From the NCBI RefSeq assembly GCF_018333235.1, contig NZ_BORP01000002.1:186001-250000 (forward strand): a stretch of 64,000 bases of DNA. The letters run 5' to 3'. The first letter of the stretch is position 1. The number at the start of each line of letters is the position of its first letter. The stretch is from Ornithinibacillus bavariensis. Its GTDB lineage: Bacteria > Bacillota > Bacilli > Bacillales > Amphibacillaceae. The notes under the pieces were generated by a model. It was not told the origin of the DNA and ran no database searches. It saw only the letters and a program-made list of their open reading frames with translations. The position numbers and the translations under genes are program-made. Positions 1 through 64,000 of this stretch are shown here, piece after piece.

Positions 1-757
1 GTGTAAAGCGAGGACCGGGCATGACTTGAGTTGACCCAAACCAAGTACAAGCAAAGGGAGTACCCCAAGCATTGACATGAAACTGAGGTACAACAGGCAT
101 GGAAACATCTGATTCGGAGATAGCAGCAGTATCAGCAAGGCCTAAAGCAAAGCTGTGCAATACAATCCCACGGTGAGTATAGATTACACCTTTTGGTTTT
201 CCAGTTGTAGCGGATGTATAACACATACCCGCAGGTTGGTTTTCATCAATATTGGCTGCAAATGCATATAACGGATCACCAGTCGAAATTAATTCCTCAT
301 AGGAGTAAAGTGGTTGGATGCTAGATTCTGGAAGGTCAGCTTTATCAGTCATTACTACAAAAGCTTCTACAGTGGTTAAATGTGTGTGTATGTGTTCAAT
401 CAGAGGTAAGATGTCTTCGTCAATAAATAAGATTTTATCTTCTGCGTGATTAATAATGTAAATGATGTCTTCCGGGGATAAGCGTATGTTTATCGTATGT
501 AGTACTGCCCCCATCCCTGGTGCAGCAAAGTAAATCTCTAAATGGCGATGATGATTCCATGCTAACGTACCCACCCGATTTCCTTGCCGTATTCCCATTT
601 CGTTTAAAATACTCATAAGTCTTCTAGTACGTTGACCGATTTCTCCATAATTTAATCGGTGAAGTTTATCATGTGTCTGTGAGATAACTTCCTTCTTGGG
701 AAAAAACTGTTCAGCATGCTCCATCATTGACCCAACCGATAAAGGGATTTGCATCAT
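1..757 (-). CDS. Acyl-CoA synthetase (AMP-forming), N-terminal part, cut by window edge
   Basis: The reading frame starts at an ATG (757-755) behind a good AAGGAGATGG ribosome site and runs open to base 1, so only about the first 252 residues are visible. The protein begins MMQIPLSVGS and carries the adenylate-forming phosphate loop YTSATTGKPKGV (Ala where many members have Gly), followed by THRG. This marks the ANL superfamily, which activates a fatty acid with ATP and loads it on CoA in the cytosol. The HTINIRLSPEDI segment and overall layout resemble medium/long-chain fatty-acyl-CoA synthetases. Substrate is not readable from this fragment. It is transcribed away from the TRAP operon, with about 300 bp between them. 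Confidence 0.85.
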   Translation of the reverse strand, partial: MMQIPLSVGSMMEHAEQFFPKKEVISQTHDKLHRLNYGEIGQRTRRLMSILNEMGIRQGNRVGTLAWNHHRHLEIYFAAPGMGAVLHTINIRLSPEDIIYIINHAEDKILFIDEDILPLIEHIHTHLTTVEAFVVMTDKADLPESSIQPLYSYEELISTGDPLYAFAANIDENQPAGMCYTSATTGKPKGVIYTHRGIVLHSFALGLADTAAISESDVSMPVVPQFHVNAWGTPFACTWFGSTQVMPGPRFT

Positions 758-1063
758 ACCTATTACCATCTCCTTTTATAATTTGGCTATTATTAAATAG
801 ATTATTAGATACAAATTATCATGATAGGACTAATAGCATAGGAAAATAATCTAATTAATCATAGCAAAAAGAAAGTAAGTAGCTGAGTCAATAATATCAT
901 ATTATTTTGATAATTTAAAATAAAATTATAATACATCGATAAAGCCTTATTTAATAGTGTTTTCAGTAATTATAGCGCTTCCAGTTTCAACAATAGTTTG
1001 ACAATTGTACGGATTGTTCAGTAGAATAATAGTCAGGTTATTAAATAAAGGGGGAGAATTTCT
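758..1063. other. Divergent intergenic region (306 bp)
   Basis: This AT-rich region separates the acyl-CoA synthetase (minus) from the TRAP operon (plus). It holds the TRAP promoter listed separately, a 10-bp perfect palindrome TATCATGATA, and the widely spaced inverted repeat AGATTATT / AATAATCT (about 797-851). The last two could be operator sites, but I cannot assign a regulator. No ORF of note is present. Confidence 0.5.
998..1027 (+). promoter_or_regulatory. Likely sigma-A promoter of the TRAP operon
   Basis: A perfect -35 TTGACA (998-1003) is followed after 18 bp by TAGAAT (1022-1027), one mismatch from TATAAT. It lies 36 bp before the start codon of the TAXI binding protein. Confidence 0.6.
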
Positions 1064-2008
1064 ATGAAAAAGAAGTATATTCTTTCTTTCGCTATATTAC
1101 TAGTTCTATCGTTAGCACTAGCAGCTTGTGGCGGAAGTAAGCAATTAACGATGTTAACAGGCGGTACTGGTGGTACTTATTATCCATTAGGTGGAGAAAT
1201 TTCTAATATTATTTCAGATCAAACAGATACAACAGTAACACCTTCTACTTCAAATGCTTCAGCTGAGAATATTGAGGCATTAGCAGAAGGGGAGGCTGAT
1301 ATTGCCTTCACGCAAACAGATGTTATGTCAAATGCGGCAGATGGTATTAACGCCTTTGAAGGAAAGGCTATCGACAATGTATTAGCAATTGGTTCTTTAT
1401 ATCCAGAGACTATTCAAATCGTAACAACGAAGGATTCAGGGATTACCTCTGTTGAGGATTTAAAAGGTAAGGCGGTTTCTGTTGGTGCACCAGGCTCTGG
1501 TACCTATGTTAATGCAGAGCAAATCTTAGCAGCTCATGGCTTAGATATTGAAACAGATATTAAAGCACAAAAGCTAGACTTCGATGAGTCTACTGGTGGA
1601 ATCCAAGATGGTAACATTGATGCTGCCTTCATTACAGCTGGTACGCCAACTGGTAGTGTAGAAGGTTTATCTGCAACGAATGAAATTACGATTGTTCCAA
1701 TTGCCCAGGATAAAATCGATGAGCTAGTGAAGCAATTCCCTTACTATGCAGCAGATACAATTCCTAAAGGTACTTACGGATTGGAAAGCGATGTTACAAC
1801 TGTAGCTGTTCTTGCGATGCTAGCTGTAACAGATAGCTTATCAGAAGATGATGTATATGAAATTACAAAAGCAATCTATGAAAATACAAGTAAAATTACG
1901 CATGCAAAAGGTAAGTTAATTTCTTTAGACACTGCTCTTAATGGTATTGGTATTGACTTACACCCAGGTGCAGAAAAGTACTATAAGGAAAAAGGTCTAT
2001 TAGACTAA
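1064..2008 (+). CDS. TAXI-family TRAP transporter solute-binding lipoprotein
   Basis: This is a 314-residue extracytoplasmic binding protein of a tripartite ATP-independent periplasmic (TRAP) transporter of the TAXI type. The N-terminus is a lipoprotein signal (MKKKY, hydrophobic stretch, lipobox LAAC with Cys22), so in a Gram-positive cell it would be anchored to the outer membrane face. The family motif GGTGGTYYPLGG near residues 33-44 and SVGAPGSGTYVNA in the middle are typical of TAXI proteins. Ligand is unknown; TAXI members are often linked to glutamate or other dicarboxylates. The ribosome site is GGGGGAG. The gene is followed by a DUF1850 protein and a fused permease, the usual TAXI gene set. 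Confidence 0.92.
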   Translation: MKKKYILSFAILLVLSLALAACGGSKQLTMLTGGTGGTYYPLGGEISNIISDQTDTTVTPSTSNASAENIEALAEGEADIAFTQTDVMSNAADGINAFEGKAIDNVLAIGSLYPETIQIVTTKDSGITSVEDLKGKAVSVGAPGSGTYVNAEQILAAHGLDIETDIKAQKLDFDESTGGIQDGNIDAAFITAGTPTGSVEGLSATNEITIVPIAQDKIDELVKQFPYYAADTIPKGTYGLESDVTTVAVLAMLAVTDSLSEDDVYEITKAIYENTSKITHAKGKLISLDTALNGIGIDLHPGAEKYYKEKGLLD

Positions 2009-2031
2009 ATAACTCGTAATTTAAATTTGTT

Positions 2032-2087
2032 GGAGGGTGGCCGGCTGCCTGCCTATTTAGGGCTTGAAGCCGGTCTGTCCATTTTTT
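2032..2087 (+). terminator. Intercistronic hairpin with T-run (partial terminator)
   Basis: A GC-rich stem (GGCCGGCT paired with AGCCGGTC, extended by an outer GGA/TCC) is followed by ATTTTTT. It lies between the binding-protein gene and the DUF1850 gene of the same apparent operon. It is best read as an attenuating terminator that keeps the binding protein more abundant than the permease. Confidence 0.6.
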
Positions 2088-2100
2088 AGGTTGTGACAGC

Positions 2101-2631
2101 ATGCAAAAGCTTTTACAAAAACGATTCATTATTGGTTTTCTCCTACTGTTTATCCTGTCATTGACACTTTTTGTTCCATTTCGAACTGCCTTAGTATTTT
2201 ACAGAGAGAATACAAGTCATGTTGAGGCATACCTTCCAATCGAGGAAGGTGACACATTTCAAGTTATTTACACTCATTCCATCCACCTAACTGATGTAGT
2301 AGAAATATACGAAGCTTTACCAGATCATTCCATCAAACAAACGGAGCTTATTTATGAACATTATGGTATTGGGATGCCTTCGGATGCTGATGAAGGTGGA
2401 ACTATTATATATGAGGATGGGAAAATTCATATTAAAGATATGGACCGGGTCTTTCCTTTTATTAATTTACGGAATGGAAAAACTGTTCCCCGTCATCGAT
2501 TAGTGTGGGGAGATGATTTTAGTCATATGGTGTGGTTTAAAGATTTCTTTGAGCCTGGGGCACGTTTTACGATAAAAGTTGATAAACTTTCTTTATGGCA
2601 ACTTTTGAAAGGAGTGAAAATCCATGAGTAA
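2101..2631 (+). CDS. DUF1850 domain protein of the TRAP operon
   Basis: This 176-residue protein has one N-terminal membrane anchor (residues about 9-30) followed by an extracytoplasmic domain. It contains the YTHSIHLTDVVEIYE pattern typical of DUF1850 proteins, which commonly sit between TAXI binding proteins and fused TRAP permeases. Molecular role is not established; an accessory part in transport is inferred from gene order only. The ribosome site is weak (AGG about 10 bases before ATG), and the gene lies just after an intercistronic terminator, so it may be expressed at a lower level. Its 3' end overlaps the permease gene by 8 bases, suggesting translational coupling. Confidence 0.8.
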   Translation: MQKLLQKRFIIGFLLLFILSLTLFVPFRTALVFYRENTSHVEAYLPIEEGDTFQVIYTHSIHLTDVVEIYEALPDHSIKQTELIYEHYGIGMPSDADEGGTIIYEDGKIHIKDMDRVFPFINLRNGKTVPRHRLVWGDDFSHMVWFKDFFEPGARFTIKVDKLSLWQLLKGVKIHE

Positions 2632-4639
2632 AGAGAAAAAACTCGTGACAGAACAATTGACACTGGAAGAACAAGAGGCATTAATGCAAAAGTATGATAC
2701 AGAATCCAATCAGAGAAATGTTACTGGTATTGCTGCTATTATTATATTCACGCTTCTGATATCATTTTCATTATTTCAGCTATATACAGGTTTCTTCGGT
2801 GCATATACTGCCTATATTCAACGAACGATTCACTTAGGCTTTGCCTTAGTTTTAATTTTTCTATTGTTTCCTGCAAGTAAAAAAGGAAATAAGAATCGAA
2901 ATAGGATTGCATGGTATGACTATGCCTTAGCATTAATTTCTTTTATCGTTTGTTTATACTGGCCTATTTTTTATGATTCACTTGTAAAGAACATTGGATC
3001 GATTAGTACTGTTCAAGTTATCATAGGTGGCCTTGCTATATTACTTGTATTAGAGGCAACTAGACGTGCGGTCGGTCTACCGATTACGATAATAGCTGGT
3101 GTTGCATTGCTATATGCTTTACTAGGCCCGTACATGCCAGGCATGTTTGCACATAGAGGATTAAATTTGAACCAATTGGTAAAAACAATGTTCTTTACCA
3201 CAGAAGGTATTCTCGGTACACCTCTTAAGGTATCATCGACATTTATTTTCCTATTCTTGTTATTTGGAGCATTCTTAGTGAAGACTGGGGTAGGAACCTA
3301 TTTTAACGACCTTGCAATTTCAATAGCAGGGAGGAGGACTGGTGGCCCGGCAAAGGTTGCAATCTTCTCCAGTGCATTAAACGGAACGATATCTGGTAGC
3401 TCAGTAGCGAACACGGTAACGACTGGGGCTTACACAATTCCGTTAATGAAAAGACTAGGGTATAAAAAGGAATTCGCTGGCGCTGTTGAAGCCGCCGCGT
3501 CTACCGGCGGCCAAATTATGCCACCGATTATGGGTGCTGCAGCATTTTTAATGATTGAATTTGCTGGGGTTCCTTATTGGGAAATAGCGAAGGCAGCGAT
3601 TATTCCAGCTATTTTATACTTCTCTGGTATTTGGATTATGACACATCTAGAAGCGAAGAAGACGGGATTGGTTGGACTACCGAAAGAAGAATTACCTTCA
3701 AAGAAGGAAGTATTTAAAAAAATACATTTACTAATACCGATCTTTGTCATTATTATTTTCCTATTCTTGGGTTACAGTATTGAGAGAACAGCTCTTTTAG
3801 GTATTCTCTCCGCTGTAGTGGTTAGTCTTTTCATGAAGGAAACAAGAATAACACCAAGAAAATTCGTTGACGCGCTAACTTCTGGTGCAAGAACTGCTTT
3901 AGGGGTAGCGGCAGCAACAGCCTGTGCTGGTATAATCGTTGGGGTAGTGACGAAGACTGGTCTTGGCCTTAAGCTTGGAAATGGGATAGTCGATATGGCT
4001 GGTACTCTAACAAGTAATGTGAATGTCCAGCTCTTACTGACTCTTTTATTTACGATGATTACATCGATCATTATCGGTATGGGCTCACCAACAACAGCTA
4101 ATTATATTATTACATCAACAATTGCATTACCGGCAATACTAGCTTTAAATGATCAACTTGATTTTGCAATTCCAGTTTTAGCTGCGCATATGTTTGTCTT
4201 TTATTTTGGTATTGTGGCTGATATTACTCCACCGGTTGCTCTTGCAGCATTTGCGGCATCGGGTATATCTGGAGGGGAACCAATTAGAACTGGTATTAAC
4301 GCCTCGAAATTGGCGATAGCTGCGTTCATAATTCCATATATGTTCGTTTTAAATCCACAAATGCTTATGATTGATGCATCATGGTTAGGTATAGTCTGGA
4401 TCTTTATTACAGCATTTACAGGAATGATAGCAGTGGGTGCCGGTTTAATTGGATACTGGTATAAAGGCCTTAATTGGATAGAACGTATCTTATCTGTTAT
4501 TACTGGATTATTATTGATGTATCCAGAAGGGTATTCTGATGCGATAGGATTAGTCTTATTTATTGGAATGATTGCTTACCAATTTATCTTTAAAAAAGAT
4601 CAAGGTGTTGGTCAGCCTGTGGAAGCCAAGGGTGCATAA
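2624..4639 (+). CDS. TRAP transporter fused permease (4TM + 12TM)
   Basis: This 671-residue polytopic membrane protein is the fused small and large permease subunit of a TAXI TRAP transporter. About four hydrophobic segments in the first 170 residues correspond to the small DctQ-like part; the rest is a DctM-like domain. Conserved features include SALNGTISGSSVANTVTTG, PPIMGAAAF and, in the second half, IIGMGSPTTANYI and DITPPVALAAFAASGI. Transport would be driven by an ion gradient, usually sodium in this family. The start ATG at 2624 follows an AAAGGAG site. A strong terminator closes the operon. Confidence 0.93.
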   Translation: MSKEKKLVTEQLTLEEQEALMQKYDTESNQRNVTGIAAIIIFTLLISFSLFQLYTGFFGAYTAYIQRTIHLGFALVLIFLLFPASKKGNKNRNRIAWYDYALALISFIVCLYWPIFYDSLVKNIGSISTVQVIIGGLAILLVLEATRRAVGLPITIIAGVALLYALLGPYMPGMFAHRGLNLNQLVKTMFFTTEGILGTPLKVSSTFIFLFLLFGAFLVKTGVGTYFNDLAISIAGRRTGGPAKVAIFSSALNGTISGSSVANTVTTGAYTIPLMKRLGYKKEFAGAVEAAASTGGQIMPPIMGAAAFLMIEFAGVPYWEIAKAAIIPAILYFSGIWIMTHLEAKKTGLVGLPKEELPSKKEVFKKIHLLIPIFVIIIFLFLGYSIERTALLGILSAVVVSLFMKETRITPRKFVDALTSGARTALGVAAATACAGIIVGVVTKTGLGLKLGNGIVDMAGTLTSNVNVQLLLTLLFTMITSIIIGMGSPTTANYIITSTIALPAILALNDQLDFAIPVLAAHMFVFYFGIVADITPPVALAAFAASGISGGEPIRTGINASKLAIAAFIIPYMFVLNPQMLMIDASWLGIVWIFITAFTGMIAVGAGLIGYWYKGLNWIERILSVITGLLLMYPEGYSDAIGLVLFIGMIAYQFIFKKDQGVGQPVEAKGA

Positions 4640-4645
4640 GGAAAG

Positions 4646-4684
4646 AGGGTAGAATCTCCCTGAAGGAGGATTCTACCCTTTTTG
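4646..4684 (+). terminator. Terminator of the TRAP operon
   Basis: An 11-bp perfect stem AGGGTAGAATC / GATTCTACCCT is followed by a T-run, 7 bases after the permease stop codon. Confidence 0.9.
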
Positions 4685-4728
4685 TTATTTCATGTTAAAA
4701 TATTTATTAGATTAAATAGGAGGAAGGG

Positions 4729-6090
4729 TTGTTTGAAATGAAACGGCAACATGATTTTACACAAGGGAATATTTGGAGGCAGTTAATTGTCTTTTCTTGG
4801 CCAATCATGTTGGCCAATTTATTGCAAACTTCTTTCCAATTAATCGATAGTCTATGGGTTGGTAATCTTCTCGGAGCACATGCACTAGGAGCTGTTGCCG
4901 TTTCTGGGACGATAATTTTTACTGTTCTTTCGTTTATTATTGGGTTAAATAATGCAGCATTAACCATTCTATCCCAGCAAAAGGGGAAAAAGAATGAGGA
5001 TGGATTGAAACGTTATTTGAATGCATTTGTTGTACTAATGTCAATAATGTCGATTGGATTAGGAATAGCAGGTTTTTTTGGTGCAAAGGGATTGCTTCAG
5101 TTACTTGGTACACCAAGAGAATTGTTACAACTAGCTACTGCTTATCTACAGATTAACTTCCTTGGGATGCTGTTTTTATTTGGCTATAATTTCATTAGTA
5201 CCGTACTTCGTGCTTTGGGAGACAGTAAAACACCTCTACGGTTTGTTTTTATTGCAGTTTTAGTGAATTTAGTAATGGATCCATTGTTTATAGCTGCATT
5301 TGACTGGGGTGTAAAAGGTGCAGCATATGCTACCATTATTTCACAGGGATTTGCCTTTATGTATGGGGTTTTCTATGTGCTTCGGAACAAACTAGCACCA
5401 TTTATGATACCAAGATTACCAAGCTGGAATGAAATAAAACTAATATTAAATTTAGGTATCCCATCTGGCCTTCAAATGTCTGTAATTTCGGCTGGCTCAG
5501 CTGCAATTATGAGCGTGGTTACTTCTTTTGGACCATCAGTCGTAGGAGGTTTTGGTGCTGCTGGACGATTAGATAGTATTATTATGCTCCCAGCACACGC
5601 TTTAGGTACTGCTGTCGGCAGTATGGCTGGTCAAAATATTGGTGTGCGAAACTGGGACCGTGTAGCTAAAATTGCAAAGAATGGGGTCATCTATAATTTT
5701 GCAATAATGGCTGCTATTGGGGTGCTTGTAGTTTTATTCGCTGAATATGCGGTGAAATTATTTATACAAGAGGAAGCGGCAGTTCAGTTTGCTACGAAAT
5801 ATTTACGAATCATCGCACTTTGCTATCCTTTTTTAGGTATTAATTTTATTTTGAATGGTGTAGTCCGGGCGGCAGGTGCTATGTATTCCGTACTGATATT
5901 AAACATTATTTCTTTCTGGATTTTAAGATATCCATTATCTTATTTGTTTTCCAAACTGTATGGAGATACAGGAATTGCAATCGGGATGGGCTTAAGCTTT
6001 ATCATTAGTAGTGTTTTTGCTTTTCTATATTTTCGTTATGGAAAATGGAGAGATAAGGTGCTATTTAAGAAAAAGACACAGCATCATTAA
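4729..6090 (+). CDS. MATE family efflux transporter
   Basis: This 453-residue protein of about 12 membrane helices belongs to the multidrug and toxin extrusion family, which exports cationic compounds using sodium or proton gradients. The two homologous halves are visible: WPIMLANLLQTSFQLIDSLWVG near the start, and a repeat-like LGIPSGLQMSVISAGSAAI after about residue 240. The chosen start is TTG at 4729, five bases after GGAGG (4719-4723); an in-frame ATG at 4738 is 14 bases away and less well placed. Substrates cannot be read from the sequence. It seems to be transcribed alone, between the TRAP terminator and the DnaA-box region. Confidence 0.9.
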   Translation: MFEMKRQHDFTQGNIWRQLIVFSWPIMLANLLQTSFQLIDSLWVGNLLGAHALGAVAVSGTIIFTVLSFIIGLNNAALTILSQQKGKKNEDGLKRYLNAFVVLMSIMSIGLGIAGFFGAKGLLQLLGTPRELLQLATAYLQINFLGMLFLFGYNFISTVLRALGDSKTPLRFVFIAVLVNLVMDPLFIAAFDWGVKGAAYATIISQGFAFMYGVFYVLRNKLAPFMIPRLPSWNEIKLILNLGIPSGLQMSVISAGSAAIMSVVTSFGPSVVGGFGAAGRLDSIIMLPAHALGTAVGSMAGQNIGVRNWDRVAKIAKNGVIYNFAIMAAIGVLVVLFAEYAVKLFIQEEAAVQFATKYLRIIALCYPFLGINFILNGVVRAAGAMYSVLILNIISFWILRYPLSYLFSKLYGDTGIAIGMGLSFIISSVFAFLYFRYGKWRDKVLFKKKTQHH

Positions 6091-6091
6091 T

Positions 6092-6197
6092 TTATCCACA
6101 TTTTGTGGATAGGTTGAGGATAACCCCAATATTTTGTATGGAAAAATAAAAAATAATACGAGATATTGACATGTTCTGTCGAAGGGATTGTGGATAA
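6092..6197. promoter_or_regulatory. Cluster of four DnaA boxes
   Basis: Four close matches to the DnaA box TTATCCACA lie within 106 bp. They are an exact match on the plus strand at 6092-6100; CTATCCACA (8/9) on the minus strand at 6104-6112; TTATCCTCA (8/9) on the minus strand at 6115-6123; and an exact match on the minus strand at 6189-6197. The first two are an inverted pair. An AT-rich stretch and a TTGACA (6166-6171) lie between boxes 3 and 4. The cluster sits between the MATE gene and the lysozyme-like gene. It could titrate DnaA or regulate the downstream gene. Confidence 0.6.
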
Positions 6198-6224
6198 CCA
6201 TGTTAACAGATGGGAAGAGGGAGA

Positions 6225-6827
6225 ATGAAAAGGAATACGAAGAAGGCATGGAAGCAGACAGTTTTATTAATGCTAACGATAACCGTGGTTTTTATAATGC
6301 TATCGGTTTTGACAAATCGTCCGAATGAACAGCCAATAGTACATCATGCAGTTCTTACCTATAAGCCCACTGTAGAAAAGTATGCGAAGGTGTATGATGT
6401 TGAGGACTATGTTGACATAATCCTGGCTATGATGATGCAAGAATCGGGAGGCAGGGGAAATGATCCAATGCAGTCTTCAGAAAGCTACTGTGGAAGCATT
6501 GGCTGTATTCAAGATCCGGAATTGTCTATCAAGCAGGGGGTATATTATTTCTCTGAAACATTAAAAGAAGCAAATTATGACTTGAAGCTTGCCATACAAT
6601 CCTACAACTTTGGCAAAGGATTTATTCAATATGTTAAGGACACTGGGGAGCAATTTAATCAAGAAGTTGCAATTGAGTTTTCAAGGAAGATGTATCAGAA
6701 TGCAAAAGATCCTTCCATATATAGCTGTCTACGAAAAGAAGCAAAACAGTATAATGCCTGTTATGGAGACATATATTATGTACAATCTGTGATGAGATAC
6801 GCAGATGAAATGACGGAAGAAGAGTAA
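6225..6827 (+). CDS. Membrane-anchored lysozyme-like (muramidase fold) protein
   Basis: The protein has about 200 residues, with one N-terminal membrane segment (MLTITVVFIMLSVL) and an extracellular domain of the Lysozyme_like family, as in the N-terminal domain of CwlT. The hallmark MMQESGG.....DPMQSSES is present; the Glu in QESGG is the expected catalytic acid. SYNFGKGFIQYV near the end of the domain also fits. Expected activity is cleavage of peptidoglycan glycan strands. I take ATG 6225 (after GGAAGAGGG) as the start rather than ATG 6210, which has no ribosome site. There are no conjugation genes nearby, so a plain cell-wall role is more likely than DNA transfer. Confidence 0.8.
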   Translation: MKRNTKKAWKQTVLLMLTITVVFIMLSVLTNRPNEQPIVHHAVLTYKPTVEKYAKVYDVEDYVDIILAMMMQESGGRGNDPMQSSESYCGSIGCIQDPELSIKQGVYYFSETLKEANYDLKLAIQSYNFGKGFIQYVKDTGEQFNQEVAIEFSRKMYQNAKDPSIYSCLRKEAKQYNACYGDIYYVQSVMRYADEMTEEE

Positions 6828-6866
6828 TCTTAAAAAAAGAATAATACCTTTCAAGGAGGATAAATA

Positions 6867-7241
6867 ATGAGAAAAGAGATTCATACAGAAAAAGCACCAG
6901 CGGCAATTGGGCCGTATTCACAAGCGATAGAAGCAGGGAATATGCTATTTATTTCAGGGCAAATTGGAATCGAACCAGCAAGTGGTCAGATTGTATCGGG
7001 TATCGAAGCGCAAACGAAGCAAGTGATGGAAAATTTAAAGCATATAATGGAAGAAGCAGGGACAGACTTTTCTAATGTAGCGAAATTTACTATTTACTTA
7101 TCCTCAATGGATGACTTTGCTACTGTTAATGAAATTTATGGTAGCTATCTACAAAAACCATATCCAGCACGTGCAACCGTTGAGGTTAGTAGGTTACCGA
7201 AGGATGTTTTAGTTGAAATTGATGCGATAGTTGTTAAATAA
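6867..7241 (+). CDS. ridA: RidA family reactive-intermediate deaminase
   Basis: This 124-residue cytosolic protein matches the RidA/YjgF family over its full length. Landmarks are the N-terminal TEKAPAAIGPYSQAI, the FISGQIGI strand, the Arg-containing PARATVEVSRLPKD motif and the C-terminal VEIDAIVVK. The Arg in this motif normally binds the substrate carboxylate. The family hydrolyses 2-aminoacrylate and other enamines or imines released by PLP enzymes, protecting those enzymes. That fits the amino-acid catabolic content of this window (threonine, methionine). The ribosome site CAAGGAGG is strong. The next gene follows after 16 bases and is probably cotranscribed. Confidence 0.93.
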   Translation: MRKEIHTEKAPAAIGPYSQAIEAGNMLFISGQIGIEPASGQIVSGIEAQTKQVMENLKHIMEEAGTDFSNVAKFTIYLSSMDDFATVNEIYGSYLQKPYPARATVEVSRLPKDVLVEIDAIVVK

Positions 7242-7257
7242 GAAGGAGGAACACTAA

Positions 7258-8430
7258 TTGGACAATTTTACATATTACAATCCTACAAAACTTATTTTTG
7301 GTAAAGGACAATTAGATGCCCTGCCAGATCAAGTAAAGCAATATGGAAAAAAAGTGCTTCTTGTTTATGGTGGCGGTAGCATAAAGCGGAATGGGATTTA
7401 TGACAGCGTAATGGCTAAACTAGCTGAAATAAATGCAGTGGTGTTTGAGCTCCCGGGAGTTGAACCCAATCCAAGAATCTCTACTGTCCGTAAAGGAGTG
7501 GAAATTTGTAAGAACGAAGGAATTGAGATTATTCTAGCTGTTGGTGGAGGAAGTACCATTGATTGTACGAAGGCCATTGCAGTTGGTGCAAAAACAGAAA
7601 TCGATATGTGGGATATCATCACTAAAAAGGAATCAGCACATGATGCACTTCCATTTGGGACTGTCCTAACTATCTCAGCAACTGGATCAGAAATGAATAG
7701 TGGCTCTGTTATTACAAATTGGGAATTAAATGAAAAGCATGGCTGGGGAATCGCCCCATATACGTTTCCTAGATTTTCTATTCTTGATCCGGTGCATACC
7801 TTTTCTGTGCCAAAGGATCAGACGATCTATGGAATTGTAGACATGATGTCTCATGTACTAGAGCATTATTTTCATCTTGAGACTAATACAAAAGTTCAGG
7901 ACCGATTCTGTGAATCCATCCTGATTACAGTGATGGAAACAGCACCAAAGCTGTTAGCTGATTTAGAAAATTATGAGCTAAGAGAAACCATTATGCTATC
8001 TGGTACATTAGCACTTAACAACATGTTGAACATGGGATTCCGTGGTGACTGGGCAACCCATAATTTAGAACATGCAGTAAGTGCAGTTCACGATATCCCA
8101 CACGGTGGAGGACTTGCTATTTTATTCCCTAATTGGATGAAGCATGTATTAGATGAAGAAAATGTTGGACGATTTAAGCAACTAGTAGAGCGAGTATTTA
8201 GGGTGGATGCTAATGGTAAATCTGATCATGAGGTTGCAATTGAAGGAATCAATAAACTCCGTGAATTCTGGAATAGCATCGGTGCACCATCTAAGCTCTC
8301 TGACTACGGTATCGACGAAAGTTCTATTGAATTAATGGCAGACAAAACAGTTGTTGCTAGACCAGAATATGGCGTATTTAAAAAGCTTACCAAGCAAGAT
8401 TCCATAGCCATTTTTAAAGCGAGTCTATAA
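7258..8430 (+). CDS. Iron-containing alcohol dehydrogenase (butanol dehydrogenase type, YugJ/YugK-like)
   Basis: This 390-residue group III alcohol dehydrogenase resembles NAD(P)H-dependent butanol dehydrogenases. The nucleotide-binding region has [10 protein letters not shown] and [11 protein letters not shown]. The metal ligands fall at Asp195, His199, His268 and His282, all intact in DMMSH, THNLEH and HDIPHGGG. It starts with TTG at 7258 behind AGAAGGAGG, 16 bases after ridA. Expected reaction: reversible reduction of short aldehydes to alcohols in the cytosol. A near-perfect terminator follows at once, so ridA-adh forms a two-gene unit. Confidence 0.92.
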
Positions 8431-8439
8431 TAAGTGTTT

Positions 8440-8477
8440 CGACAAATTATTTCCTAGGAAATAATTTGTCGATTTTT
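8440..8477 (+). terminator. Terminator after the alcohol dehydrogenase gene
   Basis: A 15-bp perfect stem, beginning CGACAAATTATTTCC with a two-base loop, runs from 8440 to 8471 and is followed by ATTTTTTG. Confidence 0.95.
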
Positions 8478-8492
8478 TGTGTGGAAAAAGAT

Positions 8493-8760
8493 AGCCGGAA
8501 TGTAGAAATGCTGTTCCGCAAATCGGCTTAGTCATGAGAAACAGTAATTAAAGCGAGGATTACCTACCGAAAATCACATCCAAGAAAAATGGTAACCAAA
8601 GCGCATATTGCTTCCCAAAAACTGGCTCAGCCATAGAAATCGGTAACCAAAGTAAGTATTGCCACCCAAAAATCAGCACAGCCAAGAGAAACGGTAACCA
8701 AAGCGCGTATTGCCACCCGAAAATCAGCCCAGCTATAAAATAAAGTAGCCAATACAATTT
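8493..8760. repeat. Degenerate 51-bp tandem repeat array (about 5 copies)
   Basis: Units beginning GGTAACCAAAGC start at 8591, 8642 and 8693, exactly 51 bp apart. A more diverged copy lies at 8543-8590, a still more diverged one at 8493-8542, and a partial one at 8744-8760. Because 51 is a multiple of three, the minus strand has an open frame (8766-8560, 68 codons) with a 17-residue repeat of the type IFGWQY.LWLPF. It has no strong ribosome site and the left copies have lost the frame, so I treat it as an intergenic minisatellite. It lies between two convergent terminators. Confidence 0.85.
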
Positions 8761-8826
8761 TATCACCTAGATTAAGACAATAAAGTGCTCTCACACCACA
8801 GGAACGAGTTGCAACAAATGATCACT

Positions 8827-8872
8827 AAAAAAAATCAAAAAAAGAACTAGCCTATTGATAAATGGCTAGTTC
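8827..8872 (-). terminator. Terminator of yuzB, overlapping its 3' end
   Basis: The stem GAACTAGCC / GGCTAGTTC (8844-8872) is followed on the minus strand by a long T-run (plus-strand A-tract 8825-8843). It includes the last codons of yuzB. Confidence 0.85.
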
Positions 8873-9097
8873 TTCTTTGATTGCTGTGCGAATTTTATCT
8901 AAACACTCTTCCGGAGTCTTTCCGAAAATACGTCTGTTATTTACGATAGCATATGGCTTTACTCGGCATAATCCACAAAAGGATAAACAGTCACTAGTAA
9001 GTACTGCAACCTCGGGAAACTCTTTTTCCAGTATTTCTTCTATATTTAATGTTGTGATCGCATTTCCATCACATACTTCGACTACGACAATACCCAT
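8852..9097 (-). CDS. yuzB: YuzB family protein (DUF1450)
   Basis: This 81-residue protein is collinear with YuzB of Bacillus. It starts MGIVVVEVCDGN and has a cysteine-rich centre, DCLSFCGLCRVKPYAIVN, typical of DUF1450. The cysteine pattern (Cys9 plus the C...C..C group) and size suggest a small thioredoxin-fold or iron-sulfur-like protein, but no function is established. It lies 98 bp downstream of the MFS gene on the same strand. A weak Fur-like sequence lies just upstream (9141-9160). Confidence 0.88.
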   Translation of the reverse strand: MGIVVVEVCDGNAITTLNIEEILEKEFPEVAVLTSDCLSFCGLCRVKPYAIVNNRRIFGKTPEECLDKIRTAIKEELAIYQ

Positions 9098-9195
9098 ATG
9101 GCATCACTTTCTTTCAGAATTAAATAGGAATAGGACTGAATCATATCATTATCATTAGATTTTATCAATTTTCATGCTTTATACATAAACTATAA

Positions 9196-10392
9196 TCAAT
9201 AACGGGTAGAAAGTGAACGTTTTTGGTCTGTATACTCATGCTTATACCAAGCAGCTAATAAAAATATACCACTCAGAATTAGTATGGCACTCGTTACAAA
9301 AAATACGGTAGATATACCATAAAATCCTGCAATTAACCCGCCAAGTGCTGGACCAATAATGTTACCTAGGAAACGTAGGCTTGTATTATAGCCTAGCACC
9401 TCTCCTTGCATGGAAAGAGGTGCTTCTTGACGAATATAGGCAATTCGTAGGGGGATAATTCCTCCGATCGATACACCTAATAAAAACCGCACGATAACTA
9501 GCTGCCAAATAGAGGTGACAAATGCACCTGGTAGGTAGACAATACCTGCCATAAATAATAACCCGATCAATATTTTAATATATCCTCGTTGATCACCTAA
9601 CTTTCCCCATCTGCGAGACATGAGTAAATTACCAGCACCAGCTGCTGAGAACGCGATTCCAGAGAAAAATGCAATACTAGCTGGACCATGGATCTCCTCT
9701 ACATACAAGGAAAGTATGGGTTGAACACTAAAGTGTGCAATCTGTACAAGAGTCGAAATAATCATGACCACTAGTAAAACTGGGTGCCTAATAATATGGA
9801 GTAATACTTCCTTCCGTGAATAGGATCGATGATCATTCCCTTCTGCTGTTTCTAAACGATGTTCCTTTACACCGAAGGCTACAATAAGTGCAGAAAGAAT
9901 AATCGTAATCGCAGTCCATTTAAACGTAGTTGAAAAACCTAACATATCCGCTAATGCACCACCCAATAGAGGTCCCATTAACGAACCAGTTATACTACCG
10001 GTCTGCAATGTTCCTAGTACCCTCCCAGCACTTTTCCTAGGAGTTTGTGTTGCAATAAGTGCTTGAGACATAGGTATAAATCCCGTGAAAATCCCCATTA
10101 ATAACCGTAGAATAAATAATTGCCAAACACTGGTAGCAAACCCCATTAAAAATACAGAAAGACCAATTCCACTAGCAAAGAAAATTAATAGTTTTTTCCT
10201 TCCGTATTTATCTCCAACCCTTCCCCATACTGGGGAAAAGAAAAATGCAGCGATAAAAGTTACTAAAAATACCCACCCTGCCCAATTTTGAATATAAACA
10301 TTTGAAAAGTTTCCAAGGGAAGCAATATATAAGGATAAAAATGGGATAACCATTGTGGTGCTTCCGGAGATAAAAAAGTTTGCAAACCACAT
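9196..10392 (-). CDS. MFS multidrug-type transporter
   Basis: This major facilitator superfamily protein has about 12 helices (398 residues from ATG 10392). The signature loops are WGRVGDKYGRKKLL between helices 2 and 3 and WGKLGDQRGYI in the second half, typical of drug:proton antiporters. The ATG has no ribosome site. The open frame continues upstream and encodes ...VDVKRNLVIMW, the conserved pre-helix-1 segment of such transporters. A well-spaced AAGGAAGG (10440-10447) points to ATT at 10431 as a possible start, adding 13 residues. I keep the ATG coordinate as the conservative choice. Substrate is unknown. It is divergent from the DUF1002 gene. Confidence 0.85.
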   Translation of the reverse strand: MWFANFFISGSTTMVIPFLSLYIASLGNFSNVYIQNWAGWVFLVTFIAAFFFSPVWGRVGDKYGRKKLLIFFASGIGLSVFLMGFATSVWQLFILRLLMGIFTGFIPMSQALIATQTPRKSAGRVLGTLQTGSITGSLMGPLLGGALADMLGFSTTFKWTAITIILSALIVAFGVKEHRLETAEGNDHRSYSRKEVLLHIIRHPVLLVVMIISTLVQIAHFSVQPILSLYVEEIHGPASIAFFSGIAFSAAGAGNLLMSRRWGKLGDQRGYIKILIGLLFMAGIVYLPGAFVTSIWQLVIVRFLLGVSIGGIIPLRIAYIRQEAPLSMQGEVLGYNTSLRFLGNIIGPALGGLIAGFYGISTVFFVTSAILILSGIFLLAAWYKHEYTDQKRSLSTRY

Positions 10393-10619
10393 GATGACTA
10401 AATTCCGTTTGACGTCTACTTCAGTATTAATTTGTATGTCCTTCCTTCTGTAAAATTATTTCGTAACCTAAATATAACGAAAACCGAAATAAATTTAAAG
10501 TATTATACTTATAGTTTAGGAGTGTTATTTTTTTGATATTGGGTATAATCAAGATAATAAGTTAATATTTTAATAGACAAGCAAGTGAGTAAATAAAATG
10601 GAAGGAAAAGGAGCTAACG

Positions 10620-11531
10620 ATGATGAAACAATATATAAAGCTAACAGCTCTGTTTACTTTAATAATAAGTTTGCTAACAGTGTTCGTGGTGCCAGTAAGT
10701 GCTGATGAAGGCATTAATGAAAAGCTAGGGGTACCGATTGTTGTTTATGGAGGAAATCTAACAGACGATCAGAAAACTCAGACGAAAAAACTATTAGAAG
10801 TTACAGATTCAAATATGGTGGATGAATATACAGTAACAGGGGAAGATTTGGCAAAATATATAGGGGGAAATTCCAAATCAAGGATGTTCTCTTCTGCTAA
10901 GATAACGATAGAGGAAGAAGGGAAAGGACTAAATGTATCGATTATTACCCCTGAGAATATCACTGAAGTTACGAGTGAAATGTATGCCAATGCTCTGCTT
11001 ACAGCAGGGGTTGAGAATGCTAGCGTAGTTGTAGCTTCACCGGTAAAGGTATCAGGTCATTCGGCCCTAACTGGAATATATAAAGCATATGATGAAGAAG
11101 GTGCACAGCTTGATAAGGAACGGATGGCGCTTGCTAATGAAGAGCTTAATGTAGCAACGGATTTAGTTTCTAGCGCTGGCCTTAGCAAGGAACAAGTAAG
11201 TGAATTAATTACGCAGATTAAACAAGCAATTGCTGAACAAAATCCTGCAACTGTAGATGATATAGAAAGAATTGTAAAAGAACAATTAGATAAACTAGAA
11301 ATCTCTTTAAGTGAAAAGGATCGTCAAATGTTGATAGATTTGTTTGAAAAAATGAGAGATTTGAATATTAATTTTGATCAAGTGAAAAGTCAATTAAATG
11401 ATATTGCCTCTAAAGTCCAAAATAAAATTGAAGACTTAATTGCAGATGAAGGATTTTGGGATAATATTGGAAACTTTTTTAAACAACTATTCGATGCTAT
11501 AAGTAAATTTTTTGCTAATATATTTGGGTAA
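10620..11531 (+). CDS. DUF1002 secreted protein (YpuA-like)
   Basis: This 303-residue protein has a cleavable Sec signal peptide (hydrophobic core ending PVSA, cleavage before DEGINEK) and a DUF1002 domain covering most of the mature part, as in Bacillus YpuA. The N-terminal mature region VPIVVYGGNLTDDQK and TGEDLAKYIGG are characteristic. The C-terminal third is rich in charged helices and ends in an amphipathic, Phe-rich tail (FFKQLFDAISKFFANIFG). Function is unknown; it probably acts at the cell envelope. The ribosome site is AAGGAG, six to seven bases before ATG. A terminator follows, so it is monocistronic. Confidence 0.85.
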   Translation: MMKQYIKLTALFTLIISLLTVFVVPVSADEGINEKLGVPIVVYGGNLTDDQKTQTKKLLEVTDSNMVDEYTVTGEDLAKYIGGNSKSRMFSSAKITIEEEGKGLNVSIITPENITEVTSEMYANALLTAGVENASVVVASPVKVSGHSALTGIYKAYDEEGAQLDKERMALANEELNVATDLVSSAGLSKEQVSELITQIKQAIAEQNPATVDDIERIVKEQLDKLEISLSEKDRQMLIDLFEKMRDLNINFDQVKSQLNDIASKVQNKIEDLIADEGFWDNIGNFFKQLFDAISKFFANIFG

Positions 11532-11566
11532 ATACAGTTATATACTAATGTTTTATCTTATTACTA

Positions 11567-11626
11567 GAAGGTCTATTTCTAAAATGCAGCCGATTAAAGG
11601 GTATATTTTGGAAATAGCCTTTTTTT
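11567..11626 (+). terminator. Terminator after the DUF1002 gene
   Basis: A long imperfect stem (AAGG, CTATTTC and AAAAT paired with ATTTT, GAAATAG and CCTT) is followed by TTTTTTT. Confidence 0.85.
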
Positions 11627-11830
11627 CGGTAAAAGGTCCTGGGAATAAATAACTAATAATTCCACCTATCATGATTATTTAGTCATATATGAATAAATGA
11701 AATAATATTAATTAAATAAATATTTTAAAAAAACAGATGAAATATTTTATAATAGGTTGTATAATAAAAACCAAGTTCAAGTTTTGGACTGAATTGTTAG
11801 AACATTTAATTAATAGGAGGGTCTAAACAC

Positions 11831-13504
11831 ATGAATTGGAAAAAGTGGTCATTACTATTTGCTCTTATTCTTGGTCTAGGTTTAGTCTTAGCTGCTTGTG
11901 GCGGAGACAAAACTGGTGGTGAAAAGAAGAATAATAATGAGCAAAGTGAAAATTCTGGTGAGAATGAAGGAAGCGCTTCAGAAGGTGCGGAACAAGTTCT
12001 AAATGTCAATATAAAGAGTGAACCACCTTCATTGCATCCTGGTCTTGCAACAGATACTACTTCTGGTGCAGTTCTTTACCAAGTATTTGAAGGGTTAATG
12101 CGTATTAATCAGGAAGGTGTGCCTGAGCCTGCAATGGCAGTGGCAGAACCAGAAGTTTCTGATGATTTATTAACGTATACATTTACGATTCGTGATGATG
12201 CAAAGTGGTCTAACGGTGACCCAGTAACAGCTCATGATTTTGAATATGCTTGGAAATGGGTATTAGACCCAGCTAATGCAGATACAGATTACGCTTATCA
12301 ATTATATGTAATTAAAGGTGCTCAAAAAGCGAAAGAAGAAGGCGGATCATTAGATGAAGTAGGGGTTAAAGCGAAAGATGACAAGACTTTGGAAGTTACA
12401 CTAGAACAACCAACTCCATATTTCCTTGATCTAACAGCATTTTATACTTATTTCCCTGTTAATAAAAATGTAGTTGATGGGAACGATAAATGGGCTCTTG
12501 AAGCAAGTGATGCTTATGTATCAAACGGTCCATTCTTGTTAGAATCCTGGTCTCACAAAGATAAAATTGTACTTAAGAAGAACCCAACATATTGGGATGC
12601 TGACACTGTGAAACTTGAAACAATTAATATGTATATGATTGAAGATGAAAATACTGCTCTAGAAATGTTTAATGCTGGTGACTTGGACTGGGTTGGATCT
12701 CCAACTGATTCAGTACCACTTGCAGCTAGACCAAAGTTGAAAGAAGAGGGTAAATTAAACATCACTCCTCTTGCAGGTGTGTATTACTATGCATTTAACA
12801 CGGAAGAAGCACCTTTCGACAATCCAAATATTCGTAAAGCATTTGCTCTTGCAATTAACCGTCAAGGTATTGTAGAAAACATCACAAAGTCAGAGCAAAT
12901 ACCAGCAATGGCGTTAGTACCACCTTCGATTTGGGAAGAAAGCAAGGAAGGATATTTCGCTGACAATGATGTAGAAAAGGCGAAGGAATACTTAGAAAAA
13001 GGCTTAGAAGAGCTAAACTTAGATAAGTTACCAAAAATTAAGCTTTCATACAACACTGATGAAGCACATGCTGTTATTGCTCAAGCGATACAAGATATGT
13101 GGAGTAAGGGCCTAGGTGTTGAAGTTGAACTGAATAACGAAGAGTGGAACGTATATCTCGACACAATGGGATCTGGTAACTTCCAGGTTGGACGTATGGG
13201 ATGGTTAGCAGACTTTAACGATGCAATCAACTTCTTAGAAATATTCCAGTCTGTTGGTGGAAACAACTATACAAACTGGGAGGATGCTGAATACAAGGAG
13301 CTTTTAGCGAAATCCAGAACAGAAACAGATCCTGCTGCTCGTAAAGCTATTCTAAGAGAAGCAGAAGCAATTTTCATGGAAGCTCTGCCAATCGCACCAA
13401 TTTACTTCTATACAAATGTATGGACTGCAAAAGACTATGTCAAGGGTATAGAAGTATCCGGACTTGGAGATGCACAGTACAAGTGGGGATATATCGAAAA
13501 ATAG
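11831..13504 (+). CDS. oppA: Oligopeptide ABC transporter substrate-binding lipoprotein
   Basis: This 557-residue family 5 extracellular solute-binding protein begins with a lipoprotein signal (lipobox LAAC, Cys23) and a Ser/Glu/Asn-rich linker. Mature landmarks include EPPSLHPGLATD, the family 5 signature region EGLMRINQEG, DDAKWSNGDPVTAHDF, and YWDADTVKLETI. Length and motifs fit the OppA/DppE class that captures oligopeptides outside the membrane. It is the first gene of an oppABCDF operon and is followed by a stem-loop (13532-13572) that may stabilise or partly terminate the message, giving excess binding protein. The ribosome site is AATAGGAGG. Confidence 0.93.
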   Translation: MNWKKWSLLFALILGLGLVLAACGGDKTGGEKKNNNEQSENSGENEGSASEGAEQVLNVNIKSEPPSLHPGLATDTTSGAVLYQVFEGLMRINQEGVPEPAMAVAEPEVSDDLLTYTFTIRDDAKWSNGDPVTAHDFEYAWKWVLDPANADTDYAYQLYVIKGAQKAKEEGGSLDEVGVKAKDDKTLEVTLEQPTPYFLDLTAFYTYFPVNKNVVDGNDKWALEASDAYVSNGPFLLESWSHKDKIVLKKNPTYWDADTVKLETINMYMIEDENTALEMFNAGDLDWVGSPTDSVPLAARPKLKEEGKLNITPLAGVYYYAFNTEEAPFDNPNIRKAFALAINRQGIVENITKSEQIPAMALVPPSIWEESKEGYFADNDVEKAKEYLEKGLEELNLDKLPKIKLSYNTDEAHAVIAQAIQDMWSKGLGVEVELNNEEWNVYLDTMGSGNFQVGRMGWLADFNDAINFLEIFQSVGGNNYTNWEDAEYKELLAKSRTETDPAARKAILREAEAIFMEALPIAPIYFYTNVWTAKDYVKGIEVSGLGDAQYKWGYIEK

Positions 13505-13531
13505 TAGCTTGATATAAAAATGCTGAAGTTA

Positions 13532-13572
13532 AACCAAGATAGGAAACAGATATACTGTTCTCTATCTTGGTT
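13532..13572 (+). terminator. Stem-loop after oppA, no T-run
   Basis: An 11-bp perfect stem AACCAAGATAG / CTATCTTGGTT, with five further inner pairs, directly follows oppA. It lacks a T-run, so it is more likely a 3'-end stabiliser or processing site than a full terminator. Confidence 0.6.
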
Positions 13573-13823
13573 ACTTCCATTAATAGCATAACAACCCTTT
13601 TGTAACTTGTAAGGACAAGGCTTTTCAAGAAATTTAGAGAATTATACTGAATATATGTATACATGCAAAAAGAAACAATTACTCCTTTTTAGAAATGCAA
13701 AAGAACTGTATTTTTGCATAAACACAAGGTTATTATTCTCTTTTCTTGAAATGGAAAAGGGAATGGTCAAGGGGTGGATCGTTTCACCTCTTTTTTAGGT
13801 TCACGTTACTTGGAGGTGTTATT
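13573..13823. other. Leader between oppA and oppB with competing stem-loops
   Basis: This gap has no gene. The sequence TTTTTGCAT (13711-13719) can pair with ATGCAAAAA at 13663-13671 or with ATGCAAAA at 13695-13702; the two targets are near-identical direct repeats. An open frame from ATG 13746 runs into oppB, but the real oppB start is GTG 13824. Confidence 0.4.
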
Positions 13824-14759
13824 GTGGGAAAGTATATTTTGAAGAGAATCGGTTATATTCTGCTTTCTTTGTATTTAATTATAACTGCAACCTTCGTACT
13901 AATGCGATTAGCGCCAGGAAGTCCCTTTGCATCGGAAAGAAGAATTCCACCCGCTTTAGAACAGCAAATGAATGAAGCCTATGGATTAAATGATCCAATT
14001 CATAAACAATACATTGAGTATGTTGTTAATGCATTTACATTTGACTTTGGCCCTTCCTTTAAATTTGTTGGACAAGAAGTGACAGATATTATATTTAGAA
14101 GTTTTCCTTATTCATTAGTTTTAGGACTGGAGGCAATGTTTATTGCACTTGGGATTGGTGTCCTGCTGGGTGTGATTGCGGCAATAAGACACAATAAGTT
14201 TAGTGACTATATAGCAATGGTAATAGCGGTTTTAGGTATTTCTGTCCCCAGCTTTATCATGGCATCTATCCTACAATACGTTTTTGCAATAAAGCTAGAA
14301 ATGTTTTCAGTTGCAAGGATGGAGTCCTTCGCAGATACTATTTTACCAGCCGTGGCACTAGCTACAACTCCTTTAGCATTTATAGCTCGCTTAATGAGGT
14401 CTAGTATGCTAGATGTTTTAAACTCAGATTATATTAAAACTGCAAAATCAAAGGGTATGAGTCAACGCGTTGTCACCTATAAACATGGACTCAGAAATGC
14501 TATGTTACCGGTTATCTCGTACATGGGTCCATTAATAGCAAGTATTCTAACGGGTAGCTTTATCATCGAGACAATTTTTGGTATTCCTGGTCTAGGAAGT
14601 GAATTTGTAACTAGTATTACAAACAGAGACTATACCGTAATTATGGGGACGACCGTATTCTTTGGTATCTTATTACTCTTTTCTGTATTAATCGTAGATT
14701 TAATTTATGGATTAATTGACCCGAGAATTAAACTTACAGCAAAGGGTGGTGAAAAGTAA
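13824..14759 (+). CDS. oppB: Oligopeptide ABC transporter permease OppB
   Basis: The protein is 311 residues if translated from GTG 13824, which lies seven bases after GGAGG; the upstream in-frame ATG at 13746 has no ribosome site and would add 26 residues unlike the family. It has about six membrane helices. It starts MGKYILKRIGYILLSL and has the membrane-domain coupling motif YIKTAKSKGMSQRVVTYKHGLRNAMLP, with the conserved EAA-loop Gly, which contacts the ATPases. The IIETIFGIPGLG segment is typical of dipeptide/oligopeptide permeases. It overlaps oppC by one base. Confidence 0.93.
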   Translation: MGKYILKRIGYILLSLYLIITATFVLMRLAPGSPFASERRIPPALEQQMNEAYGLNDPIHKQYIEYVVNAFTFDFGPSFKFVGQEVTDIIFRSFPYSLVLGLEAMFIALGIGVLLGVIAAIRHNKFSDYIAMVIAVLGISVPSFIMASILQYVFAIKLEMFSVARMESFADTILPAVALATTPLAFIARLMRSSMLDVLNSDYIKTAKSKGMSQRVVTYKHGLRNAMLPVISYMGPLIASILTGSFIIETIFGIPGLGSEFVTSITNRDYTVIMGTTVFFGILLLFSVLIVDLIYGLIDPRIKLTAKGGEK

Positions 14760-15682
14760 TGGCACATCCACAACTTACCAGTACAGATTTCGAACCACTA
14801 CTGACGAACAAGGCAGAGCTAGAAAAAATTTCTGGCAAAAGTACATCTTATTGGAAGGATGCATGGAGAAGATTCCGTAAAAATAAATTAGCCCTAGCAG
14901 GAATTTTTGTCATATTGTTACTTGGAATTATGGCTTTTAATGGCGCAAAAATGTCAGGTCATAACTTTAAAGATAATGATTTAATGGCAACAAACCAGAC
15001 AATGTCAAAGGATCACTGGTTTGGAACAGATACACTAGGAAGAGATATCTTTGCTAGAACCTGGGAAGGAGCAAAAATCTCCTTATTTATCGGTTTAATG
15101 GCGGCGTTTCTAGATTTAATAATTGGTGTGATCTGGGGTGCCGTTGCTGGATATTTTGGTGGAAAAGTGGATGAGTACCTGATGCGAATAGCGGACATAT
15201 TGTATGGATTACCATATTTACTTGTAGTAATTTTGTTAATGGTTTTAATGGGACAAGGAATTTGGACAATGATAATCGCAATGGTCATAACGGGATGGAT
15301 CAATATGGCGAGAATTGTCCGCGGTCAGGTGATGCAGCTCCGTTCGGAAGAGTATGTACTAGCCTCCCGTTCTCTAGGCGCAAGTAATTCCAGATTACTA
15401 TTCAAGCATCTTATTCCAAATACCCTAGGGCCAATTCTTGTTACGTTAACTTTAACAGTACCTAATGCCATTTTTACTGAAGCATTTTTAAGCTTTTTAG
15501 GGTTAGGTGTTCCAATGCCACATGCAAGCTGGGGAGTTATGACTAGTGATGCAATAGGAGCATTTCAATATTATCCATACCAGTTATTTTTCCCAGCATT
15601 CTTTATTTGCTTAACGATGCTGGCATTTAATGTAATTGGTGATGGTATGCGTGATGCACTTGATCCGAAAGGGCGAAAATAG
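14759..15682 (+). CDS. oppC: Oligopeptide ABC transporter permease OppC
   Basis: This 307-residue second permease subunit pairs with OppB to form the peptide channel. It has an N-terminal cytoplasmic tail, a first helix after RRFRKNKLALAGIFVI, the family motif HWFGTDTLGRDIFAR, and the EAA loop YVLASRSLGASNSRLLFKHLIPN. The C-terminal FLSFLGLGVPMPHASWGVM is diagnostic. Its ATG overlaps the oppB stop (TAATG), so the two are translationally coupled. Confidence 0.94.
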   Translation: MAHPQLTSTDFEPLLTNKAELEKISGKSTSYWKDAWRRFRKNKLALAGIFVILLLGIMAFNGAKMSGHNFKDNDLMATNQTMSKDHWFGTDTLGRDIFARTWEGAKISLFIGLMAAFLDLIIGVIWGAVAGYFGGKVDEYLMRIADILYGLPYLLVVILLMVLMGQGIWTMIIAMVITGWINMARIVRGQVMQLRSEEYVLASRSLGASNSRLLFKHLIPNTLGPILVTLTLTVPNAIFTEAFLSFLGLGVPMPHASWGVMTSDAIGAFQYYPYQLFFPAFFICLTMLAFNVIGDGMRDALDPKGRK

Positions 15683-15695
15683 GGGGAGATACGTA

Positions 15696-16724
15696 ATGAA
15701 GAAAATACTAAGCGTTAAAAACCTTTCCGTATCATTCGATACCTATAAAGCTGAGGTAAAGGCGGTTCGTGATGTATCGTTTGATTTACATGAAGAAGAG
15801 ACATTAGCTATCGTGGGGGAATCGGGCTCGGGAAAAAGTGTAACCGCACAATCGCTTATGCGCTTAATTCCAATGCCACCAGGTAAATTTGTGGGTGGAT
15901 CCATTCTATTCAATGGAGAAGACATTACACAGAAGTCCGAAAAACAAATGGAAAGTATTCGCGGTAAAGAAATTGGCATGATTTTTCAAGATCCAATGAC
16001 TTCACTAAACCCTACAATGACAATTGGAAAGCAGATTGCTGAGGGACTTATTAAACATCATAGCATGGCTAAAAAGGAAGCATATAACCGTGGTGTAGAA
16101 CTACTTAAATTAGTAGGAATTCCAACTCCAGAAAAACGAATCAATCAGTATCCCCATGAGTTTTCTGGGGGAATGCGACAGCGTGCAATGATTGCGATTG
16201 CTCTAGCATGTAATCCGAAAATACTTATTGCGGATGAACCGACTACAGCACTTGATGTAACCATTCAAGCGCAAATCCTAGACTTAATGAAAGAATTGCA
16301 AAAGGAAACTGGAACTGCTATTATTCTCATTACTCATGACCTAGGGGTTGTTGCCAATGCAGCACATCGTGTAGCAGTTATGTACGGTGGGAAAATTGTA
16401 GAGACTGGTACAGTTGATGAAATTTTTTATAATCCTAGACATCCATATACCTGGGGACTACTCGGGTCTATGCCAAGATTAGACAATCATGATGAGGAGT
16501 TGAAGGCAATTCCTGGATCACCGCCAGATTTAGCAGATCCACCAAAGGGTTGTCCTTTTGCAGCTCGTTGTCCATATGCAATGAAGGCGTGTGGATCACA
16601 TATGCCTGAATACTATGAGCTTTCAAGCACTCAAAAAACCGCATGTTGGTTATTGGATGAACGTGCTCCAAAAGTAGAACCACCAGAATTTGCAAATGTA
16701 GGAGGTTCGAAGGTAAATGGCTAA
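15696..16724 (+). CDS. oppD: Oligopeptide ABC transporter ATP-binding protein OppD
   Basis: This 342-residue ATPase subunit is translated from ATG 15696 (GGGGGAG seven to eight bases upstream); an in-frame start at 15636 lies inside oppC and is rejected. Visible motifs are Walker [10 protein letters not shown]-loop [11 protein letters not shown], signature FSGGMRQR, Walker B ILIADEP and switch His in ITHDLG. The C-terminus has the peptide-importer cysteine cluster ([15 protein letters not shown] ... C), intact. It energises uptake together with OppF. The last eight bases overlap oppF. Confidence 0.95.
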
Positions 16725-17694
16725 GACAAAGGAAACGCTAGTTGAGATAAAGGATTTAAAAAGACATTTTAAAGTAGATCGCAAAAATATTTTAAAGGCT
16801 GTCGACGGCTTGACCTTCGATATATATAAGGGTGAAACCTTTGGGCTCGTCGGGGAATCTGGCTGTGGTAAGTCAACTGCTGGAAGAACAATAATGGGGC
16901 TCTATCAGGCATCTGCGGGTGAGGTTCGGTTCAAGGGTGCAAGTGTACATGAGAAAAAGTCAAAAAGAGAATTAAAGAATTTAACTCGAAGTATGCAGAT
17001 GATTTTTCAAGATCCGTATGCATCACTAAATCCTAGAATGACTGTAAAGGATATCATAGCTGAGGGTATTGATATACACGGTTTAGCAAAGACAAAGGAA
17101 GAGCGAACAAAGCGAGTAAATGAATTATTAGAAACAGTTGGATTAAACGCTGAACATGGTAATCGCTATCCGCATGAGTTTAGTGGTGGTCAACGTCAGC
17201 GTATAGGTATAGCAAGAGCTTTAGCGGTAGATCCGGATTTCATTGTTGCAGATGAGCCTATTTCTGCACTTGATGTTTCGATTCAAGCACAGGTTGTTAA
17301 TTTAATGAAAAAGCTACAGAAGGAAAGAGGCCTAACTTATCTATTTATCGCGCATGATTTATCTATGGTGAAGCACATAAGTGATCGTGTAGGCGTAATG
17401 TATTTAGGGAACCTAGTTGAAGTGGCACCTAGTAATGAATTGTACGAAACACCTCTTCATCCATATACACAAGCATTATTAAGTGCAATACCTATAGCCA
17501 ATCCGCAAATTGAGCGTACAAGAGAAAGAATTATTGTAGAAGGGGACGTACCTAGTCCGATTAATCCACCAAGCGGATGTCGTTTCCGTACGAGATGCCC
17601 TATGGCTATGGAAATTTGTTCAAAGATTGAACCTAAATTTATAGAGCATGAACCAGAGCATTGGGTGGCATGCCATCTTTATGGCAAAAACTAA
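16717..17694 (+). CDS. oppF: Oligopeptide ABC transporter ATP-binding protein OppF
   Basis: This 325-residue partner ATPase of OppD has Walker A GESGCGKS, IFQDPYASLNPRM, signature FSGGQRQRIGIARAL, Walker B IVADEP and switch IAHDLS. The C-terminal cysteine cluster (GCRFRTRCPMAMEIC ... CHLY) is intact. Its ATG sits within the end of oppD behind AGGAGG, so translation is coupled. It ends the first opp operon; a strong terminator follows. Confidence 0.95.
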   Translation: MAKTKETLVEIKDLKRHFKVDRKNILKAVDGLTFDIYKGETFGLVGESGCGKSTAGRTIMGLYQASAGEVRFKGASVHEKKSKRELKNLTRSMQMIFQDPYASLNPRMTVKDIIAEGIDIHGLAKTKEERTKRVNELLETVGLNAEHGNRYPHEFSGGQRQRIGIARALAVDPDFIVADEPISALDVSIQAQVVNLMKKLQKERGLTYLFIAHDLSMVKHISDRVGVMYLGNLVEVAPSNELYETPLHPYTQALLSAIPIANPQIERTRERIIVEGDVPSPINPPSGCRFRTRCPMAMEICSKIEPKFIEHEPEHWVACHLYGKN

Positions 17695-17719
17695 AAAATA
17701 ATTATAGTAGTATATGAAG

Positions 17720-17757
17720 AAAGTGGTTTCTTGTTTAAAAGAAGCCACTTTTTTTGT
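17720..17757 (+). terminator. Terminator of the oppABCDF operon
   Basis: The stem AAGTGGTTTCTT / AAGAAGCCACTT (with GU pairs) is followed by TTTTTTTG. Confidence 0.9.
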
Positions 17758-18210
17758 TTTCATCAAAGTTAGCAACATTGGTTAATAATTTTATAGATAG
17801 TTAGGAATAGAAAATGTTTTTCAAAACGAACAAATCATTTAAATAATTTTAAAAAACTGATATTTAGCGACACGAACATTCTGATAATTAAAGAGACGGA
17901 AATTTGAAATGGCTATAATCATTTAATGTAAGCACTAACAATCCTTATAGCGCCTGTATACTGAGAAATAAGAAATAAATACAAATAGATATTTCCGATA
18001 AATTTAAACAATTTTTTATAAAAAAATGATGCAATATAAAAATAATAGTAGTATAATAAGTTCCATCATCTTATTTATATAACACTAAATTATCAGAATA
18101 ATTTAAACAATAATAAGATTATATAGTCTCATAAATACACCACGAAAAGTGTACCCTAAAAAGACTAAAGTAAGTCTTGGATCTAAATAATTTATAGGGG
18201 GATGGAAGTT
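17758..18210. other. Long AT-rich leader before the first D-F-B-C-A operon
   Basis: This 450-bp region has no gene. A TATAAT (18052-18057) could be a -10 element, although no good -35 is present. A CodY-like sequence (18088-18103) lies just downstream and is listed separately. The upstream region of the second D-F-B-C-A operon has a similar AT-rich character. Confidence 0.4.
18088..18103. promoter_or_regulatory. Possible CodY box
   Basis: AATTATCAGAATAATT agrees with the CodY consensus AATTTTCWGAAAATT at 12 of 15 positions. CodY represses peptide transporters in Bacillus and Lactococcus. In such AT-rich DNA the match could be chance. Confidence 0.35.
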
Positions 18211-19224
18211 GTGGCTGAGAAGCTTTTAGAAATTAAAAATTTAACTACTTCATTTCGCATTAAAGATGATTATTATGCAGCAGTGGATAATTTATCATTA
18301 ACGGTTAACAAAAATGAGGTACTTGCTATTGTAGGAGAATCAGGTTGTGGAAAGAGTGCTTTAGCATTTTCTATTATGGGTCTTCATACACGTGCAAAAA
18401 TTGACGGAGATATTCTATATAAGGACAAGAATATTGCAAAAATGTCTCCAGCTGAAATAAATAAAGTTCGCGGCAAGGATCTAGGAATGATTTTCCAAGA
18501 CCCGCTTACTTCACTAAATCCATTAATGGAAATTGGCGATCAAATTGGAGAAACATTAATTCTTCATAATAAAAATCTATCTAAGAACAAAATTCGAGAA
18601 AAGGTGTTAGACCTTTTGAATAAAGTAGGAATTCCGCGTCCGGAATATGTTATAAATCAATTTCCGCACGAACTTTCTGGTGGTATGCGTCAGCGTGTGG
18701 TTATTGCTATGGCGATTGCGAATGAGCCCGAGCTTCTAATTGCTGATGAACCGACAACTGCTCTTGATGTTACGATTCAATCACAGATTTTAGAACTAAT
18801 TAACAAGTTAAAAAACGAAATGAATTCAGGTATTATCCTTATTACCCACGATCTGGGCGTTGTTGCAGAAATGGCAGATAGAGTAGCTGTTATGTATGCA
18901 GGGCAAATTGTTGAACTTGCAGATGTGAAAACATTATTTGAAAATCCGCTACATCCTTATACTAGATCGTTATTAAATTCAGTACCTAATGCAAATGAAG
19001 AACAGGACAAGCTTCATGTTATTCAAGGTATTGTTCCTTCGCTGCAAAATCTTCCAAGAGAAGGTTGCCGCTTTAGTGCGAGAATACCTTGGGTAGATGA
19101 AACAGCTCATGAAGCTCATCCAGAACTAAAAGAAGTAACACCAGGGCATCTTGTACGTTGTACTTGCTATAAGCATTTCAGTTTCCCTGATGACTCAAAG
19201 GAGGAACAACATGTCTTATCTTGA
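18211..19224 (+). CDS. Oligopeptide ABC transporter ATPase, D-type (copy 1)
   Basis: This ATPase of about 337 residues is the first gene of a D-F-B-C-A peptide transporter operon. I choose GTG 18211 (GGGGG nine bases upstream); an ATG at 18202 directly abuts the ribosome site, and the paralogue at 24440 starts at the equivalent residue (MAEKLLEIKN). Motifs: Walker A GESGCGKS, IFQDPLTSLNPLM, signature LSGGMRQR, Walker B LIADEP, ITHDLG. The C-terminal cysteine cluster is altered: GCRFSARIPW has Ile for the second Cys, and the tail has RCTCYKHF. The same changes occur in copy 2. The 3' end overlaps the F gene by 14 bases. Confidence 0.93.
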   Translation: MAEKLLEIKNLTTSFRIKDDYYAAVDNLSLTVNKNEVLAIVGESGCGKSALAFSIMGLHTRAKIDGDILYKDKNIAKMSPAEINKVRGKDLGMIFQDPLTSLNPLMEIGDQIGETLILHNKNLSKNKIREKVLDLLNKVGIPRPEYVINQFPHELSGGMRQRVVIAMAIANEPELLIADEPTTALDVTIQSQILELINKLKNEMNSGIILITHDLGVVAEMADRVAVMYAGQIVELADVKTLFENPLHPYTRSLLNSVPNANEEQDKLHVIQGIVPSLQNLPREGCRFSARIPWVDETAHEAHPELKEVTPGHLVRCTCYKHFSFPDDSKEEQHVLS

Positions 19225-20143
19225 GGTAAAGGACTTAAAAATCCACTTCCCGATTAAAGGCGGTCTTTTCAGTCGAACAGTAGGCCATATCAAAGCGGTT
19301 GATGGGGTATCTTTCTCACTAGACAAGGGTAAAACATATGGTTTAGTTGGGGAATCTGGTTCTGGAAAGACGACTACAGGAAGATCCATTATTGGATTAA
19401 ACAACATTACTTCTGGTCAAGTATTATTCGATGGTGTTGATATTACGAATATCAAACGTGCGAAATCGGATGTGCGCAAAGATATCCAAATGATCTTTCA
19501 GGATCCTTATTCATCTTTAAACCCAAAGAAACGTGTTATTGATATCGTTTCTGAACCATTACGAAACTTTGAAAATCTTACTAGAAAAGAAGAACGTAAA
19601 AGAGTTCAAGAGTTAATGGAGCTTGTAGGCCTAAGTCCAGAGAGTATTTTAAAATACCCACATGAGTTCTCTGGTGGACAACGTCAGCGTATTGGTATTG
19701 CTAGAGCAATTGCATTAAAACCGAAGCTAATTATTGCAGATGAGCCAGTATCAGCCTTGGACGTATCTGTACAAGCACAAGTGCTTAACTTTATGAAGGA
19801 TATTCAAAAAGAACTTGATTTAACATACTTATTTATCAGTCACGACTTAGGAGTAATCAAACACATGTGTGATCAAATTGGGATTATGTATAAAGGTCGT
19901 TATGTGGAAGAAGGGACAGCAGATGATATCTTTTTCAACCCACAACATATTTATACAAAGCGCCTTGTGGCAGCAATACCAGATATTGATCCAAACAAAC
20001 GTGAGGAAAAACGTAAATTCCGTGAAGAAGTGAAAGCGGAATATGAAAAGTCCTATAATGATTACTTTGACGAAGAAGGTTTAGCCTATAAATTGCAGCC
20101 AGTTTCTGATACTCATCTAGTGGCTTTACCAGAGAAAGGTTGA
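19211..20143 (+). CDS. Oligopeptide ABC transporter ATPase, F-type (copy 1)
   Basis: This 310-residue ATPase starts at ATG 19211 behind AAAGGAGG, inside the end of the D gene; the longer in-frame ORF from 19151 is rejected. It has Walker A GESGSGKT, IFQDPYSSLNPKK, signature FSGGQRQRIGIARAI, Walker B IIADEP and ISHDLG. Instead of the usual Cys-rich C-terminus it ends in a charged segment (REEKRKFREEVKAEYEKS) and YFDEEGLAYKLQPVS...HLVALPEKG. The same tail occurs in copy 2, so this is a subfamily trait. The permease gene starts five bases later. Confidence 0.93.
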   Translation: MSYLEVKDLKIHFPIKGGLFSRTVGHIKAVDGVSFSLDKGKTYGLVGESGSGKTTTGRSIIGLNNITSGQVLFDGVDITNIKRAKSDVRKDIQMIFQDPYSSLNPKKRVIDIVSEPLRNFENLTRKEERKRVQELMELVGLSPESILKYPHEFSGGQRQRIGIARAIALKPKLIIADEPVSALDVSVQAQVLNFMKDIQKELDLTYLFISHDLGVIKHMCDQIGIMYKGRYVEEGTADDIFFNPQHIYTKRLVAAIPDIDPNKREEKRKFREEVKAEYEKSYNDYFDEEGLAYKLQPVSDTHLVALPEKG

Positions 20144-20147
20144 TAAT

Positions 20148-21110
20148 ATGTGGAAATTTTCAGTACGACGTACATTAATTATGATTCCGCAATTAATATT
20201 GCTTAGTATCATCATTTTTGTTCTTGCACAATTAATGCCTGGTGATGCATTATCTGGACAAATTGGTCCGGACGTTGACCCGGCAAGACTTGACGAGATT
20301 CGTGAAGAGATGGGTTGGAATGACCCTTGGTATGAACAATATGGAAGATGGGTTGGCGGTGTTGTTAAAGGTGACTTCGGAGATTCATTCCGATTTAAAA
20401 TGCCAGTTTCTGAATTAATTGGACAACGTATTATGAATACGGTTTGGTTATCGATAGTCACACTAATCCTAACCTATTTGATAGCAATTCCATTAGGTAT
20501 AGTAAGTGGTCGTTACAATGACACTTGGAAGGACCAACTAGTTACTGGTTATACCTATGTTGGATTTGCGACACCATTATTTATCTTTGCACTGGTGATG
20601 CTTTGGTTATTTGGCTTTAAATTAGGATGGTTCCCTACGAGTGGTAGTGTGACTCCGGGGCTGGTATCTGGAACATTTGAACACTTCATGAGTAAAGTTT
20701 ATCACTTAATTTTACCTGCATTTTCTATGGCACTTATAACTACGTATAGTACAATTCAATATTTACGAAATGAAATTGTAGATACAAAGCAAAAAGATTT
20801 TATTATTACAGCAAGAGCAAAAGGTGCTTCAGAGAAAAGAGTTTATAACCGTCATATCTTAAGAAACTCACTTTTACCGATTGCAGCATTTTTTGGATAT
20901 GAGATTACCGGATTAATTGGTGGTTCTATCTTTATTGAGAATATTTTCGGTTTTCCAGGCATGGGACAATTATTAGTAGAATCGATCACATTACGTGATT
21001 ACAGCGTCTTAACGGCAACTACATTATTATTCGGTGTTGCATCTATAGTAGGTGCATTAATCTCAGATATCATTTTAAGTATTGTTGATCCAAGAATTCG
21101 AATTAAATAA
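20148..21110 (+). CDS. Oligopeptide ABC transporter permease, B-type (copy 1)
   Basis: This 320-residue, six-helix permease has an N-terminus (MWKFSVRRTLIMIPQL) and a periplasmic-type loop (MPGDALSGQIGPDVDPARLDEIREEMG) that match the OppB family. The EAA loop is FIITARAKGASEKRVYNRHILRNSLLPIA, and ENIFGFPGMGQLL follows. It would form a channel with the C-type subunit encoded next. The copy-2 counterpart (26380-27342) has exactly the same length and very similar sequence. The spacing to the F gene is only four bases. Confidence 0.94.
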   Translation: MWKFSVRRTLIMIPQLILLSIIIFVLAQLMPGDALSGQIGPDVDPARLDEIREEMGWNDPWYEQYGRWVGGVVKGDFGDSFRFKMPVSELIGQRIMNTVWLSIVTLILTYLIAIPLGIVSGRYNDTWKDQLVTGYTYVGFATPLFIFALVMLWLFGFKLGWFPTSGSVTPGLVSGTFEHFMSKVYHLILPAFSMALITTYSTIQYLRNEIVDTKQKDFIITARAKGASEKRVYNRHILRNSLLPIAAFFGYEITGLIGGSIFIENIFGFPGMGQLLVESITLRDYSVLTATTLLFGVASIVGALISDIILSIVDPRIRIK

Positions 21111-21138
21111 AAAGTAGGTAAACAGTGAGGTGATTAAA

Positions 21139-22047
21139 TTGGGAAAGAAAACAGAAGCAGGAGCATTACAAGCACAAACTCCAATTAAAAGTCCCTCAGG
21201 CTTTAGCATAATTTGGAGAGAGCTTGTTCGAGATAAAGTTGCGTTAATTTCATTAATATTTTTAATTCTAATTGTTTCGTTTGTATATGGGATTTCACTT
21301 ATATTAGACCAGGATGAAATTGTAAAGGTAGATTTGTTATCGATTTATCAACCACCAAATGATCAATTTATTCTAGGAACAGATTATGGCGGCCGTGATA
21401 TCTTTGGACAATTAATTATTGGTACTAGAAACTCATTGTCGATAGCAATACTTGTTACGTTAATGACTGGAATAATTGGAATAGCATATGGTCTAATCTC
21501 AGGCTATTTTGGCGGACACATCGATAACATGATGATGCGTGTTTTAGACTTCTTTAACATTCTTCCATTTACAATGATTGTTATTGCATTCGTTGCAATT
21601 GTTCCGAAATATAGTGTTACGACGTTTTCACTTATTATGACCGGATTTCTATGGATGGGTATTGCCAGATTGATTCGTTCAAAAGCATTGCAAGAAAAGG
21701 AATTAGACTATATACAGGCTTCCAAGACACTTGGTAGCTCAAATTTCAAAATTATTTTTACACAGCTTTTACCTAACTGTAGTTCATTAATCATTGTAAC
21801 GATGACGCTGAACCTAGCTGCTAATATCGGACTTGAATCAGGGCTATCCTTCTTAGGATTCGGTTTCCCTGAAAGTACACCAAGTCTAGGAACACTTTTA
21901 AGCTATGCAACGAATCCACAAACTCTAGAATTTAGATGGTGGATTTGGGTACCTGCTTCGATTCTAATCCTACTTCTAATGTTATCAATCAATAACGTGG
22001 GACAAGCATTGAAGCGTGCAACAGACGCAAGACAAAGAAGAGGTTAA
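21139..22047 (+). CDS. Oligopeptide ABC transporter permease, C-type (copy 1)
   Basis: This OppC-type permease has about 302 residues. I place the start at TTG 21139, with GAGGTG eight bases upstream; a GTG at 21130 lies inside that ribosome site. The copy-2 gene has its ATG at the equivalent spacing from the same GAGGTG. Landmarks are FILGTDYGGRDIFGQL, the EAA loop YIQASKTLGSSNFKIIFTQLLPN and LSFLGFGFPESTPSLGTLL. Together with the B subunit it forms the translocation path. Confidence 0.92.
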   Translation: MGKKTEAGALQAQTPIKSPSGFSIIWRELVRDKVALISLIFLILIVSFVYGISLILDQDEIVKVDLLSIYQPPNDQFILGTDYGGRDIFGQLIIGTRNSLSIAILVTLMTGIIGIAYGLISGYFGGHIDNMMMRVLDFFNILPFTMIVIAFVAIVPKYSVTTFSLIMTGFLWMGIARLIRSKALQEKELDYIQASKTLGSSNFKIIFTQLLPNCSSLIIVTMTLNLAANIGLESGLSFLGFGFPESTPSLGTLLSYATNPQTLEFRWWIWVPASILILLLMLSINNVGQALKRATDARQRRG

Positions 22048-22078
22048 GTACTGGCATCTAAGATGTTTAGTGCATAGC

Positions 22079-22103
22079 TTGGCCGCGCCTATAGAATGGC
22101 CAA
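22079..22103 (+). repeat. Inverted repeat between permease and binding-protein genes
   Basis: TTGGCC / GGCCAA with a 13-base loop lies between the C-type permease and the binding protein of copy 1. It has no T-run. It may be a processing or stabilising stem that protects the highly expressed binding-protein message. Confidence 0.4.
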
Positions 22104-22142
22104 GGAAAAAAGATAATACAGACAATAGGGAGGCAAACAAAG

Positions 22143-23957
22143 ATGAGAAAGACAAGCAAATGGCTATTATCGCTTATGCTGGTTTTATTGCTTGCACTTG
22201 CTGCTTGCGGCGGTGGAGATGATAATAAATCTGATAAGAAATCAGATAATAAGGCAAGCGAAAACAAAGCAAGTGAAGATGGAACCTTCAATATTGAAGA
22301 CTTCAGCATGACAACTTCAAACGACGGTAAACCAATTGAAAATGGAAATCTAACATATGGTGTCGTATCGGATACTGTGTTTGAAGGAACGTTTAACTTT
22401 AACTTCTATCAAGCTGCTCCTGACTATGAAGTAATTGCATGGTTTGATGAGCCACTTTTCGACAATGACGAAAACTATGCTTACACACAAACTGGTGCTG
22501 CTACTTGGGAAGTTGATGACTCAGGTAAAGTTTACACGTTAAAAATTAAAGATGGTGTAAACTGGCAAGATGGCGAGCCAGTTACTGCTGAGGACTGGGC
22601 TTTCGCTTATGAAGTTATTGGCAACAAAGCATATAAAGGTATTCGCTATGGCTCTGACTTTGAAAATGTTGTTGGTATGAAAGAATACCATGAAGGTAAA
22701 GCTGATTCCATTTCTGGTATCAAAGTTATGGATGAGAAAACACTTCAAATTACCTTCCAAGAAGGTGGTCCTTCTCTAATTACTGGAGGAATATGGCCTT
22801 ATGCATTACCAAAACATATCTTTGGCGATATGGATATTGCTAAAATGGCAGAATCTGATGTAGTCCGTAAGAATCCTATTGGTATAGGACCTTATAAAGT
22901 TGAATCCATTGTTCCTGGTGAATCTGTAACATTAGTGAAAAATGAAAACTATTGGCGCGGTGAACCAGCATTAGAAAAAGTGACAGTGAAGGTCGTTTCA
23001 CCTTCCACTGTAGTTCAAGAATTGAAAACTGGTGGAGTTGATATGGTAGACAGCTTCCCAACAGATCAATTTGTTGATAATGCGAACATGTCAAACGTTG
23101 AATTCTTAGGACAAGTTGAGAATTCTTACACTTATATTGGCTTTAAGCTTGGTAAATGGGATGCGAAAAAAGGTGAGGTTGTTGTAGATCCGAATGCTAA
23201 AATGGCTGACGTAAACCTACGTCGTGCTATGTGGTATGCGGTTGACAACGATGCAGTAGGAAAGAAATTCTACAATGGTCTTCGTTGGAATGCAACAACG
23301 CTAATTATTCCATTCTTCCCAGAGTATCATAATCCAGATATTGAAACACCTACCTTTGATCCAGAAAAAGCTAAGCAAATCTTAGATGAAGCTGGATATA
23401 AAGATGTTGATGGAGATGGATTACGTGAAAATCCAAAAGGTGAAGAATTAGTTATTAATTTTGCATCAATGTCTGGTGGAGACACAGCTGAGCCACTTGC
23501 GCAATATTATATCCAATCTTGGAAAAACGTTGGCTTAAATGTTCAGCTAGTTGATGGCAGACTAATTGAGTTCAATACATTCTATGATCGTCTAGAAGCA
23601 GATGACCCTGCATATGATATTTATCAAGGTGCTTGGGGAACTGGTACTGACGTGAACCCTTCTGGAATTTTTGCTGGTAATTCATCAGCAAACTATCCAC
23701 GTTGGACAAATGAAGAAAATGAAAAGCTACTTAAAGACGGTGCTTCTATGAAGGCTATGGATCCAGCGTACCGTAAAGAAGTTTATGACCAATGGCAACA
23801 ATTAATGGTTGACAATATTCCATTGTTCCCAACACTTTATCGTGCTGTGATTGTTCCAGTTAATGATCGTGTTGTAAACTTTACACTTGATCCTGCATCT
23901 GATCTTCGCCGTTACCAAATTGGTGTAACAGCAGAAAAACCAGCTGTAGAAAAATAA
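22143..23957 (+). CDS. Oligopeptide ABC transporter substrate-binding lipoprotein (copy 1)
   Basis: This 604-residue family 5 binding protein has a lipoprotein signal (LAAC, Cys22) and an Asp/Lys/Ser-rich linker. Landmarks: DGVNWQDGEPVTAEDW, ADSISGIKVMDEKTL, NPIGIGPYKVESI and KMADVNLRRAMWYAVD. At about 600 residues it is longer than OppA of the first operon and resembles the large lactococcal-type OppA, whose operon also has the D-F-B-C-A order; members of that type take long peptides. A specificity claim would be inference. The ribosome site is AGGGAGG. A terminator follows. Confidence 0.92.
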   Translation: MRKTSKWLLSLMLVLLLALAACGGGDDNKSDKKSDNKASENKASEDGTFNIEDFSMTTSNDGKPIENGNLTYGVVSDTVFEGTFNFNFYQAAPDYEVIAWFDEPLFDNDENYAYTQTGAATWEVDDSGKVYTLKIKDGVNWQDGEPVTAEDWAFAYEVIGNKAYKGIRYGSDFENVVGMKEYHEGKADSISGIKVMDEKTLQITFQEGGPSLITGGIWPYALPKHIFGDMDIAKMAESDVVRKNPIGIGPYKVESIVPGESVTLVKNENYWRGEPALEKVTVKVVSPSTVVQELKTGGVDMVDSFPTDQFVDNANMSNVEFLGQVENSYTYIGFKLGKWDAKKGEVVVDPNAKMADVNLRRAMWYAVDNDAVGKKFYNGLRWNATTLIIPFFPEYHNPDIETPTFDPEKAKQILDEAGYKDVDGDGLRENPKGEELVINFASMSGGDTAEPLAQYYIQSWKNVGLNVQLVDGRLIEFNTFYDRLEADDPAYDIYQGAWGTGTDVNPSGIFAGNSSANYPRWTNEENEKLLKDGASMKAMDPAYRKEVYDQWQQLMVDNIPLFPTLYRAVIVPVNDRVVNFTLDPASDLRRYQIGVTAEKPAVEK

Positions 23958-23969
23958 TAGATGTGAGTA

Positions 23970-24000
23970 GGAAGAGGTTCTTGAGGGCCTCTTCTTTTCT
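23970..24000 (+). terminator. Terminator of D-F-B-C-A copy 1
   Basis: The stem GAAGAGG / CCTCTTC is followed by TTTTCTTG, 13 bases after the stop codon. Confidence 0.85.
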
Positions 24001-24439
24001 TGTACCTAAATCGAACAAAATAGGTTATATGCTTTGGTTGGAAAATAACAGCTCCAATTGCCATTGTTCAACTCTCAATGACTAAATTTCTTCCTCTCCA
24101 CTACACGAAGTCCCCTATATAAGTAAAGCTTGAAAACCCTGTGTAATTACAAAATTATCGAAACAATTTAAATAAAAAATTTAAAAAAAGCTTGTTAAAA
24201 ATCTGAAAATAATATATACTTTAAAAAAATCAATTCAATATTACAAGTTTGTTACGGATATATAATTTATTCAACAAATAATTAACGGAAAATTAAAACA
24301 AATAGATGATAATAGGGCAGACACAGACAAAAAACGACAGCATGAAAACTCTGCTCTTTAATATGTTTTAAAAGTTTTTATTAGGAAAGGAAGCTTACTA
24401 TAGAGGAAATATTCGCAATATTTAGTTAGGGGGATTAAT
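24001..24439. other. AT-rich leader before D-F-B-C-A copy 2
   Basis: This 440-bp region has no gene. It contains poly-A/T stretches and AAATCTGAAAATAAT near 24199, a weak (11/15) CodY-like match. I see no confident -35/-10 pair. Confidence 0.35.
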
Positions 24440-25456
24440 TTGGCAGAAAAGTTACTAGAAATCAAAAATCTGAAGACATCCTTTCGAATAAGAGATGATT
24501 ATTATGCCGCAGTAGATAATGTGTCATTAACGGTTAATAAGAACGAGGTTCTTGCTATTGTTGGAGAATCAGGTTGTGGTAAGAGTGCACTTGCATTTTC
24601 CATTATGGGTCTACATAGTCGCGCAAAGATAGACGGAAATATTTATTTTAAAAATGAGGACATAGCTAATATTTCCACTTCTAAGCTTAATAAGTTACGT
24701 GGAAAGCATATGGGGATGATATTCCAAGATCCTTTAACTGCTCTTAATCCACTAATGATAATTGGTGAACAAATTGGAGAAACATTACTGCTACACAATA
24801 AAGATATGACCAAATCGGCACGCAAGGAAAAGGTTATTAATTTATTAGAAAAAGTGGGAATTCCGCGTCCAGAGCATGTATATGAGCAATTCCCACATGA
24901 ATTATCAGGTGGAATGAGACAACGGGTTGTCATTGCTACTGCTATTGCTAATGAGCCAGATTTACTTATTGCTGACGAACCAACTACAGCTCTAGACGTT
25001 ACAATACAGTCTCAAATTCTCGACTTAATTAAGGATCTAAAAGAAGACATGAACTCAGGTATCGTACTAATCACACATGATTTAGGTGTTGTAGCAGAGA
25101 TGGCTGATCGAGTAGCGGTAATGTATGCAGGACAGGTTGTTGAAATCGCAGATGTCCACACATTATTTGAAAACCCACTTCATCCATACACTAGATCATT
25201 ATTTAACTCAGTACCAAATGCAAATGAGGAGCAGGATCAGCTACACGTTATACAAGGGATTGTACCTTCGCTGCAAAATCTACCACGGGAAGGGTGTAGA
25301 TTTGCCGCTAGAATACCTTGGATAGATGCTTCTGCTCACGAGACAAATCCTGAACTACATGAGGTTCAACCAGGGCATTTTGTACGTTGTACTTGCTATA
25401 AGCATTTTAACTTCCCGGAAGAAAGTAAGGAGGAACAGCAACATGGGGTTTCTTAA
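24440..25456 (+). CDS. Oligopeptide ABC transporter ATPase, D-type (copy 2)
   Basis: This 338-residue ATPase starts with TTG 24440, seven bases after GGGGG. It is a close paralogue of the 18211-19224 product across its whole length (shared RDDYYAAVDN, GESGCGKSALAFSIMGLH, NPLHPYTRSL, GIVPSLQNLPREGCRF). Walker A, Q-loop, LSGGMRQR signature and Walker B are intact. The cysteine cluster shows the same loss (GCRFAARIPW) and the same RCTCYKHF tail. It overlaps the following F gene by 14 bases, exactly as in copy 1. Confidence 0.93.
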   Translation: MAEKLLEIKNLKTSFRIRDDYYAAVDNVSLTVNKNEVLAIVGESGCGKSALAFSIMGLHSRAKIDGNIYFKNEDIANISTSKLNKLRGKHMGMIFQDPLTALNPLMIIGEQIGETLLLHNKDMTKSARKEKVINLLEKVGIPRPEHVYEQFPHELSGGMRQRVVIATAIANEPDLLIADEPTTALDVTIQSQILDLIKDLKEDMNSGIVLITHDLGVVAEMADRVAVMYAGQVVEIADVHTLFENPLHPYTRSLFNSVPNANEEQDQLHVIQGIVPSLQNLPREGCRFAARIPWIDASAHETNPELHEVQPGHFVRCTCYKHFNFPEESKEEQQHGVS

Positions 25457-26375
25457 AGTAGAAGACTTAAAAGTACACTTTCCTATTAAGGGAGGATTTT
25501 TCGGAAGAACACTTGGATATGTAAAAGCGGTTGATGGTGTATCGTTTAATTTAGAAAAGGGAAAAACTTATGGACTTGTTGGTGAATCTGGTTCAGGAAA
25601 ATCTACAACAGGTCGAGCTATTATTGGTCTAAACCATATTACCGATGGAAAGATCGAATTTGAAGATAAGGAAATTACCAAAATACATCGTGCTAAAGCA
25701 GAAATTCGCAAGGATATTCAAATGATTTTCCAAGATCCTTATTCTTCCTTGAATCCGAAAAAACGTGTCCTTGATATTGTTGCTGAACCATTACGAAACT
25801 TTGAAAGGCTAAGTAGAAAAGAAGAAAGATTTAAGGTTCAAGAATTATTAGAATTAGTAGGGCTTAGTCCTGAAAGTATATTGAAATACCCACATGAATT
25901 CTCTGGGGGTCAACGTCAACGTATCGGCATTGCGAGAGCTGTTGCATTAAAGCCAAAGCTTATAATTGCTGATGAACCGGTATCGGCGCTTGACGTTTCC
26001 GTACAAGCACAGGTTCTAAACTTTATGAAAGAAATTCAAAGGGAATTAGACCTAACATATTTATTCATCAGTCACGATTTAGGTGTAATAAGACATATGT
26101 GTGACCATATCGGAATTATGTATAAAGGACGATTTGTAGAGGAAGGTACGGCTAACGAAATATTTAACGAGCCGCAGCATATTTATACAAAACGTCTAAT
26201 TGCAGCAATTCCAGATATTGATCCTAATAAACGTGAAGAATTAAAGAGGTTTAGAGCAGAGGTAAGTACGGAATATGAACAAGCCTACAATGACTACTTT
26301 GACGAAGAAGGTTTAGCCTATGGTTTAAAACCAATTTCTGAAACGCATCTAGTGGCTTTACCAGAGAAAGGTTGA
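25443..26375 (+). CDS. Oligopeptide ABC transporter ATPase, F-type (copy 2)
   Basis: This 310-residue ATPase starts at ATG 25443 behind AAGGAGG; a longer frame from 25326 is rejected because it lies in the D gene. It is the same length as the copy-1 F protein and retains [29 protein letters not shown] and ISHDLG. Its tail is of the same subfamily type (YFDEEGLAYGLKPIS...HLVALPEKG), without the usual cysteines. The B-type permease starts four bases later, the same spacing as in copy 1. Confidence 0.93.
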   Translation: MGFLKVEDLKVHFPIKGGFFGRTLGYVKAVDGVSFNLEKGKTYGLVGESGSGKSTTGRAIIGLNHITDGKIEFEDKEITKIHRAKAEIRKDIQMIFQDPYSSLNPKKRVLDIVAEPLRNFERLSRKEERFKVQELLELVGLSPESILKYPHEFSGGQRQRIGIARAVALKPKLIIADEPVSALDVSVQAQVLNFMKEIQRELDLTYLFISHDLGVIRHMCDHIGIMYKGRFVEEGTANEIFNEPQHIYTKRLIAAIPDIDPNKREELKRFRAEVSTEYEQAYNDYFDEEGLAYGLKPISETHLVALPEKG

Positions 26376-26379
26376 TACT

Positions 26380-27342
26380 ATGTGGAAATTTAGTTTAAGA
26401 CGAATACTCATAATGATCCCTCAACTATTCGCACTTAGTTTACTAATTTTTATACTTGCAAAAATGATGCCGGGTGATGCGCTATCTGGAAAAATTGATC
26501 CTAATATTGATCCAGCACGTATTGAAGAGCTACGTGAAGAAATGGGATGGAATGACCCTTGGCATGAGCAGTATGCTAGGTGGGTTGGCGGAGTTGTTAA
26601 AGGTGACTTTGGTCAGTCCTTTCGATTTAAAATGCCTGTAACAGAAATAATAGGGCAACGAATTGTGAACTCATTTTGGTTATCTTTGGTTACATTAATC
26701 CTAACCTATTTAATTGCAATACCATTAGGAATTACCAGTGGAAGATTTAATGACACCCTTAGGGATCATTTAATTACCGGCTACTCCTATATCGGATTTG
26801 CTACACCTTTATTTATATTCGCACTAGTTATGCTTTGGGTATTTGGATTCCAGTTACAATGGTTTCCAACGAGCGGTAGTGTGGCCCCTGGACTGGAGCC
26901 AGGAACATTTGATTACGTAGCAAGTAAATTGTATCATCTGTTATTACCTGCTTTTTCCATGGCATTAATTCAGACGTATAGTACAATTCAATATTTACGT
27001 AATGAGATTGTTGATACGAAACAAAGAGACTTTATCATTACAGCAAGGGCAAAAGGAGCTTCAGAAACAAGAGTTTATAACAATCATATATTGCGAAACT
27101 CACTATTACCAATTGCAGCATTTTTTGGGTATGAAATTACACTATTAATCGGAGGATCCATATTTGTGGAAAACATTTTTGGATACCCTGGTATGGGACA
27201 ATTGTTAGTTGAGTCCATTACCCTACGTGACTATAGTGTGGTAACTGCTACAACCTTATTATTTGGAGTAGCTTCAGTACTCGGTGCATTACTCTCAGAT
27301 ATTATCCTGAGCATCATTGACCCAAGAATTCGGATTAAATAA
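26380..27342 (+). CDS. Oligopeptide ABC transporter permease, B-type (copy 2)
   Basis: This 320-residue permease is nearly collinear with the product of 20148-21110. It shares the start MWKFS.RR, MPGDALSGKIDPNIDPARIEE, the EAA loop FIITARAKGASETRVYNNHILRN and the ENIFGYPGMGQLL region. Six membrane helices are expected. It would pair with the C-type permease encoded next. Confidence 0.94.
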   Translation: MWKFSLRRILIMIPQLFALSLLIFILAKMMPGDALSGKIDPNIDPARIEELREEMGWNDPWHEQYARWVGGVVKGDFGQSFRFKMPVTEIIGQRIVNSFWLSLVTLILTYLIAIPLGITSGRFNDTLRDHLITGYSYIGFATPLFIFALVMLWVFGFQLQWFPTSGSVAPGLEPGTFDYVASKLYHLLLPAFSMALIQTYSTIQYLRNEIVDTKQRDFIITARAKGASETRVYNNHILRNSLLPIAAFFGYEITLLIGGSIFVENIFGYPGMGQLLVESITLRDYSVVTATTLLFGVASVLGALLSDIILSIIDPRIRIK

Positions 27343-27368
27343 TTTTGGCATAGTGAGGTGAACAATAA

Positions 27369-28277
27369 ATGGTAGAAAATTCCGCAACTGCGGCAGTAAA
27401 AACAAAGGAAATGATTAAAACACCATCTGGTTTTAATATAATATGGCGCGAACTTATGCGAGATAAACTAGCATTAATCTCTCTTATTTGTTTGATTGGT
27501 ATAGCGGCGTTTGTTTATGGAGTCTCATTAGTACTGGATCAAGAGGAGATTGTAAGGGTTGATCTATTCGCTATCTATCAGTCACCAGGAGAAGACTTTA
27601 TTTTAGGAACTGATTATGGTGGAAGGGACGTTTTTGGACAGCTAATAATTGGTACGAAAAACTCCTTATCAATTGCAATAATAGTAACACTAATGACAGG
27701 ATTTATTGGTGTTGTATTTGGATTGGTAGCTGGGTACTTTGGCGGACATATCGATAATATGCTAATGCGTATCCTGGATTTCTTTAATATATTACCTTTC
27801 ACGATGATTGTAATAGCATTTGTAGCTATTGTCCCAACCTATAGTGTCTTGACCTTCTCGATAATTATGGCAGCCTTCTTATGGATGGGAATTGCGAGAT
27901 TAATTCGTTCGAAGGCTCTACAAGAAAAAGAATTAGATTATATACAAGCGGCGAGGACATTAGGCACTTCAAACTTTAAAATAATCTTTAAACATCTTTT
28001 ACCGAATTGTAGTTCACTTATTATCGTAACAATGACACTGAATCTAGCTGCAAATATAGGGTTGGAGTCAGGTCTCTCATTCTTAGGGTTCGGTTTCCCT
28101 GAGGATACACCAAGCTTAGGTACATTATTAAGCTATGCTAGAAACCCACAAACCCTTGAGTATAGGTGGTGGATCTGGGTACCAGCATCTGTCTTAATCC
28201 TAATCTTAATGCTGTGCATTAATAACGTAGGTCAAGCGTTAAAACGTGCTACAGATGCTAGACAAAGAAGAGGATAA
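27369..28277 (+). CDS. Oligopeptide ABC transporter permease, C-type (copy 2)
   Basis: This 302-residue permease starts with ATG 27369, eight bases after GAGGTG. It shares FILGTDYGGRDVFGQL, the EAA loop YIQAARTLGTSNFKIIFKHLLPN and GFGFPEDTPSLGTLL with copy 1. The gap to the binding-protein gene is longer than in copy 1 (218 against 95 bp) and contains a small hairpin (TATACAA/TTGTATA at about 28283-28299), leaving room for an internal promoter. Confidence 0.93.
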   Translation: MVENSATAAVKTKEMIKTPSGFNIIWRELMRDKLALISLICLIGIAAFVYGVSLVLDQEEIVRVDLFAIYQSPGEDFILGTDYGGRDVFGQLIIGTKNSLSIAIIVTLMTGFIGVVFGLVAGYFGGHIDNMLMRILDFFNILPFTMIVIAFVAIVPTYSVLTFSIIMAAFLWMGIARLIRSKALQEKELDYIQAARTLGTSNFKIIFKHLLPNCSSLIIVTMTLNLAANIGLESGLSFLGFGFPEDTPSLGTLLSYARNPQTLEYRWWIWVPASVLILILMLCINNVGQALKRATDARQRRG

Positions 28278-28495
28278 ATTATCTATACAATTTTTGTATA
28301 ATTCGAAATTTCAATGGATAACTAGCCTAGTATTCTAGAAGAAAAATTACACTTTAGGGAGGTGAGGCTGGTTATAGATAGAAAAATGATTAGGTTACCA
28401 TCATTGATGCCTTAAGGGTATGAATGTTGAGTATATAAGTCGATTTATTCGACGATAGGACCAAGGTTCTTTTTAAAAAAGGGAGGGTAATAAGC

Positions 28496-30367
28496 ATGAG
28501 AAAGACAAACTTAATGAAATTGCTATTTGCTCTAATGCTTTCTGTTTTATTAGTATTAGCTGCATGTAGCAAAGACTCATCTAGCGACCCAAAGGGTAAT
28601 GACACAAAAACTGAGGGTAATGCTGGAAAGGATAAAGAAAAGGATAAAGGGGAGATTCTATTCTCTCAGGACGACTTTGAGATGACTACCTCAAATAGTG
28701 GGGAGCCTATCGGAGGCACACTAAATTTCGGTTTAGTATCTGACTCTGTTTTTGAAGGTACTCTAAACTGGAACTTCTATGACGGTGATCCAGACTCTCA
28801 AGTAATTAAATGGTTTGATGAATCATTACTTGATATGGATGCTAACTTTACTTACACACAAGATGGTGCTGCAACATTTAAAACAGAACCATACGAAACA
28901 GAGGAATATCCAAATGGGGTTACAATTGAATTCACAATTCGTGACAATGTAAATTGGCATGATGGTGAGCCTGTAAAAGCTGAAGACTGGGCTTATTCAT
29001 TTGAGGTAATTGGACATCCAGAGTACACTGGTGTTCGTTACGGTCCTGACTTCTCGGATATTGTTGGTATGGATGAATACCATGCAGGAAAAGCAGACAC
29101 AATTTCTGGTATTGAAATTGTTGATGAAAAGACACTAAAAGTTACTTATAAGCAATCTAACCCATCATTATTAACAGGTGGTATCTGGCCATATGCAATG
29201 CCAAAGCATATTTTCAAAGATATTCCTGTAGCGAAAATGGCAGAATCTGATGCAGTACGTAAGAATCCTATTGGTATGGGACCTTACAAAGTTGAAAGCA
29301 TTGTTGCTGGTGAATCAGTTGTTTACTCGAAAAATGCTGACTACTGGCGTGGAGAGCCTGCTTTAGACAAAGTTGTTCTAAAAGTAGTTAATCCGAAAAC
29401 TGTTGTACAAGAATTAGAAACTGGTGGCGTTGACATGATTAACGCATTCCCTGGTGACCAATTCGTAGATAATGCTGATATGTCTAACGTAGAATTCTTA
29501 GCAAACATTGATTTGTACTATGCTTATATTGGATTTAAATTAGGTACATGGGATGCAGAAAAGAAGAGAGTCAAAATGGATCCTAATGCAAAAATGGCTG
29601 ACGTAAACCTACGTAAAGCGATGGCACATGCTGTAGATACAGACTCTATTGGTAAGAAGTTCTATAATGGTCTTCGTTGGAAGGCGACTACTTTAATTCC
29701 ACCTTCACATCCAGAATATCATGATGCTGATAACCCAGGATTAGTATATGACCCTGAGTTAGCGAAGAAGATTCTTGATGATGCTGGCTACAAAGATGTT
29801 GATGGTGATGGATTCCGTGAAGATCCAAATGGTGAGCAATTAGTAATCAACTATGCTGGTCAATCTGGTAGTGATGTTGCTGAACCAATGGCGAAATACT
29901 TTATCCAAGCATGGGAAAATGTTGGTCTAAAAGTACAATTGCTTGATGGACGTCTACATGAATTCAATACATTCTATGATCGCGTAGGTCAATCTGGTGA
30001 AGATGATCCTGCAGTAGATGTCTACGGTGGAGGTTGGGGCGTAGGCTCTGACGTTAACCCTTATGGTTTATATGGTCCAGACCAAATGTTTAACTTCCCA
30101 CGTTATGAAAGTGAAAAGAATAGCGAGCTACTAGCAAAAGGTGTTTCTATGGAAGCATTTGATGTAGAATATCGTAAGCAGGTTTACAAAGAGTGGCAAC
30201 AACTTATGACTGAGGAAGTTCCTGTATTCCCAACTCTATATGCTCTTGAACTTGTTCCGGTTAACAAGCGTGTTGTAAACTACACACTTGATCGTAATGT
30301 TAATTCACTATACGAAGTTGGCGTTACTCAAGAAGAACCATTTAAAGCAGAAAAGAAGAAAAAATAA
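28496..30367 (+). CDS. Oligopeptide ABC transporter substrate-binding lipoprotein (copy 2)
   Basis: This 623-residue family 5 binding lipoprotein (LAAC, Cys24) is paralogous to the 22143-23957 product. Shared segments include NPIG.GPYKVESIV, MADVNLR.AM, KKFYNGLRW.ATTLI and the C-terminal FPTLY. It has a longer charged linker after the lipid Cys, and insertions such as KTEPYETEEYPNG. Differences inside the domain suggest the two copies differ in peptide preference. The ribosome site is GGGAGG. The C-terminus is Lys-rich (KAEKKKK). Confidence 0.92.
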   Translation: MRKTNLMKLLFALMLSVLLVLAACSKDSSSDPKGNDTKTEGNAGKDKEKDKGEILFSQDDFEMTTSNSGEPIGGTLNFGLVSDSVFEGTLNWNFYDGDPDSQVIKWFDESLLDMDANFTYTQDGAATFKTEPYETEEYPNGVTIEFTIRDNVNWHDGEPVKAEDWAYSFEVIGHPEYTGVRYGPDFSDIVGMDEYHAGKADTISGIEIVDEKTLKVTYKQSNPSLLTGGIWPYAMPKHIFKDIPVAKMAESDAVRKNPIGMGPYKVESIVAGESVVYSKNADYWRGEPALDKVVLKVVNPKTVVQELETGGVDMINAFPGDQFVDNADMSNVEFLANIDLYYAYIGFKLGTWDAEKKRVKMDPNAKMADVNLRKAMAHAVDTDSIGKKFYNGLRWKATTLIPPSHPEYHDADNPGLVYDPELAKKILDDAGYKDVDGDGFREDPNGEQLVINYAGQSGSDVAEPMAKYFIQAWENVGLKVQLLDGRLHEFNTFYDRVGQSGEDDPAVDVYGGGWGVGSDVNPYGLYGPDQMFNFPRYESEKNSELLAKGVSMEAFDVEYRKQVYKEWQQLMTEEVPVFPTLYALELVPVNKRVVNYTLDRNVNSLYEVGVTQEEPFKAEKKKK

Positions 30368-30375
30368 ATGAATTG

Positions 30376-30412
30376 ATAAAGGGGTCACATCATAGTGGCC
30401 TCTTTATTTTTT
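30376..30412 (+). terminator. Terminator of D-F-B-C-A copy 2
   Basis: The stem AGGGGTCAC / GTGGCCTCT (with GU pairs) is followed by a T-rich tract. Confidence 0.75.
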
Positions 30413-30555
30413 TGGCAAGGCAGTAATTTGTTCACAAGTTACTCTCTTACCCATGGTCAATAATAGGTAATAGAATTAGTAGCGAAGCACAAATATCCGA
30501 CTTTTTACTCAAATCTACTAAGCTTGTTATAAATCATAGTGGTTTTGGTAATCCT

Positions 30556-30583
30556 TGTAACAGACTTTTAAGAGTCTTGTAAC
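30556..30583 (+). promoter_or_regulatory. Paired TGTAAC half-sites (WalR-like) before the LysM-3D gene
   Basis: TGTAAC occurs at 30556-30561 and again at 30578-30583, 22 bp start to start, with a near-palindrome between them. The WalR motif is TGTWAH-N5-TGTWAH (11 bp start to start), so this is the same half-site at twice the spacing. WalR controls yocH in B. subtilis, whose product has the same domain layout as the gene downstream. Confidence 0.4.
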
Positions 30584-30646
30584 GGCACAGTCTAGTAACC
30601 TATGTTAGAGTAGGCATTGTGTCCGGAAAAATAAGGAGGGACTACT

Positions 30647-31363
30647 ATGAAGAATTTAGTAGCTATGTTAGCTACAGGAATTGTGCTCATGAGCCCAACA
30701 ATGAGTGCTTCTGCTCTAGAATATGAGGTTGTTAAAGGAGATACCTTATGGGAAATTGCACAGGAACACGACACATCAGTAGAATCTTTACTTGAAATAA
30801 ATGATCTGCAATCAGATATGATTTTTCCTAAACAAAAACTAGAAGTCTATGAAAAGCATCTCGTAGAAAAAGGAGATACATTATATGCTATTTCTAAAAA
30901 ATATGGTGTCCGTGTAGAAGAATTAAAAACTTGGAATGAATTGGATTCTGACCTTATTCTAGTAGGACAAGAACTAGAAATTAGAGAGGAACAGGTCGAA
31001 GAAGTAGCGGCAACACAGGCTATTAAAACGACAGATTCTAGTACAGTGACTAATAAAGTTGAAAAACCAGAAGGTAGGACATTAACGGTTGTAGCTACGG
31101 CATACACCGCAGAATGTGAAGGGTGTTCAGGAATTACTTATACGGGAATAAATCTAAATAAAGATCGAAATGCAAAGGTAATTGCAGTTGATCCAACTGT
31201 TATTCCCCTGGGCTCAAAGGTTTATGTAGAAGGGTATGGATATGCAATTGCTGGTGATATTGGCGGAGCAATAAAAGGAAATCGAATTGATATCCACTTA
31301 CCGACAGAACAGGAAGCACTCAATTGGGGTGTAAAAGAAGTTAAGGTTACTATTGTGGAGTAA
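30647..31363 (+). CDS. Secreted LysM-3D cell-wall protein (YocH-like)
   Basis: This 238-residue protein has a Sec signal peptide (cleavage near SASA, residue 23), two LysM peptidoglycan-binding domains (about 26-69 and 72-113, each with KGDTL), a Thr/Val-rich linker, and a C-terminal 3D domain. The three conserved aspartates that name the 3D domain are present in IAVDP, AGDIGGAIKG and NRIDIH. Domain order matches Bacillus YocH and related wall hydrolases, so a muralytic activity on the cell wall is expected. The ribosome site is AAGGAGG. It is monocistronic with a clear terminator. Confidence 0.9.
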   Translation: MKNLVAMLATGIVLMSPTMSASALEYEVVKGDTLWEIAQEHDTSVESLLEINDLQSDMIFPKQKLEVYEKHLVEKGDTLYAISKKYGVRVEELKTWNELDSDLILVGQELEIREEQVEEVAATQAIKTTDSSTVTNKVEKPEGRTLTVVATAYTAECEGCSGITYTGINLNKDRNAKVIAVDPTVIPLGSKVYVEGYGYAIAGDIGGAIKGNRIDIHLPTEQEALNWGVKEVKVTIVE

Positions 31364-31372
31364 CTATAATAT

Positions 31373-31416
31373 AAGGGAAGCTGTTGTCATTATGACAATG
31401 CTTCCCTTTATTATAT
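31373..31416. terminator. Bidirectional terminator between convergent genes
   Basis: The stem AAGGGAAGC / GCTTCCCTT with an inner TTGTCAT/ATGACAA pairing is flanked by T-rich DNA on both strands. It serves the LysM-3D gene and the small minus-strand peptide gene. Confidence 0.85.
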
Positions 31417-31424
31417 TGAAAATT

Positions 31425-31556
31425 CTATGATTGAATATCTATCGTATTAGGTGAATCTGGTGTAATAACTTCAGATTCATTTGTTGCATGGGTCACTCCG
31501 ATAACTCCGAAGCCTACAATTAGCATAAGGAAAACAACAATTAAGGCCTTTCTCAC
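31425..31556 (-). CDS. Small 43-residue secreted or membrane peptide
   Basis: A short minus-strand ORF starts with GTG 31556 behind a strong GGAGG (spacing about 7). The product begins MRKALIVVFLMLIVG, has a hydrophobic core to about residue 20, then THA followed by a polar acidic tail (TNESEVITPDSPN...). This could be a signal peptide cleaved after THA or a single membrane span. The size and layout resemble Phr-type signalling precursors, but no Rap gene is next to it, so that is only a possibility. A longer in-frame ORF (to 31655) has no ribosome site. The gene has its own terminator. Confidence 0.55.
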   Translation of the reverse strand: MRKALIVVFLMLIVGFGVIGVTHATNESEVITPDSPNTIDIQS

Positions 31557-31759
31557 GGTTATTCCTCCACAAATTAATATCACTAAAAATAGTATAATAA
31601 TAGAAGTACTAGTAAACAATGATAAACTTACAATATTAGTAGGTAATTTTTTCAAAAGTATGTAGTAGAAGGAAGAGCAGGAAGAATGATAGAAAACAAA
31701 TATAGTATGTTAGTAAACATTTCCGCTACATTATGATAAACTATAAATGATTAACTACT

Positions 31760-31774
31760 TGGTAACGCTTTCAA
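31760..31774. promoter_or_regulatory. cre site upstream of kbl-tdh
   Basis: The minus-strand reading TTGAAAGCGTTACCA fits the CcpA consensus WTGNAANCGNWNNCW at every fixed position. It lies about 12 bp downstream of a possible -10 TATAAA (31742-31747) and 32 bp before the kbl start, a place where bound CcpA would block transcription. Confidence 0.75.
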
Positions 31775-31805
31775 AGTGAGAAAAGATCATGAGGAGGTAC
31801 GAGTG

Positions 31806-32996
31806 ATGTCAAGTAAAGTATTAGATGTGTTTTTAAATGAGAACTTAGCGGAATTGAAGGCTAATGGATTATACAATGAGATTGAACCTGTACAGGGACC
31901 AAATGGGCCAATTATTGATATAAATGGGAAAAAACTTATTAACCTATCATCCAATAATTATTTAGGACTTGCAACAGATGAGAGATTGAAAAAGGTAGCA
32001 AAAGAAGCCGTGGATACTCATGGTGTAGGTGCTGGTGCGGTTCGAACTATTAATGGAACGTTAAATCTGCATATTGAACTAGAAAAAAAACTTGCTGAAT
32101 TTAAAGGAACTGAGGCTGTTATTTCATATCAATCAGGATTTAATTGTAATATGGCAGCAATCTCAGCTGTCATGGATAAAAATGATGCCATTTTATCTGA
32201 TGAACTAAACCATGCTTCAATAATCGATGGCTGCCGTTTATCTAAGGCAAAAATTATTCGTTTTGGACATTCCGACATGGATGACTTGCGCAAAAAGGCG
32301 AAAGAAGCCGTAGATTCTGGACTTTATAATAAAATCATGGTTATCACAGATGGTGTATTTTCCATGGATGGTGATATAGCTAAGCTTCCAGAAATTGTAG
32401 AAATTGCCGAGGAATTTGATTTAATTACTTATGTTGATGATGCACATGGATCAGGTGTATTAGGAAAAGGTGCTGGAACAGTAAAGCATTTTGGACTTCA
32501 AGATAAAGTGGATTTCCAAATGGGTACTCTTTCTAAAGCAATAGGCGTTATCGGTGGATATGTTGCGGGAAAGGCAAATCTTATTGAATGGTTAAAGGTA
32601 AGATCACGCCCATTTTTATTCTCTACAGCTGTATCACCTGCAGATGCGGTGGCAAGTAGACGTGCGGTAGAAATATTAATGGAAAGTACCGAACTACATG
32701 ATAAGCTATGGGAAAACGGGAACTATTTGAAGGCAGGCTTGAAGCAACTAGGATTTAATATTGGGAACAGTGAAACACCAATAACACCATGTATTATTGG
32801 TGAAGAAAAAGCTGCACAGGAATTTAGCAGACGATTATTGGAAGCTGGAGTATACGCAAAATCAATTGTTTTTCCAACTGTACCAAAGGGTACTGGTCGT
32901 GTGAGAAATATGCCAACTGCTGCCCACACGAAGGAAATGCTAGACCAAGCTATACAAGCATATGAAAAAGTTGGTAAAGAGATGGGATTGATCTAA
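31806..32996 (+). CDS. kbl: Glycine C-acetyltransferase (2-amino-3-ketobutyrate CoA ligase)
   Basis: This 396-residue PLP enzyme of the alpha-oxoamine synthase family splits 2-amino-3-ketobutyrate with CoA into glycine and acetyl-CoA. Visible motifs: [11 protein letters not shown] near the start, the [10 protein letters not shown] region, [15 protein letters not shown], and the PLP lysine in [17 protein letters not shown] 31806 is chosen, eight bases after GAGGAGG; GTG 31803 is also possible. Related 8-amino-7-oxononanoate synthases share the fold, but the neighbouring threonine dehydrogenase settles the role. A cre site sits upstream. Confidence 0.93.
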
Positions 32997-33096
32997 TAGA
33001 TTACGTGTTTTACTGCAAAATCATCACAATGACATTCGCTAGACCTAAAGCGATGATAATTACTTATTAATGAATATTACGTAAGAGGGGAACAGT

Positions 33097-34041
33097 ATGA
33101 AAAAAATACTCATTACTGGAGCTTTAGGCCAAATTGGTTCAGAGCTAATCACGAAATTGCGAACAGAATACGGCGAATCTAATATCGTAGCTACAGATAT
33201 ACGTTTTTCTGAAGAAGAGGCACAAAAGGGTCCCTTTGAAGTGGTTGATGTAACTAATCCTGATCGTATTTATCAAGTTGCAAAAGCTCATCAGGTAGAC
33301 ACCATTATGCATTTGGCCGCACTTTTATCTGCAACAGCGGAAAAAATGCCAAAAACAGCTTGGGATATTAACATGGGTGGGTTAATGAATGCACTGGAGG
33401 TAGCGCGTGAATTAAATTTACAGTTTTTCACGCCAAGTTCAATTGGAGCCTTTGGGCCATCAACTCCAAAGGACAGCACACCTCAAGACACATTACAACG
33501 ACCAACAACAATGTATGGTGTTAATAAAGTAGCAGGTGAATTACTCTGTGATTACTACTTCCAACGTTTTGGTGTTGATACTCGTGGTGTTCGTTTCCCT
33601 GGATTAATCTCATATGTAACACCACCAGGTGGTGGAACAACAGATTATGCGGTTGAAATCTATTATGAAGCTATTAAAAGTAAAGCATACACCTCCTACA
33701 TTGCAGAAGGAACCTATATGGATATGATGTATATGCCAGATGCTCTTCATGCAATCGTTCAACTAATGGAGGCAGATCCTGCTAAGCTCGAACATCGAAA
33801 TGCCTTTAACATCTCAGCAATTTCAGCAGAGCCTATGGACTTTGCGAAAGCAATACAAAGACATATTCCAGATTTTAAATTATCATTTCATGTTGATCCA
33901 GTACGTCAAAAAATTGCTGACAGCTGGCCAAATAGCATTGATTCCTCAGCAGCAGAGGCAGAATGGGGATTTAAAGCAAAGTATGATATTGATGCGATGA
34001 CAAAAGAAATGCTAGATAGACTCGAGTTAAAATTAAAATAA
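33097..34041 (+). CDS. tdh: L-threonine 3-dehydrogenase (SDR/epimerase type)
   Basis: This 314-residue NAD-dependent enzyme of the extended SDR (epimerase-like) class oxidises L-threonine to 2-amino-3-ketobutyrate, the substrate of Kbl. The Rossmann motif is [12 protein letters not shown]. The catalytic Tyr-Lys pair is in [10 protein letters not shown], with the Ser in [10 protein letters not shown]. The [20 protein letters not shown] and [13 protein letters not shown] segments are typical of this threonine dehydrogenase group. It lies 100 bp after kbl without a terminator between, so the two form a threonine-to-glycine operon. The ribosome site is AAGAGGGGA. Confidence 0.93.
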
Positions 34042-34050
34042 AAGAATGAT

Positions 34051-34084
34051 AGACACTCTCATGCAATGTGAGAGTGTCTTTTAT
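34051..34084 (+). terminator. Terminator of kbl-tdh
   Basis: The perfect stem AGACACTCTC / GAGAGTGTCT is followed by TTTTAT. Confidence 0.9.
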
Positions 34085-34123
34085 AGTTGTAACTGGATAA
34101 ATTTGTAAGAGTACGAATATGTG

Positions 34124-34290
34124 AAGAGCATGGCTCGCTATCCTGAAGATGCGACTTTTAAAGGAAGGAATAGCCCGCCCACTGAAATGAGAAATATTCA
34201 CCCGTTATCTGAGACTGTACCCCGAAAAATGAAAGAATGTTCCCACCGTCAAGGACTATGCGTCCAAAAAAGAAAAGTATGCACCCGTCC
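34124..34290. repeat. Highly degenerate ~41-bp (2 x ~20) tandem repeat
   Basis: Segments such as GAATGTTCCCACCGTC, GTATGCACCCGTCC, ATATTCACCCGTT and GAATAGCCCGCCCAC recur at about 20- or 41-bp steps between the tdh terminator and the terminator of the opposing ABC-F gene. The copies agree only moderately, so this looks like an old, decayed minisatellite. Nothing else is seen in this 280-bp gap. Confidence 0.45.
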
Positions 34291-34329
34291 TTCGTCTATC
34301 AAGGTTCTTAGAACTATAGCCATCCAACA

Positions 34330-34355
34330 AAATTACCCCTTGCAGAAGCAAGGGG
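34330..34355 (-). terminator. Terminator of the ABC-F gene
   Basis: On the minus strand, CCCCTTGC / GCAAGGGG with a four-base loop is followed by TAATTTTG, just after the ABC-F stop codon. Confidence 0.8.
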
Positions 34356-34365
34356 CACCATAATA

Positions 34366-35991
<1,626 letters not shown>

Positions 35992-36080
35992 TTAATAGAT
36001 TTTCCTCCATCATTATATACTCAACGTTAGCTTACGGGATTTAAGCACTTTCGTCAATGTAAAACCTTGATTTTATCGAT

Positions 36081-36101
36081 ATTTGAATAATTTATTCAAA
36101 T
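36081..36101. promoter_or_regulatory. Perfect 21-bp palindrome between divergent genes
   Basis: ATTTGAATAA and TTATTCAAAT are perfect 10-bp arms around a single T. It lies between the divergent ABC-F and papain-like hydrolase genes, where an operator for a dimeric repressor would be expected. No regulator gene is adjacent. Confidence 0.45.
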
Positions 36102-36137
36102 CTTTTTGAAAAATAGTCTTGTATATTTCTTGTTTTT

Positions 36138-36168
36138 TCGGTAAAGTTTTGTTATATCCGTTTACCGA
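36138..36168 (+). repeat. Inverted repeat in leader of the papain-like hydrolase gene
   Basis: TCGGTAAA / TTTACCGA, 8-bp perfect arms with a 15-base loop, lies 52 bp before the start codon at 36221. It could be a leader hairpin or operator. Confidence 0.4.
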
Positions 36169-36220
36169 GAAAGAAGATAGAAAGAAACTCGGTTTTGTTA
36201 GTTTGAGTGGAGGGGAAAAC

Positions 36221-36832
36221 ATGAGAGAAAGGACGATCTACTTTATCTTCACAGATACAGGGACATACCTTTCAAGACTTATAAACTTTTTTACCCATAA
36301 GCCCTTGAATCATGTTTCAATTGGTTTTGACCATGAATTAAAAGAGGTTTATAGCTTTGGTCGCGTTAATCCGAAGAACCCGTTTAGTGGCGGTTTTGTT
36401 CGTGAAGATATTAGAGGAGACTTTCTGAAGGATTCCAATAGTGCTGTATATACACTGAATATTACAGAACAGGAATACATCCTAATACGACATCATATCA
36501 AAGAAATTGAGAAAAGAGCTTCTGACTATAAGTACAATTTTATTGGATTATTAGGAATCTTATTTAAGATTGATATACGTAGAAAGAATGCATTCTTTTG
36601 CTCACAATTTGTAGCGACTGTATTACAGGATACGGAGTCTTTTAAGATATCAAAACCATCTAACTTTGTAACACCTGCTGACATCCGAGAACGTTCAGAA
36701 TTACAATTAATATTCCAAGGTAGATTAGGTGACTATCCAAAACATCAGCTCGCAGAGGAAGTTTTGGATCTACCAAAGAAATCTTTTTTCTATTTACTTT
36801 CGAAAAAGGTAAAACAGTTTGTTGTACGATAA
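36221..36832 (+). CDS. Permuted papain-like (YiiX/NlpC-P60-type) hydrolase
   Basis: This 203-residue cytosolic protein starts at ATG 36221 behind GGAGGGG; an in-frame upstream start (36119) has no ribosome site. The layout fits circularly permuted papain-fold enzymes of the YiiX type: a conserved His early in LNHVSIGFD and a Cys late in AFFCSQFVATVL, which would form the catalytic pair. Related proteins act as amidases or lipid/peptide hydrolases, but the substrate is unknown here. It has no signal peptide. A bidirectional terminator follows. Confidence 0.7.
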   Translation: MRERTIYFIFTDTGTYLSRLINFFTHKPLNHVSIGFDHELKEVYSFGRVNPKNPFSGGFVREDIRGDFLKDSNSAVYTLNITEQEYILIRHHIKEIEKRASDYKYNFIGLLGILFKIDIRRKNAFFCSQFVATVLQDTESFKISKPSNFVTPADIRERSELQLIFQGRLGDYPKHQLAEEVLDLPKKSFFYLLSKKVKQFVVR

Positions 36833-36840
36833 TATGTCAT

Positions 36841-36906
36841 TAAAAAGGTCCTTCCCCCTATTAAGTTACAAGTGATAGTAATTAATAGGAGGAAGGACCC
36901 TTTTGT
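36841..36906. terminator. Bidirectional terminator
   Basis: A long stem (AAAAGGTCCTTCC and CCTATTAA paired with TTAATAGG and GGAAGGACC) has T-runs on both strands. It separates the hydrolase gene from ypmS. Confidence 0.9.
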
Positions 36907-36907
36907 T

Positions 36908-37537
36908 TTATTTACGCAGCAATGTTTCTATCCCGAGTGATTCATACGGCACCTTTATTTTAAACGCGAGATTATTGCCCTCTAAGTCCAACCGTTCTAC
37001 ACTAACATGGAAGTTACTTTTAATATCCATATCTGTTACTGCTATATAGATTTCTTCCCCATCAGGATTAATCGTAATCCAATTAGGAGTCGGTAAATAT
37101 TTTTCCATATATTCCATTACCTTTTGGTTAGGTAATTTTAATAAACCAAGTGAAATGGACTTTTGCTTTAAAATTACATCTCCGTTTTTCTGGACAAATG
37201 GCTCGAAGTGGATGGAGATAGGGACCGTTGTAGAAAATACTGGCAATTCCCCTGTTAGTTCTACATCCTCCTCCAGCAACACTCTAAATTGATGCTCCGA
37301 ATCCTTCAAGTATTCATACATATAAGCATTCACAAGCTCATTTAAGTTCTTTTTAGTCGTTCGTATAATAAATTCAGAGCTTTCCGTTGTGAAATGTTCC
37401 TGTGTCATGGGAAGTTCTCGATGCTCTACCGGCCAGAAAATTAGTGCAATGAGTATAAGAAGAATAGCTATATTGATGAAAAGGATGGCAAAGAAGGATA
37501 TTTTCCATATCGCCTTATGCTGTTTATTGTTTTCCAT
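36908..37537 (-). CDS. ypmS: YpmS family protein (DUF2140)
   Basis: This protein of about 209 residues matches Bacillus YpmS. It has one N-terminal membrane segment (ISFFAILFINIAILLILIAL) and an extracellular domain with QEHFTTESSEFIIRTTKKNLNELVN and KSISLGLLKLP. Function is unknown; it always travels with ypmR. I take ATG 37537 (GAAGG eight bases upstream) rather than GTG 37546. It is 18 bases downstream of ypmR and probably cotranscribed. Confidence 0.88.
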   Translation of the reverse strand: MENNKQHKAIWKISFFAILFINIAILLILIALIFWPVEHRELPMTQEHFTTESSEFIIRTTKKNLNELVNAYMYEYLKDSEHQFRVLLEEDVELTGELPVFSTTVPISIHFEPFVQKNGDVILKQKSISLGLLKLPNQKVMEYMEKYLPTPNWITINPDGEEIYIAVTDMDIKSNFHVSVERLDLEGNNLAFKIKVPYESLGIETLLRK

Positions 37538-37555
37538 TCTTTTCACCTTCTACTG

Positions 37556-38434
37556 TTATTCAATAACTAAATATTTTAGTATTCTCTCAGCCATTAATTG
37601 GTATCCATTTTCATTGGGATGAAAATGATCATCAGCAAATAAGTTATTATTGGTATTTATGAATAAGTCTTTTGTTGGGATAAAGGTTACACCATAATCC
37701 TCGGCAACCTTCTTACTAGTATTATTCCAATCATCGACAATCATATCGAGTTCTTTAATATGTTGAAAATATTGCTGGAACGGATTGTAGAAGCCGATGA
37801 GATAGATAGAAGCATTTGGATTTAGCGCGTTCATTTTTGAAAAAATTTCACGTAGGCGTTTTTCATAATATACACGTTCGTCAGAAAAGGCCTTATAGGT
37901 AATATTCATGAAGTTTTCCTCTAGAACTTTCATGATATCATTTGCACCGATAGTGATCAGAATAATGTCTGCATTTTGTATAGATTCCTTTATAGCCGGT
38001 TCATTCAATCGATTGATTAACTGATCTGTTCGGTTACCACGTAACCCTAGGTTCTCAAATGTGGCTATTTTCTTATCACGATTAATATACGTATCTAATA
38101 TACCGACATACCCCCCCTGACCTGTATTGTCTCCAACACCTTGAGTCAAGGAATCACCAATGGCGACTATTCGTAGATTTTTTCCTGACAAGTAATGTAT
38201 CGTACGTTTAATGGTAGTGAAAAATTCCTTCGATAAAAAATCAGCGGGTGTACTGGTTTCTCCTTTGCTTACATTTTCATTTATTTTCTTTTGTATATTA
38301 ACGTCATCTTCATTTACCTCCTTCGTTTTAGAAGGTAGTAAATTGGTGTCTTCCTGCTGCTCACGTATCGTAATCCCAATTCCTACAAACAAAATTAGGA
38401 GTGTAATTAAAATCATCGTTGTCTTTTTTTTCAT
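37556..38434 (-). CDS. ypmR: SGNH/GDSL lipase-esterase family protein YpmR
   Basis: This protein of about 292 residues has an N-terminal membrane anchor and an extracellular SGNH hydrolase domain. The four blocks are visible: block I AIGDSLTQGVGD with the nucleophile Ser, the Gly in NLGLRGNRTDQL, block III TIGANDI, and block V DDHFHPNENGY with the catalytic Asp and His. Expected activity is ester hydrolysis at the cell surface; substrate is unknown. Start ATG 38434 fits AGGTG eight bases upstream better than GTG 38443. Paired with ypmS. Confidence 0.9.
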   Translation of the reverse strand: MKKKTTMILITLLILFVGIGITIREQQEDTNLLPSKTKEVNEDDVNIQKKINENVSKGETSTPADFLSKEFFTTIKRTIHYLSGKNLRIVAIGDSLTQGVGDNTGQGGYVGILDTYINRDKKIATFENLGLRGNRTDQLINRLNEPAIKESIQNADIILITIGANDIMKVLEENFMNITYKAFSDERVYYEKRLREIFSKMNALNPNASIYLIGFYNPFQQYFQHIKELDMIVDDWNNTSKKVAEDYGVTFIPTKDLFINTNNNLFADDHFHPNENGYQLMAERILKYLVIE

Positions 38435-38629
38435 GATTAACACACCTATAATAGAACAAATTTTGTAACAAATATCGTAAATACTGTTACATTACTTTAT
38501 GTAATTGCAAAACATTACTCTACTGAAATACCTTCAAAATAAAGATGGTTAGCCCACAATTTCAAGCTTTACTTTATATGTATACCCAAAACTATCCACT
38601 TTTAAAAGTAAAGGAGAACTTTGTCATCA

Positions 38630-38655
38630 AAAAGAAAAAAACGCCGAAGAGGCGT
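38630..38655 (-). terminator. Terminator of the metY-metX-hom operon
   Basis: On the minus strand ACGCC / GGCGT with a five-base loop is followed by TTTTTTTC. Confidence 0.8.
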
Positions 38656-38656
38656 A

Positions 38657-39667
38657 TTAGGTAGTACTATTTATCAATTCCTGACTTACTGTGATGGTAC
38701 TTTGGTGTAGAGAGCGAAGAATAATGGCTAAATCCTCCAGCATGGCACTTGCTGTTGGAAATGCTCCTGCTCCTGGACCAGCTAAGATTATCCTCCCGAC
38801 TAAATCAGTTTCAAGAACGATTCCATTATCAACCCCTTCAATCGAATATAGCGGGTGAGTAGCGGGTATGCTTACCGGTATGATGCTGGCGCGGATTTGT
38901 TCATCTATAAGCTGTAAGGAGGCGAGATGTTTTATTCGTTTACCGCATTCTTGCTGTTCCAATAACTCTCGCAGTGTAATATCTTTAATCCCTATCCGAT
39001 CAACATTACTCCAGGCAGGCTGCTCATGAAAGATGAGTTCACTTAAAATCATTAGCTTAAAAAAAGCATCGAATCCTTCGATATCATTTGTCGGGTCTAA
39101 TTCTGCATATCCTAATTGCTGTGCTTGATAAAGTGCTTGTTTAAAAGGAATCTTCTTCTCACGCATTTCCGTTAGTATATAATTAGAGGTACCATTTAAA
39201 ATGGCTGTAACTTGCCGTATCTGATTGACGTGTAGGAGCTTACGGATGGTTTGGATAATCGGGATTCCGCCTGCGGTCGTAGCTTCAAAGCCAACCTGAA
39301 CATGGTAATCTTCAGCAAGTGCAAGTAATTCTTTTCCATGATGGGCAAACATCGCTTTATTGGCAGTTATGACATGCTTTTTAGCCTTAATACTTTTTGC
39401 TAAATACGAATAGGCCGGTTCAACACCAACAATTGCCTCCAAAACAAGTTTTATTTCTGGATTATCGAGTATATGTTGAAAATCGGTCGTAATGAGATGG
39501 TTACCCTCGAAATTCCTATGTTTTTCAGGGTGTTTTACTAATATGGTCGTAACCTCGATGGATACACCTAGCTTTTCCTCTATACGTTTGTTGAGTTTTT
39601 GCAAGGTTCGATAAACACCTTTTCCAACAGTTCCCAGCCCAAGAAGGGCGACTTGAATTTTTTCCAC
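38657..39667 (-). CDS. hom: Homoserine dehydrogenase, short form without ACT domain
   Basis: This 336-residue NAD(P)H enzyme reduces aspartate semialdehyde to homoserine. Motifs: Rossmann LGLGTVGKGVYR, ITANKAMFAHHGKEL, AGGIPIIQTIRK, NGTSNYILTEM and DIEGFDAFFKLMIL with the catalytic Lys. The usual Bacillus enzyme is about 430 residues, with a C-terminal ACT domain for threonine feedback; this one ends after the catalytic domain. Its place in a SAM-riboswitch operon with metX and metY suggests a methionine-dedicated isoenzyme free of threonine inhibition (inference). Start is GTG 39667 behind AGGAG. Confidence 0.93.
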   Translation of the reverse strand: MEKIQVALLGLGTVGKGVYRTLQKLNKRIEEKLGVSIEVTTILVKHPEKHRNFEGNHLITTDFQHILDNPEIKLVLEAIVGVEPAYSYLAKSIKAKKHVITANKAMFAHHGKELLALAEDYHVQVGFEATTAGGIPIIQTIRKLLHVNQIRQVTAILNGTSNYILTEMREKKIPFKQALYQAQQLGYAELDPTNDIEGFDAFFKLMILSELIFHEQPAWSNVDRIGIKDITLRELLEQQECGKRIKHLASLQLIDEQIRASIIPVSIPATHPLYSIEGVDNGIVLETDLVGRIILAGPGAGAFPTASAMLEDLAIILRSLHQSTITVSQELINSTT

Positions 39668-39692
39668 ACCATCACTCCTAATAAGTTCTTAA

Positions 39693-40742
39693 TTAGTCAA
39701 GAAACGTTTTGACAGCCTTTCCCCATTTTGGATATTCTGTTAGAAAGCCATCGTGACCGAAAGACGTTTGAACAAGGTGATAGCTGCAGTTTGGTGTATA
39801 GCTAGCAAATTCACGAATGACTTTTGGTTCATAGATTAAATCATGCTCATAGCCAATGGCTAGAATATCACATTGAAAGGACTCACAGGTTTTCCTCAAA
39901 TTGCCACGGCTTCTTCTAATATCGTGTGAATTCATCGCTTGAAGTAGAGTTATATAACTATTTGCATCAAAGCGTTTAGCAAGCTTTTCTCCTTGGTAGT
40001 TCAAATAAGATGCAATTTCGAAAAGCTCGCCGTCTTTTAAGCGTTTAAAACGCTCTTCAAATAGAACGGGGCTTCGGTAGGTTACCATTCCAATCATCCT
40101 AGCAATCTCTAACCCTCGTATGTTCTCCGAAAATGAGTAATTCCCTCTATTCCAATTAGGATCTGCCTTAATAGCCTCCTCAGCAATATGATTATAGGCG
40201 ATTCCATAGTTAGATAGGGTAGGAGTTACTGCTAGGACAATTAGCTTCTCCATAAAACACGGATAAAGAAGCCCCCATTCTAATGCCTGCATTCCTCCAA
40301 GTGAACCCCCAATGATAGCATATAGCTTTTTAACTCCTAAATTCTGTAGAGCGAGGTACTGAGCATGAACCATATCTCGAATAGTAATTTTGGGAAAAGC
40401 GGCACGATATTGTTTTCTGGTTGTTGGATTGATACTCGTTGGTCCTGTTGAACCATTACAACCACCAAGAACATTAAAGGTAATGACTTGATAATAATCT
40501 GTATCCACTGATTGACCTGTACCAATCAGTCCATTCCACCACCCAGGCTCTTCCGGGTTTCCTACGGTTATATGATTGCCCGTTAATGCGTGGCAGACTA
40601 GAATGACGGGGGCATCGGCTGGACCTACCCATTCATATGCTAAGACTGCCTGTGTTAGGGTTTCACCAGATTCTAATTGGATTGGACCAATAGCTACAGT
40701 TCCTGTAGTAGTTTGGTAGTTTGTTTGCTTAGACATCGACAT
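39693..40742 (-). CDS. metX: Homoserine O-acetyltransferase
   Basis: This alpha/beta-hydrolase-fold enzyme of about 349 residues transfers acetyl from acetyl-CoA to homoserine. The nucleophile Ser is in GGSLGGMQALEWG, the oxyanion region is HALTGNH, NVLGGCNGSTGP is conserved, and the catalytic His is in TSFGHDGFLTEY. Start ATG 40742 lies six bases after GAGGA; GTG 40748 is too close. A distinction between acetyl and succinyl specificity cannot be proved from sequence, but acetyl fits the adjacent MetY. It is 19 bases downstream of metY and 25 bases upstream of hom. Confidence 0.92.
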   Translation of the reverse strand: MSMSKQTNYQTTTGTVAIGPIQLESGETLTQAVLAYEWVGPADAPVILVCHALTGNHITVGNPEEPGWWNGLIGTGQSVDTDYYQVITFNVLGGCNGSTGPTSINPTTRKQYRAAFPKITIRDMVHAQYLALQNLGVKKLYAIIGGSLGGMQALEWGLLYPCFMEKLIVLAVTPTLSNYGIAYNHIAEEAIKADPNWNRGNYSFSENIRGLEIARMIGMVTYRSPVLFEERFKRLKDGELFEIASYLNYQGEKLAKRFDANSYITLLQAMNSHDIRRSRGNLRKTCESFQCDILAIGYEHDLIYEPKVIREFASYTPNCSYHLVQTSFGHDGFLTEYPKWGKAVKTFLD

Positions 40743-40761
40743 ACCCACTCCTCAAGAAGGG

Positions 40762-42462
40762 TTAACTCATTTGTATTTGTTGTTTCTTTATCCCGCGAAT
40801 TTTTAGTAGCTCTTCCAATAAAGAACGATTTGTTATCACCTTTATGCCTATGGCCTCCAAGTGATGAAGAATGGTGTCGTTCGCATTTGACTTTTCAACC
40901 CATAGTATTTTTACTTGTTTATTAACAAGTTCTTCAATTGCAGAAGGGGGAAGGTTGTCATCACTCACAATTACGGCATCTACACAAGCAGCGTCACTGA
41001 GGTTTTGGACATCAAAGCCATATAGCTTCAGTTTTTCTATATTGGTACTAACCACTTGTGATATTGAATTTTCCGGAAAAGCAATTACCTTTTTATGAAT
41101 GCCGTCAGTTCTATCAAATGGTGAGTGGAGAAGCCAATGAATAATCAGATCTTCGTCCGTATTTGTATTCTCTTCTTGATTCGTTGCTATTGCAATCGCT
41201 TGGTTTAAATCCTGGATAATATCTTCAATTGCTTCAATTCCGACAGATAGGCGAATTAATTCCTCACTGACGCCACTCTTCTTCAAATCCTCTCTACTTA
41301 ATTGCTGATGTGTTGTGGATGCAGGATGAATAATTAGTGATTTAGCATCACCGACATTTGCAACATGGGACCAAAGCCTTATCGAATCAATCAGTTTACG
41401 TCCAGCTTCTCTGCCGCCTGCAATACCAAAGGTAATCATCGAACCAAAGCCACCTCGTAAATATTTTTTTGCGAGCTCATGGGATGAATGGCTTGGTAAG
41501 CCAGGATAGTTTACCCATTCGACCTGGGGATGACTTTCTAAATATGCGGCAACCTGCTCAGCATTTATACAGTGGCGTTCCATTCGTAAATGTAATGTTT
41601 CCAATCCCTGTAGTAATAAAAAAGCATTTTGTGGACTTAAACAGGCACCGATATCACGGAGAAGCTGTACTCTTAATTTGGTTGCATATGCAAGGGGGCC
41701 AAGGTCTGCATAGCGAATACCATGATAGCTTTCATCTGGCTGTGTGAATTCTGTAAAACGCGTATTATTCCAGTCAAATCTCCCTCCGTCTACAACAACT
41801 CCACCAATTGAAGTACCGTGACCGCCAATCCATTTTGTCGCAGAATGCACAACGATATCTGCACCCCATGTTAAGGGCTTAGAAAGTATCGGTGTACCAA
41901 AGGTATTATCGATGATGAGTGGAATATGATGCTGATGGCAAATACTCGCAGCTCTTTCTATATCAAATACATTCAAGCTTGGGTTGGTAATTATTTCAGC
42001 AAAAACAGCCTTGGTTTTATCTGTAATTTCTTTACTGATTTCCTCAGGATTTGTTCCATCAACAAACTTTACTGTGATGCCATACTTTGGTAACGTCTTA
42101 GCAAATAGATTGTATGTACCGCCGTATAAATTACTATCAGCGATAATTTCATCACCTGCACCAGCTAGATTCAGTATAGCTAATGTAATTGCTGCCATCC
42201 CAGAGGACGTTGCTACTGCCTGTGTACCATCCTCAAGAATGGCTACTCGCTTTTCAAATGCATCAACTGTAGGGTTCATAATCCTTGTATAAATATTCCC
42301 AGGTTCTTTTAAGGCAAATAAATTTTGCGCATGCTCTGTGTCGCGGAAAACATATGAAGTAGTTTGATAGATTGGAAGTGCTCTTGAACCAGTTGCCAGA
42401 TCAGGAATCTGGCCACCATGTAATAGAGTAGTTTCAGGTTGTTCAACATGAAAATTGGTCAT
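40762..42462 (-). CDS. metY: O-acetylhomoserine sulfhydrylase fused to a CoA-binding-like domain
   Basis: This 566-residue protein is a fusion. Residues 1 to about 430 are a complete Met[32 protein letters not shown], the PLP lysine about residue 210 in [11 protein letters not shown], and the C-terminal [13 protein letters not shown]. It makes homocysteine from O-acetylhomoserine and sulfide. About 135 extra residues follow an acidic linker; they read [10 protein letters not shown]...KLYGFDV...[20 protein letters not shown]...ILWVEKS...[14 protein letters not shown]. That pattern resembles CoA_binding_2 (YccU-like) Rossmann domains. It is the first gene after the SAM riboswitch, with start ATG behind AAGGAGG. 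Confidence 0.9.
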
Positions 42463-42512
42463 TATTAAATTCCTCCTTATTTTTTGGTTGTCTGGAGGAA
42501 GAGAGAGGAAAT

Positions 42513-42682
42513 AAAAAAGCCCTCTTCCTAAGAAGAGGGCGCATAAATTACAGTGCCGTTCCTCCTCTTATCTTCCAGATCTGTTTGACCTGTAGGATTT
42601 AGCACCTTTTAAGGAAAGTTGTCTTTCGCCTAAGGTTGCCGGGCTTCATAGGGCCTATTCCCTCCACCGCTCTTGATAAGAG
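42513..42682 (-). ncRNA. SAM-I (S-box) riboswitch with terminator
   Basis: Read on the minus strand, the aptamer (42682-42565) opens with CTCTTATCAAGAGCGGTGGA and closes with GATAAGAG, forming the P1 helix. The invariant GCCCTATGAAGCCCGGCAAC segment is present. It is followed by a terminator stem GCCCTCTT / AAGAGGGC (42540-42519) and a T-run. SAM binding should favour termination, so metY-metX-hom is switched off when methionine is plentiful. Confidence 0.97.
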
Positions 42683-42704
42683 ATTAAAATGTATATTGAA
42701 TAAT

Positions 42705-42733
42705 ATATTATAGACATTAAAATAATATGTCAA
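42705..42733 (-). promoter_or_regulatory. Promoter of the SAM-riboswitch operon
   Basis: On the minus strand, TTGACA (42733-42728) is followed after 17 bp by TAATAT (42710-42705); an overlapping TATAAT (42712-42707) sits at 15 bp. It lies 23 bp before the aptamer. Confidence 0.75.
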
Positions 42734-42747
42734 TACTTATTTTATAA

Positions 42748-43665
42748 TTATTTTTGTTGGTCCAAACTTTTCATTTTCTTTACAGGGAACCGATAAACGG
42801 AACCTAAATAGATGAGTAGGGCAAGCCATATAAATCCAAAGGAAATAAGGTGCTCTGTCTGGAACGTTTCATGATACACAAAAACGCCAATGATTAACAT
42901 AATAGTTGGAGCAATATATTGCAAAAATCCCACCATAGCTAGTGGAATACGTTTAGTACCACTTGCAAACATTAGTAACGGTATTGCAGTTGCGATCCCT
43001 GCCCCCATTAGAAATAGGTTATCCTGTGTAGACCCGGCTGAAAAAGAGAATGCATTTTCCGGTAGTGTTAATAAATAGATGAGTGCAATAGGTGTCACAA
43101 TCATCGTTTCAATGGTTAATCCGAACATGGCTGGAATGTCTACTACCTTTTTAAACAATCCATATAATGCAAAGGTTACCGCTAGAAAAATAGATACCCA
43201 TGGGAAAACACCATAGCTGAAGGTGAGGTATAATACCCCTACTCCGGCTAATATCACGGATAGCGTTTGACTTCTTGTCAGTTTTTCCTTCAAAACTATA
43301 ATAGCAAGTAGAATACTGACTAATGGGTTGATATAGTAGCCAAGGCTTGCCTGGATAACATGATCACTATTGACTGCCCAAATATAGGTAAGCCAGTTTA
43401 AACTAATAACGATTGACGCTAGTGTTATACTTATAAGCTTCTTTTTATCGTGAAGAATGGCCTTACACTCGTCAATAAACCCTGACCATTTCCTTGCAAA
43501 AAGCACAACTAAAACCATAAAAACAAAAGACCAAATAATACGATGAGCTAAAATTTCACCAGCTGAGATATGGTCAATTAGCTTCCAATAAATTGGTAGA
43601 AAGCCCCATAATATGTAAGCAAAAGTAGCATACAAAACACCAATCTTATCCGTATTCCGTTCCAT
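42748..43665 (-). CDS. rarD: EamA-type transporter RarD
   Basis: This 305-residue membrane protein has about ten helices of the drug/metabolite transporter (EamA) superfamily. The RarD-specific features are GVLYATFAYILWGFLPIYWK at the start, HRIIWSFVFM, SLGYYINPLVS and QYIAPTIMLIIGVFVYHE. The substrate of RarD proteins is not firmly known. It lies directly upstream of the riboswitch promoter on the same strand with no clear terminator, so some read-through into the met leader is possible, but the leader has its own promoter. Confidence 0.9.
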   Translation of the reverse strand: MERNTDKIGVLYATFAYILWGFLPIYWKLIDHISAGEILAHRIIWSFVFMVLVVLFARKWSGFIDECKAILHDKKKLISITLASIVISLNWLTYIWAVNSDHVIQASLGYYINPLVSILLAIIVLKEKLTRSQTLSVILAGVGVLYLTFSYGVFPWVSIFLAVTFALYGLFKKVVDIPAMFGLTIETMIVTPIALIYLLTLPENAFSFSAGSTQDNLFLMGAGIATAIPLLMFASGTKRIPLAMVGFLQYIAPTIMLIIGVFVYHETFQTEHLISFGFIWLALLIYLGSVYRFPVKKMKSLDQQK

Positions 43666-43818
43666 TTCTAAAACCTTCTTTTTCTTAAATTTCTTATAAA
43701 TAAACTCATTTTAAATTTAATTAATTGAAAAGGCAATGAAAAGGCATTGCATAAGACAGACAGCTAGCCTGTTCGAAGCTGTTTCTGGGAATCATTGAAA
43801 TGTCTAATGAAACAATAA

Positions 43819-43833
43819 AGAAAACGCTTTCAT
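43819..43833. promoter_or_regulatory. cre site upstream of methionine gamma-lyase
   Basis: On the minus strand ATGAAAGCGTTTTCT matches WTGNAANCGNWNNCW at all fixed positions. It lies 57 bp before the megL start, overlapping a possible -35 (TTTCAT) that is 17 bp upstream of TATGAT. CcpA repression in the presence of good carbon sources is expected. Confidence 0.75.
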
Positions 43834-43889
43834 AAATTGGGATTATAGAATATGATATTACTAGATACAAAAAAGAGGAGGAGAAATTT

Positions 43890-45110
43890 ATGGCAAGACA
43901 TTATAAACATATGGAAACATCTGTTATTCATGAAGGCTACGATTCAAAGGACATGTTAGGAAGCCTATCAACACCATTGTTTCAAACCTCTACCTACACA
44001 TTTGCAACAGCAGAACAAGGGGAAAGACGATTTGCTGGAGAAGAAGATGGTTATATTTATTCACGTTTAGGAAATCCAACAGTAAAGGTATTAGAAGATA
44101 GAATTGCAGCACTAGAAAATGGCGAAAGAGGTCTAGCTTTTGGTTCTGGGATGGCGGCGGTATCTGCAGTTCTTATTGCGTTAACAAAAGCAAATGATCA
44201 TATTCTTTGTTCATCGGGATTGTATGGCTGCACATTCGGATTGTTAACCATGATGAAAGAAAAATATAATATCTCGCATGATTTTTCCCAAATGGAGACA
44301 GAGGAAGATATCCGCTCCAAAATTAGGCCTGAAACAGCATGCATTTATGTAGAGACACCTATTAATCCAACGATGAAGCTAATCGATCTCGAGCTGGTGG
44401 TACGTGTTGCTAAGGAATACGGAATTCCTGTAGTTGTTGATAATACCTTCGCTTCTCCTTATCTACAAAATCCACTAGATTTAGGCTGTGATGTGGTGCT
44501 TCATAGTGCGACTAAATATATTGGTGGACATGGAGATGTGATTGCAGGACTTGTCGTAGGAAAAAAGGAATTTTTAGATGAGGTCGCCATGACGACTTTG
44601 AAGGATATCGGTGGAGTCATATCCCCATTTGATGCGTGGCTCTTATTACGTGGGCTAAAAACACTTCCTGTTAGGATGGATCGGCACAGTGATAATGCAG
44701 AAGAAATTTTTAAACGATTAAAAACACATCCTAATGTGACCGAGGTTTACTATCCGAATGATGAATCCCGATCAGATTATGCGATTATGAAAAAACAAAT
44801 GAGACGAGGTGGCGGTGTTATTTCATTTGAAATAAAAGGAACCAAAAAAGATGCACAAAGCTTTTTAAATAATCTATCCTTCCTGAAAATTGCAGTGTCT
44901 CTCGGGGATGCAGAAACACTTATTGAACATCCAGCAACCATGACACATGCAGTGGTTCCAGGAGAATCTCAGAGAGATATGGGCATCACGGATCAGCTTA
45001 TCCGCTTATCTGTCGGTCTAGAGGCATGGGAGGATATTTGGCATGATTTAGAGCAAGCACTAAATAAAATTAATGTGGACGCATACTCCAAGGCTTTAGA
45101 GTCCCGATAA
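43890..45110 (+). CDS. megL: Methionine gamma-lyase
   Basis: This 406-residue PLP enzyme of the Cys/Met metabolism family probably splits methionine into methanethiol, 2-oxobutyrate and ammonia. The PLP lysine is in HSATKYIGGHGDVIAG, and SGMAAVSAVL and DNTFASPYLQNPL are conserved. The diagnostic Cys after Gly in SSGLYGCTFGLL corresponds to the substrate-pocket Cys of methionine gamma-lyases; cystathionine gamma-synthases lack it. A cre site upstream supports a catabolic role. The ribosome site is AGAGGAGGAG. The last 41 bases overlap the 3' end of the convergent gene on the other strand. Confidence 0.85.
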   Translation: MARHYKHMETSVIHEGYDSKDMLGSLSTPLFQTSTYTFATAEQGERRFAGEEDGYIYSRLGNPTVKVLEDRIAALENGERGLAFGSGMAAVSAVLIALTKANDHILCSSGLYGCTFGLLTMMKEKYNISHDFSQMETEEDIRSKIRPETACIYVETPINPTMKLIDLELVVRVAKEYGIPVVVDNTFASPYLQNPLDLGCDVVLHSATKYIGGHGDVIAGLVVGKKEFLDEVAMTTLKDIGGVISPFDAWLLLRGLKTLPVRMDRHSDNAEEIFKRLKTHPNVTEVYYPNDESRSDYAIMKKQMRRGGGVISFEIKGTKKDAQSFLNNLSFLKIAVSLGDAETLIEHPATMTHAVVPGESQRDMGITDQLIRLSVGLEAWEDIWHDLEQALNKINVDAYSKALESR

Positions 45111-45627
45111 TAGCTTCTGGAATGTTTCGTTTAATTACTTTTATCACACCATTGGAGATTTCGTCATGTGTAAGCCATCTTGAACTGCCATCTTCAAGCA
45201 CAAATCCCAAATAAACACGTCTGTATTCACACGCTTCCGGTACAGTCGTGTTTTCTTTTACAAAGAAAGAAGAGCTTCCTTGAACATGAATTAATTTCCA
45301 TGGCTCTATTCTTGTCTCTACCTCTTTTAGAATCGTTGATAATGCAAGTGGCGCAGAGTTATGTATCCAACTAACAATTAAGTCTGGGCAACCTCCATGC
45401 TGGTCTATTACTTCTCGGACCTTCCCCTTTAATGCCTGTGTATCATGATAGTCAACCGTGAGCGAATGCAATTGATTTGGTTTTTTACTTTTTTCCTGCA
45501 TGGATTTGAAACTCTCCGGCTTACGATGTACCACATATACATGATAGCCCTCCTCTACCAGCCATTGACAAACCCCTTCTAGCATACCAGTTCCACCAAT
45601 CACAAATGCAAATAGTTTTTTACTCAC
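45070..45627 (-). CDS. Short-chain dehydrogenase-like protein
   Basis: This 185-residue protein has an N-terminal Rossmann fold: FVIGGTGMLEGVCQWLVEEGYHVYVVHRK. A typical SDR catalytic Tyr-x-x-x-Lys is not evident, and the protein is shorter than classical SDRs (about 250 residues), so it may be a non-catalytic or NAD-binding relative. It starts with GTG 45627, eight bases after AGAAGGGAG. It is convergent with megL, and the two coding regions overlap by 41 bp with no terminator between. Function is unknown. Confidence 0.75.
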   Translation of the reverse strand: MSKKLFAFVIGGTGMLEGVCQWLVEEGYHVYVVHRKPESFKSMQEKSKKPNQLHSLTVDYHDTQALKGKVREVIDQHGGCPDLIVSWIHNSAPLALSTILKEVETRIEPWKLIHVQGSSSFFVKENTTVPEACEYRRVYLGFVLEDGSSRWLTHDEISNGVIKVIKRNIPEAIIGTLKPWSMRPH

Positions 45628-45806
45628 GATTTCATCTCCCTTCTGTTATAGTATTATATAGCAAATTGTTCTGTATAATCGATTTTATCACAACGTAAGC
45701 TAAAGGAAAGTTTCAATAAAAAGAGAAAGTGAAAAAATTGGCAATTTTATGCCTTCCTTAGCTTTCATTTATTGCTTCATTATTATGATTAAAAGGGGTA
45801 AATAGC

Positions 45807-47243
45807 ATGGAAATTATGCCCTATATATTTCTAGCTTTAATAATTTTTAATATTACATTAGGACTTTCAATAGTATTCTTAGAAAGAAAAGATGCGTCAG
45901 CAACATGGGCATGGTTAATGGTTCTTTTATTTGTCCCTGTGGTAGGTTTTTTTCTATATTTAATTTTCGGACGAAGAATAAGTGGAAAGCGTATTTTTAC
46001 TTGGGACGCAAAGGCAAAGCTTGGCGTAAAGGCAAAGGTTCAGTCTCAGATAAGAGCAATTGAAAATGATGAGTTCATTTTTAATGACCTAGCAGAGTAT
46101 CGGGATTTATACTATTTACATTTGCGAAATGATGCTGCAATCTTTACTCAGAATAATAAGGTGGATCTATTTGTAGATGGAAATGAAAAATTTCAGGCAT
46201 TGTTAAATGATATGGAAGCTGCTAAAGACCATATACACCTTTTATACTATATTATACGTCATGATGAGCTCGGACAACGAATAGCAAATATGTTAATTAA
46301 GAAAGCACAAGAGGGTGTAGAGGTTAGACTACTATATGATGCACTTGGAACACGATATCTACGTCCTAAATATCTTCGTACATTAAAACGGGCGGGAATT
46401 CAAGTAGCAGCATTTTTTCCTTCACTGATTCCTAAAATTAATTTTAAAATTAATTATAGAAACCACCGTAAGCTAGCAATTATTGATGGGGAAATAGGAT
46501 ATATTGGTGGCTTCAATATTGGTGATGAGTATGTAGGGAAGAGTAAAAAATTCGGTCATTGGCGTGATACCCATTTGAGAATATGTGGGGATGCGGTTCA
46601 AGGGATGCAAACCCGTTTCATTTTGGATTGGAATCAGGCGTCAAAGAATGATATTCTGTATGATGATCGTTATTATACAACACATTCCTGTGGCGATGTT
46701 GGGGTACAAATAGTTTCAAGTGGACCTGACTCTGACTGGGAGCAAATCAAAAATGGTTATATTAAGATGATATTGTCAGCTAAGGATTATGTTTACATAC
46801 AGACTCCTTATTTTATTCCAGACGAGAGCTTAAAGGATGCCATTCGTATCGCAGCATTATCCGGTGTTGATGTAAAAATCATGATTCCTAATAAGCCTGA
46901 CCACCCATTTGTCTATTGGGCAACCTTGTCCTATGTTGGAGATATGCTAGAGGCTGGTGCTGAAGTGTATATCTATCAAAAGGGATTCCTTCATTCCAAG
47001 ACAATCGTGGTTGACGGGAAAATTGCATCCGTAGGAACAGCTAATATTGATGTGAGGAGCTTCCGATTGAATTTCGAAGTGAATGCTTTTTTATATAATA
47101 GAACTCTAGCTTCCAGTCTAGTAAAAGAATTCCATATTGATATTGAGAATTCAACACAAATGACGAAAAAACTGTACAGTAAACGATCCGTAGGCATTAA
47201 AATAAAAGAGTCCATCTCGCGGTTAATATCACCAATACTATAA
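45807..47243 (+). CDS. cls: Cardiolipin synthase
   Basis: This 478-residue membrane enzyme joins two phosphatidylglycerol molecules to form cardiolipin. Two N-terminal membrane helices precede two phospholipase D domains. The HKD motifs are complete: NHRKLAIIDGEIGYIGGFNIGDEY (about residues 220-243) and LHSKTIVVDGKIASVGTANID (about 395-415). Length equals that of Bacillus ClsA. The ribosome site is AAAAGGGG. The thioesterase gene follows after 32 bases and is probably cotranscribed. Confidence 0.94.
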   Translation: MEIMPYIFLALIIFNITLGLSIVFLERKDASATWAWLMVLLFVPVVGFFLYLIFGRRISGKRIFTWDAKAKLGVKAKVQSQIRAIENDEFIFNDLAEYRDLYYLHLRNDAAIFTQNNKVDLFVDGNEKFQALLNDMEAAKDHIHLLYYIIRHDELGQRIANMLIKKAQEGVEVRLLYDALGTRYLRPKYLRTLKRAGIQVAAFFPSLIPKINFKINYRNHRKLAIIDGEIGYIGGFNIGDEYVGKSKKFGHWRDTHLRICGDAVQGMQTRFILDWNQASKNDILYDDRYYTTHSCGDVGVQIVSSGPDSDWEQIKNGYIKMILSAKDYVYIQTPYFIPDESLKDAIRIAALSGVDVKIMIPNKPDHPFVYWATLSYVGDMLEAGAEVYIYQKGFLHSKTIVVDGKIASVGTANIDVRSFRLNFEVNAFLYNRTLASSLVKEFHIDIENSTQMTKKLYSKRSVGIKIKESISRLISPIL

Positions 47244-47275
47244 CAAAACGAAAAAATAAATGGAGTGAATTCATC

Positions 47276-47791
47276 ATGAAAAGAAAACCTTGTTCCGATT
47301 CATTAGCAGTAAAAACTTCCCATGTATTACCACCAGACACGAATTATCACGGAACACTTTTTGGTGGAACATTAATGGCACATATTGATGATGTAGCTGC
47401 AATTGCAGCAGTAAGACATTGCCGTAAAGCGGTTGTAACTGCTTCGACGGATTCAGTGGACTTTTTAGAGCCTGTTAAAGAAGGAAACTCTATTTGTGTA
47501 GAAGCCTTTGTAACCTATACTCGAAATACATCGATGGAGGTATTTGTTAAAGCAGTATCAGAGGATCTTCTATCTGGTGAGCGCAAGGTTTGTGCAACAG
47601 CCTTCCTAACCTTTGTTGCGGTTGACGAAGATTTGCGCCCTATTCCAGTACCAGAGGTATATCCGGTTACCGAATCTGAGAAATTACTACATGAAGGTGC
47701 AAAGGAACGAGCTGAACTTAGAAGAGAACGGAGAAGGAATTCCAAAGAGTTTGCAGCACGATTTGGAACAAGCTATCCTTGGAATAAATAA
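47276..47791 (+). CDS. Hotdog-fold acyl-CoA thioesterase (YkhA-like)
   Basis: This 171-residue cytosolic enzyme hydrolyses acyl-CoA. The single hotdog domain shows PPDTNYHGTLFGGTLMAHIDDVAAIAA, with the conserved Asn-His-Gly pattern and Asp, then VDFLEPVKEG and FVTYTRNTSMEV. It ends in a basic helical tail (RAELRRERRRNSK). Its size fits the acyl-CoA thioester hydrolases of Bacillus. The ribosome site is TGGAG. Its position behind cls suggests a lipid-related unit. Confidence 0.9.
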   Translation: MKRKPCSDSLAVKTSHVLPPDTNYHGTLFGGTLMAHIDDVAAIAAVRHCRKAVVTASTDSVDFLEPVKEGNSICVEAFVTYTRNTSMEVFVKAVSEDLLSGERKVCATAFLTFVAVDEDLRPIPVPEVYPVTESEKLLHEGAKERAELRRERRRNSKEFAARFGTSYPWNK

Positions 47792-47851
47792 AGCCTTGTA
47801 GAAATATTACGTTTAGAATTTTCTTAGAGTATGAATAGTAGCCTTGAGAAG

Positions 47852-47885
47852 AGAGGTCTAGTTTTAATAGGCTTCTTTCTTTTTG
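47852..47885 (+). terminator. Terminator after the thioesterase gene
   Basis: AGAGGTCTA / TAGGCTTCT (two GU pairs) is followed by TTCTTTTT. Confidence 0.65.
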
Positions 47886-47960
47886 AGGGATTTTTTCATA
47901 ATTGGTTATGCTAATTAATAATAATGAGATTAGATGTCTGTTACTGAAAGGGGAAGTTTA

Positions 47961-49382
47961 ATGGGTTTTTTAGAAGGGCTAGTTGATTCTATTAATGAAG
48001 TGTTATGGTCATACATACTTATTATTGTTCTGATTGGATTAGGATTATATTTCACAATTCGTACAAAGTTTATCCAGATTCTTAATTTTCCTGAAATGAT
48101 ACGTGTTTTGTTTGATAAGCGTACAATCGATGCATCAGGTAAAAAAGGTACATCCTCCTTTCAAGCATTTGCAATAAGTGCTGCTTCAAGAGTTGGAACA
48201 GGAAACCTTGCAGGAGTAGCCTCTGCTATAGCAGTAGGTGGACCAGGGGCAATTTTTTGGATGTGGGTCATTGCACTACTTGGTTCTGCATCTGGTTTTG
48301 TAGAAAGTACGTTAGCTCAAATTTATAAGGTGCCTGAGAAAAATCAATATCGTGGTGGGCCAGCATACTATATGGAAAAAGGTCTTAAAAATCGCTGGTT
48401 AGGAGTTGTTTTTGCTATCACGATTACGTTTACATATGGACTTGTATTTAATTCTGTACAATCAAATACAATTAGTTTAGCATTTGAAGGACAATTTAAT
48501 ATTTCGGAAGGCACAATAGCGGTTGTGTTGATAATACTAACGGCTGCCGTTATTTTCGGCGGGATAAAAAGCATTGCTAATGTGTCGCAGGTTATTGTTC
48601 CAATCATGGCAATTCTTTATTTGGCTATTGCTTTTTATGTAATAATCATCAATCTTGATGCAATCCCAGAGATATTCTCGTTAATTTTTGCAAATGCTTT
48701 TGGAATTAAAGAGGTAGCTGGAGGCGGCTTTGGAGCAGCTATTATGATGGGAATTAAGCGGGGGCTATTTTCGAATGAAGCCGGAATGGGTAGTGCACCA
48801 AATGCTGCAGCAACAGCAGAAGTGTCCCATCCAGTTAAACAAGGACTAATTCAGGCATTAGGGGTGTTTTTTGATACGTTATTAATTTGTTCGGCAACTG
48901 GATTTATTATCCTATCAGCAGGAGGTTATGCTGGCAGCAAACTAGACGGTATTCAATTAACCCAGAATGCCATTACACAGCATATAGGCCCATGGGCTGG
49001 CATATTTGTAGCAGTTGCTATATTTCTATTTGCCTACAGCTCGATTTTAGGTAACTATTATTACGGAGAAAGTAATATTGGATATATTAAAAATAGTCCA
49101 GGCTGGTTATTTATCTATCGATTAGCTGTATTAGCGATGGTGGCATTTGGAGCTCTAGCAAGCTTTGACTTTGTCTGGGCACTAGCCGATTTGACAATGG
49201 CAATCATGGCATTAATAAACCTTTATGCAATAATGAAACTATATAAAATTGTCCATCGAGTCCTTCAAGATTACCGAGAACAAAGGAGAGCTGGAAAGGA
49301 TCCAGTTTTCAATCGAGAAATATTAGATGATACATCTGGGATTGAATTTTGGGAGCCAGGTCAGGTGAAAGGAAAGGAATAG
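47961..49382 (+). CDS. Sodium:alanine symporter (AGCS family)
   Basis: This 473-residue membrane carrier has about 11 helices. It takes up alanine or glycine with sodium. I use ATG 47961 (AAAGGGGAAG upstream) rather than the upstream GTG frame. Family features: GTGNLAGVASAIAVGGPGA with the substrate/sodium site, ESTLAQIYK, GGPAYYMEKGL, and GIKRGLFSNEAGMGSAPNAAA. It resembles Bacillus AlsT. It is monocistronic, with a terminator in front and behind. Confidence 0.92.
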   Translation: MGFLEGLVDSINEVLWSYILIIVLIGLGLYFTIRTKFIQILNFPEMIRVLFDKRTIDASGKKGTSSFQAFAISAASRVGTGNLAGVASAIAVGGPGAIFWMWVIALLGSASGFVESTLAQIYKVPEKNQYRGGPAYYMEKGLKNRWLGVVFAITITFTYGLVFNSVQSNTISLAFEGQFNISEGTIAVVLIILTAAVIFGGIKSIANVSQVIVPIMAILYLAIAFYVIIINLDAIPEIFSLIFANAFGIKEVAGGGFGAAIMMGIKRGLFSNEAGMGSAPNAAATAEVSHPVKQGLIQALGVFFDTLLICSATGFIILSAGGYAGSKLDGIQLTQNAITQHIGPWAGIFVAVAIFLFAYSSILGNYYYGESNIGYIKNSPGWLFIYRLAVLAMVAFGALASFDFVWALADLTMAIMALINLYAIMKLYKIVHRVLQDYREQRRAGKDPVFNREILDDTSGIEFWEPGQVKGKE

Positions 49383-49388
49383 AAGTGG

Positions 49389-49423
49389 AAAGACACTCAC
49401 TCAAATGAAGTGGGTGTCTTTTA
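49389..49423 (+). terminator. Terminator after the alanine symporter gene
   Basis: The stem AGACACTCACT / AGTGGGTGTCT (one GU pair) is followed by TTTTATG. Confidence 0.85.
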
Positions 49424-49429
49424 TGTTGG

Positions 49430-49764
49430 AGAAGGGCTGTAAGCATCATTTTAACAGAAGATAAGGTTTGAAATGAATCATAGAAGGACTGTAAGCATCA
49501 TTTCAACCGTAGAAGAGGACTGAAATGAATCATAGAAGGGCTATAAACATCATTTCAACAGTAAATAAGGTTTGAAATGAATCATAGAAGGACTGTAAGC
49601 ATCATTTCAACCGTAGAAGAGGATTGAAATGAACGATAGAAGGGCTATAAACATCATTTCAACCGTAGAATAGGATTGAAATGAATCACAGAAAGACTGT
49701 AAGCATCATTTCAACAGTAAATAAGGTTTGAAATGAATGATAGAAAGAATATACACATCATAAC
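49430..49764. repeat. 52-bp tandem repeat array, six full copies plus a partial one
   Basis: Copies start at 49430, 49482, 49534, 49586, 49638, 49690 and 49742 (partial), each exactly 52 bp. Every full unit holds an inverted repeat of the type CATTTCAA / TTGAAATG around a 13-base centre. Two variants alternate in copies 1-4 (one with GCTATAAACATC and AACAGTAAATAAGG, the other with GACTGTAAGCATC and AACCGTAGAAGAGG); copies 5 and 6 are hybrids. This suggests growth by 104-bp dimers followed by exchange. There is no ORF in the array. Confidence 0.93.
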
Positions 49765-49789
49765 TAGATGAGATTCATTAATAAAACCA

Positions 49790-49818
49790 TTGAAATATTT
49801 AAAGTAAACGCTTACAAT
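49790..49818 (+). promoter_or_regulatory. Promoter of the hut operon overlapped by a cre site
   Basis: TTGAAA (49790-49795), 17-bp spacer, TACAAT (49813-49818). The minus-strand TTGTAAGCGTTTACT (49817-49803) fits WTGNAANCGNWNNCW at all fixed positions and covers the spacer and -10, so bound CcpA would exclude RNA polymerase. Confidence 0.8.
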
Positions 49819-49855
49819 GAAAAGTAAGAATAGTGAGAACATATGAGGTGCTGGA

Positions 49856-49915
49856 ATGGTGATTCATAAACTGAAGTATCATCTACAGCTTAATAATCAA
49901 GGAGGCTTGGTCTAA
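49856..49915 (+). CDS. Putative hut leader peptide (19 residues)
   Basis: A short ORF starts at ATG 49856, five bases after GAGGTG, and encodes MVIHKLKYHLQLNNQGGLV. It has His at positions 4 and 9. Its last five codons (from 49901) form the 5' arm of the hut terminator, and its TAA stop (49913-49915) lies in the terminator loop. A ribosome that finishes the ORF would cover the 5' arm; one held at the second His codon (49880-49882) would leave the stem free. This arrangement fits translation-controlled attenuation, but that it is translated is inference. Confidence 0.45.
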   Translation: MVIHKLKYHLQLNNQGGLV

Positions 49916-49937
49916 GGATCGCAAGCCTCCTTTTTAT
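49899..49937 (+). terminator. Terminator in the hut leader, before hutH
   Basis: The 11-bp stem AAGGAGGCTTG / CAAGCCTCCTT with a 12-base loop is followed by a T-run (TTTTTATTT). It lies between the hut promoter and hutH, so hut expression must depend on read-through or antitermination. Confidence 0.9.
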
Positions 49938-49982
49938 TTGAACACTTTAACTTGCTAAAACGATACTATGGAGGTGTAGGAA

Positions 49983-51501
49983 ATGGTTGTATTAACCGGG
50001 AATTCATTAACCTTGGAAGATATAAAGCGTGTTGTAATGGAGCACGAGTCTGTTACCCTTTGTGATATTCAACGAAAGAAGATAGAACTAAATCGGCAAA
50101 CAGTAGAAGAAATGCTAAATGAAAAACGTGTGATGTATGGAATTAATACAGGTTTCGGAAAATTTAGTGATGTGCTGATAGAGGAAGATGATCTAGAAGA
50201 GCTTCAACTCAATTTAATCCATTCACATGCATGTGGGGTGGGAGAACCATTTGATGAAAAAATAAGTAAGGTGATGGTTTTACTGAGAGCAAATGCGCTT
50301 GCACAGGGCTATTCAGGAGTTCGACCAGAGCTTATTCAACAATTAATCGATATCCTGAATGTTGGTATAGCACCAGTGATTCCGCAACAAGGGTCACTTG
50401 GTGCGAGTGGCGATTTAGCTCCGCTCTCCCATCTAGCACTTGTTTTACTAGGTGAGGGTGAAGTGTTTTATCAAGGGAAAAGGATGCATACATTGGATGC
50501 CTTTCAACAAGTGGGTTTAATACCAATATCACTTAAGGCAAAGGAAGGCTTAGCACTCATTAATGGGACACAAGCAATGACGGCAGTTGGAGTTATCACG
50601 TATTTAGAGATGGAAAAGCTTTTATATCAAAGTGAGCTTACGGCTGCCATGACAATGGAAGGATTACACGGAATCATGGATGCATTTGATGCAGATGTTC
50701 ACCGTGTAAGGGGACATCAGGAGCAAATGGAAGTAGCGAAACGCATACGAGAGATTTTACGTGATAGTGAATTGACAACAGCGCAAGGAGAAATGCGTGT
50801 TCAAGATGCCTATACGATACGATGTATTCCTCAGGTTCTAGGGGCGTGCTGGCAGACACTACATTATGCAAAAGAAAAACTAACGATAGAGATAAATGCT
50901 GTTACGGATAATCCATTAATCTTCTCCGATGACAATAAGGTAATCTCTGGTGGAAATTTTCACGGTGAGCCAATTGCTTTTACAATGGACTTTTTAAAGC
51001 TAGGTATAGCAGAGACTGCAAATATATCAGAAAGAAGAATCGAAAGACTGGTGAACCCACAATTAAATGATCTTCCTGCTTTCTTAAGTCCAAAACCAGG
51101 CTTAGAGTCAGGAGCAATGATTATGCAATATAGTGCGGCTTCTCTTGTGTCAGAAAATAAAACACTAGCACATCCAGCAAGTGTCGATTCCATTCCGTCG
51201 TCTGCTAATCAAGAGGATCATGTGAGCATGGGAACAATAGCAGCAAGGCATGCACTATCTATGCTGCAAAATACAAGACGTGTCATAGCAATAGAACTTA
51301 TATGTGCCATGCAAGCAGTTGAATATCGCGGTATCGAAAAAATGGCAGAGAAAACGCGATTATTTTATGAAAAGGCAAGATACATCGTTCCTAGTATTAC
51401 AAAGGATCGAATTTTCTCCATAGATATTGAAAATTTAGCGGATTGGTTAAAAGAGTCACAGGAAAGTGATGTTACGAATTTAAAAGGAGAGGTGAGGGTT
51501 T

Positions 51502-51509
<8 letters not shown>
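49983..51509 (+). CDS. hutH: Histidine ammonia-lyase
   Basis: This 508-residue enzyme removes ammonia from L-histidine to give urocanate, the first step of histidine degradation. The self-made MIO cofactor arises from Ala141-Ser142-Gly143, seen in [13 protein letters not shown]. Other family blocks: [25 protein letters not shown]-like [15 protein letters not shown], and [10 protein letters not shown]. Ribosome site GGAGGTG. It opens the hutHUIG operon behind a cre-overlapped promoter and a leader terminator; the hutP gene that precedes hutH in B. subtilis is absent here. Confidence 0.96.
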
Positions 51510-55357
<3,848 letters not shown>

Positions 55358-55359
<2 letters not shown>

Positions 55360-55381
55360 AAAAAGTCCCCAGCCTGGGGAC
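55358..55381 (-). terminator. Terminator for the HxlR-type gene (minus)
   Basis: GTCCCC / GGGGAC with a short loop (55365-55381) is followed on the minus strand by TTTTTTTAC. It lies 220 bp downstream of the regulator gene and touches the end of hutG. The 220 bp between holds no visible gene. Confidence 0.7.
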
Positions 55382-55602
55382 TAAATTAAACATTCGACAA
55401 ATCTTTCTATTAGAGGGATTCTAATAGATCACAGTTTACTAAGGAAAGTTAAAATTACATAAAGAAGTATTTTAATAGACTTGGGTTAATCTTGATTTAT
55501 TTGTAATGTCTATTTGTCTGGCTCTGAAAGACCAATCGCCATTGATGAGAGCTAAAATGTTAATTGGCTATACTCTTCCAAAATGCGATAATGGTTAATA
55601 GC

Positions 55603-55926
55603 CTATGCTTCTTCTAATTCTTCCTTTGTAATCCATTTATTTGCCCAGTCCTGGATGTCTTCAATAACAGGACGAAGTGATTCACCTTTTTTGGATAGTG
55701 AATATTCAATACGAACTGGAAATTCGGAATATATATTTCGATCGACAATGCCTTCTTTTTCAAGCATCTTTAGACGGTCAGAAAGTAGTCTCCCACTAAT
55801 AGGTAAACTGGATTCCATTTCAGAGAAACGCTTAGCACCGTCTAACAATTCAAAAAGAATAAGTCCGACCCAGCGTTTACTAATAATTTGCATGGCTTTT
55901 TCAAAACGTGGGCATAGTTCACTCAC
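55603..55926 (-). CDS. HxlR-family transcriptional regulator
   Basis: This 107-residue winged-helix regulator belongs to the MarR-like HxlR family. It has an early cysteine (MSELCPRFEKAM), then the DNA-binding segment GAKRFSEMESSLPISGRLLSDRLKMLEKEGIVDR and the wing EFPVRIEYSLSKKGESL. Members such as YodB sense electrophiles or oxidants through this N-terminal Cys, so a similar role is possible. GTG 55926 follows GAGGTG by six bases. It is divergent from the aminopeptidase gene, a possible target. Confidence 0.9.
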   Translation of the reverse strand: MSELCPRFEKAMQIISKRWVGLILFELLDGAKRFSEMESSLPISGRLLSDRLKMLEKEGIVDRNIYSEFPVRIEYSLSKKGESLRPVIEDIQDWANKWITKEELEEA

Positions 55927-55964
55927 TCAGATCACCTCACTATCGGCATCGGAAGTCTTCATTA

Positions 55965-55982
55965 GCTTACAAAAAGTAACTA
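55965..55982. promoter_or_regulatory. Possible HxlR operator
   Basis: The short inverted repeat TTAC-N5-GTAA lies 40 bp upstream of the HxlR gene, in the divergent region shared with the aminopeptidase gene. TTAC/GTAA arms are common in operators of this family. Confidence 0.35.
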
Positions 55983-56125
55983 TAACAATTTTAACATAAC
56001 GTAATGAAGAAGTAAAATACAAAAAATGACATAAAAGCTGGTTATACGAATAGAAGTTAGTTGGATATTTTAGTATTTTGTGAAATAATAACAATACAAT
56101 GAATTTAATATTTGGAGGTTTCAAT

Positions 56126-57370
56126 ATGGTATCACAGCAAACACAAGAGAAATATGCAGAATTAGCTTTACGTAAAGGTGTAAATATACAAAAAGGTCAA
56201 GCATTAATGATTAACTCTACCATTGAGGGTGCAGAGTTTACAAAGATTGTTGCAAAAAAGGCATATGAGTTAGGTGCAAAGGATGTACATATTATCTGGG
56301 GAGATGATGATTTAACACTTTGGAAATATCAATATGCTCCAGATGAGGTATTAGAGCACTTTCCAGAGTGGAAGGTAAAGCTACACGATATGTACGCTGA
56401 AGATGGAGCGGCAGTTCTTTCGATTCGATCAACAAATCCAGATTTATTAAAGGATATTGATCCTACAAAAGTAGCTAAAGCAAATAAAGCAGCAGCACTT
56501 GCAATGACAAATTTTCGTAAGTATACAATGAACGACAAAATTACATGGTCTATTATTTCGATTCCAACAGGTGATTGGGCACAGAAAATTTTCCCGGAAA
56601 AATCTCGTGAAGATGCAATAGCAAGTCTCTGGGATGCTATCATTAAAATTGTTCGTGTTGACCAAGAAGATCCGATTAAAGCATGGGATGAGCATAATGC
56701 AACCTTAAAAACAGCTCGTGAAATCTTAAATGATAAGAACTATAAAAAGCTGGTATTCAAAGCACCAGGTACAGATTTGGAAATGGAGCTTCCAGAAGGA
56801 CATATTTGGAAGGGTGGTTCTGCAGTATCAGAAAAGGGGATTACATTTAATCCAAACATGCCAACAGAGGAAGTTTTCTCCATGCCACATAAATATGGTG
56901 TAAATGGAACGGTATCAAGTACAAAGCCATTAAATTATGGTGGAAGCCTTATCGACAACTTTAGCCTAACATTCAAAGACGGAAAGGTTGTTGATTTCAA
57001 GGCTGAAGTAGGTGAAGATACATTAAAACATCTACTTGAAACAGATGAAGGTGCAAGTCGTATCGGAGAAATTGCTCTAGTGCCACACGAATCTCCTGTT
57101 TCTCAATCAGGCTTAATCTTCTACAACACATTATTTGATGAAAATGCTTCTTGTCATATCGCACTTGGTAAAGCGTACCCAACGAATGTGAAAGGTGGAT
57201 CAGCTATGAGTGAGGTGGAACTAGATAAGGCTGGTGTCAATGATAGCCTTGTACACGTGGACTTCATGATTGGCTCTGAGAAGCTTGATATCGATGGTGT
57301 AAAAGCAGATGGATCAACAGAACCGGTATTCCGAAATGGAACATGGGCATTAGATATGAAAGGGAAATAA
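56126..57370 (+). CDS. M29 family aminopeptidase (AmpS/PepS-like)
   Basis: This 414-residue cytosolic metallo-aminopeptidase of the thermophilic aminopeptidase family removes N-terminal residues from peptides. It has the co-catalytic metal site motifs in EEVFSMPHKYGVNGTV and the late FDENASCHIALGKAYP, with conserved Glu, His and Asp. ATG 56126 (TTGGAGG seven bases upstream) is preferred over an upstream frame at 56099. It would finish digestion of peptides imported by the Opp systems. A strong terminator follows. Confidence 0.93.
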   Translation: MVSQQTQEKYAELALRKGVNIQKGQALMINSTIEGAEFTKIVAKKAYELGAKDVHIIWGDDDLTLWKYQYAPDEVLEHFPEWKVKLHDMYAEDGAAVLSIRSTNPDLLKDIDPTKVAKANKAAALAMTNFRKYTMNDKITWSIISIPTGDWAQKIFPEKSREDAIASLWDAIIKIVRVDQEDPIKAWDEHNATLKTAREILNDKNYKKLVFKAPGTDLEMELPEGHIWKGGSAVSEKGITFNPNMPTEEVFSMPHKYGVNGTVSSTKPLNYGGSLIDNFSLTFKDGKVVDFKAEVGEDTLKHLLETDEGASRIGEIALVPHESPVSQSGLIFYNTLFDENASCHIALGKAYPTNVKGGSAMSEVELDKAGVNDSLVHVDFMIGSEKLDIDGVKADGSTEPVFRNGTWALDMKGK

Positions 57371-57384
57371 GAGCAAAAGAAAAG

Positions 57385-57416
57385 CTGTTACACAGTGAAT
57401 GTGTAACAGTTTTTTG
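57385..57416 (+). terminator. Terminator after the aminopeptidase gene
   Basis: The perfect stem CTGTTACAC / GTGTAACAG is followed by TTTTTTG. Confidence 0.92.
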
Positions 57417-57500
57417 TTTAAACGGCAATTTCCTATTGTGAAAAAGGGATACATATCTGTGTTATAATAAATTTGGAAAACTTTGATTTGGGGGATAAAC

Positions 57501-58274
57501 ATGGATATTATAAAACAAAATTCAATCGCCTGGGACCAAAAAGTAGAGGATGGAGCAACATACACAAAACCAGTCGCAAAAGAGATTATAGAAAAGAGTA
57601 AAACAGGGGATTGGGAAATAACGGTTACTACTGTAAGAAAAGTACCTAGAGGTTGGTTTCCGGATTCTATAAAAGGATTAAAGATACTATGCTTGGCTTC
57701 GGGTGGAGGACAACAAGGTCCTGTTTTAGCTGCAGCTGGAGCAGATGTGACCGTTGTGGATATGTCTTTGAAGCAATTAGAGCAGGATAAGTATGTGGCA
57801 ACACGGGATGGGCTGAATATTACAACCATACAAGGCAATATGAAAGACCTTCATTTTTTAGAAGAGGATACATATGACATGATTATCCATCCTGTTTCAA
57901 ATGTATTTGTGGATGATGTTTTACCAGTGTGGAAGGAAGCTGCAAGGGTGCTTAAGGAAGGTGGCATTCTAATCGCTGGATTTACTAATCCTCTTCTATA
58001 TATTTTTGATGATGAAGCGGAAATGAAGGGGAAATTAGAGGTTAAGCATAAAATTCCGTATTCTGATTTAGAAGCACTTTCTAAGGAAAAGCTAGAGGAG
58101 TTTAGAAAAAACAAACAAACGTTTGAATTTGGTCATACATTAGAAGATCAAATTCAAGGACAGATTGATGCTGGCTTTGTTATTACAGGATTTTATGAGG
58201 ATGATTTTGGTGGTACAAGATTGTTAGATAATCATATTAAAACATTTATAGCGACACGTGCTTTAAAAAAGTAA
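57501..58274 (+). CDS. Class I SAM-dependent methyltransferase
   Basis: This 257-residue methyltransferase has the SAM-binding motif I LCLASGGGQQGPVLAAAGADVTVVD at about residues 62-86. Motif II/III regions follow (NMKDLHFLEEDTYDMIIHPVS, ARVLKEGGILIAGF). Start ATG 57501 lies behind GGGGG; an earlier TTG (57483) has no site. Substrate is unknown. The membrane protein gene 24 bases downstream is likely cotranscribed. Confidence 0.88.
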   Translation: MDIIKQNSIAWDQKVEDGATYTKPVAKEIIEKSKTGDWEITVTTVRKVPRGWFPDSIKGLKILCLASGGGQQGPVLAAAGADVTVVDMSLKQLEQDKYVATRDGLNITTIQGNMKDLHFLEEDTYDMIIHPVSNVFVDDVLPVWKEAARVLKEGGILIAGFTNPLLYIFDDEAEMKGKLEVKHKIPYSDLEALSKEKLEEFRKNKQTFEFGHTLEDQIQGQIDAGFVITGFYEDDFGGTRLLDNHIKTFIATRALKK

Positions 58275-58298
58275 CACGATGGAAATGGAGTGTAGGAT

Positions 58299-58619
58299 AT
58301 GAACGTTGGTGAAATAGATACCTTTGTTTTACTTAGACCTATGTTTACGATGCTATTTGTTTTCTCACTCATTATATTGATTCTACTTATTGTACCGAAA
58401 ACGAAGTATTATATGAATGGTTTAATGGTAATCGGATCATCTGTTATGCTATCGGTAATAGCAGCACAGTTATTGTGGACGGAAGGTGTATTAGCAGACG
58501 AGCTTGGCATAGCTAGTGACGTAATATCAATACTATTGTTTGCTGCTATATTAGGTTTAGCAATTTTATCTTGTATCCTTTTTTATGTACAAAAGAAGAA
58601 AGTCACAGATAGAAAATGA
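58299..58619 (+). CDS. Small membrane protein of unknown function
   Basis: This 106-residue protein is mostly hydrophobic with three likely membrane helices (about residues 15-33, 40-58 and 72-97) and a basic C-terminus (VQKKKVTDRK). I do not recognise the family. It follows the methyltransferase by 24 bases, with TGGAG as a ribosome site, and is closed by a bidirectional terminator. Confidence 0.7.
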   Translation: MNVGEIDTFVLLRPMFTMLFVFSLIILILLIVPKTKYYMNGLMVIGSSVMLSVIAAQLLWTEGVLADELGIASDVISILLFAAILGLAILSCILFYVQKKKVTDRK

Positions 58620-58634
58620 TTCCTGATAAGGTAA

Positions 58635-58665
58635 AAAGGTATCCATATGTGGATACCTTTATCGA
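58635..58665. terminator. Bidirectional terminator before recQ
   Basis: AAAGGTATCC / GGATACCTTT with a six-base loop is T-rich on both strands, between two convergent genes. Confidence 0.85.
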
Positions 58666-58691
58666 CATCGAAGAATGATTATTACAACTAA

Positions 58692-60839
58692 CTACATAAG
58701 CCCATTCTTCACCAGAACAGCTTTTATCTTTGTATAATCATAATCCTCTGGCAACGCCTCTTTAAGTGGCTTTAACTTAGGCTCTTCTACCACTTCTCTT
58801 GTTGTAAGTACCTTTGCCTCCTCTTCATCAGTAAAGAAGATATCCCAAGCAATTGGGTAACCATCCTGGAATGCTTTGAAAAGATGACTTTCAACTGTAA
58901 TCGTAGTCATCTCTCGAATAGCGGCTATTTCCTTTATTGATTTTCCGGACTGAAATAGCTTATAGCTTACTAAATGACTTGGGCCTTCATCTTCTTTTCT
59001 TTTTGGTTTGGAAGCATTTGGTGCATTCCCAGTAATTTTAATTCTCCTTTTAGCCTCGGGATGATCACCACGCCATTTACGAATAACTTCTAAAAAGATA
59101 TCCCCATATTGGTCGTATTTTTTCTCGCCGATACCTTTAATTTCAAGCATATCTTCCTTCGTTTCCGGGAAATACCTACTAAGCTCTTTTAAGGTAACAT
59201 CTGAAAATAGAACATAGGGTGGAACATTTTGTTCGTCCGCTAGTTTTTTACGTAATTGACGTAACGCATCAAATAAATCCTTATAGTAATCATCCTCTTC
59301 CGTCGTAGGGATGGATACCATATACATTTCAACAGTTCTACTCCCTTTTAAAACATCGATGGAATTTTTGTTTAGCTTTAATGTTGGGTATTTCCCCTCT
59401 TCTGTTGCAAGCAATTGTTCAGCAATCAAAAAGTGAATTTTTTCAGTGATTTCCTTCTCTGTATAGGTAGACAATAGCCCATAGGTAGTCAGGTTGTGAA
59501 GTTGGAACTCTTTCAGCTTTTTATCGCTAGAACCTTTTAATACCTTGGCAGTCATGCTAACACCAAATCGCTCTCCCATGCGTTTAACACAGGATAAAAT
59601 CATTTGTGCTTCTTCAGTAATGTCTGTTTTTTCTGTCTTGCTAACACAGTTGCTACAGCGACCACAATTTATATGCTCGGAGCTATCATTAAAATAATCT
59701 AAAATATACGTATGTAAGCAGCTCTGGGTATGGCAATAATTAACCATTGCCTGTAATTTCCTATACTCATTTTGTTTCGCATTTTCATCCATCAAGGAGC
59801 GCTCAATTAAAAACTTTTGCAGTTGAATGTCCTGTGGTGAAAATAACAAAATACAGTCACTGTTTTCTCCATCGCGCCCCGCCCTACCAGCTTCCTGATA
59901 ATAGGATTCAATGTTCATTGGCATGGCATAGTGAATCACATAACGAACATTGCTTTTATCAATACCCATTCCAAAAGCGTTAGTGGCGATCATAACTTGC
60001 TTCTCGTCATGTATAAAGGCTGCTTGCTCCTCTTTACGTTCATTTTCAGACATCCCAGCATGGTATTTCGCAACATTGACTCCTCTTTTTAATAATTGCT
60101 CATAAATAGCGTCTGCCTGTTTTCGCGTAGCTGTATAAATGATACCAGAATCATCTAGATGATCCTCTAAATAAGAACGGATAAAGGAAAAACGATCACG
60201 TCCTTTTATAATATGAAATGTGAGATTTTCTCTCGCAAAACCGGTATTAATGACATGCTGCGCTTCAATCTGAAGTAATGTCTGTATATCAGCAATTACC
60301 TCTTCAGTAGCTGTAGCGGTTAATGCCATAAATACAGGGATATTGCCAAGCTTTTTTAAATTTGGAACAATAGACCGGTAGCTTGGACGGAAATCATGCC
60401 CCCATTGAGAGATACAGTGGGCTTCATCAAAAGCAACCAGAGAAATGTTAAGCTGCTTCATTGTATTTATAAATGTCTGGGATTCAAATCTTTCGGGAGC
60501 AACATAGACAAATTTATATTGGCCTTTAACTATTTCTTCCATTCGACTATCCTGTTCGGAATTGGTTAAGGAGCTGTTAATAAAGGTTGCTGAAATTCCT
60601 AATGCAACTAATGAATCAACCTGATCCTTCATAAGAGATATTAGTGGGGAAATGATAATAGCTGTTCCATCTAAAATTAGACCTGGTATTTGATAGCAAA
60701 TTGATTTACCACCACCGGTTGGCATAACAGCTAACGTATTCGTAGCAGACAGAACACGGCTAATTACTTCGTTCTGTCCAGGCCGAAAAGCATCATAGCC
60801 AAAGTAACTTTTAAGGACTTTTTCTTTATCTTGAATCAT
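58692..60839 (-). CDS. recQ: ATP-dependent DNA helicase RecQ
   Basis: This 715-residue 3'-5' helicase unwinds DNA in repair and recombination. ATG 60839 (GGAGGAG six bases upstream) is the start; a longer in-frame ORF to 60935 has no site. Visible motifs are Walker A MPTGGGKSICYQ, the DEAH box FDEAHCISQWGHDFRP, and ATNAFGMGIDKSNVRYVIH...QEAGRAGRDG. The zinc-binding cysteines lie in the SCLHTYIL and CGRCSNC region, and an HRDC domain near LFDALRQLRKKLADEQ is followed by a C-terminal helix-turn-helix tail. It is the long RecQ form with all domains. Confidence 0.95.
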   Translation of the reverse strand: MIQDKEKVLKSYFGYDAFRPGQNEVISRVLSATNTLAVMPTGGGKSICYQIPGLILDGTAIIISPLISLMKDQVDSLVALGISATFINSSLTNSEQDSRMEEIVKGQYKFVYVAPERFESQTFINTMKQLNISLVAFDEAHCISQWGHDFRPSYRSIVPNLKKLGNIPVFMALTATATEEVIADIQTLLQIEAQHVINTGFARENLTFHIIKGRDRFSFIRSYLEDHLDDSGIIYTATRKQADAIYEQLLKRGVNVAKYHAGMSENERKEEQAAFIHDEKQVMIATNAFGMGIDKSNVRYVIHYAMPMNIESYYQEAGRAGRDGENSDCILLFSPQDIQLQKFLIERSLMDENAKQNEYRKLQAMVNYCHTQSCLHTYILDYFNDSSEHINCGRCSNCVSKTEKTDITEEAQMILSCVKRMGERFGVSMTAKVLKGSSDKKLKEFQLHNLTTYGLLSTYTEKEITEKIHFLIAEQLLATEEGKYPTLKLNKNSIDVLKGSRTVEMYMVSIPTTEEDDYYKDLFDALRQLRKKLADEQNVPPYVLFSDVTLKELSRYFPETKEDMLEIKGIGEKKYDQYGDIFLEVIRKWRGDHPEAKRRIKITGNAPNASKPKRKEDEGPSHLVSYKLFQSGKSIKEIAAIREMTTITVESHLFKAFQDGYPIAWDIFFTDEEEAKVLTTREVVEEPKLKPLKEALPEDYDYTKIKAVLVKNGLM

Positions 60840-61162
60840 GATACTCCTCCTTCCACTGTTCATCCTACCATAATTTAAAGGTTTAAACGAATCGTAAAAA
60901 CTCGACTTTATAGTGCGAAACATGCTTTCATTCATCAGAATGACTAGCAGAAAAAAGAAGTATTTCCTTTATGAATATCGAGAAAATAAGTTTTGGAAAA
61001 GAGTAAATACTACTAAAAAGAAATTTTTGTAAAATAAATACGATGTCATCAACATTTAACCAATATGTAACCAAACCTTATAGGAATTTTAAGGATAAAA
61101 CGGTTTACTTTTTTAAAGTGGACATTTAGAATGTCCTTATATTTGTAATTAGGGGGTATGTA
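60840..61162. other. Divergent intergenic region recQ / CPA1 antiporter
   Basis: This 323-bp region has no gene. It must hold both promoters, though I cannot define them. GGACATT-TAG-AATGTCC (61120-61136), a 7-bp inverted repeat, lies 27 bp before the antiporter start and could be an operator or a leader hairpin. Confidence 0.4.
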
Positions 61163-63007
61163 ATGGAGCTATCATTACTTTTTGAAATTATGCTTATATT
61201 CTTCCTTGGTATTGGTTCACAATGGGTTGCTTGGCGCTATCGGATGCCAGCAATTGTGGTCATGGCCGTTACAGGGTTAATCATAGGTCCACTATTTGGC
61301 TTGATCAATCCAGAGGAGGATTTTGGTAGTCTATATAAACCGATCATCTCAGTTGCAGTAGCAATTATTTTATTTGAAGGAAGCTTAAATTTAAGCTTTA
61401 AAGAGCTGAGAGGCCTTGGAAAACCGGTATTTCGAATTGCGACAGTTGGTGCATTTCTCGCCTGGATATTTGGTTCATTAACAGCTCATTACATAGCTGG
61501 CTTGTCTTGGGCAGTAGCGTTTGTCATCGGTGGGCTATTTATTGTAACAGGTCCAACGGTTATCATGCCGTTACTACGACAGTCAAAATTAAAGCCTAGG
61601 CCAGCAAAGATTTTAAAATGGGAAGGTATTATTGTTGATCCAATTGGTGCATTATTAGCTGTTTTTGCCTTTGAAATCATTGCTTTTTTAACTGCGAATA
61701 ACCCAGATGGAACAAAACTTCTTCTCTTTTTTGCAGCATCTATTTTTGCAGCTGTTTTTGGTTGGTTATGTGGACGCGGAATTGGTTGGATATTCGAAAA
61801 TGGCTATATTCCCGAGTTCCTAAAATCACCTGCAGTATTTACCGCAGTAATTTTCTGTTTCACCATTCCAGATGAAATCATGCATGAAACAGGTTTATTA
61901 TCCGTAACCGCAATGGGAATTACATTAGCTAATATGGGAATATCCTCTGTTGCAGATATGCGTCATTTTAAGGAAAATATATCAATCCTGTTAATTTCGG
62001 CAATTTTTATTATGTTAACAGCGTCACTGCAATTAGATACTATTTTACACATTTTTAGTCCGAATATTATCGGTTATGTTCTCTTGATGATGTTCCTTGT
62101 AAGACCACTTTCCATTTTTCTGTCTACGATTGGAACAGGTTTGACGTTTAATGAACGATTATTGGTAGGGTGGATTGCACCAAGGGGAATAGTTGCTCTA
62201 ACCGTTTCTAGTTATTTTGCAAGTATTCTACTCGGGGCTGGCTATGATGATGCGAATATACTCACAACCCTGACATTTGGGTTAGTCTTCTTTACAGTTA
62301 TTTCGCATGGGTTTTCAATTGGATGGCTTGCAAAGAGACTAAATCTATCGATGGAAGGGAAACCTGGTACATTAATCGTTGGTAGTAATCTATTTACGGT
62401 AGAGTTAGCAAAATCACTTGCAAAGGCAGATGTACCAATCATTATCGTCGATAGCTCTTGGGAGAGGCTTAAGGCTGCAAGGGAAGCGGGTGTACCTTTC
62501 TATCATGAGGAAGTATTATCAGAGCAAACAGAATATCATTTGGATACTATTCCTTATGAATATTTAATTGCTGCAACGGACAGTAAGTCCTACAATTCAC
62601 TCGTATGTACAACATTTATGCCGGAATACGGAAGAACGAATGTCTTTAAGATAAGCCCATATGATAAGGAATATCGCTCATCATCTGAAATTGTCTCAAA
62701 AGTAGGCGGTAGAATCCTTTTCCGAAAAGAAGTGAATTTAGAAGATTTAGTCGAAAAAATAAACAAAGGGTTTGTATTCCGTCAAACGAATATTACCGAA
62801 CAATATACGTACAAGCAATATCGTGAAGACCAAGACGAGGAGACAGTATTTCTGTATATTATTAAACCGTCTGGACAAATAAAGTTTTACTCCGAGGAAA
62901 TGCGTACTGTTCCAAGTACTGGTGACATCATTGTTAGCTTAATGCCAAGAAATAAGGAAAAAGCAAAAATACAAGCAAGACTAGGAAATGGAAATAATAA
63001 TGAATAA
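61163..63007 (+). CDS. CPA1 sodium(potassium)/proton antiporter with C-terminal nucleotide-binding-like domain
   Basis: This 614-residue protein has a membrane domain of about 12-13 helices (to about residue 390) of the cation:proton antiporter-1 family. It is NhaP-like: the ILFEGSLNLSFKELR, TGPTVIMPLLRQ and WEGIIVDPIGALLAV motifs are present, the last with the ion-binding Asp. The cytoplasmic region begins GTLIVGSNLFTVELAKSLAKADVPIIIVD, which resembles an RCK/TrkA-N Rossmann domain, and ends in a TrkA-C-like segment. It probably expels sodium or potassium in exchange for protons, with a regulatory tail. Ribosome site TTAGGGGG. Salt or pH homeostasis fits a halotolerant relative. Confidence 0.9.
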   Translation: MELSLLFEIMLIFFLGIGSQWVAWRYRMPAIVVMAVTGLIIGPLFGLINPEEDFGSLYKPIISVAVAIILFEGSLNLSFKELRGLGKPVFRIATVGAFLAWIFGSLTAHYIAGLSWAVAFVIGGLFIVTGPTVIMPLLRQSKLKPRPAKILKWEGIIVDPIGALLAVFAFEIIAFLTANNPDGTKLLLFFAASIFAAVFGWLCGRGIGWIFENGYIPEFLKSPAVFTAVIFCFTIPDEIMHETGLLSVTAMGITLANMGISSVADMRHFKENISILLISAIFIMLTASLQLDTILHIFSPNIIGYVLLMMFLVRPLSIFLSTIGTGLTFNERLLVGWIAPRGIVALTVSSYFASILLGAGYDDANILTTLTFGLVFFTVISHGFSIGWLAKRLNLSMEGKPGTLIVGSNLFTVELAKSLAKADVPIIIVDSSWERLKAAREAGVPFYHEEVLSEQTEYHLDTIPYEYLIAATDSKSYNSLVCTTFMPEYGRTNVFKISPYDKEYRSSSEIVSKVGGRILFRKEVNLEDLVEKINKGFVFRQTNITEQYTYKQYREDQDEETVFLYIIKPSGQIKFYSEEMRTVPSTGDIIVSLMPRNKEKAKIQARLGNGNNNE

Positions 63008-63011
63008 TCAA

Positions 63012-63054
63012 TAAAGGAGCATGTTAGCCGATTGGGGTTAACGCTCCTTTTCAT
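63012..63054 (+). terminator. Terminator after the antiporter gene
   Basis: AAAGGAGC / GCTCCTTT with an inner GTTA/TAAC pairing is followed by TTCATTTTG. Confidence 0.8.
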
Positions 63055-63099
63055 TTTGAAAGTATTATTGAAAGGTAGATAGGGGATTCTATCCCTTCA

Positions 63100-63282
63100 T
63101 TAATCCTCATATTCTTCTAGCTTTTTATAAACTTCTGCAAGCTCTTTCTCTAAACGAACGAGCTGCTCCTCTGCAGAAGAAGCTCTACCTCTTACATAAA
63201 CCAATTTATCTAAATCACTTTGAATTCGGACATAATCAGACTTTAGCTCGTCAAGCTTATCCTCAAGTTCTTTCTTTGTCAT
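63100..63282 (-). CDS. SE1832-family small coiled-coil protein
   Basis: This 60-residue protein (MTKKELEDKLDELKSDYVRI...) consists almost entirely of heptad-like coiled coil, with Leu at regular spacing and a high Lys/Glu content. It matches the small conserved SE1832 family known from Staphylococcus and Bacillaceae. Function is unknown. The ribosome site (AAAGGAGTGATG overlapping the start region on the minus strand) is strong. It is divergent from the GNAT gene. Confidence 0.8.
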   Translation of the reverse strand: MTKKELEDKLDELKSDYVRIQSDLDKLVYVRGRASSAEEQLVRLEKELAEVYKKLEEYED

Positions 63283-63381
63283 TTCATCACTCCTTTAGCA
63301 TTAGTTTATCGTGAACGACTTTACAAAACAATGGATTCGTGTAAAATAGAACCAATTATTTAGAAGAAGGAGGTAAACAGT

Positions 63382-64000
63382 TTGAAGGTTTATTTAGAAA
63401 CATCCATTAATAACTACTTAAGTAAGGTTGAGGAGCTTTTACTTAAGGACGAAGCGAACAACAACTTAATGCTTGGCTTATTGGAAAGAGGAAGAAATAA
63501 TATTGGCATCTATACGAATGGAATCCGTTTAGGTGTCGTAGAGGAGGATGGAGAAGTCATTTATGCCTTCATGCAAACACCTCCGAACAAGTGGATACTG
63601 GCTAAGATTGATTCTGTTCAGAAAAACATCATACCAGCAATTGTTCAATTTCTATTTACGAATAAGTATCCTGTTCCTGGTGTACTTGGTCCTTTGAAGC
63701 AGGTAGAAGAATTTGTTGATTCATGGAAAGCAGTGTCTGGAAAACGTGCTGACCTAAGTATGAAGCAATTAATCTATCAGTTGGATAGTGTGAGGGTAAC
63801 GCCAGACCCAAGAGGAGAATTAATGATTGCTGAAGATACACACACACCGCTAGCTAAAAGGTGGCTATATCAGTTTGCAAAAGAAGCAAGAATGCCAATG
63901 ACAAAGCAAGAAGCAGATAGTATGGCTGTATCGTTTATTCAAAAGCAATCCCTTTTTCTTTGGAAAATGGGTGATGAAATAGTGTCTATGGCAAATAATT
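63382..64000 (+). CDS. GNAT-type N-acetyltransferase, cut by right edge
   Basis: The frame starts with TTG 63382, seven to eight bases after AAGGAGG (63368-63374), and stays open to the end of the window (206 codons visible). It begins MKVYLETSINNYLSKVEELL and includes PVPGVLGPLKQVEEFVDSW. The layout resembles Bacillus proteins with an N-terminal domain that precedes a GNAT acetyl-CoA-binding domain, which would lie mainly beyond the edge. The GNAT call is tentative as its core motif is not yet seen. Confidence 0.6.
   Translation, partial: MKVYLETSINNYLSKVEELLLKDEANNNLMLGLLERGRNNIGIYTNGIRLGVVEEDGEVIYAFMQTPPNKWILAKIDSVQKNIIPAIVQFLFTNKYPVPGVLGPLKQVEEFVDSWKAVSGKRADLSMKQLIYQLDSVRVTPDPRGELMIAEDTHTPLAKRWLYQFAKEARMPMTKQEADSMAVSFIQKQSLFLWKMGDEIVSMANN

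Follow-up and report, generated by a model that had tools for sequence, protein, structure and literature searches.

How histidine degradation is switched on in a bacterium in which the regulator HutP is not found is the question raised by the hut operon of Ornithinibacillus bavariensis. In Bacillus subtilis, termination ahead of the same operon is prevented in a HutP-dependent and histidine-dependent manner (consulted portion of PMC7430163), whereas in the 64,000-nucleotide stretch of DNA analysed here (the window) no hutP is found and a short leader open reading frame (ORF) takes its place. According to the initial annotation, this ORF possibly encodes a histidine-responsive leader peptide whose completed translation would permit read-through into hutHUIG. 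The sequence comparisons described below support this interpretation, because relatives retain the ORF together with its entry into the terminator, no HutP is found, histidine codons accumulate in frame, hutP and the ORF exchange with each other, and no conserved antiterminator is found. Two of the refuting conditions named in that annotation, a leader that is not conserved and a hutP gene elsewhere, were checked and neither was encountered.

The hut operon and its leader

The features of the locus, in coordinates of the window, are as follows.

49790–49818, + strand: sigma-A-type hut promoter, TTGAAA-N17-TACAAT (consensus match only)
49802–49817, + strand: cre-like CcpA site AAGTAAACGCTTACAA, overlapping the -10 region, one mismatch (read from the sequence)
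49845–49850, + strand: Shine-Dalgarno sequence GAGGTG of the leader ORF (anti-SD duplex -9.3 kcal/mol)
49856–49915, + strand: leader ORF of 19 codons from ATG 49856, translated as MVIHKLKYHLQLNNQGGLV and stop
49865–49867, + strand: His codon 4 of the leader ORF (translation)
49880–49882, + strand: His codon 9 of the leader ORF, separated from the stem by 16 nt (translation)
49899–49909, + strand: 5' arm of the predicted intrinsic terminator, within the ORF (folding; covariation in 33 relatives)
49913–49915, + strand: TAA that ends the leader ORF, within the loop of the terminator (sequence)
49922–49937, + strand: 3' arm of the terminator (49922–49932) and U-rich tail (sequence, folding)
49945–49959, + strand: CTTTA-N6-TAAA motif, between the terminator and the hutH ribosome site (recurrence in relatives)
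49970–49976, + strand: Shine-Dalgarno sequence GGAGGTG of hutH (sequence)
49983–51509, + strand: hutH, histidine ammonia-lyase (NCBIfam equivalog TIGR01225, cut-off passed)
51502–53154, + strand: hutU, urocanate hydratase (NCBIfam equivalog TIGR01228, cut-off passed)
53159–54412, + strand: hutI, imidazolonepropionase (NCBIfam equivalog TIGR01224, cut-off passed)
54409–55359, + strand: hutG, formimidoylglutamase (NCBIfam equivalog TIGR01227, cut-off passed)

Matches of the promoter type are not rare by chance, 1.4 being expected in the same scan. The cre-like sites were called, here and in relatives, against the cre consensus, and 24 of 33 leaders of the family have such a site, with up to two mismatches, in the 75 nt that precede the ORF. 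The region right before the promoter (49430–49745) carries a tandem 52-bp unit in about six copies, each with TTTCAA/TTGAAA inverted arms; the unit has 24 matches in the genome, the array included, and some in four of ten other genomes of the genus.

The 19-codon ORF with its own GAGGTG and its ATG at 49856, as described in the initial annotation, is present in the sequence, translation places histidine at codons 4 and 9, and sequence and folding agree that the last codons form the 5' arm of the terminator and that the stop codon lies in the loop. The leader region folds better than shuffled versions of itself (z -2.49; 4 of 200 shuffles were equally good). The hairpin was found by folding, a strict terminator pattern with a loop limit of 8 having missed it. 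The upstream gene, which encodes an agcS-type amino acid carrier, ends at 49382, from which we infer that the terminator belongs to the hut transcript.

Other known types of leader were considered and rejected. A search of the window at Rfam gathering scores returned neither a his T-box nor the his leader RF00514, which rules out both; its sole match is a SAM riboswitch elsewhere (42565–42682, - strand, 89.6 bits). A riboswitch within the hut leader is rejected as well, only about 20 nt lying between the inferred transcription start and the Shine-Dalgarno sequence.

The statement that hutP is missing agrees with the searches: a search with the HutP profile PF09021 gave no match in the genome (96.7% complete), while the B. 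subtilis positive control was matched, and none in any of the 11 genomes of the genus. HutP encoded elsewhere in the genome is rejected on this basis. Over the family, PF09021 matches occur in 26 of 159 genomes and HutH (E 1e-100 or better) in 65 of 159. Only one of the 33 leader-bearing family genomes has a hutP match, and this genome (G107) contains two hut loci, one of each kind.

Conservation of the leader and its exchange with HutP

For comparison, up to 1.2 kb upstream of hutH was taken from 68 family loci (L015–L082), 80 named loci, 30 loci of Brevibacillaceae and 60 loci of other families, the last picked by us for breadth from 214 genomes of the class with a match. Brevibacillaceae is our term for a family (f55) in which the HutH of one member, G281, is identical to that of Brevibacillus dissolubilis (L134). 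The test set consists of those hutP-less loci in which a terminator lies no more than 110 nt from hutH, and hutP was called by phmmer, by a loose motif or by a stricter motif, depending on the locus set. Excluded were L134 as a copy of L163, and L001–L014 as short copies of refetched loci; 10 hutP-less family loci, one Brevibacillaceae locus and 51 others have no terminator by this rule and lie outside the test. By eye, the Brevibacillaceae locus L164, which has no terminator by the rule, carries a similar leader. In each locus, the start codon with the best Shine-Dalgarno sequence defined the ORF, a choice blind to the downstream sequence.

The alignment of relatives that the initial annotation suggested as a check bears out the overlap of ORF and terminator. 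The ORF chosen blindly enters the terminator in 33 of 33 family loci, in 29 of 29 Brevibacillaceae loci and in 31 of 45 other hutP-less loci, and the stop codon lies inside the hairpin in 31, 24 and 19 of these leaders. Shuffled stretches stay open to the stem in 35% (family) and 46% (Brevibacillaceae) of cases, and for the family the open frame into the stem therefore exceeds chance. In the real stretches, the two remaining frames stay open in 19 and 7 of the 33 family leaders and in 21 and 16 of the 29 from Brevibacillaceae. The stem itself varies in a compensated manner, 7 of its 11 consensus pairs changing on both sides across the 33 family leaders. In the remaining 14 of the 45 other hutP-less loci, no ORF runs into the terminator; these include L210, L211 and L214, which carry the loose hutP motif yet were counted as hutP-less.

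The features by which leader-peptide attenuation is recognized are thus found together: an ORF with its own ribosome site before hutH, an in-frame excess of histidine codons (see below) and a predicted intrinsic terminator between the ORF and hutH. Kept in the leader are its ribosome site, a frame that stays open into the stem and the stem itself, with the histidine codons as a tendency.

On the HutH tree, hutP and the leader ORF have taken each other's place several times. On this tree of 85 loci, the states hutP, leader and neither need 14 changes, against a mean of 35.8 when shuffled; the leader label needs 9 changes, at least five of which are forced by starred branches. The loci L035 (hutP) and L040 (leader) are sisters with a support of 100. 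For this analysis, L083 and L164 were assigned to the leader state by hand, and L107 was scored as neither, though a short upstream piece shows the end of a HutP. The leader thus appears where HutP could be. Such an ORF was found in none of 52 hutP-bearing loci of one set; in a second set, 18 loci carry the loose hutP motif, and a single one of them (L236) gave an ORF match. The idea that the ORF might be the leftover start of a hutP gene finds no plain likeness to build on, the HutP of L039 probably starting with MPLNRNHLIGKEAIL.

Two further observations were made in these loci. In seven hutP-less hut operons (L194, L200, L205, L206, L209, L219 and L252), the terminator follows soon after the apparent promoter and a leader ORF is not evident, and by eye L205, L206 and L252 have GGATTGGGT...ACCTGATCC stems in common. 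The hutH of L038 (G177) contains an in-frame TGA, which may reflect a broken gene, a sequencing error or something else.

Histidine codons and the proposed mode of control

Between the ATG and the stem, the histidine codons of the family leaders are distributed over frames 0, +1 and +2 as 44, 10 and 16 (429 codons in frame 0), and histidine is the residue most enriched over dinucleotide shuffles (z 6.0), followed by glutamine (z 3.5). In the other lineages, a group of 31 leaders reduced to 29 by the removal of two TTG starts, the distribution is 38, 17 and 13, and the enrichment of histidine (z 4.2) lies just below that of cysteine (z 4.4). In Brevibacillaceae it is 45, 24 and 34, a weak excess (45 against 39.4 in shuffles, z 1.0) which leans on near-identical species. 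When a single family leader per genus is counted (the first listed of each of 14 genera), the numbers are 17, 4 and 5 (p 8e-4), with random draws giving means of 15.2, 3.9 and 4.6. A set of 20 diverse lineages gives 31, 7 and 9 with a p of 5e-6, which is too favourable, since these lineages were hand-picked from known terminator-entering leaders whose peptides had already been seen (21 were named, one of them unusable). Histidine is the top-ranked residue over all 91 leaders too, and makes up 10% of leader residues compared with 2.0% in the long ORFs of the window. Glutamine, arginine, lysine and cysteine are enriched as well in some groups.

At least one histidine codon precedes the stem in 26 of 33 family leaders, 24 of 29 Brevibacillaceae leaders and 21 of 29 others. 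None does so in 7, 5 and 8 leaders of these groups, or 20 of 91 in total, and the seven family cases suggest that histidine sensing may not be universal. Histidine stands at codons 4 and 9 also in L026, L030, L031, L037, L038 and L082; at the histidine-rich extreme are the leaders of Brevibacillus dissolubilis (MVHIHRHCHDNQIYIWPRG), L202 (MRNCIGSHLHGHRHLNTGQPHTRFFFQRD) and L216 (MMKNNTQPNNHCHLHRRFKEVR), each followed by a stop codon.

The sequence of the peptide is not kept in these leaders, all three frames running into the stem: the 5' arm is read in its three frames by 26, 4 and 3 of the 33 family leaders and by 16, 10 and 3 of the 29 Brevibacillaceae leaders. Close pairs show no excess of synonymous changes (2 synonymous and 18 non-synonymous in the family, 12 and 85 in Brevibacillaceae), so that codons other than those for histidine are not visibly kept. 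A codon-position test gave no support for selection on the peptide; the Brevibacillaceae pairs, which are not independent of each other, change most at position 2. By eye, a CAATCGCATA/CAACCGCATA stretch (Q-S/P-H-I in frame) recurs a short way before the terminator in Paenibacillus and other lineages (L196, L208, L217, L246, L248 and L122), and nearly the same letters are found in a different frame in L212 and L249.

The ribosome covers roughly 12 nt ahead of its A site. In 67 of 71 histidine-bearing leaders, 9 nt or more separate the end of the first histidine codon from the stem, and the stop codon lies at a median depth of 13 nt (family), 18 nt (Brevibacillaceae) or 17 nt (others) into the hairpin. 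With this coverage, the stem would remain accessible while a ribosome waits at the first histidine codon, whereas a ribosome that has arrived at the stop codon would lie over the 5' arm. In the other 4 of the 71 leaders, the stem begins so soon after the first histidine codon that it should be covered by a ribosome stalled there. This spacing is compatible with the logic of the initial annotation and does not discriminate, since first codons tend to lie upstream anyway. No conserved antiterminator was detected: the consensus structure of the 33 family leaders consists of the terminator alone, and complementarity between the leader and the 5' arm does not exceed that in shuffles (at least 7 pairs in 10 of 33, 1 of 29 and 6 of 31 leaders, against 24–29% expected). 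A hairpin that folding draws inside the ORF of O. bavariensis is accordingly not among the conserved elements.

Taken together, a mode of control may be proposed in which RNA polymerase leaves a seemingly CcpA-sensitive promoter and soon meets the intrinsic terminator, while translation begun at GAGGTG-ATG brings a ribosome towards this hairpin. With charged tRNA-His at hand, the ribosome would reach the stop codon in the loop in time and cover the 5' arm, the hairpin would not form and hutHUIG would be transcribed. When histidine is short, the ribosome would wait at histidine codon 4 or 9 with its leading edge upstream of the stem, the terminator would form on the free stem and hut would be off. 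Speculatively, the ribosome may normally lag, so that only decoding of histidine at full speed wins the race. We consider translation-dependent antitermination at the hut leader well supported and very likely, and the leader is probably, in its entirety, a sign-inverted ribosome attenuator which charged tRNA-His turns on and stalling at histidine codons turns off. From the sequence we infer translation of the ORF, masking by the ribosome as the means of antitermination, histidyl-tRNA as the signal and the sign of the response. The leaders without histidine before the stem and the other hutP-less loci without an ORF into the terminator, or without a terminator by the rule used, count against the proposal. 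So do the enrichment of further residues in some groups, the weak histidine excess in Brevibacillaceae, the lack of a synonymous excess in close pairs and the four leaders in which a stalled ribosome should cover the stem. Furthermore, transcription and translation are only loosely coupled in B. subtilis, which makes the timing uncertain, and tRNA-His charging may not tell enough histidine from excess, for which it would be an odd proxy.

The leaders that lack a histidine codon before the stem suggest an alternative in which the ORF is a general sensor of translation: any well-translated leader would antiterminate, slow translation for whatever reason would turn hut off, and histidine codons would be secondary or an occasional trim. 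The enrichment of other residues in some groups fits such a sensor, as does the open frame into the stem, which every leader of the family and of Brevibacillaceae retains. We nevertheless regard it as unlikely, since histidine ranks first in the family, over all 91 leaders and in the count by genus, and since the leader exchanges with a histidine sensor, HutP. The ribosome might also cover the 5' arm by arresting near the stop codon, as on a TnaC-like arrest peptide, which would suit a catabolic operon induced by excess substrate, as is tnaC. An arrest peptide needs fixed residues, however, whereas the hut peptides vary at their end, and the upstream histidine codons would have no role. The use of the stem in three frames, together with mostly non-synonymous change, rules out a conserved arrest peptide, and arrest in general appears quite improbable.

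The ORF could further be incidental if an RNA- or DNA-binding regulator acted on the leader, for example through the terminator or through the motif downstream of it. The strict motif CTTTA-N6-TAAA is kept in 30 of 33 family leaders, with 0.12 expected over 43 hutP-less loci; its arms, CTTTA-N6-TAAA(G), are nearly invariant and its middle is free, and it may be a protein-binding site. In some Bacilli, moreover, the hut terminator lies close to the apparent promoter and a clear ORF is lacking. Such a regulator would leave the open frame in all 33 family leaders and the in-frame histidine excess unexplained, and we give it a very low probability. Situated downstream of the terminator, the motif is also present in 9 of 68 hutP-bearing loci (and in 9 of 126 other hutP-less loci), so that it need not concern termination. 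Ordinary attenuation of the biosynthetic type, in which histidine starvation gives read-through by way of an antiterminator, draws on the fact that leader peptides with histidine codons and terminators are the hallmark of his attenuators, some in Firmicutes included (consulted portion of PMC9413887). Its sign is wrong for a degradation operon, and without a conserved antiterminator its logic has no visible structure to act through; it is scarcely credible here.

Related systems and leader-like sequences elsewhere

Textbook amino-acid leader attenuators turn biosynthesis on when charged tRNA is scarce. If the sign-inverted reading of the hut leader is right, these components, without the antiterminator, would serve degradation with the opposite sign in many Bacilli, replacing the well-studied protein HutP, and the sign of attenuation would be easily inverted. 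Hut operons without HutP would thereby be supplied with a mechanism, and such leaders would provide a test of whether, in Bacillus-like bacteria, the ribosome keeps close enough to RNA polymerase to govern termination within a short leader. More generally, we lean slightly towards a class of inverted attenuators in which amino-acid sufficiency, perceived through uninterrupted translation of the cognate codons, turns a degradation operon on with neither antiterminator nor sensor protein; this class would have been exchanged repeatedly with HutP across Bacilli, and nothing but scattered histidine codons and a translated terminator arm would recur in it.

TnaC, the leader peptide of the tryptophanase operon, likewise precedes a degradative operon which is read through in substrate excess. 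It is a conserved arrest peptide and involves Rho, whereas the hut peptide is not conserved and the hut terminator is intrinsic. Closer in layout is pyrBI of Escherichia coli, whose leader ORF, pyrL, runs into its terminator. As in this type of attenuator, the 5' arm of the hut terminator lies within the ORF, which is presumably translated, and in both a close-following ribosome would prevent the terminator. pyrBI senses UTP through pausing of RNA polymerase and controls biosynthesis, whereas the codons of the hut leader point to histidine and the operon is degradative. That a ribosome can mask the terminator is established for pyrBI, where termination in cells without EF-P rises once a stall site has been engineered ahead of the pyrL terminator (consulted portion of PMC5021804); this engineered stall amounts to a synthetic version of the mechanism proposed for hut.

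The attenuators of his biosynthesis, those of Proteobacteria (RF00514) as well as those of Firmicutes, share with the hut leader a short peptide with histidine codons and an intrinsic terminator before the first gene. Such attenuators are described in the consulted portion of PMC9413887 for the B. cereus group, Peptostreptococcaceae, Lutispora and Erysipelotrichales, with runs of three to five consecutive histidine codons and an antiterminator, the operon being turned on by starvation. In the hut leaders, by contrast, the histidine codons are mostly scattered, no antiterminator is conserved and starvation should turn the operon off. The same portion of that paper names hut once, for a HisR cluster in Oscillibacter. 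No report of a leader peptide for hut was found in the sections searched of openly licensed PMC papers. The principle of attenuation is known from pyrBI, and its application to hut is apparently unreported.

Further copies of the leader were sought with a leader model (R1) over 156 genomes of the family. In the genome of O. bavariensis, R1 matched the hut leader alone. At E 1.6e-5 or better, it gave 32 matches in the family, comprising 31 hut leaders and one relic, which is found in G119. Nine matches are weaker (E 6e-4 to 0.01): the one in G105 is the hut leader L047, five that were inspected do not lie before hutH (G021, G149, G070, G081 and the second match of G176), and the remaining three are in G077, G162 and G142. 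L265, inspected on account of a DNA match, is an unrelated terminator.

The relic in G119, a genome of the Oceanobacillus genus with no hutH match, lies at 3139–3171 of L261 (- strand). Its terminator is kept, and its ORF, MLKKNSYATT followed by a stop codon, closes right before the stem. This is, in a single case, the pattern expected if the overlap of ORF and terminator is kept only for hut. Close downstream of the relic follows a gene that resembles the one at 56099–57370 of the window, which presumably encodes an aminopeptidase.
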